IMG/VR virus record: IMGVR_UViG_3300035698_003125
Location: 1-23,169 of that record
DNA length: 23,169 bases
Source: a virus
Direction: 5' to 3' (one strand)
Shown: one piece after another, positions 1 to 23,169 of the stretch
Layout: each line of letters starts with the position of its first letter
Position numbering within the stretch: the stretch's first letter is position 1
Position numbers and translations under genes: made by a program
Notes under the pieces: generated by a model
What the model was told of the DNA's origin: nothing
Seen by the model: the letters and a program-made list of their open reading frames with translations, nothing else
Database searches by the model: none

Positions 1-96
1 GCAGACCCAGAAAGCGGTATGTCTAAGAACGTGCCGAACTACGGGCATATTCACCCAGATTTCGATGGAGTTAAGTTGAAGAAATACGAGCCATAG
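1..96 (+). CDS. 3' end of an unidentified gene (partial)
   Basis: An open frame runs from the window edge through 31 codons to a TAG at 94-96. The visible C-terminus is hydrophilic, ends KLKKYEP, and contains GHIHPDFDG. No family can be recognised from so short a tail. The next gene starts three bases downstream at a TTG, so the two are probably co-transcribed. Confidence 0.5.
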   Translation, partial: ADPESGMSKNVPNYGHIHPDFDGVKLKKYEP

Positions 97-98
97 GA

Positions 99-1112
99 TT
101 GTACGATAACCTACAACTACCGCAAGAGAACCATCCAGAACGGCTTGCGGTTATCAACGAGCTTGGAGATTATAAAGATAAAGTTATCTTGGATGTCGGG
201 TGCGGAGATAACAAAACCGTACCAGAAGCGATTGGTATAGATATTAGACCGATTACAGATGTTCATTGTTCTGGAGATTTTCTACCGTTTGATAACGATT
301 ATGCAGATTTTATTATCGCAAGGCATTGCTTAGAACATATGGTAGATCCCGTGAAGGCGTTGGATGAGTGGAGGCGTGTATTGAAGCCAGAAGGAAAGAT
401 GATCATATTGCTTCCAGATCATGACGCTTTGAACACCATGAGTCCGCAAATAAGTAACAGCCGTCATATGCATGTGTATACACGAGATAGTTTGAGAACT
501 CTTTTATATCATATGTTTGGATTGGTAGTAGAGAAGCAGGAAACAGTATTGAAGAGGTGGAGTTTTATGACTGTCGTTACAAAGCGAACTGGCAGGTTCG
601 CAGACTTGAAGCGATACAGAAAGATTCTCGTAACCGGACCAGAAAGATCTGGTACACGGATTGGGTCACGAGCAATAGAATACGATACTGGACATAGGTA
701 TATAGACGAGGTGGAGTTCAATAATGTTTCTATGGTAGCGTTAAAGCCGTTCTTGGAGTCGGATGATCGCTTGGTGATACATTGTCCAGTTATGTGTCGG
801 TATATTCACGAACTTAGCAACGATGATGTCATGATCGTACTGATGAGAAGGTCGATAGACGATATTCTTGCGTCTCAAGAGAGGCTTGGTGAAGGTTTTC
901 GTCAATGGGTTCCTCAGTTAAAAGCTCAATACGGAATAGAAAGCGACAACGTTCCGAAGGTAAAATACGACTTTTTCGATGAACACCAACGAGATGAGAT
1001 TGTCAATCTACTAGAACTAGAATACGAGAGCTTATCAACGCATCCTGTATGGATTCCGAAAAAAGAGAGGTCTAATTTTAAGTGGGACCAGACGAAACGT
1101 GGCGATTCCTAA
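99..1112 (+). CDS. Fusion of SAM methyltransferase (type 11) and sulfotransferase-like domain
   Basis: This is a 337-residue two-domain protein. Residues about 25-165 form a class I SAM-dependent methyltransferase: motif I is ILDVGCG (30-36), followed by an acidic GIDIR strand end (46-50), CLEHMVDP (78-84) and VLKPEGKMIILLP (94-106), the usual order in Methyltransf_11. Residues about 173-300 restart with KILVTGPERSGTR, which matches the P-loop-like 5'-phosphosulfate-binding loop of sulfotransferases. The later VLMRRSIDDILASQ resembles the 3'-phosphate-binding arginine/serine motif. Inference: a bifunctional enzyme that methylates and sulfates a sugar or other small acceptor. The start is TTG at 99; no ATG fits better. 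It overlaps the next gene by 14 bases. The sulfotransferase part is less certain than the methyltransferase, and the acceptor is unknown. Confidence 0.75.
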   Translation: MYDNLQLPQENHPERLAVINELGDYKDKVILDVGCGDNKTVPEAIGIDIRPITDVHCSGDFLPFDNDYADFIIARHCLEHMVDPVKALDEWRRVLKPEGKMIILLPDHDALNTMSPQISNSRHMHVYTRDSLRTLLYHMFGLVVEKQETVLKRWSFMTVVTKRTGRFADLKRYRKILVTGPERSGTRIGSRAIEYDTGHRYIDEVEFNNVSMVALKPFLESDDRLVIHCPVMCRYIHELSNDDVMIVLMRRSIDDILASQERLGEGFRQWVPQLKAQYGIESDNVPKVKYDFFDEHQRDEIVNLLELEYESLSTHPVWIPKKERSNFKWDQTKRGDS

Positions 1113-1770
1113 GCGTATATTTACAATCTGGATGAGTAAAGACGGAACGAAGCCGAGGTTGATCGAGGAGTGCATGGCTACACACGATATTCCTGGGTAC
1201 GAGCACCGCATAATCGGTTTGGAAGAAGTACAGAAGATTGATTCTCGGTATCTCAACGAATGCCTAAGTGTAGAGCATTGGAGTAAGGCTACCGATTTTC
1301 TAAGGATGCATTATATTCACAAGTATGGAGGTATCTATCTGGATGCTGACGTAAAAGTGTTGGGTGGATTCGACGATTTATTAAAGTACAAGGCGTTCGT
1401 TTGCTTAGAGTCTACGGGATTTATAGCAGCGTGTGTGATGGGTGGAGAAGCAGAAGTGCCGTTATTTAAGCAGTACTTGGAGGCGGTAGAGAGCAACTTC
1501 AGAGGAGATGGAACGATGGTGTTCGAGGTAGGACCGAGGCTGATGACCGATTACTTCTACTGGAACGCCAAGCCAGCCAGTGGAGTGAAGATATTACCGC
1601 AGGAGTTCTTTTGTCCGTATGATAACGTTACGAACAGTATCAAGATAACGGAGGATACAAGAGCGTTTCATTACTTTACGAAATCGTGGAGAGGAGAAGA
1701 TGCGAAAAAGGAATACGACTCCCAAAGTTCTGTAGATAAAATTAAAAAGATAGCAGAAAGCATACCATGA
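1099..1770 (+). CDS. DXD glycosyltransferase (GT32 / Gly_transf_sug type)
   Basis: A 223-residue protein opening with IPKRIFTIWMS, the IPK-I-H/T-W strand typical of the glycosyltransferase sugar-binding (DXD) family. The diagnostic block is ATDFLRMHYIHKYGGIYLDADV (split here as residues 64-72 and 73-85), with the metal-binding D82-x-D84. Members transfer a sugar from a nucleotide sugar with a divalent cation bound by DXD. The start is GTG at 1099, inside the previous gene's end. The stop overlaps the following ATG by ATGA, so translation of this gene and the downstream methyltransferase is probably coupled. The context of two methyltransferases and a sulfotransferase-like domain suggests assembly or decoration of a glycan, on the virion or on the host surface. 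The target is not visible from sequence. Confidence 0.85.
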   Translation: MAIPKRIFTIWMSKDGTKPRLIEECMATHDIPGYEHRIIGLEEVQKIDSRYLNECLSVEHWSKATDFLRMHYIHKYGGIYLDADVKVLGGFDDLLKYKAFVCLESTGFIAACVMGGEAEVPLFKQYLEAVESNFRGDGTMVFEVGPRLMTDYFYWNAKPASGVKILPQEFFCPYDNVTNSIKITEDTRAFHYFTKSWRGEDAKKEYDSQSSVDKIKKIAESIP

Positions 1771-2417
1771 ACAGAAACTTCCTCGAAGACCTCATAGAAT
1801 ATACAAAGCGAGATCCGTTCTTGGTGCAGGAACGATGTAAGACGGCTCGTATAGAATTGGCTTGGATGTGGGAGAAGTATAAGAAAGATCCGGTCAAGTA
1901 CTACAGAACTTCCGACCTGTATATCTCTGACCTGACTAACTATCAGATGGAGTTACAGAAGAAAGGCTTTCATAACTGGTTCCGTGCGATGGTAGAGCAA
2001 CACGGCTGGAAAAGTATGCTGGATTTCGGAGGAGGAATCGGAGAGACTTCTATTATCGCTTGCCAAATGGGACTAGACGTTACGTATGTGGATGTTAAAG
2101 GTAGTCAAACCGCTAAATACGCTAAGTGGAGGTTCAAGAAGTACGGCGTAGAGCCTACGATTAAAGACGAAACGTACAATATAGATCGAGATTTCGACGT
2201 AATAGAAGCGATGGACGTGTTCGAGCACCTGGAAAAGTCTCAGCCGTTGATCGAGGAGTTCTCTAAAAGGTGTAAGCACTTGTTCGTCAACCCAGAAGCG
2301 GTTGAGAATACTTTCAACCCGATGTACCCACAGCATATTAGCAAGTATAAACTAGAGCCGTATTTCGAGAAGGAGCTACACGATTTGTGGAAGAGCAAGA
2401 AAGTTGCTACAATATAG
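1767..2417 (+). CDS. Class I SAM-dependent methyltransferase
   Basis: A 216-residue protein with a helical N-terminal extension (1-80) and a methyltransferase core. Motif I is MLDFGGGIGE (84-93), the ribose-binding acidic residue is in TYVDV (106-110), and motif IV-like VIEAMDVFEHL occupies 145-155. The DVFEHL pattern is common in phage and O-antigen-linked small-molecule methyltransferases. Its ATG overlaps the glycosyltransferase stop (ATGA), which places it in the same translational unit. It probably modifies the product of that enzyme; DNA methylation is less likely because no DPPY/NPPY or PC catalytic motif is present. Specificity cannot be assigned. Confidence 0.8.
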   Translation: MNRNFLEDLIEYTKRDPFLVQERCKTARIELAWMWEKYKKDPVKYYRTSDLYISDLTNYQMELQKKGFHNWFRAMVEQHGWKSMLDFGGGIGETSIIACQMGLDVTYVDVKGSQTAKYAKWRFKKYGVEPTIKDETYNIDRDFDVIEAMDVFEHLEKSQPLIEEFSKRCKHLFVNPEAVENTFNPMYPQHISKYKLEPYFEKELHDLWKSKKVATI

Positions 2418-2436
2418 TAGATAACTTTTTATCTAC
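2417..2436. promoter_or_regulatory. Perfect 8-bp inverted repeat between stop and next start
   Basis: GTAGATAA (2417-2424), loop CTTT, TTATCTAC (2429-2436). The first base is the last base of the upstream stop codon, and the next ATG is at 2442. There is no T-tract after it, so it is not an intrinsic terminator. It occupies the place where a ribosome binding site would be. It could be an operator or a translation-modulating hairpin; no protein can be linked to it. Confidence 0.4.
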
Positions 2437-2441
2437 ATCTC

Positions 2442-2708
2442 ATGGTAAAGTTTAAGAAAGAATCTAAGGAAGAGTCCAAGAAGGAATCTGAGAAAGAATT
2501 CAAGAAGGATGGAATGATGAGAGCAATTACTATCCACGAGTACGGGGTTTTTGATGAGGATGGAAATGTAAAGTTTCGATTTGTTGTTTACGATCCAGAC
2601 GAAAGAGAAGATGTAAATATCTTTTTTGACCAGGAGGTTAATATCAAGGAAGATCTTATACCTGTATTAGAAGACCTAAAATCTGCAAAAATAGTTCGTG
2701 TCCGATAG
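2442..2708 (+). CDS. Small charged hypothetical protein
   Basis: An 88-residue protein. The first 23 residues are a low-complexity Lys/Glu/Ser stretch (a repeated KKES/KEES pattern). The rest (24-88) looks like a small alpha/beta fold with regular strands (AITIHEYGVF, VKFRFVVYDPD) and a final amphipathic helix. I do not recognise the family. There is no Shine-Dalgarno; an inverted repeat lies directly upstream. The 3' end overlaps the GTG of the next gene by 11 bases, so it belongs to the same transcript as the virion protein that follows. A second ATG at codon 25 (2514) could be an internal start that would drop the charged tail. Confidence 0.55.
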   Translation: MVKFKKESKEESKKESEKEFKKDGMMRAITIHEYGVFDEDGNVKFRFVVYDPDEREDVNIFFDQEVNIKEDLIPVLEDLKSAKIVRVR

Positions 2709-4122
2709 TCTTGAAAGATTAAAGAAAAAACTAGACACCATTATCGGAGATGAAGACAAGGAAAAATTAGAAGAAATCCTCAAAGAGCTAAAGAATTCTC
2801 CGCTAAGCAAGGAACATATCGAAGTTATCCGTGAGTACGAAGAGAAACTCATGGTAAGTGGTACTGACGTGAAGGTGTTATTACTAGAGATGGTCAAGTT
2901 GTTGAAGGTATTGAAGCTAGAAGTTCCAGAAGAGATGAACGTGTGGGTGAAGAATCCTTCTAAGATGCCGAAAGATGTGACGGTATCGAACCTCAAAGAT
3001 ATCAAGTTTCCAAAAATTCCAGAGACGAAATTTCCAAAAGAGATCGCTACTAAAGAACCGAAATGGCTTGCCAAGTATATCGAGCCAGTGATGGACTCTA
3101 TCGGAAAAGGATTTAAAGAGCTAAGCGATAAGATTCTTCGGGTAAGTATCGTAAATACAAGCCAGCCCAATAAGGCTATTGCGGTACGAATGGTAGACAA
3201 GAAAGGCGAGAAGTATGTAAATCCTAGTGATGGTATTGGTGCTGTATTCGGGCAATATGGCAAAGGAGTACCGTTTAAAAGTGCAGACGGAGTTGCTAAT
3301 GAGGCATTAATAGATCAGAATGGAAGAATATTAACTGGGCCGATGTTCGCAAGATGGGGAAATGAAATTGAAGATACTGATGATGTCAGAATAGACGCAT
3401 CAACCAATGCTCTCCAAACAATGGAATATCCTCATCACGAGATACATAGCGGAAGCCATTATTATCTAGAAGGATATGCCACTCTTGCAGATGCTGCAGT
3501 ATTAAGAGTCAATTTAATCACTCCAGATACGGCTAAGTGGTCGCATTTTACATGGAATATTTCGTCGAGTGGGATTCTAACGACTGCGTTTTATGAAGGT
3601 GCATCTGGAGGTATGGCAAATGGAACCAGACCTGTAATTCACGCTAACAATAGGAACGTCAATTGTTTTACTGGCTCTCATACTGCTGGAAATGACCAGG
3701 CGACAGTAATGACCGACTCTAACGCCTCGTTTACAGTTGACGATTTAATCGGGTTACAGATATTTAATGAGACAGACAGTTCTAGTGGAATTATTACAGA
3801 TAATACTGAAACTACCGTGACGGTTGTAGCATTGGCTGGCGGAACAGGTAACGATTGGGATACTAACGATAGGTATGAAATAAACAATAGTCAAACAGTA
3901 ATTAATAGAGGTGTCGCCGCCGCCACAATAAATGGGACACTAGTATCGTCAGCAAGTTGGGGTGCTGGAGATAAGTTTTCGGCAAGCGGTGGGGGCAATA
4001 GTCGAGAAGGAGAGATAATTTTACAGCAAAATACTACTTATTTAAGAACGTTCACTAGCAGTGCTGCCGATAATATTGTTCAGTTTAGAGCAAGCTGGTA
4101 TGAACACACTGATCGGAATTAA
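2698..4122 (+). CDS. Putative virion decoration / head-fibre or tail protein
   Basis: A 474-residue protein with a GTG start overlapping the previous gene. Residues 1-75 are Lys/Glu/Leu-rich, probably coiled coil. Residues 80-150 hold a Pro/Lys linker with repeated KFPK/PKIPETKFPKE motifs. From about 155 the protein becomes beta-rich, Gly/Ser/Thr/Asn-rich and Cys-poor, typical of exposed phage fibre or decoration proteins. It includes NPSDGIGAVFGQYGK and HEIHSGSHYYLEGYATLADAAVL, and it ends with strands of a beta-sandwich-like C-terminal domain. The function is inferred from composition and its place just upstream of the head genes; no catalytic motif is seen. It could equally be an accessory tail protein. 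Confidence 0.5.
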   Translation: MSDSLERLKKKLDTIIGDEDKEKLEEILKELKNSPLSKEHIEVIREYEEKLMVSGTDVKVLLLEMVKLLKVLKLEVPEEMNVWVKNPSKMPKDVTVSNLKDIKFPKIPETKFPKEIATKEPKWLAKYIEPVMDSIGKGFKELSDKILRVSIVNTSQPNKAIAVRMVDKKGEKYVNPSDGIGAVFGQYGKGVPFKSADGVANEALIDQNGRILTGPMFARWGNEIEDTDDVRIDASTNALQTMEYPHHEIHSGSHYYLEGYATLADAAVLRVNLITPDTAKWSHFTWNISSSGILTTAFYEGASGGMANGTRPVIHANNRNVNCFTGSHTAGNDQATVMTDSNASFTVDDLIGLQIFNETDSSSGIITDNTETTVTVVALAGGTGNDWDTNDRYEINNSQTVINRGVAAATINGTLVSSASWGAGDKFSASGGGNSREGEIILQQNTTYLRTFTSSAADNIVQFRASWYEHTDRN

Positions 4123-4124
4123 TA

Positions 4125-4331
4125 ATGATAGACTTTAGATGCAGGAAATGTAATCGTTTACTGGGAAAAGAGCATAGTTATCGTGGAGAGTTCGAGATTA
4201 GATGTCCGAACTGCAAGACGTATAACATCCTTTCGGTTAGCGAAGTTGGTAAAAAGAAGGTTGACACCTTCCGACCAAGTGTGTATGATACTAGATACGA
4301 AAGAGAAGAAAGTATCTCTCGAAAAAATTAA
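4125..4331 (+). CDS. Com-like zinc-ribbon regulator
   Basis: A 68-residue protein starting FRCRKCNRLLGKE and continuing FEIRCPNCKTYN. This is the CxxC...CxxC zinc ribbon of the phage Mu Com family, whose founder is an RNA-binding protein that activates translation of the mom DNA-modification gene. The N-terminal half carries all four cysteines; the C-terminal 30 residues are basic and unstructured. It starts two bases after the previous stop and is followed directly by a strong terminator. No mom-like gene is visible here. Com-like proteins are also found next to head genes in many phages where their role is unknown, so an RNA- or DNA-binding regulator is as far as the evidence goes. Confidence 0.75.
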   Translation: MIDFRCRKCNRLLGKEHSYRGEFEIRCPNCKTYNILSVSEVGKKKVDTFRPSVYDTRYEREESISRKN

Positions 4332-4370
4332 GAAGGCCCATTAGAGGCTAAAGGTATGAGGCGCAGAAGT

Positions 4371-4429
4371 GCCCGATTTGCTTATGTTGTAACGACATAG
4401 GTAGGTCGGGCATTTTTTTGTTTTTTTTG
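4371..4429 (+). terminator. Strong intrinsic terminator
   Basis: The strand folds into an uninterrupted 19-bp stem (4371-4389 with 4393-4411, several G-U pairs) closed by a three-base TAA loop. The base of the stem is GCCCGA/TCGGGC. It is followed by a T-tract, ATTTTTTTG and eight more T (4412-4428). It ends the transcript of the modification cassette, fibre-like protein and Com-like gene, and separates them from the head operon. Confidence 0.9.
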
Positions 4430-4453
4430 TCCAATTAAGCTAAAAGGAAGAAT

Positions 4454-5281
4454 ATGGAAGGTAAATGGTGGAATAAAGATGAAGTTGAGTACCTGAAAGA
4501 TAATTACCATCGTATAGGAGTAAATTGTGCAAAATGTTTAGATAGAGGTAAACATGCTTGTATGATTAAGGCATATAAACTCGGACTAAAGAAGAACCCG
4601 AAGTTTTTCAGGAGAAGTAAACCGTGGACAAAAGAAGAGATCAAATATCTAAAAGATAACTACTTTGATCTTGGGCCGAGTTGTGCTGATGGGATTAATA
4701 GAAATCGAAGAGGTACTAAAATTAAAGCATCAAGGCTTGGATTGAAGATGAATCCAATGCTTGTAAGAAATCAGAAAGCTGGACAAATAAGAAAGTATCA
4801 TCTACCAATCAAAAACAAAATTATGGTTCAATGTGATTGGTGTAAACAAGAATATGAAACAATATTGTTTAGAATTAATAGACATAAAGGAAAACGAACT
4901 CGATTTTGTTCAAACAAATGTAAATATGCATCAAAGAAAGGAATGGATATGAGTCATCTTTTGAAAAAAATAAAGTTTCGAGATACCTCAATAGAGAAAG
5001 TGCTTTACGGAATATTGAATTCTCTTGGAGTGAAATATTATAAACAGAAAATGATTGGCCCGTTTCGACCAGATGTTGTTATTCCAAGTCATAAACAGAC
5101 ATTTGAAGCATTTGGTGACTATTGGCATAGTAGGCCAGAGAACATGGAAAGAGACAAAAGACGAAGGAAATACCTTGAAGAAAAAGGATGGAAAGAAATA
5201 CATTTTTGGGGTAGCAATCTTCGTAAATATCCAGAATTGTGTAAAAAAGTAATTTCTGATCAATTAAACAATAATGATTAA
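4454..5281 (+). CDS. Vsr-like (EDxHD-type) homing endonuclease with tandem SANT/GcrA-like repeats
   Basis: A 275-residue protein. Residues 5-49 and 58-101 are two copies of a helical DNA-binding repeat, W-(N/T)K-(D/E)E-(V/I)-YLKDNY...KA-LGLK-NP. Residues 127-156 are a CxxC...CxxxC zinc finger. Residues 176-260 are a Vsr/very-short-patch-repair-type nuclease fold: SIEK (E181), FRPDVVIP (D207), FEAFGDYWH (E218, D222, H225) and MERD (D234). These residues fit the EDxHD homing endonuclease group. It is a free-standing mobile gene placed between the terminator and the protease gene, and its stop overlaps the protease start. AAGGAAG at 4444-4450 precedes the ATG. Confidence 0.85.
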   Translation: MEGKWWNKDEVEYLKDNYHRIGVNCAKCLDRGKHACMIKAYKLGLKKNPKFFRRSKPWTKEEIKYLKDNYFDLGPSCADGINRNRRGTKIKASRLGLKMNPMLVRNQKAGQIRKYHLPIKNKIMVQCDWCKQEYETILFRINRHKGKRTRFCSNKCKYASKKGMDMSHLLKKIKFRDTSIEKVLYGILNSLGVKYYKQKMIGPFRPDVVIPSHKQTFEAFGDYWHSRPENMERDKRRRKYLEEKGWKEIHFWGSNLRKYPELCKKVISDQLNNND

Positions 5282-6638
5282 TAAAATGCAGAAAAGCATC
5301 AAGAAGTCTGTCAAGGTTGAGAGTACAGACAAATTTCACCGACTTCCAAACCCTAGATTCTCAGGAGAATGCAACGAGTTAAGAACTCTTACATTGAACG
5401 CAGATAAAGGGATCAAAGGGTTATTGTGCCTTGATAACAACAAAATCAAGACATATTTATTTGATGTAGATAAGTGGTCTTTAGAGGAGTCGAAGGAATG
5501 GGTTAGAACCCACGCAAAAGATAACGAGTTGGAATCGGTAAAAGGAAACGTGGAAATTAAAGAAGGTGAAATGCTTGTTGTAGCGTCTGAAGAGGTAGAA
5601 GATAGAGAAGGAGAAGTATTGAGTATAGACGGATGGGACACGAAGGCATATAAAGAAAATCCCGTATTGTTATGGCAACATAATAGATCAGGAGACGGAG
5701 TACCTATTGGAAAGGCTGAGAACTTGAGAGTAGAAAAAATAGCAGGTAGGCAAAAGTTGGTATTCGAGCCAATATTTCAGGAAGTTACACAGTTTGCAAG
5801 AGACTTGAAGGAGCTTGTTAAGCAGGGGTTTTTGAACACGGTTTCTGTTGGGTTCTTGCCGATTGAGAGAGAAGGAAATAAATATGTAAAACAAGAGTTG
5901 TTAGAAATTAGCTTGGTATCTGTGCCTGCGTTATCGTCAGCACAGTTTCTTATTCGGTCTAAAGGTATTGGAATGACTGAATCTAGAGCGTTGAAGTTCG
6001 TAGAAGAGAAAACAACCGTACCATTTCGAGCGTATGCACCTGCACCTGAGTCTAAGAGTTGGAGTACGAGTGCTGCGGTTGCGAGAGCAAAGAAATTGGT
6101 AGGAGGTCCTGATACAGAGAATATGAGTTGGAACGAGTATAAGGAAATGTTTACCTGGTACGATATATCGAAGAAAGATAGCTTCGGAGCGTATAAACTA
6201 GCACACCACGATGTAGAAGGAGAGAAGTTGATAACCGTTTGGAAAGGAGTTTCTGCTGCTATGGGTGCGTTATTGGGTGCAAGAGGTGGAGTAAACATTC
6301 CAGAAGAGGAAAAGAAGAAGGTATATAACCATCTTGCAGAACATTACAAGCAATTCGACAAGCCGATCCCAGAGTATAGATTGGTAGAAACACAGGAGTT
6401 AAAGGAACTGTTCGATCTTGAGGCGGACGCTTCAAAAGAGTCAGCAGTCAAAGAGGATAGAGCGATGCGAAGAGCGATACAGAAGGAAATTAACGAAATT
6501 AAAAAGGCTCGGAAGCTGGATAAGAAGGAGCCTACTATTACAGAGAGTGAACTCGTCAAAGCCCTGCTCGATAGAGTCGGCGAGAATATTACCGAGACAT
6601 TGGAAGACGTCAAATCTCAGAGGAAAGGAGGAAAGTAA
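5274..6638 (+). CDS. HK97-type prohead protease with C-terminal scaffold-like extension
   Basis: A 454-residue protein. After an N-terminal domain (about 30-85, with the amphipathic WSLEESKEWVRTH helix), residues 95-230 are a Caudovirus prohead protease (U35/S78). Candidate catalytic groups are H136 in LLWQHN, S191 in NTVSVGF, and a glutamate in ELLEISLVSVPAL (208-220). Residues about 250-365 form a further phage domain ending in GARGGVNIPEEEKKKVYNHL and AEHYKQFDKP. The last 80 residues are a charged coiled coil that could act as scaffold. The family cleaves the capsid delta domain and itself during prohead maturation, and the gene sits directly before the major capsid gene as usual. The start is ATG 5274, overlapping the endonuclease stop; ATG 5286 is an alternative. 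Confidence 0.9.
   Translation: MINKMQKSIKKSVKVESTDKFHRLPNPRFSGECNELRTLTLNADKGIKGLLCLDNNKIKTYLFDVDKWSLEESKEWVRTHAKDNELESVKGNVEIKEGEMLVVASEEVEDREGEVLSIDGWDTKAYKENPVLLWQHNRSGDGVPIGKAENLRVEKIAGRQKLVFEPIFQEVTQFARDLKELVKQGFLNTVSVGFLPIEREGNKYVKQELLEISLVSVPALSSAQFLIRSKGIGMTESRALKFVEEKTTVPFRAYAPAPESKSWSTSAAVARAKKLVGGPDTENMSWNEYKEMFTWYDISKKDSFGAYKLAHHDVEGEKLITVWKGVSAAMGALLGARGGVNIPEEEKKKVYNHLAEHYKQFDKPIPEYRLVETQELKELFDLEADASKESAVKEDRAMRRAIQKEINEIKKARKLDKKEPTITESELVKALLDRVGENITETLEDVKSQRKGGK
6621..6631 (+). promoter_or_regulatory. Strong Shine-Dalgarno of the major capsid gene
   Basis: AGGAAAGGAGG lies nine bases before the capsid ATG at 6641, inside the end of the protease gene. It is the best ribosome binding site in the window, as expected for the most abundant virion protein. 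Confidence 0.8.
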
Positions 6639-6640
6639 AC

Positions 6641-7864
6641 ATGGAAGTTGACAAAAAAGAATTAGAAAAACTGGTTAGTAAGATGATGGAGGAACAAGAG
6701 GAAAAGAGTGAGGAAAAAGAGAATAAAGCCGAAGTTAAATCCCCGAAAGTCGAGACTTCACCTATTGAATTGGACGAGGCTGCCAAAAAGGTTGCCGGTA
6801 TTCTTGCAAAAGAAGTTCAAGCTAAGTTTGGAGGAGATAAAAAGGATTCTGATTATCTCAGAGAAAAACTTTACAACAAGGACGAAGGACTGAAAGGAAT
6901 TGAGTATCCTACGGAAGAAGAGCTCGCAAACCTGTCTGATGAAGAGACAATTGTTCTTTACTTCAAATCTCTTTTGAACAGAGATCCTCGTGATGCTATG
7001 GTACAGAAGGTATTGTCAGAAGGTGTTGCAGCAGATGGTGGAAACCTCGTGCCTACACCGCTTCATGACGAAATTTACAGGATGTTGCCTGATTTGGTAG
7101 TTATGAGAAAGCTGGCTGATACCGTGCCTATGACGGCGCAGACGTTAGCATTGCCTACACAGACTACTGAACCTGTTGCTTATTGGGTTGCTGAAAATGC
7201 AACTAAGAATACGACTTCTGCAGAGTTTGGTCAGGTTACGCTTACTTGCAACAAGTTGGTTGCACGTATCCCGATTACAGACGAGCTTGTTGCTGATGCG
7301 AATGTTGATATTGTGAATTACATTATCAAGAGGTTTGCAGAGGCTATTGCTACTGCAGAGGATAGAGCGTTCTTCGACGGTACTGGCGTAGGTCAGCCAC
7401 GAGGAATCGATATTGAAGCGATCACAACTAGAAATACTGGAGCTACGTTTGACTTTGATGATGTTATTGCAGTTATGGACGATGTTCGACAGAGTATCCG
7501 CAGTTCGAAAAATGCGGCCTTCGTTGGTCATAGTTCGGTTATTAGGCGATTGCGACAAGTCAAGGATTCAAATGGACAGTACATCTGGGGATCAGGATTG
7601 CGAAGAAGCGATGGAGAAACACTAGAGTTTGCCGATACAATCTATGGAAAGAGAGTCTATTCACAAGATGACCTACCTACCACAGAGCTGTATTTCGGTG
7701 ATTGGAGTTACTACATCATTGGAGATCGACAGCAGATTACAGTATCTACGTCTAAAGAAGCAGCTGACGCATGGGAGAAGGACCAAACTGAAATTAAGGC
7801 GGTTTCACGCTTAGATGGAAGAGCAGTTCTACTTGGTGCGTTTGCGAAGCTGATTAACGTATAG
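6641..7864 (+). CDS. HK97-fold major capsid protein
   Basis: A 407-residue protein of the Phage_capsid (HK97 gp5) family. Residues 1-110 are highly charged and helical, consistent with a delta (scaffolding) domain removed by the protease encoded upstream. The capsid fold follows: EGVAADGGNLVPTPLHDEIY (residues about 127-146), LPTQTTEPVAYWVAENAT, LVARIPITDELVADA, AEDRAFFDGTGVGQPRGI, and the late ADTIYGKRVYSQDDLPTTELYFGDWSYYIIGDRQQ. A strong ribosome binding site precedes the ATG. Protease cleavage around residues 110-125 is inferred, not seen. There is no frameshift or insertion in the gene. Confidence 0.95.
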   Translation: MEVDKKELEKLVSKMMEEQEEKSEEKENKAEVKSPKVETSPIELDEAAKKVAGILAKEVQAKFGGDKKDSDYLREKLYNKDEGLKGIEYPTEEELANLSDEETIVLYFKSLLNRDPRDAMVQKVLSEGVAADGGNLVPTPLHDEIYRMLPDLVVMRKLADTVPMTAQTLALPTQTTEPVAYWVAENATKNTTSAEFGQVTLTCNKLVARIPITDELVADANVDIVNYIIKRFAEAIATAEDRAFFDGTGVGQPRGIDIEAITTRNTGATFDFDDVIAVMDDVRQSIRSSKNAAFVGHSSVIRRLRQVKDSNGQYIWGSGLRRSDGETLEFADTIYGKRVYSQDDLPTTELYFGDWSYYIIGDRQQITVSTSKEAADAWEKDQTEIKAVSRLDGRAVLLGAFAKLINV

Positions 7865-7876
7865 TCTTCTGAGGAT

Positions 7877-7923
7877 GGGGTGGATCTACTGGGGCGTAAT
7901 CCACTCCATACTGAGGAGAGTAT
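7877..7923 (+). promoter_or_regulatory. Two adjacent hairpins after the capsid gene
   Basis: The first stem is GGGGTGGAT (7877-7885) with ATCCACTCC (7899-7907), nine pairs including one G-U, with a 13-base loop. Immediately after it come ATACT (7908-7912) and AGTAT (7919-7923) around the loop GAGGAG. There is no T-tract, so full termination is unlikely. They may protect the 3' end of the capsid mRNA or attenuate read-through. Confidence 0.45.
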
Positions 7924-7944
7924 CTAAATTCTTTATTTATAATA

Positions 7945-8331
7945 ATGCAGAAAGTTGTTATTACAGCAGATAAATACAGAGAATGGAGAAAAGGAGATGT
8001 TCTTGACGTTACGCCAAACGAGGCGCACGCCTTGATTGATGCTAGTCTTGCACAGAAATATGAAGAAGTGTTAGAACCGTTATCTGAGGAAAAGGCCGTC
8101 TATAAAATGCCTAAACCGGAAGTAAAAGAAGTGAAAGAGAAAGAAACTAAAGAGATGGTCGCACCAGAAAAGCCGAAAAAGGTTGAGGTGGTAGACTTGG
8201 GAGGAAAGAATCAATGTGACATTTGTGGAAGAAGCTTTAAGAGTGGCAGAGGATTAGCTTTACATAAGAGAGTTCATTTAAAGGATAAGGAATTAAAAGC
8301 AGGAGCAGATAAGGTATATAAGACTAAATAG
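7945..8331 (+). CDS. Small head-region protein with a C2H2 zinc finger
   Basis: A 128-residue protein. Residues 1-45 (MQKVVITADKYREWRKGDV then DVTPNEAHALIDASLAQKY) resemble the short beta-rich N-terminal module of phage proteins encoded right after the capsid gene. Residues 46-85 are a Lys/Glu/Pro linker. Residues 91-111 are a textbook classical zinc finger, CDICGRSFKSGRGLALHKRVH: C91 and C94, then H107 and H111, spacing C-x2-C-x12-H-x3-H with the conserved Phe and Leu. Such fingers usually bind nucleic acid. The position suggests a decoration, connector-associated or packaged DNA-binding role, but this is inference. There is no Shine-Dalgarno; the leader is A/T-rich. Confidence 0.7.
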   Translation: MQKVVITADKYREWRKGDVLDVTPNEAHALIDASLAQKYEEVLEPLSEEKAVYKMPKPEVKEVKEKETKEMVAPEKPKKVEVVDLGGKNQCDICGRSFKSGRGLALHKRVHLKDKELKAGADKVYKTK

Positions 8332-8333
8332 AA

Positions 8334-8981
8334 ATGTTAGTTGATAATGCAATCACGACCGTACAAAGACTTAAAGACTACTTGGGTATAGACTCGACTA
8401 CTGCGACAGAGGATGACGTGCTAGAGAGGATTGTTAATTCGGTTACAGCGTTCGTTGAAAACTATACAGGCAGAAGAATCATGCAGACGGCTCACACGGC
8501 TGAATACCACGATGGGCATAGAGATGAGAGGATCATATTGGATAACTGGCCTGTTAGCACTACCGCAACGTTTACGTTACAGTACAGAGATTCTGGATCT
8601 AACGAGGACGATTGGGAAACTGTGGACGGTGAAGATTACTACATCAAGTACGAGAACGGTATGATTCATAAGATAGCTCAATCTAACTGGATGAAGGCAA
8701 TTCGAAAATATCGAGTAGCTTATACCGCAGGATTCGACTTCGACAATGCAACCAAGTTTTTAAGCGATACGGCGGCTGGAGATTTAGAGTTTGTAGCGTG
8801 GAAGTTAGGAAGCATAGCTTGGAATAAGAGAAAGTCCGACCCAGGAGTTAAATCTGAAAGACTGGGGGACTATGCGGTCAGCTTTATGGCAGGTGCGATG
8901 GAAGATGGAGACGTAAGAAGCATACTAGATAGATACCGAAGATTTGAGGTTGTTAGCGTTATGACACCAAAACATACATAA
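8334..8981 (+). CDS. Head-tail connector (HK97 gp6 / SPP1 gp15-like adaptor)
   Basis: A 215-residue protein. It starts with the family signature TTVQRLKDYLGIDSTTATED, then VLERIVNSVTAFVENYTGRR, and has a middle beta section with DNWPVSTTATFTLQYRD. The C-terminal half contains IRKYRVAYTAGF and helices ending KRKSDPGVKSERLGDY. This matches the Phage_connect / gp6-like family, which forms a dodecameric ring below the portal. Position two genes after the capsid fits. It begins two bases after the previous stop. A homing-endonuclease remnant lies just downstream. Confidence 0.85.
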   Translation: MLVDNAITTVQRLKDYLGIDSTTATEDDVLERIVNSVTAFVENYTGRRIMQTAHTAEYHDGHRDERIILDNWPVSTTATFTLQYRDSGSNEDDWETVDGEDYYIKYENGMIHKIAQSNWMKAIRKYRVAYTAGFDFDNATKFLSDTAAGDLEFVAWKLGSIAWNKRKSDPGVKSERLGDYAVSFMAGAMEDGDVRSILDRYRRFEVVSVMTPKHT

Positions 8982-9030
8982 GTTCTTTTAAAATTATAGT
9001 ATAATATATCTGTAAGCCTTTTAATATGAT

Positions 9031-9138
9031 GTGAATACAATAGAAGATGCAGTGAGATGTGACGAATTATGGGATAGAGAAAACGGGATAACTTTGTGCA
9101 AAGAATGTCATATGTTAGTTCACAGAAAAGAAAAATGA
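9031..9138 (+). pseudogene. C-terminal remnant of an HNH homing endonuclease
   Basis: A 35-codon frame from GTG 9031 to TGA 9136-9138 encodes AVRCDELWDRENGI then TLCKECHMLVH. It lines up with the last part of the intact HNH genes here: AIACKELFNINNGMTVCGTCHNEIH (split at GMT) in the 11415 gene, and IFDIENGIALCSECHK in the 18810 gene. The DNA-binding part and the first half of the HNH motif are gone, and a stop at 9022-9024 closes the frame upstream. TATAAT at 9000-9005 sits before it. The TGA overlaps the next gene's ATG. Confidence 0.8.
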
Positions 9139-9461
9139 TTGCCAATTTCTACGATAGACGAGTAATTTTATCGAGACTAAAGACAACAACTGGAGATAGA
9201 AAAGCGATGTCCACTACTGCGACTGTAGATTGCGGTATTCAAGAAATGGATAGAGTAGCTAGTACACAAATAGATCAGGTTCAGAACAGAGCGTGGATTG
9301 GATACTTCGAGGAAGGTACTGATATAAAAGAAGGAGATCTTATCAGGGATAACAATAGCGATAGAGATTATATTGTGCTAGAAGTCACCGACAAGGATTA
9401 CTACAGCACGTCTAACAAGCATCTTGAAGTTATTTTAACTGACTCAGAGAGCGATGAGTGA
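9135..9461 (+). CDS. Head closure / head-tail joining protein
   Basis: A 108-residue protein beginning MIANFYDRRVILSRLKTTTG. It has a middle section with IQEMDRVASTQIDQVQNRAWIGYF and ends with LIRDNNSDRDYIVLEVTDKD. Size, beta-barrel-like pattern and position between the connector and a gp10-like protein fit the stopper (gp16-like) head-tail joining family. The motif evidence alone is modest. I chose ATG 9135, which overlaps the remnant's TGA, rather than an upstream TTG (9096) that would add 13 residues belonging to the endonuclease remnant in another frame. It overlaps the next gene by eight bases. Confidence 0.65.
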   Translation: MIANFYDRRVILSRLKTTTGDRKAMSTTATVDCGIQEMDRVASTQIDQVQNRAWIGYFEEGTDIKEGDLIRDNNSDRDYIVLEVTDKDYYSTSNKHLEVILTDSESDE

Positions 9462-9855
9462 AGATATTAAGCTCAAAGTAAAAGGACAGCAAGATATAGC
9501 GAAGCTCGCTCGGAATGCCGCAGGAATCAAGATGAAGTCGGAGTTAGAGAAGATCATTAAGAAGGTTGCATTTACTGCAGAAGGCTCTATCAAGCAAGGT
9601 ATTACCGACGTTAAGGCTGTTGATACGGGATTTATGAGAGCCTCGACAAGAGTGACCTCTTTCAAGGCTGGAATGGAACCAGAAGCGAGAGTCGGACCTA
9701 CTGCTGGATATGCTATATATATTCACGAAGGTACAAGAAGAATGAAAGGAAGGCCGTTTATACCGCTTGGAATTAAAAAGGACGAGAAGAAGTTTTCAAA
9801 GATATTAGCAGAGGCTGGAAATAAAATAGTTATGAAGATAGTGGTAGGATTATGA
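9454..9855 (+). CDS. HK97 gp10-like neck/tail protein
   Basis: A 133-residue protein of the HK97-gp10 family. The diagnostic blocks are VDTGFMRASTRV (residues about 55-66), ARVGPTAGYAIYIHEGTRRMKG and RPFIPLGI, which match the family's VDTG-LR-S, VG-YA-Y-E-GT and RPF-P patterns. Members sit at the neck between head completion and tail terminator proteins. Overlaps with both neighbours indicate coupled translation. Confidence in the family is high; its exact structural role varies between phages. Confidence 0.85.
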   Translation: MSEDIKLKVKGQQDIAKLARNAAGIKMKSELEKIIKKVAFTAEGSIKQGITDVKAVDTGFMRASTRVTSFKAGMEPEARVGPTAGYAIYIHEGTRRMKGRPFIPLGIKKDEKKFSKILAEAGNKIVMKIVVGL

Positions 9856-10301
9856 GCTGGAACACGCTAACAACAGATCTATACGATTTAATTAATGATG
9901 CTAAAGAAACTTTAGAAATCGAGGAAGTATCGAAGTATCCGAAATTGACCTTTAAAAAGCATCCTGTTGTTACTATAACGATGAGCGACAACGAGAACGA
10001 GTTCGAGACTACAGCGGAGAACCAGAGGATTTATGCCTGGAAGTTGCGAGTGTTTTATGAAACGAAGCATACGTCAATACCAGGAGCTATAGATGCGTTG
10101 ATGCCTGTAGTTGATGACGTGATGGACAAGATAGACCAGGAGAACGATGCAACGGTAAGAACAGTTGGGACTGATATGCCAGCCAAGTACACATTTATAA
10201 ACATACTTGCTACACCTGGAGCTTGGTTCACGGTAGAAGATGGAAACGTTATATATAACGAATTTACAGTACGAATTAAAGTATCTGTATCAGTCTATTA
10301 G
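9852..10301 (+). CDS. Tail terminator / tail completion protein
   Basis: A 149-residue protein with an N-terminal helix (LTTDLYDLINDAKETLEI), then alternating strands with PVVTITMSDNENEFETTAEN and a long helix TSIPGAIDALMPVVDDVMDK. This is the helix-strand layout of lambda gpU / HK97 gp9-type terminators, which cap the tail tube. The call rests mainly on size, fold pattern and position between the gp10-like gene and the tail tube gene. The ATG overlaps the previous stop (ATGA). Confidence 0.65.
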   Translation: MSWNTLTTDLYDLINDAKETLEIEEVSKYPKLTFKKHPVVTITMSDNENEFETTAENQRIYAWKLRVFYETKHTSIPGAIDALMPVVDDVMDKIDQENDATVRTVGTDMPAKYTFINILATPGAWFTVEDGNVIYNEFTVRIKVSVSVY

Positions 10302-10305
10302 AAAA

Positions 10306-10353
10306 ATGTATCAAAAAGGACACAAACATAGCCTAGAGATAAGAATGGGTTGA
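10306..10353 (+). pseudogene. Possible N-terminal remnant of a homing endonuclease
   Basis: A 15-codon frame (MYQKGHKHSLEIRMG, then TGA) lies in the 97-base gap before the tail tube gene. KGHKHSLEIR resembles the NUMOD3-type motif (KGKKHSEETR) common in phage homing endonucleases. It is short, so this is tentative. The rest of the gap (10354-10398) is nearly pure A/T and holds an AATATTTT/AAAATATT inverted repeat (10353-10360, 10379-10386). Confidence 0.35.
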
Positions 10354-10398
10354 ATATTTTGAAGGTAAATAAAAATATAAAATATTAAATAAATAAAA

Positions 10399-11379
10399 AT
10401 GAGTAAATTCGGAGGTCGAGAGGTTGATCTTGGTGTAGCTCGTGAGTCTACAAGAGGAGATGCAGTAGCACCTACATGGTGGATTCCACGGGTTGATTTA
10501 ACCTTTGATGATAAGGTTACAAAAGCTCGGATATCGTCTGGAGTTGGAACCCAGGAAGATAGCGAGCAAGCGCACGTTACTACGAAGTTTGCAGATGGAG
10601 ATGTCGGCGCAGAAGTGCGGGACCTTTCCTTCGGAATACTTCTAAGGTCTATACTTGGGACGTTGAACTCTGCAGGACCAGTTTTGGGGGCGTATACACA
10701 TACGTTCACGATATTGGACTCTGCTCAACCGCCAAGCATGACTTTTACTATTGTTGATCCGAATAAAACGGATGAATATAGAAATGTTGTACTGTCAGAG
10801 TTGACGCTTACGTCAGAGCTTGACGACCTGTTGCGGTTCACCGCTACGTTCATGGGATTTACTTCTAAAGGATCAAGCGCAACCACTGATTACACAGCAG
10901 AGAGCAAGTTTGCAAAACAGCATGGAGTGTTCAGAGTAGCCGGTTCGATTGCTGGATTAACTGCTGCAAGCAACTTGAGTATCAAGTCCGCAAGCGTAAC
11001 GTTCAGCAGGAATATAACGATGGATGATGTGTTGGGATCTGCAGAACCAGAGGACTTTCTGAGCCAGAGTTTTTCGTGTGAAGGTCAGTTAGCACTCAAC
11101 TATGAGAACGATACATGGAAGGAATATGTAAGAAATGGTACTTATAGAGCACTTAGATTGCAATGGGTAAATACAGATGTAGACATTCCAGGAGGAACGA
11201 CAAATCCGAGCTTGACGCTAGAGATGCCAAAAGTGGACTGGATGGATTGGGACCCGAACTATGCATTGGATGAGATAGTGAGTCAGAACGTTAGCTTCAA
11301 AGCTAATAGAAGTCTAGAAGAACGTGAAGCTATGGTGAGTGTAGTTCTTATAAACGAGAACAGCGGAGTGACCTATTGA
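10399..11379 (+). CDS. Major tail tube protein
   Basis: A 326-residue protein opening MSKFGGREVDLGVARESTRG and WWIPRVDLTFDDKVTKAR, followed by repeated beta motifs (HTFTILDSAQPPSMTFTIVD, LSELTLTSELDDLLRFTATF, ASVTFSRNITMDDVLGSAEP). The pattern matches tail tube proteins of siphoviruses, and the position between terminator and chaperone genes is the standard one. It has no Shine-Dalgarno but an A-rich leader (AAATAAATAAAA), notable for a highly expressed gene. The C-terminal third contains further strands, possibly an extra domain. Confidence 0.85.
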   Translation: MSKFGGREVDLGVARESTRGDAVAPTWWIPRVDLTFDDKVTKARISSGVGTQEDSEQAHVTTKFADGDVGAEVRDLSFGILLRSILGTLNSAGPVLGAYTHTFTILDSAQPPSMTFTIVDPNKTDEYRNVVLSELTLTSELDDLLRFTATFMGFTSKGSSATTDYTAESKFAKQHGVFRVAGSIAGLTAASNLSIKSASVTFSRNITMDDVLGSAEPEDFLSQSFSCEGQLALNYENDTWKEYVRNGTYRALRLQWVNTDVDIPGGTTNPSLTLEMPKVDWMDWDPNYALDEIVSQNVSFKANRSLEEREAMVSVVLINENSGVTY

Positions 11380-11414
11380 TGTGATTGATGTTGATATAGT
11401 AGTATAATTGGTAC

Positions 11415-12065
11415 ATGAAAACGGGAAAGATCATAAAGTGTAAATTATGTGAGAACGAAGTTTACAGATATCCAAGTCAGTTGAAAATTGGGTATAGATT
11501 TTGTTCTAGGAAGTGTTGGCATGAGTATATTAAGAAGTCATGTCCATGGAAAGGAAGACCATTAACAACAGAGCAGGCTGATGGCCTAGAGAAAGGACGT
11601 AAGATATATCAGGAACGAATTGAGACGCATGGAGTAGCTAAAAGTACTAGGAAGTTGATAAGTAAGTCACTTATTGGGAATACTCGAACGAAAGGTAGAA
11701 AGGCATCATTGGAAACTATTGAAAAGATACGTAAGAGTTCGATTAAGAATGCTAAGCGTGGTAAAGATAGTCATTGGTGGAAAGGTGGGATTGCCACCTT
11801 GCAGAATGCGGTACGGAATACAGGTAAATATAAACAATGGAGGAAGGTGGTTTTTGAAAGAGATTGTTATATTTGTCAGAAGTGTGGAGTTAAAGGTAAA
11901 TTGAAAGCACATCACATAAAAACCTTTACAAAGATTAGAAAGGAGAATGGATTTGAAGATGTTAAAAGTGCGATTGCTTGTAAAGAATTATTTAATATTA
12001 ATAATGGAATGACTGTTTGTGGGACTTGTCACAATGAGATTCACGGAAGAGTCATACCATATTAA
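11415..12065 (+). CDS. HNH homing endonuclease with N-terminal zinc finger
   Basis: A 216-residue protein. Residues 8-40 are a CxxC...CxxxC finger (CKLCENEVYRY, FCSRKCWHEY). Residues about 85-115 contain a NUMOD3-like segment (KGRKASLETIEKIRKSS). Residues 140-212 are an HNH nuclease: KQWRKVVFERDCYICQKCG, KLKAHHIKTF, NINNGMTVCGTCHNEIH. The paired histidines, the asparagine and the two CxxC pairs are all present, so it is probably active. It sits between the tail tube and chaperone genes. A TATAAT at 11403-11408 lies just before the ATG. There is no clear Shine-Dalgarno. Confidence 0.9.
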   Translation: MKTGKIIKCKLCENEVYRYPSQLKIGYRFCSRKCWHEYIKKSCPWKGRPLTTEQADGLEKGRKIYQERIETHGVAKSTRKLISKSLIGNTRTKGRKASLETIEKIRKSSIKNAKRGKDSHWWKGGIATLQNAVRNTGKYKQWRKVVFERDCYICQKCGVKGKLKAHHIKTFTKIRKENGFEDVKSAIACKELFNINNGMTVCGTCHNEIHGRVIPY

Positions 12066-12091
12066 ATCTAAATTGTAACGCCCCATCAAAG

Positions 12092-12421
12092 ATGGCTTTT
12101 GTTTTAATTCGGGAGATAAAACTCGACAAGTACGGAGACGACTGGAAAGGTTGCTCCGTAAAGCTGAGAGAACCTACTGTAGAAGAGATTCAAGGTATGG
12201 CGCAGGAGGTAGATACTAAGGAGGAGGAGGTTGAGAAGAATATCGATGCTGTAAGAGGACTTGTAGAAAGATGTTTTGTAAGTGGAACGGCTTTTGATGG
12301 AGAGAAGATTGTAAAGATAAAGGCAGAGAATGTTTCAGATCTTCCATATTCAATCTATAAGGAGTGCCTCGATTTTTTAGTGCAAGGTTCGGTGGATGGG
12401 TCGAAGGCTACAAGCGAGTAG
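12092..12421 (+). CDS. Tail assembly chaperone, short form (gpG-like)
   Basis: A 109-residue protein starting MAFVLIREIKLDKYGDDWKG, with VKLREPTVEEIQGMAQEVDT and a Cys/Phe-containing helix near the end. It is encoded just upstream of the tape measure gene, where siphoviruses encode G and the frameshifted GT. Its 3' end overlaps a second frame (12364-12642) with no ribosome binding site of its own, linked by a slippery heptamer. Chaperones of this class bind the tape measure protein and recruit tail tube subunits. The insertion of an HNH gene between tube and chaperone genes is the only departure from the usual order. Confidence 0.8.
   Translation: MAFVLIREIKLDKYGDDWKGCSVKLREPTVEEIQGMAQEVDTKEEEVEKNIDAVRGLVERCFVSGTAFDGEKIVKIKAENVSDLPYSIYKECLDFLVQGSVDGSKATSE
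12373..12379 (+). promoter_or_regulatory. -1 programmed ribosomal frameshift site (TTTTTTA)
   Basis: T-TTT-TTA is in exactly the phase required for -1 slippage: the gene G codons are gat ttt tta. Slipping leads into the open frame ending at 12642, whereas the zero frame stops at 12421. No downstream stimulatory structure was established. Confidence 0.85.
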
Positions 12422-12642
12422 TTGCGGAAGCGATACTCGGTCACAGTAGTGACGACACTGCAAAGCGGATCGAAGTAAATGAATATCTGGCGCAATACGA
12501 GTATCGAAGGATGTTCGGATTGAGTTGGAGCGAGTTTATCAAAGAACCGTATTATGTGTATTTGATGAACCTAATGATTCATACGATACGCAAGCAAAAC
12601 GAAGCAAAATCTGTAAAGAGAAAGCATGGCACAAACCACTGA
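12379..12642 (+). CDS. Tail assembly chaperone extension (T part of gpGT-like fusion)
   Basis: The -1 frame entered after the TTTTTTA heptamer adds 87 residues, giving a fusion of 183 residues (96 from G plus this part). The extension begins SARFGGWVEGYKRVVAEAIL and contains YLAQYEYRRMFGLSWSEFIK, a pattern seen in the T domain of siphovirus chaperones, which binds the tail tube protein. An ATG at 12364 exists in this frame but has no ribosome binding site, so the fusion is the likely product. The end overlaps the tape measure start by 17 bases. Confidence 0.8.
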   Translation, partial: SARFGGWVEGYKRVVAEAILGHSSDDTAKRIEVNEYLAQYEYRRMFGLSWSEFIKEPYYVYLMNLMIHTIRKQNEAKSVKRKHGTNH

Positions 12643-14998
12643 ACAAAAACTAAACATCGTAATATCTGCTAAGGATAAAGCAACAAAGGCGTTTAAAGAC
12701 CTTTCCAAATCTGCATTAGTAGCAACTGCGAGTATAACTGCATTAAGTGCGGTTTCTTTAAAACTGGCTACCGATGCTGCACGAGGTATCGACCTCGAAC
12801 GAGGATTCGTCCGTAATTTCAAAACAGACGTAGAGGATGGTCTGAATGTTCTTCGGACTGCTTCTAAAGGTACGATTGCCGACATAGACTTAATGGCAAC
12901 TTCTAACCGAGCTGCGTTACTTGGCGTTTCCGACAATGTAGAAGATCTTTCTGCGGTAATGCAGACAGCACGACTAAGAGGTATGGAAATGGGAATGGAT
13001 ACCACGCAAGCGTTCAACGATCTTGTTACTGGTATCGGACGTGGTTCACCATTGATTCTTGATAACCTTGGTATTCTAATTCCAGACGCGCTCAAGCAGA
13101 TGCGTGGTCAGATAAGCGATGCGGAGTTTAAGCAGACTCTTTTAAATATAGCGATCCTCGATGGAGCGATCATAGCTGAGGACTATGCGAATAAGACGTT
13201 GACCGCTTCCGATAAAATATCCCAAATGAAGGCTTCTGTAAAGAATACCGCCGACACGTTAGGTCGAGCTTTACTTCCTGCTGTAGCTGCTGTTGCACAG
13301 TTTATAACTAATTTGTTTATGGGAGTCTCTGCTTTTATTATCAGGAATAAAGGCTTGATAATGACGCTTATAAAGGTTGCCGCAGCTATTGGTGCTGCGA
13401 TTGTAGTATTCAATGTGATGTCGAAGGTGGTCGCTATCGGGTCTGCCGTTATGCAACTTTTTACCGTAAAGGCAGCACAAGCGACTATTGCTACTATCTC
13501 GCTGAACGTTGCAGCTCTTGCATTAACTGCGGGGTTTTTAATTCTTGCTGCTGTTGTTGCGAAGGTGGTGTCAGATAAGATGAGAGCGTTTAATAAATCG
13601 TTAAAGGAACAACAGAAAGAAGCTTCTGGTGCTGGTGATGCGAGTGAGATTTTAGGAAAATTGTACGATCAAATGGGTAGTGCTGGAAAGAAGGCAGGTA
13701 AAGATACGGAAGAGGCTATGAAGAGAGCGAAGGAGAGTATTGTTGATCTGTACCAGCAAATAGACAAAGAGAATCAGCAATTCAACGAGCAGTTAGCAAA
13801 ACTAGAAGAACAGATACTTGGTCGTCTTTCGACAAATAAAAAAGCATTGAAGAAAGAAGAAGGTGCCTTCAAAAATGCGATTGACGAGCAGAGAAAGGCT
13901 CAGGAAAAAGAATTTAATAAGCAAAAAAGTGAGAATGTGGATCGATTACGTAGCGTTAAGGATAGATTGGATGAAGAGGTTGCAAAAGGAGATGAGGCAA
14001 GCCAAGAGAGGATAAAGCAATTACAAGACGCTGTTAGAGAGGAAGAGTCGTTAGGATCAAAAAGACTGGACTCCGTTAACAAAAAATTCGAGGACGAGAC
14101 TAAAAAATTAAAAGACGAGTACGATGAAAGGACCAATGCCTTAAAAACAAAGATCACGGAAGATGAGGCTCTTTTAAAAGATCATGCAAAAGTTATTAGC
14201 GAAATTAATCACGATATTGTTCGGGACGAAATACAAACATTGGTAGATTCTCATAATGAACGGTTAGCACAACTGCAAACCCAGATAGACAAGGAAGTAG
14301 AAGAATACGAGCGTGGTGGTGCTGGATTCGAAGACACGTTGGGTGGAATGGAAATAGATTGGACTGAGTTTCAAGGCTGGATGGAAGGACAAGGATTTGA
14401 TTGGGGTAAGGCTATGGAAGTAAATGATCTGAGTTTTACGATGAAAGATATAACCAGTACAATTAGTGATTTTTGGGATATGATGGTTGTCGGGTTTGCG
14501 ATTGGTATTGGAAACCTTTCTATAAATGTAGCCAAGGCCAACGTAGCTATTAAAAGGTTTATAGAGGATGCCGTTGATAGTATCTCATGGTTAGATAGAA
14601 TCCTCGATTCATCCTTACAAAGAAAGATTAAAGAGGCCGAATCAAGTCAAAAACATTGGGAAAGTGTTACGACCTCTTTGGAAAATGATCTTAATGCTAT
14701 GAGAAAGAAGTTTGATAATAGGCAATTCGGAGGTCTTGCGTCAGGTCAAACGCTTGTAGGAGAGAGAGGTCCTGAGATAGTGGATTTGCCAGAAGGTAGC
14801 AGAGTATACAGCAACGAACAATCTAAACTGCAACCAAGAGAGAGAGCAGGATCTCCTGTAAATATCAATGTACAAATACCGTTGTACGCAGGAAGCGATG
14901 CAGAGAAGAAACGAATCGCAGAAGATTTGTGGAGAGAGATAGTGAGTCTTGCCAAGTCGAGAGGAACTACACCAAATGAATTATTACAATTTACATAG
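12626..14998 (+). CDS. Tape measure protein
   Basis: A 790-residue protein. The N-terminal third (LNIVISAKDKATKAFKDLSK, then ATSNRAALLGVSDNVEDLSA and GRGSPLILDNLGILIPDALK) is the usual tape measure start. Three hydrophobic segments lie at about 213-237, 242-277 and 287-316. Residues about 320-570 are a long Lys/Glu coiled coil. The C-terminus has the typical FGGLASGQTLVGERGPEIVD. In this family length sets the tail length; at roughly 0.15 nm per residue this suggests a tail near 120 nm (inference). No peptidase or lysozyme domain is evident. Confidence 0.95.
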   Translation: MAQTTEQKLNIVISAKDKATKAFKDLSKSALVATASITALSAVSLKLATDAARGIDLERGFVRNFKTDVEDGLNVLRTASKGTIADIDLMATSNRAALLGVSDNVEDLSAVMQTARLRGMEMGMDTTQAFNDLVTGIGRGSPLILDNLGILIPDALKQMRGQISDAEFKQTLLNIAILDGAIIAEDYANKTLTASDKISQMKASVKNTADTLGRALLPAVAAVAQFITNLFMGVSAFIIRNKGLIMTLIKVAAAIGAAIVVFNVMSKVVAIGSAVMQLFTVKAAQATIATISLNVAALALTAGFLILAAVVAKVVSDKMRAFNKSLKEQQKEASGAGDASEILGKLYDQMGSAGKKAGKDTEEAMKRAKESIVDLYQQIDKENQQFNEQLAKLEEQILGRLSTNKKALKKEEGAFKNAIDEQRKAQEKEFNKQKSENVDRLRSVKDRLDEEVAKGDEASQERIKQLQDAVREEESLGSKRLDSVNKKFEDETKKLKDEYDERTNALKTKITEDEALLKDHAKVISEINHDIVRDEIQTLVDSHNERLAQLQTQIDKEVEEYERGGAGFEDTLGGMEIDWTEFQGWMEGQGFDWGKAMEVNDLSFTMKDITSTISDFWDMMVVGFAIGIGNLSINVAKANVAIKRFIEDAVDSISWLDRILDSSLQRKIKEAESSQKHWESVTTSLENDLNAMRKKFDNRQFGGLASGQTLVGERGPEIVDLPEGSRVYSNEQSKLQPRERAGSPVNINVQIPLYAGSDAEKKRIAEDLWREIVSLAKSRGTTPNELLQFT

Positions 14999-15339
14999 TG
15001 GCTTACATTTTAGGGGCTGTAACATTAAAAAACCCGACAGAGTTCACCAGAACACAGGTGGAAATATCTGCTGAGAATACATCGATCACAGGACGTAGTA
15101 CGAAGGATATATTCAAGCGGAAAGAGCAGTTCGTTTTGATGTGGGATTCTTTAACACAAGCTCAGGTAGCTGAGATATTATCGGAATATAATTTACAAGA
15201 AACTCGTTCTTTTCGAGTAACGGAAACCAGCTTGACCATTGCTGCTACGGACGTGCATATTGATCTGCCAGAACGGTTGTATCATAAAGGTGCAGACTAT
15301 CGAGAAGGTATGGAGCTAATTTTAACAGAGGTGCTGTAG
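14998..15339 (+). CDS. Small distal tail protein (Dit-like position)
   Basis: A 113-residue beta-rich protein with a GTG start sharing a base with the tape measure stop. It contains LKNPTEFTRTQVEISAENTS and ends LYHKGADYREGMELILTEV, which looks like a natural C-terminus rather than an interrupted exon. It lies between the tape measure and hub genes, where the distal tail protein is encoded. I cannot confirm a named family. The stop codon directly abuts the ATG of the HNH gene at 15340. Confidence 0.6.
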   Translation: MAYILGAVTLKNPTEFTRTQVEISAENTSITGRSTKDIFKRKEQFVLMWDSLTQAQVAEILSEYNLQETRSFRVTETSLTIAATDVHIDLPERLYHKGADYREGMELILTEVL

Positions 15340-16035
15340 ATGTCATTAAGAAGGCCAAGCAAGACAAGAAAGGTTGAGATGATAGAATGTGCTTGTGGCT
15401 GTGGCGAAATGCTGAACAAGTATGATGAGCGAAATCGACCACGAAAATCTTTAAGATACCACCTAATAAGAGAAAGAGAAACATGGAACAAAGGAAGAGA
15501 CGATTGGATGACGGATGAACATAGAGAGATACTACGTCTTGTAAACCTGGGACACACTCCTTGGAATAAAGGTACTGTTGGTAAAATGCCGACACCTTGG
15601 AATAAAGGAGTGCATTATAAAAATGAGAAAGTCTCAATAGCAAACAAAGGAAAAAGGAATAGTCCAGGAACCGAGTTTAAAAAAGGACAGAAAGCATGGA
15701 ATGAAGGATTGCCTGCACAAGAGCAACCGAATTGGAAGAATGGCGGTGTTTCACCGTTACGAAAGAGATTGGAAAAATTGAAAGTTTGGTCGAATTGGCA
15801 CTCCGGTATTCTTGAACGAGATAATTACACTTGTCAGATATGTAATTCTAGAAAAGAAAAATTAGAGGTTGATCATCATCCAATGATGTTTGTTGAAATA
15901 ATTGAAAAATATAATATTACATCAGATCTGCAAGCATTAGAGTGTGATCTATTGTGGGATACACGAAATGGTAGAACCTTGTGCTATTCCTGTCACAGAA
16001 GATGTTCTGCAGAGCAACAGAGAGGAGGAACATAA
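15340..16035 (+). CDS. HNH homing endonuclease with repeated WNKG motifs
   Basis: A 231-residue protein. Residues 15-30 include a CACGCGE metal-binding-like knuckle. Residues 48-128 carry four WN(K/E)G motifs (TWNKG, TPWNKG twice, KAWNEG) spaced along a basic linker, as in many phage endonucleases with modular DNA contacts. Residues about 150-225 are the HNH nuclease: WSNWHSGILERDNYTCQICN, KLEVDHHPMM, WDTRNGRTLCYSCHRRC. All key residues are present. It starts on the base after the distal tail gene's stop, and its end runs into the hub gene, whose original start it appears to have displaced. Confidence 0.88.
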   Translation: MSLRRPSKTRKVEMIECACGCGEMLNKYDERNRPRKSLRYHLIRERETWNKGRDDWMTDEHREILRLVNLGHTPWNKGTVGKMPTPWNKGVHYKNEKVSIANKGKRNSPGTEFKKGQKAWNEGLPAQEQPNWKNGGVSPLRKRLEKLKVWSNWHSGILERDNYTCQICNSRKEKLEVDHHPMMFVEIIEKYNITSDLQALECDLLWDTRNGRTLCYSCHRRCSAEQQRGGT

Positions 16036-16036
16036 A

Positions 16037-17620
16037 ATTCAAGCAGGAGGACAAAGTAGTGCTAGTATATGGACTGCTTTTGAAACACACAGTACAGCGG
16101 AGGTTCGGAATCCGATTCAGGATGTTAAGGTAGCGTGGACACGGGTGAAGGATGACTCTCAAGCGTTCGCTTCGGTTGACTCATCGTTGGTAGGTGGACT
16201 GGATATAGTTCAAGGACAGTTTACAGCGATTACGGAGCCAGACAAGTTTAAGTATTACGAGGAGCAAGAAAGAGTGATAGAATTGTCGTGTGAGCGAGTG
16301 GTAGAAGAACCGTTGGGAGGACTATCATACGCAAGAGGAGATGTAACATTTGATAATACAACAAAAAGATTTACATGGGGTGTCTCTGATACCATCGGAA
16401 CTTCGTTAAAGCCACGTAGACCGATTAAGTTATTCATGGGCTTTAAAGTTCTTTCACAAGATAAAAACATTCCAGTTTTGTACGGTCTAACAGATCAGCC
16501 GAAGGAAGATAAGCAAGGTCGTGTATGTAAGATTGGAGTGTTTGACTACCTGGCGTATATTAATGACTACGAGCTTGGAGAGAGCGTGATGTACCAGAAC
16601 CAGCGTACCGACCAGATTATCGAGGATATACTGACTACGATTGGGTTCGTTTCTAATCAATATACACTAGACCACGGAATAAACACTGTTGGGTTCGCAT
16701 GGTTTGATAAAGGCACGAAAGCAGGAGATGCTATCAAGAGGTTGTGTGTTTCTGAGGAAGCTAACTTCTATCAGGACGAGCAAGGACAGATACGCTTTGA
16801 AAACCGAAGGAAATACGTAGACGCTCCACTTAATGCAACACAATGGACGGTTCGGCAGGAAGATATATTGCAATGGGAGGAAGATAGAAGTGTACCGTTC
16901 ATTAATAATTGTACGGTTAAGGCTAATCCTAGAGAGGTACAAACGAGAACAGAAATCTGGAAGCTCGGTACGTCTATAAAACTGTTGCCACTGGAGACGG
17001 TAACAGAATGGGCTAGTTTTGACGATCCGGTTACAGATATTACGACTCCTATTGCGACTACCGATTATGTTGCGAACACGTCATCAGACGGTTCTGGAGG
17101 CGATATAACTGCCGACTTAGATGTAACGATGACGGAGTACGCTACGTCTGCGAAGTTGGTTATGGAGAATACGGGAACCGATATGATGTATGTAACATTC
17201 TTTCGGCTACGAGGTACTCCTGCGATAGTTCAATCTGAAATAGAGGAGGTGTATGCAGATACTGACAGTGAAGAAAATTACGGTAGAAGTCAGCTAGTCG
17301 TAACAAACGACTTCATCGATTCAGAAAGTTTTGCTCATTACTTAGCGAAAACTGTCGTTAGCAAATATGGCTCACCATTACGAAGAGTTAAGGTAACGGT
17401 TCCGGCATTGCCACACTTGCAATTAAAGGATAAAATTGTGTTGCAAGATAAAGATACTGGAAGTAAGGATGCGTACCGATTGATGAAAATTAGAAACCGT
17501 ATGTCTCCTGGAGCATTTATACAAGAATTAACATTAAGAGAAATAACTTCTGCTGAAGCTGATTGTTCTGCGATAGTGGGCACAACGGAAGTGGGAGGAT
17601 CATGTGTAGTATGGACGTAA
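16037..17620 (+). CDS. Tail hub / tail-associated protein, start displaced by the HNH gene
   Basis: About 527 residues if initiated at ATT 16037. The conserved hub pattern includes IGVFDYLAYINDYELGESVM, NQRTDQIIEDILTTIGF, IKRLCVSEEANFYQDEQGQI and RFENRRKYVDAPLNATQW. The C-terminal half is beta-rich, with SFAHYLAKTVVSKYGSPLRR and VTVPALPHLQLKDKIVL. These are features of siphovirus hub or baseplate proteins that bind below the distal tail ring. No ATG, GTG or TTG lies between the end of the HNH gene and the conserved region. A strong GAGGAGG (16022-16028) sits eight bases before an in-frame ATT. ATG 15968 or GTG 15944, inside the HNH gene, would add unrelated residues. Confidence 0.8.
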   Translation: MQAGGQSSASIWTAFETHSTAEVRNPIQDVKVAWTRVKDDSQAFASVDSSLVGGLDIVQGQFTAITEPDKFKYYEEQERVIELSCERVVEEPLGGLSYARGDVTFDNTTKRFTWGVSDTIGTSLKPRRPIKLFMGFKVLSQDKNIPVLYGLTDQPKEDKQGRVCKIGVFDYLAYINDYELGESVMYQNQRTDQIIEDILTTIGFVSNQYTLDHGINTVGFAWFDKGTKAGDAIKRLCVSEEANFYQDEQGQIRFENRRKYVDAPLNATQWTVRQEDILQWEEDRSVPFINNCTVKANPREVQTRTEIWKLGTSIKLLPLETVTEWASFDDPVTDITTPIATTDYVANTSSDGSGGDITADLDVTMTEYATSAKLVMENTGTDMMYVTFFRLRGTPAIVQSEIEEVYADTDSEENYGRSQLVVTNDFIDSESFAHYLAKTVVSKYGSPLRRVKVTVPALPHLQLKDKIVLQDKDTGSKDAYRLMKIRNRMSPGAFIQELTLREITSAEADCSAIVGTTEVGGSCVVWT

Positions 17621-18054
17621 AGAAAATGAAACCATCACAAAAAGCGTTAAATGAGATTAACGATAGCGGAAAGAAGGTTATAAAAAAGGTGTCATGGAGA
17701 CCGTATGACGCTGCGACATGTTCGTGTGAGATGTTGATACCAGCACGAGTCATGCAAAAAGACTTTCGGTATCTGGAATGTATAAGAGATAAGATTGGAA
17801 TGAAAAAATATAAAATAGTATGTAAGGCGTGCAAGGAAGTGCTAGGTCGATGTTGGTCTAAAGAAAAAGACCTTAAAGATTATTGCGACCTGCATTACGA
17901 AAGCTGGTACGATAAGGACAGTTGGCACGGGTGCTATGGGTTTCATATAGACCCGTTTACAAGCGAGCCTAAATTTGAATGTTGTTGTGGAAATGTGTCA
18001 GTTGAAGGACGTTATACAGAATATAAAATGGTGCTTGACAAAAATGGCAACTGA
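17602..18054 (+). CDS. Cys-rich putative metal-binding protein of unknown function
   Basis: A 150-residue protein with many cysteines: ATCSCEM, VCKACKEVLGRC, YCDLHYESWYD, and ECCCGN near the end. The spacing suggests one or two zinc sites. Residues 1-40 are basic (VKKMKPSQKALNEINDSGKK). It has no similarity I can name. I chose ATG 17602, preceded by GGGAGG at 17593-17598; ATG 17611 is an equally possible start three codons later. It overlaps the end of the hub gene and the start of the next gene, so it is part of the tail transcript and unlikely to be a random frame. The role could be regulatory or structural. Confidence 0.6.
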   Translation: MCSMDVKKMKPSQKALNEINDSGKKVIKKVSWRPYDAATCSCEMLIPARVMQKDFRYLECIRDKIGMKKYKIVCKACKEVLGRCWSKEKDLKDYCDLHYESWYDKDSWHGCYGFHIDPFTSEPKFECCCGNVSVEGRYTEYKMVLDKNGN

Positions 18055-18766
18055 GGAGAAACGGAAGAAAGATAAAATGAAACGAGTATTGGGAGGAAAA
18101 GAGTTTGCTCCAGACGCTTTAAACCGTGTTCAAATAGATCAGGAGAACGCTTGGATTATCGTATTCGATGAAGGCGCTAACGAAAGAGCGAGAGTTGGAA
18201 ATTTAGGAGATGGTAATTATGGGGTTACTTCAATGAAAGCAGATGGGACCGTTCTATTCGACGAGACAAAGATTCGGTTACAGTATGTATTTTCTAATTC
18301 TATGGAGGCTGGTAATCAGTCAGGTGCTGGTACTACGGGGCTTGTTAGTTATTATGAAGCTGTGGCTGTTGGTGGGAACTATACTTCTAACCTAGATTTT
18401 GTTAAGCCTCCAGATTTTACTATCGAAGAAGCGACTTTATACGTCAAGTCACGAGCATATGTAGATGCTACCAGCACAAAGAGACATGCTATAGACGTTG
18501 ATATTATGTTAAATCCTATAGAAGCAATGGTAACGGGAGCAAGTTCTGGATATCTGTACTATCGTGTAAGCGGTGGAGATAAACTTATAGACAGTTGGAA
18601 TCCAATAGATGATTTCGAATCTACGTCAGATTCATTATCTGTTGCGGAGATTGCAAATATAAATACCGGATTGAACCATATTATCGCTCAATCTGGAACG
18701 AGTCAAAATACGGAATGGGGATATATAGCTCTTGTTTTTGTAATAACAGGATATCTATCATTATAA
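18044..18766 (+). CDS. Putative tail / fibre-associated structural protein
   Basis: A 240-residue protein (start at ATG 18044, MATEEKRKKD). After a basic N-terminus it has KEFAPDALNRVQIDQENAWI, then ERARVGNLGDGNYGVTSMKA and DGTVLFDE. This repeated short-strand pattern appears in phage tail fibre and receptor-end proteins. The C-terminal 150 residues are a beta-sandwich-like domain with many Tyr/Ser/Gly and end with a hydrophobic strand (YIALVFVITGYLSL). The start is chosen over an upstream ATG (17975) that would add 23 residues from the out-of-frame region of the Cys-rich gene. Function is inferred from composition and position. Confidence 0.6.
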   Translation: MATEEKRKKDKMKRVLGGKEFAPDALNRVQIDQENAWIIVFDEGANERARVGNLGDGNYGVTSMKADGTVLFDETKIRLQYVFSNSMEAGNQSGAGTTGLVSYYEAVAVGGNYTSNLDFVKPPDFTIEEATLYVKSRAYVDATSTKRHAIDVDIMLNPIEAMVTGASSGYLYYRVSGGDKLIDSWNPIDDFESTSDSLSVAEIANINTGLNHIIAQSGTSQNTEWGYIALVFVITGYLSL

Positions 18767-18784
18767 ATTATTATACTTATTATT

Positions 18785-18808
18785 ATGGCTTTAGGAGCAA
18801 GAACTTAG
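18785..18808 (+). pseudogene. Orphan 5' fragment of the downstream fibre-like gene
   Basis: ATG to TAG encodes only MALGART. The DNA TAGGAGCAA(G/C)AAC is shared with the start of the gene at 19472, which encodes MLGATTYTAV. It is best read as the original start of that gene, cut off by insertion of the HNH gene that begins two bases after the TAG. Its leader (TAAATT 21 bases upstream) resembles those of other genes here. It may now serve as a leader peptide coupled to the endonuclease. Confidence 0.7.
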
Positions 18809-18809
18809 A

Positions 18810-19466
18810 ATGGATTTACGAAAGAGTAGAAAAAGAAATAGAGGACAATTTGCAGAAGAGTCAAAGGTTACAGTTGAATGTCATACTTGTGGGAAAAAAT
18901 TGGTAAGAACAACAAACAGTATAAAAGGAAAGAAACGATTTTATTGCAGTTATGAATGTCAACATAGTCGAGGAAGTAAGCATAAATTACAGAAGAAGTG
19001 TAAAAATTGTGGAAATAAGTTTGAAACATATCGAAGCCAGGATCAGATATTTTGCAGTAAACAATGTTATACTGATTATGGGAGGAAACTTTATATTTGT
19101 GCGTATTGTGGAAAACAACGGGTGGATAAAAAGTGTTATTCTGAAAAGAATAAAAGATGGTATTGTAGTAGAAGGTGTAAGCAAAAAGATTTTACAAATG
19201 AACTTACTGCACCATATAAACATTTAAGTGGAACTGGAAAGTGGAAGTCATGGAGGAAGAGAGTATTGAAACGAGATAATTTTAAATGTACCGAATGTGG
19301 CGAGAAACACGGATTAGAAGCTCACCACTCTAAGAAATCGGTTAGAGAATGTATAGAAGAGAAAAATATTGATTACATATTCGATATTGAGAATGGGATA
19401 GCCTTGTGTTCGGAATGTCATAAATTGACAGAAACATGGGGACCCCAAAATAAAATATTAAAGTAA
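18810..19466 (+). CDS. HNH homing endonuclease with several zinc fingers, next to a group I intron
   Basis: A 218-residue protein. Three consecutive Cys4-type fingers fill residues 22-130 (CHTCGKK...YCSYEC, CKNCGNK...FCSKQC, CAYCGKQ...YCSRRC). The HNH domain follows: KSWRKRVLKRDNFKCTECGE, GLEAHHSKKS, DIENGIALCSECHK. All expected residues are present. It starts directly after an orphan start fragment of the interrupted gene and ends six bases before that gene's current start. The intron lies 53 bases past its stop. This arrangement suggests it may cut the intronless form of the same gene and so mobilise both itself and the intron (inference). Confidence 0.9.
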   Translation: MDLRKSRKRNRGQFAEESKVTVECHTCGKKLVRTTNSIKGKKRFYCSYECQHSRGSKHKLQKKCKNCGNKFETYRSQDQIFCSKQCYTDYGRKLYICAYCGKQRVDKKCYSEKNKRWYCSRRCKQKDFTNELTAPYKHLSGTGKWKSWRKRVLKRDNFKCTECGEKHGLEAHHSKKSVRECIEEKNIDYIFDIENGIALCSECHKLTETWGPQNKILK

Positions 19467-19471
19467 ATAAA

Positions 19472-19519
19472 ATGCTAGGAGCAACAACGTACACGGCGGT
19501 GACGTGGACCACTGGAGAT
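19472..19519 (+). CDS. Exon 1 of the intron-split fibre-like tail gene
   Basis: Sixteen codons, MLGATTYTAVTWTTGD, ending GGAGAT. Read on without splicing, the frame stops after two more codons (TAA at 19526-19528). Joined to exon 2 it gives TTGD-VITEAKLDNMVAND, a continuous N-terminal motif typical of phage tail/fibre proteins of the form TWxTGDVITxxKLNxM. The last base is the U expected at a group I 5' splice site. The leader is A-rich without a Shine-Dalgarno, and the start is the re-created copy downstream of the HNH gene. Confidence 0.9.
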
Positions 19520-19758
19520 AAACAATAATGTCTCCTAATCTGGCTATATGCTGGAAACTCCTTATAGTCCTTTGGTACGAAACAGTATCGTAGAAATGCG
19601 AAAGCTGAAAGTGAAAATCCAGAGGAATTGGACAATCAGCAGGAAAGACTCGAAAGAGTATCCCCAACGACTACACGCCAGACTCGAAAGAGAAGATATA
19701 GTCTGAACTATCGTGAGAGCGGTAGATGTTGAAGAAACCTCAACATATTAACAAAACG
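19520..19758 (+). ncRNA. Group I self-splicing intron (239 nt, no internal ORF)
   Basis: P1: exon GGAGAU (19514-19519) pairs with GUCUCC (19530-19535), with a U-G wobble at the splice site. P10: AUAAU (19525-19529) pairs with exon 2 GUUAU (19759-19763). P3: 19539-19544 with 19677-19682. P4: UGCUG (19549-19553) with CAGCA (19637-19641). P6: GGA/UCC with P6a ACUC-GAAA-GAGU (19648-19659). P7: GACUA (19669-19673) with UAGUC (19699-19703). P8: CUC-GAAA-GAG (19683-19692). J8/7 is AAGAUA. P9: 19708-19713 with 19720-19725; P9.1: 19727-19732 with 19740-19745. The last base, G19758, serves as omega-G. I could not settle P5 or P2. Splicing restores the frame exactly. The subgroup is probably IA, as in many phages. 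Confidence 0.95.
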
Positions 19759-20376
19759 GTTATAACGGAGGCAAAGCTTGATAACATGGTCGCAAACGAC
19801 CAGGCGTATGATTCTCATGCGGCACAAGGTATCTTGCTAAACAATAACGTAGGCTACTACCAGAAAGATGCTGGTGGTACGAATCGGGCTACTTCAAATC
19901 TTGATGCAAGCGATCTGCTTACGTTGGGAGATGGCGTAAACATGGAAGTATCGCCAGCTGTTATGGCAAATGCAAGAGCATATTTGAGTGGGTCCGCACA
20001 AGCTATAGGAACTGGTGTTCCAACTAAAGTCCTGCTAGATGCAGAGAGTTATGATGTTGGAAGTGACTTTGCTAGCAATAAGTTTGTCACACCCGTTACG
20101 GGGTACTATACCGTCCATGCTGCGGCTCGATTAGAGAATTTGAAAGCTGATGGCACTTTATTTATATTTGTATATATTGATGGTAGTGGGGTGATTACTG
20201 GATACGCTCAATCGAACGTTGTAAATGACGATCCACGAGCAAATATAAGCGACTCTCAATATATCGTAGCAGGTAAAGATGTCGAGTTGTATGTACAGCA
20301 CAATCATGGCTCAAATAGGGACATAACCAATGATGAAGGAAGTACGTTTCTTACGGTTCGCTTAACAAGCGTATAG
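19759..20376 (+). CDS. Exon 2 of fibre-like tail protein with C1q-like C-terminal domain
   Basis: Two hundred and five residues, starting VITEAKLDNMVANDQAYDSH. With exon 1 the protein is 221 residues. Residues 1-90 hold an extended fibre-like part. The last 115 have a C1q/TNF-like jelly-roll pattern: KFVTPVTGYYTVHAAARLEN, LFIFVYIDGSGVITGYAQS, IVAGKDVELYVQHNHG, STFLTVRLTSV. Such trimeric domains often sit at tail tips and bind receptors or glycans. An ATG at 19726 inside the intron would permit translation from unspliced RNA, but its first eleven residues come from P9.1 and are not protein-like. Confidence 0.85.
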   Translation, partial: VITEAKLDNMVANDQAYDSHAAQGILLNNNVGYYQKDAGGTNRATSNLDASDLLTLGDGVNMEVSPAVMANARAYLSGSAQAIGTGVPTKVLLDAESYDVGSDFASNKFVTPVTGYYTVHAAARLENLKADGTLFIFVYIDGSGVITGYAQSNVVNDDPRANISDSQYIVAGKDVELYVQHNHGSNRDITNDEGSTFLTVRLTSV

Positions 20377-20411
20377 TGTTAGATCGATCTTACTTGTTAG
20401 AAAACTGAGAC

Positions 20412-20720
20412 ATGGTAACGGAAGAAAAAAATAAAAACAAAACGGATTCGAATGTTGCTGTGATGGCGAACGACATCAAGCATATTAAAAAGATTGTCGA
20501 TAAAGTAGATAGAAAGGTTGATAGTACAAATAAAAAATTAGAAGAGGATTATGTGCGAAAGTCGGAGTATGAGTCGTTCAGAGAGAAAACAGAAACACGA
20601 AATATTGCCTGGGATAAGTTCGAGCCGTACAAAAACATTCTAATCGCTGCGGTTATGTTGATAGTGACGGGCGTTATTGGAGCAGTATATACCTTAGTTG
20701 TTAAGACTCCTGTAGTATGA
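20412..20720 (+). CDS. Holin-like / XhlA-type membrane protein
   Basis: A 102-residue protein. Residues 1-70 are a charged coiled coil (DIKHIKKIVDKVDRKVDSTN, KSEYESFREKTE). Residues about 76-97 form one transmembrane helix (ILIAAVMLIVTGVIGAVYTL). A coiled coil followed by a single C-terminal membrane helix is the layout of XhlA-like and related phage lysis accessory proteins. Its stop overlaps the next ATG (ATGA), and a peptidase gene follows two genes on, which supports a role in lysis. It could instead be a tail-lysis linker protein. Confidence 0.65.
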   Translation: MVTEEKNKNKTDSNVAVMANDIKHIKKIVDKVDRKVDSTNKKLEEDYVRKSEYESFREKTETRNIAWDKFEPYKNILIAAVMLIVTGVIGAVYTLVVKTPVV

Positions 20721-21142
20721 ATATAGATAGAGTTTTCCAGGTTACTGCTTGGATAGCCATTCTTTTAGCGTTTGCGTTGTTGATATACTTTTTCTTCGTG
20801 AACTTCTATCCGTTCAAGCCGTTAGTGGTAGAGGAGCCGATGCTTGTAGAAGAAGAGATCGTTATGGCAGGAGAGAAGGTTCACTATACGGTAGAATATT
20901 GCAAGAATACCGACAAGAAAGCGTTGATACAGCGATATTTATCAAACCATGATAGTAAGCAGCTTTCATCTATGATTATCCATACACCAAAAGGATGTCA
21001 AGAGAGACGATTAGATGCCACGATACCGGAAGATACAACTCCTGGTGAATATGTGATTAAGGTGGTTGCTATTTACGATTATGGATTACTAAGAGAGGTT
21101 ACTGTAAGATACGAGACAGAAGTGTTTGAGGTTATAGAATAA
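20717..21142 (+). CDS. Single-pass membrane protein with extracytoplasmic domain
   Basis: A 141-residue protein. Residues 8-30 are a transmembrane helix (VTAWIAILLAFALLIYFFFV) after a short N-terminus. The remaining about 110 residues are probably outside the cytoplasm. They form a beta-rich domain with two cysteines (EYCKNTDKK, PKGCQERR) that could make a disulfide, and TIPEDTTPGEYVIKVVAIYD resembles an immunoglobulin-like strand pair. It has no named family. Position between the holin-like gene and the M23-like gene suggests a lysis or envelope-interaction role; a spanin-like function is possible but lacks a lipobox or partner gene. Confidence 0.6.
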   Translation: MNIDRVFQVTAWIAILLAFALLIYFFFVNFYPFKPLVVEEPMLVEEEIVMAGEKVHYTVEYCKNTDKKALIQRYLSNHDSKQLSSMIIHTPKGCQERRLDATIPEDTTPGEYVIKVVAIYDYGLLREVTVRYETEVFEVIE

Positions 21143-21162
21143 GTTCATGAGATAGAATTAGG

Positions 21163-22092
21163 ATGCAGTTTTTTGCAAACGGAAAATCGCTTACAAAAAA
21201 AGGTGTCGTACAGAACGAAGTGGGTAGATACTACTGGGGTTCTAGTAGAGGATATTGGACACCGCTTCTGAAAGATTTTAATACCGCTACGCCTCCTACT
21301 GGATATAAAACGTATACGAATGGATCGCATGGTAGCTATCTATACCAGAGGGCTTTAGATTTCTCTATTCCGTCTGGGCAAAAGATAACAAGCGATAAGC
21401 CGTTCAAAGTTGTTCAATCAAGCCCAAATGAAGGAAGTTTCGTCAAAGGTGTAGTAGACGGGATCACAGCATTTTTAGTTCATGTATACAAGTATCCGAA
21501 GGTTGGAACTACGATAAAAGCGGGAAGTGTTATTTGCATTATAGCTCCAACTACTGTAAGTAAGGTAGGACCACACTTACATATATGGCAAGTGAACGGA
21601 AAAATTAGAGATAAATTGTTAATTAATGATGATATGACGATAAGAGATATACATAAAAACGGTCACGCATGGCTAGTGAAAAATCGTCCAGATGTGGTAA
21701 AATGGGCAGGCGGAAATAGAAAGAAAGAATATCAATGGTGGTATCAGTATACAGACCGAGATATTCCTCCGATGTGGGACAAGAAAGTTAAAGAGATAGA
21801 GGTACTTAAAAAAGCGTTGACAAAGTGTAGTTCTGAGAAGCTAGCCCAAGAAGAGGAATATAATAAACAAATAGCTGATATGAACAAAAAACACGCAGAA
21901 AAAATAGCAGAGATCGAGAAGGCCCACCAAATAGAGCTTGAGGCTGAGCGAGAACGAACTCGAATGGCTTCAGGAAAGTACGCCGACGAGAAGGCGAAGT
22001 ACGAGGAATGTAAAGCGAAACTAAAGGACAAGTGTCCAGAGCTCACGTGCCCATCGTGGCTGGCGTGGCTCAATGAACTTTTTTGTAAATAA
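21163..22092 (+). CDS. M23-like peptidase domain protein with coiled-coil tail (putative endolysin)
   Basis: A 309-residue protein. Residues about 50-150 follow the LytM/M23 pattern: QRALDFSIPSGQKI (D66), FLVHVYKYPKVGTTIKAGSV (H107), and VGPHLHIWQVNGK with the H138-x-H140 pair. M23 enzymes cleave peptidoglycan cross-links using zinc held by HxxxD and HxH. Here the first histidine is replaced by Gln62, so activity is doubtful or the metal site differs. Residues 205-290 are a long Lys/Glu coiled coil, and the C-terminus has four cysteines and WLAWLNELFC. It follows two membrane proteins, consistent with a lysis cassette. AATTAGG lies just before the ATG. Confidence 0.7.
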   Translation: MQFFANGKSLTKKGVVQNEVGRYYWGSSRGYWTPLLKDFNTATPPTGYKTYTNGSHGSYLYQRALDFSIPSGQKITSDKPFKVVQSSPNEGSFVKGVVDGITAFLVHVYKYPKVGTTIKAGSVICIIAPTTVSKVGPHLHIWQVNGKIRDKLLINDDMTIRDIHKNGHAWLVKNRPDVVKWAGGNRKKEYQWWYQYTDRDIPPMWDKKVKEIEVLKKALTKCSSEKLAQEEEYNKQIADMNKKHAEKIAEIEKAHQIELEAERERTRMASGKYADEKAKYEECKAKLKDKCPELTCPSWLAWLNELFCK

Positions 22093-22163
22093 CGCTGATA
22101 TCTTGCAAAAAGTTTTGGCAAAACCAAGAATATAAAATAAGGCAGAGGAAAGACGACAATAAA

Positions 22164-22241
22164 ATGCTAATATACTTCACTATCTTTTGGGTAATCGCTG
22201 GGATTATTTTAGGATATTGTTGGATAGACGCAATAATGTAG
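22164..22241 (+). CDS. 25-residue transmembrane peptide
   Basis: A short frame, MLIYFTIFWVIAGIILGYCW then IDAIM, is almost wholly hydrophobic and would form one membrane helix. AGAGGA lies about 13 bases upstream. It sits in the lysis region between the peptidase and an HNH gene. It may be a small lysis accessory protein; the evidence is position and hydrophobicity only. Confidence 0.4.
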   Translation: MLIYFTIFWVIAGIILGYCWIDAIM

Positions 22242-22267
22242 TTCAGTTAAATTCTTATCTTATTTAT

Positions 22268-22303
22268 ATGGATCTCAAAACGATAGTGCTTGAACTATTA
22301 TGA
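22268..22303 (+). pseudogene. Orphan 5' fragment (MDLKTIVLELL) before the last HNH gene
   Basis: ATG to TGA encodes 11 residues, and the stop overlaps the HNH ATG (ATGA). The peptide resembles the amphipathic N-terminus that precedes SDYKSRKFLMV in the membrane protein at 22941, as if MDLKTIVLELL once ran into SDYKSRKF. The leader has TAAATT 20 bases upstream of the ATG, as before the 7945 gene. It is read as the displaced start of the 22941 gene. Confidence 0.5.
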
Positions 22304-22944
22304 TAATCTGCAAAGAGTGCGGAAAACCTAAGATTAAGTATACGTTTTCTTCTACGACAACTTGGCGTTGTTCTGATTGTTATCCAAAATATATGAAACA
22401 GTATAGTAAGAAGTGGAGAGAAAGAAACAAGGAATATAAGGCAAAAAAGGATAAGGAATATCAACAAAAAAACAAAGCTAGAATAAATCAGTTAGCGATG
22501 ATTAGAAGAGAGAAAAATAGAGACCACTATAGGAAATATTATCGTGAGTACGTTAAGACCAATAATGCCAAAATCCAGAGACATCAAGATAAATATAAAC
22601 GGAATAACAAAGATGCTTGGTTGGAGTCGAAAAGAAGGTGGAGAAGAAATAACTTGATGTGTCAACGCTTATACATGGCGAACAGAAGAGAAAGAATTGG
22701 TGATTCAAGTATTGACAAAAAGGATATTGATAAAATGCTTAAAGACCAAAATGGTAGGTGTGCGTACTGTTTCATTGATGTCACAGAAAAATTTCATATA
22801 GAGCATAAAATACCTATTTCGCGGGGAGGTGGAAATGAACTTGAGAATATTGTTCTCTCGTGTCCGCACTGTAACTACAAAAAGTCAACTAAAACCCCGA
22901 AAGAATTTTGGGAATATCTAAATTTTCAATATGAGTTAATATGA
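22300..22944 (+). CDS. HNH endonuclease (classical PF01844 type)
   Basis: A 214-residue protein. Residues 4-27 form a zinc finger (CKECGKP, CSDCY). Residues 30-125 are an extremely basic Lys/Arg/Asn/Tyr helix region, probably wrapping DNA. The HNH core is at about 147-200: NGRCAYCFIDVTEKFHIEHK, IPISRGGGNELENIVLSCPH, CNYKKSTK. Metal and catalytic residues are intact. It differs from the other HNH genes here in using the canonical CxxC-HxxH-N-CxxC form. The start overlaps the orphan fragment's stop and the end overlaps the next ATG, both as ATGA. Confidence 0.9.
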   Translation: MIICKECGKPKIKYTFSSTTTWRCSDCYPKYMKQYSKKWRERNKEYKAKKDKEYQQKNKARINQLAMIRREKNRDHYRKYYREYVKTNNAKIQRHQDKYKRNNKDAWLESKRRWRRNNLMCQRLYMANRRERIGDSSIDKKDIDKMLKDQNGRCAYCFIDVTEKFHIEHKIPISRGGGNELENIVLSCPHCNYKKSTKTPKEFWEYLNFQYELI

Positions 22945-23156
22945 TAAAAGATTCAATAGAGATGGCAATATCTCAAATGCTTTCTGATTACAAATCCCGG
23001 AAGTTTTTGATGGTTATCGCATTTGGTGGCTTGATTGTCGCCGATATGTGGTACGGATGGGATATCAAGATGCAGATGTATGCGTTGTTAGCAGCGTTGG
23101 TTGCTCTTTACGTTTACATGGAAGGTAAAGCAGATATCGTATCTCGAAGCGAATAG
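22941..23156 (+). CDS. Holin-like small membrane protein
   Basis: A 71-residue protein. Residues 1-22 are an amphipathic N-terminus. Hydrophobic helices lie at about 23-38 (FLMVIAFGGLIVADMW) and 46-61 (MYALLAALVALYVYME), followed by a charged tail. Size, two membrane helices and charged end fit a class II holin. The ATG overlaps the HNH stop (ATGA). The first 13 or so residues may be a substitute for the original start, now left upstream of the HNH gene. Confidence 0.6.
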   Translation: MIKDSIEMAISQMLSDYKSRKFLMVIAFGGLIVADMWYGWDIKMQMYALLAALVALYVYMEGKADIVSRSE

Positions 23157-23169
23157 TAGAACGCTCATA

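Follow-up and report, generated by a model that had tools for sequence, protein, structure and literature searches.

A predicted ORF-less group I intron near the start of a fibre-like gene, beside a free-standing HNH endonuclease gene, in an IMG/VR virus record

We analyzed a window of 23,169 nucleotides, that is the whole stretch of DNA taken from IMG/VR virus record IMGVR_UViG_3300035698_003125 (positions 1 to 23,169). Towards its end, a gene for an HNH endonuclease is followed by a gene for a putative fibre-like virion protein whose 5' end is split by a short insert:

18810-19466, + strand: free-standing HNH endonuclease gene, 218 aa (HNH_2, PHROG 1271), candidate homing partner
19472-19519, + strand: exon 1, 16 codons, MLGATTYTAVTWTTGD (same N-terminus in uninterrupted relatives)
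19520-19758, + strand: ORF-less group I intron, 239 nt (RF00028, helices, covariation)
19759-20376, + strand: exon 2, GTT ATA ACG (VIT...) onward, rest of the fibre-like virion protein (ORF list, relatives, PHROG 13989)

When the insert is removed, codon 16 is joined to GTT and the reading frame continues as MLGATTYTAVTWTTGD-VITEAKLDNMVAND, with TWTTGDVITEAK as the peptide across the junction. A preliminary description of this DNA had placed the splice after codon 16, so as to restore TTGD-VITEAKLDNMV, and had proposed an alignment with uninterrupted homologues as a check. The uninterrupted N-terminus was found in 20 viral contigs and one Candidatus Moranbacteria MAG, and all 21 relatives align through the junction, crossing the joined exons without an insert. 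No RF00028 match was obtained in the records of these 21 intronless relatives. Without splicing, the reading frame of exon 1 is closed by the TAA at 19526-19528, after two codons of intron sequence. The wrong N-terminus that had been foreseen for annotation from ORFs alone was indeed obtained, the ORF caller starting the gene at ATG 19726, inside P9.1. The C-terminal part of exon 2 matches the virion structural protein family PHROG 13989 (E 8.9e-9), which supports the assignment to a fibre-like structural gene; "fibre-like" is thus a reasonable but not proven name for the product. The spliced protein gave no convincing match by tblastn against phages and no match in the PDB. No clear Shine-Dalgarno sequence is seen ahead of ATG 19472 within 19440-19475. 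Among the relatives, L033 is the sole one found in the genome collection; its contig belongs to the Candidatus Moranbacteria MAG, which hints weakly at a Patescibacteria host. L015 and L016 each carry an adjacent pair of genes that both have the WTxGDxITEAKxD N-terminal motif, and to judge from these pairs the intron target may be present more than once per genome.

The insert at 19520-19758 (+) is, with high confidence, an ORF-less group I intron with splice sites 19519/19520 and 19758/19759, and its excision from the RNA is predicted on this basis. The Rfam covariance search that had been suggested matched RF00028 (Intron_gpI) to 19485-19725 on the + strand with 61.5 bits, above the gathering cut-off of 50 (E 2.9e-15 in a 501-base search and E 1.3e-13 over the whole window); a gathering-mode scan of the whole window with the Rfam fast filters did not find this match. 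The intron region folds better than 200 of 200 shuffled sequences (z -4.8), and the ORF list holds no endonuclease-sized ORF within it. No tRNA genes were found when these were sought in the window. The elements of the intron are as follows, all on the + strand:

19514-19519/19530-19535 (19514-19535): P1, GGAGAU/GUCUCC, with U19519.G19530 at the 5' splice site
19525-19529/19759-19763: P10, AUAAU/GUUAU, pairing with exon 2
19539-19682: catalytic core, P3 to P6a (Rfam alignment, fold, helix check; covariation for P3, P4 and P5)
19539-44/19677-82: P3 (helix check, covariation)
19549-54/19636-41: P4 (helix check, covariation)
19559-61/19630-32: P5 (covariation)
19569-75/19619-25: P5 extension, CCUUUGG/CCAGAGG
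19642-19665: P6 and P6a (Rfam alignment)
19669-73/19699-703: P7, the G-binding helix, GACUA/UAGUC, enclosing the P3 3' strand and P8
19683-85/19690-92: P8 (helix check)
within 19669-19703: J8/7, AAGAUA
19708-14/19719-25 (within 19708-19746): P9, GAGA tetraloop (pairing, covariation)
19726-32/19740-46: P9.1 (pairing)

The last intron base is G19758. In a base-by-base check we found all the elements that had been traced before, namely P1 with its U-G, P10, P3, P4, P6/P6a (through the Rfam alignment), P7, P8, J8/7 and P9. We also aligned 19 related phage introns of the same class, in which 96.3% of the pair cells are formed and both sides have changed in 16 of 30 pairs. The covariation score was 0.51, against 0.12 for shuffled alignments, and collapsed when the alignment was slid by one column. 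The covarying helices are P3, P4, P5, P8 and P9; P7 and most of P4 are invariant in the 19 introns and so add no covariation support, and P8 is the least well paired helix (74%). In all, the Rfam score, the helices and the covariation bear out the description of a minimal ORF-less group I intron. Assignment to subgroup IA was rejected since the intron is without P7.1/P7.2, only CAC (19674-19676) lying between the P7 5' strand and the P3 3' strand.

When IMG/VR was searched with a specific pattern made from the intron's own P7-P8, no further copy turned up. The nearest intron sequences found, those of L046, L124 and L080, share about 80% identity with it across 103 nt of core sequence but lie in other genes, and the ORF adjoining that of L046 is of LAGLIDADG type. 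BLASTN against phages gave partial matches only, to group I intron regions of Acinetobacter phage Herod (nrdB region), ICP1 and others. Rfam alone under-counts introns of this class, because the core of L122 aligns well with them and yet gives no Rfam intron match at E 0.001.

Two readings under which the insert would not be a splicing intron have to be weighed against this evidence. A degraded copy could have lost splicing, the protein then being made from ATG 19726 in P9.1 on unspliced RNA (MLKKPQHINKT-VITEAK...), and the frame is open from this ATG through exon 2. We consider this very unlikely: the core helices are all intact, P7 agrees with the invariant columns of the 19 introns, the ATG itself falls within P9.1, and exon 1 retains the conserved TYTAVTWTTGD, which would not be expected if it were untranslated. 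Since the intron was seen at the fibre-like gene site in one contig only, from a metagenomic virus record, a misassembly or a chimera might be suspected. The insert is however exact at both splice sites and in frame, and P1 and P10 pair with the flanking exons, so that we regard such an origin as extremely improbable.

The preliminary description had called the location unusual, on the grounds that phage introns usually interrupt conserved catalytic genes. This was not confirmed among related introns. A core pattern search of IMG/VR gave 108 stretches and a second pattern search at least 120. We assigned exon 2 to a family in 30 IMG/VR representatives, a non-random set hand-chosen for distinct exon 2 and omitting introns with unreadable exon 2 (the exon 2 gene was not assignable in L041, L045, L049 and L071, for example, which stand outside the count of 30). 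Eighteen of them belong to head or portal families, eight to tail families and one to the glycosyltransferases, and three are without match, which places 26 of the 30 in head or tail genes. Several related introns also follow exons of only about 7-20 codons (L131, L137, L122, L128, L061 and L136). The setting of the intron is therefore common for its class. Group I introns usually insert in a conserved stretch of a gene, and the present site follows this rule: no part of the protein is more conserved than the motif that surrounds the insertion. During the survey we also observed two near-identical group I introns in series in L120, their cores 280 bp apart, and three RF00028 matches in a row, one of them below the cut-off, ahead of a portal-like exon in L078 (3222-4047, - strand).

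Phage tail genes with ORF-less introns have been published before. Minor tail gene 33 of the mycobacteriophages BAKA and Optimus carries an ORF-less intron of 265 bp whose splicing was shown by RT-PCR (PMC3706429). Like the present one, it is small, interrupts a gene for a virion tail protein and was recognised against uninterrupted relatives; it concerns other phages and another gene, and the window differs in having a free-standing HNH gene directly upstream.

This HNH gene (18810-19466) matches Pfam HNH_2 with 21.6 bits, the cut-off being 21, and the HNH endonuclease family PHROG 1271 with E 1e-20. The best viral-contig match found for its protein is an HNH encoded in a group I intron of L010. 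Translation of the interrupted gene may be coupled to that of the HNH gene, whose stop codon precedes ATG 19472 by five bases. Gene and intron lie no more than about 55 bp apart, and both are absent at the same place in all 21 relatives. Directly upstream, most of the relatives have instead an ORF for a conserved Cys-containing protein like that of 17563-18054, and L015 and L016 another protein with the same N-terminal motif; no recognisable endonuclease was seen among the directly upstream ORFs of the 21 relatives, judged by eye from their sequences.

An ORF-less intron beside a free-standing HNH gene, with intronless relatives that lack the gene there, is the anatomy of collaborative homing, in which a free-standing endonuclease cuts the empty site of an intron and both are copied in (PMC6083498; review PMC3984707). 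Cyanophage S-PM2 has a psbA intron with free-standing F-CphI (PMC6083498), and the terminase intron of ICP1 adjoins a T5orf172-type endonuclease gene (PMC10448857). In these systems, as in the window, a separate homing endonuclease gene lies beside the intron and not inside it. They combine an Endo VII type with psbA and a T5orf172 type with a terminase gene, whereas the window combines a predicted HNH with a fibre-like gene. A closer parallel is L172 (IMG/VR 3300009012_000001), where an HNH gene is followed by a fibre-like gene that is likewise interrupted by a group I intron close to its 5' end. The intron core is ORF-less and of the class found here (RF00028, 53.5 bits), and the intron lies, in our own interpretation of the sequence, in a similar-looking N-terminal motif, VGQVLTAAQMNQVE, the insertion being a few codons further in. 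The HNH protein of L172 matches PF01844/PF14279 and not the Pfam model of the window HNH, and because these models differ the parallel is one of arrangement and not of shown descent. Between the two parts of L172 exon 1 (MAYSFQTF ... VGQVLTAAQMNQVE) there is an apparent one-base frame discrepancy.

We then looked at what lies upstream of other introns of the class. For 31 ORF-less introns, a script picked out the longest of the ORFs that end shortly before the core. From these we dropped by hand the identical L217 and L243, the near copies L080, L186, L201 and L214, and L068 with its doubtful short ORF, which left 24; for L078, the script's ORF was replaced by the Endo VII ORF ahead of the first of its three introns. 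Ten of the upstream ORFs resembled endonucleases, and a scan gave a Pfam match for each: GIY-YIG upstream of L039, L137 and L210, NUMOD3 upstream of L086, Endonuclease_7 upstream of L078, L099, L100, L242 and L250, and HNH upstream of L172. With the window, a free-standing endonuclease gene thus lies directly upstream in 11 of the 24 ORF-less introns with a visible upstream ORF. Ten more upstream ORFs were scanned, giving LAGLIDADG for L046 and L102 and a weak Vsr for L153, none of which was counted, and no endonuclease match for the other seven; those of L128, L192 and L231 were judged by eye. L046 and L102 were set aside since their LAGLIDADG ORF reaches the intron core and may be intronic. 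As a control we drew further ORFs at random from these contigs, reduced to 85 and minus the L078 Endo VII ORF (counted as adjacent), of which about 4 matched endonuclease families, a lower bound if all matches are different ORFs (two GIY-YIG, one LAGLIDADG and one NUMOD1 among the 25 of 43 families listed). Fisher's test of 11/24 against 4/85 gave p 5e-6, which overstates the difference, as the set was pruned by hand, the control count is a lower bound and some loci are related (about four to five insertion sites are independent). We therefore take the enrichment as a strong lead and not as a measured rate.

The main alternative accepts the splicing intron but holds that the HNH gene is unrelated to it, being a homing endonuclease for its own insertion site next to a passive or remnant intron. 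Several nuclease-like genes lie at other gene borders in the window:

4454-5281: nuclease-like gene, Vsr/DUF559-like
11415-12065: nuclease-like gene, HNH by Pfam, weak
15340-16035: nuclease-like gene, HNH-like Cys/His pattern by eye, no Pfam match
22300-22944: nuclease-like gene, HNH by Pfam, strong

With these four the proximity of HNH gene and intron could be due to chance, and in some relatives HNH genes are found at other places of the genome or tail region (L029). Moreover, 10 of the 24 ORF-less introns are without an upstream endonuclease gene. Against this stand the joint absence of gene and intron from the relatives and the enrichment of endonuclease genes directly upstream of the class. 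We put an unrelated HNH gene at slightly under an even chance. As to the origin of such loci, PMC10448857 gives as an alternative that a free-standing endonuclease gene is gained and an intron-internal one lost.

By the standard group I route, known from the intron family, exogenous guanosine bound in P7 would attack after U19519 in P1, and the freed exon 1, aligned by P10, would then attack after G19758. The ligated mRNA would encode MLGATTYTAVTWTTGD-VITEAKLDNM..., while on unspliced RNA translation would end at the stop within the intron. Under collaborative homing, the HNH enzyme would cut copies that lack the intron, at the insertion site or close to it, and intron and HNH gene would be copied in together; going by the anatomy of the locus, we give this about an even chance. 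More tentatively, the pairing of a free-standing homing endonuclease gene with an ORF-less group I intron at the start of the next structural gene may be a recurrent partnership in uncultivated phages, which HNH, GIY-YIG and Endo VII enzymes would each have entered independently. The 5' position would then arise because the endonuclease gene fits only between genes and must cut nearby.

ORF calling alone would misplace the start of this phage virion protein, and the analysis sets its N-terminus right. The locus is also another probable instance of pairing between an intron and a homing endonuclease gene that stands apart from it. Should the upstream position of endonuclease genes be borne out once such introns are surveyed in full, the presence of these introns at the starts of structural genes would have a simple explanation.
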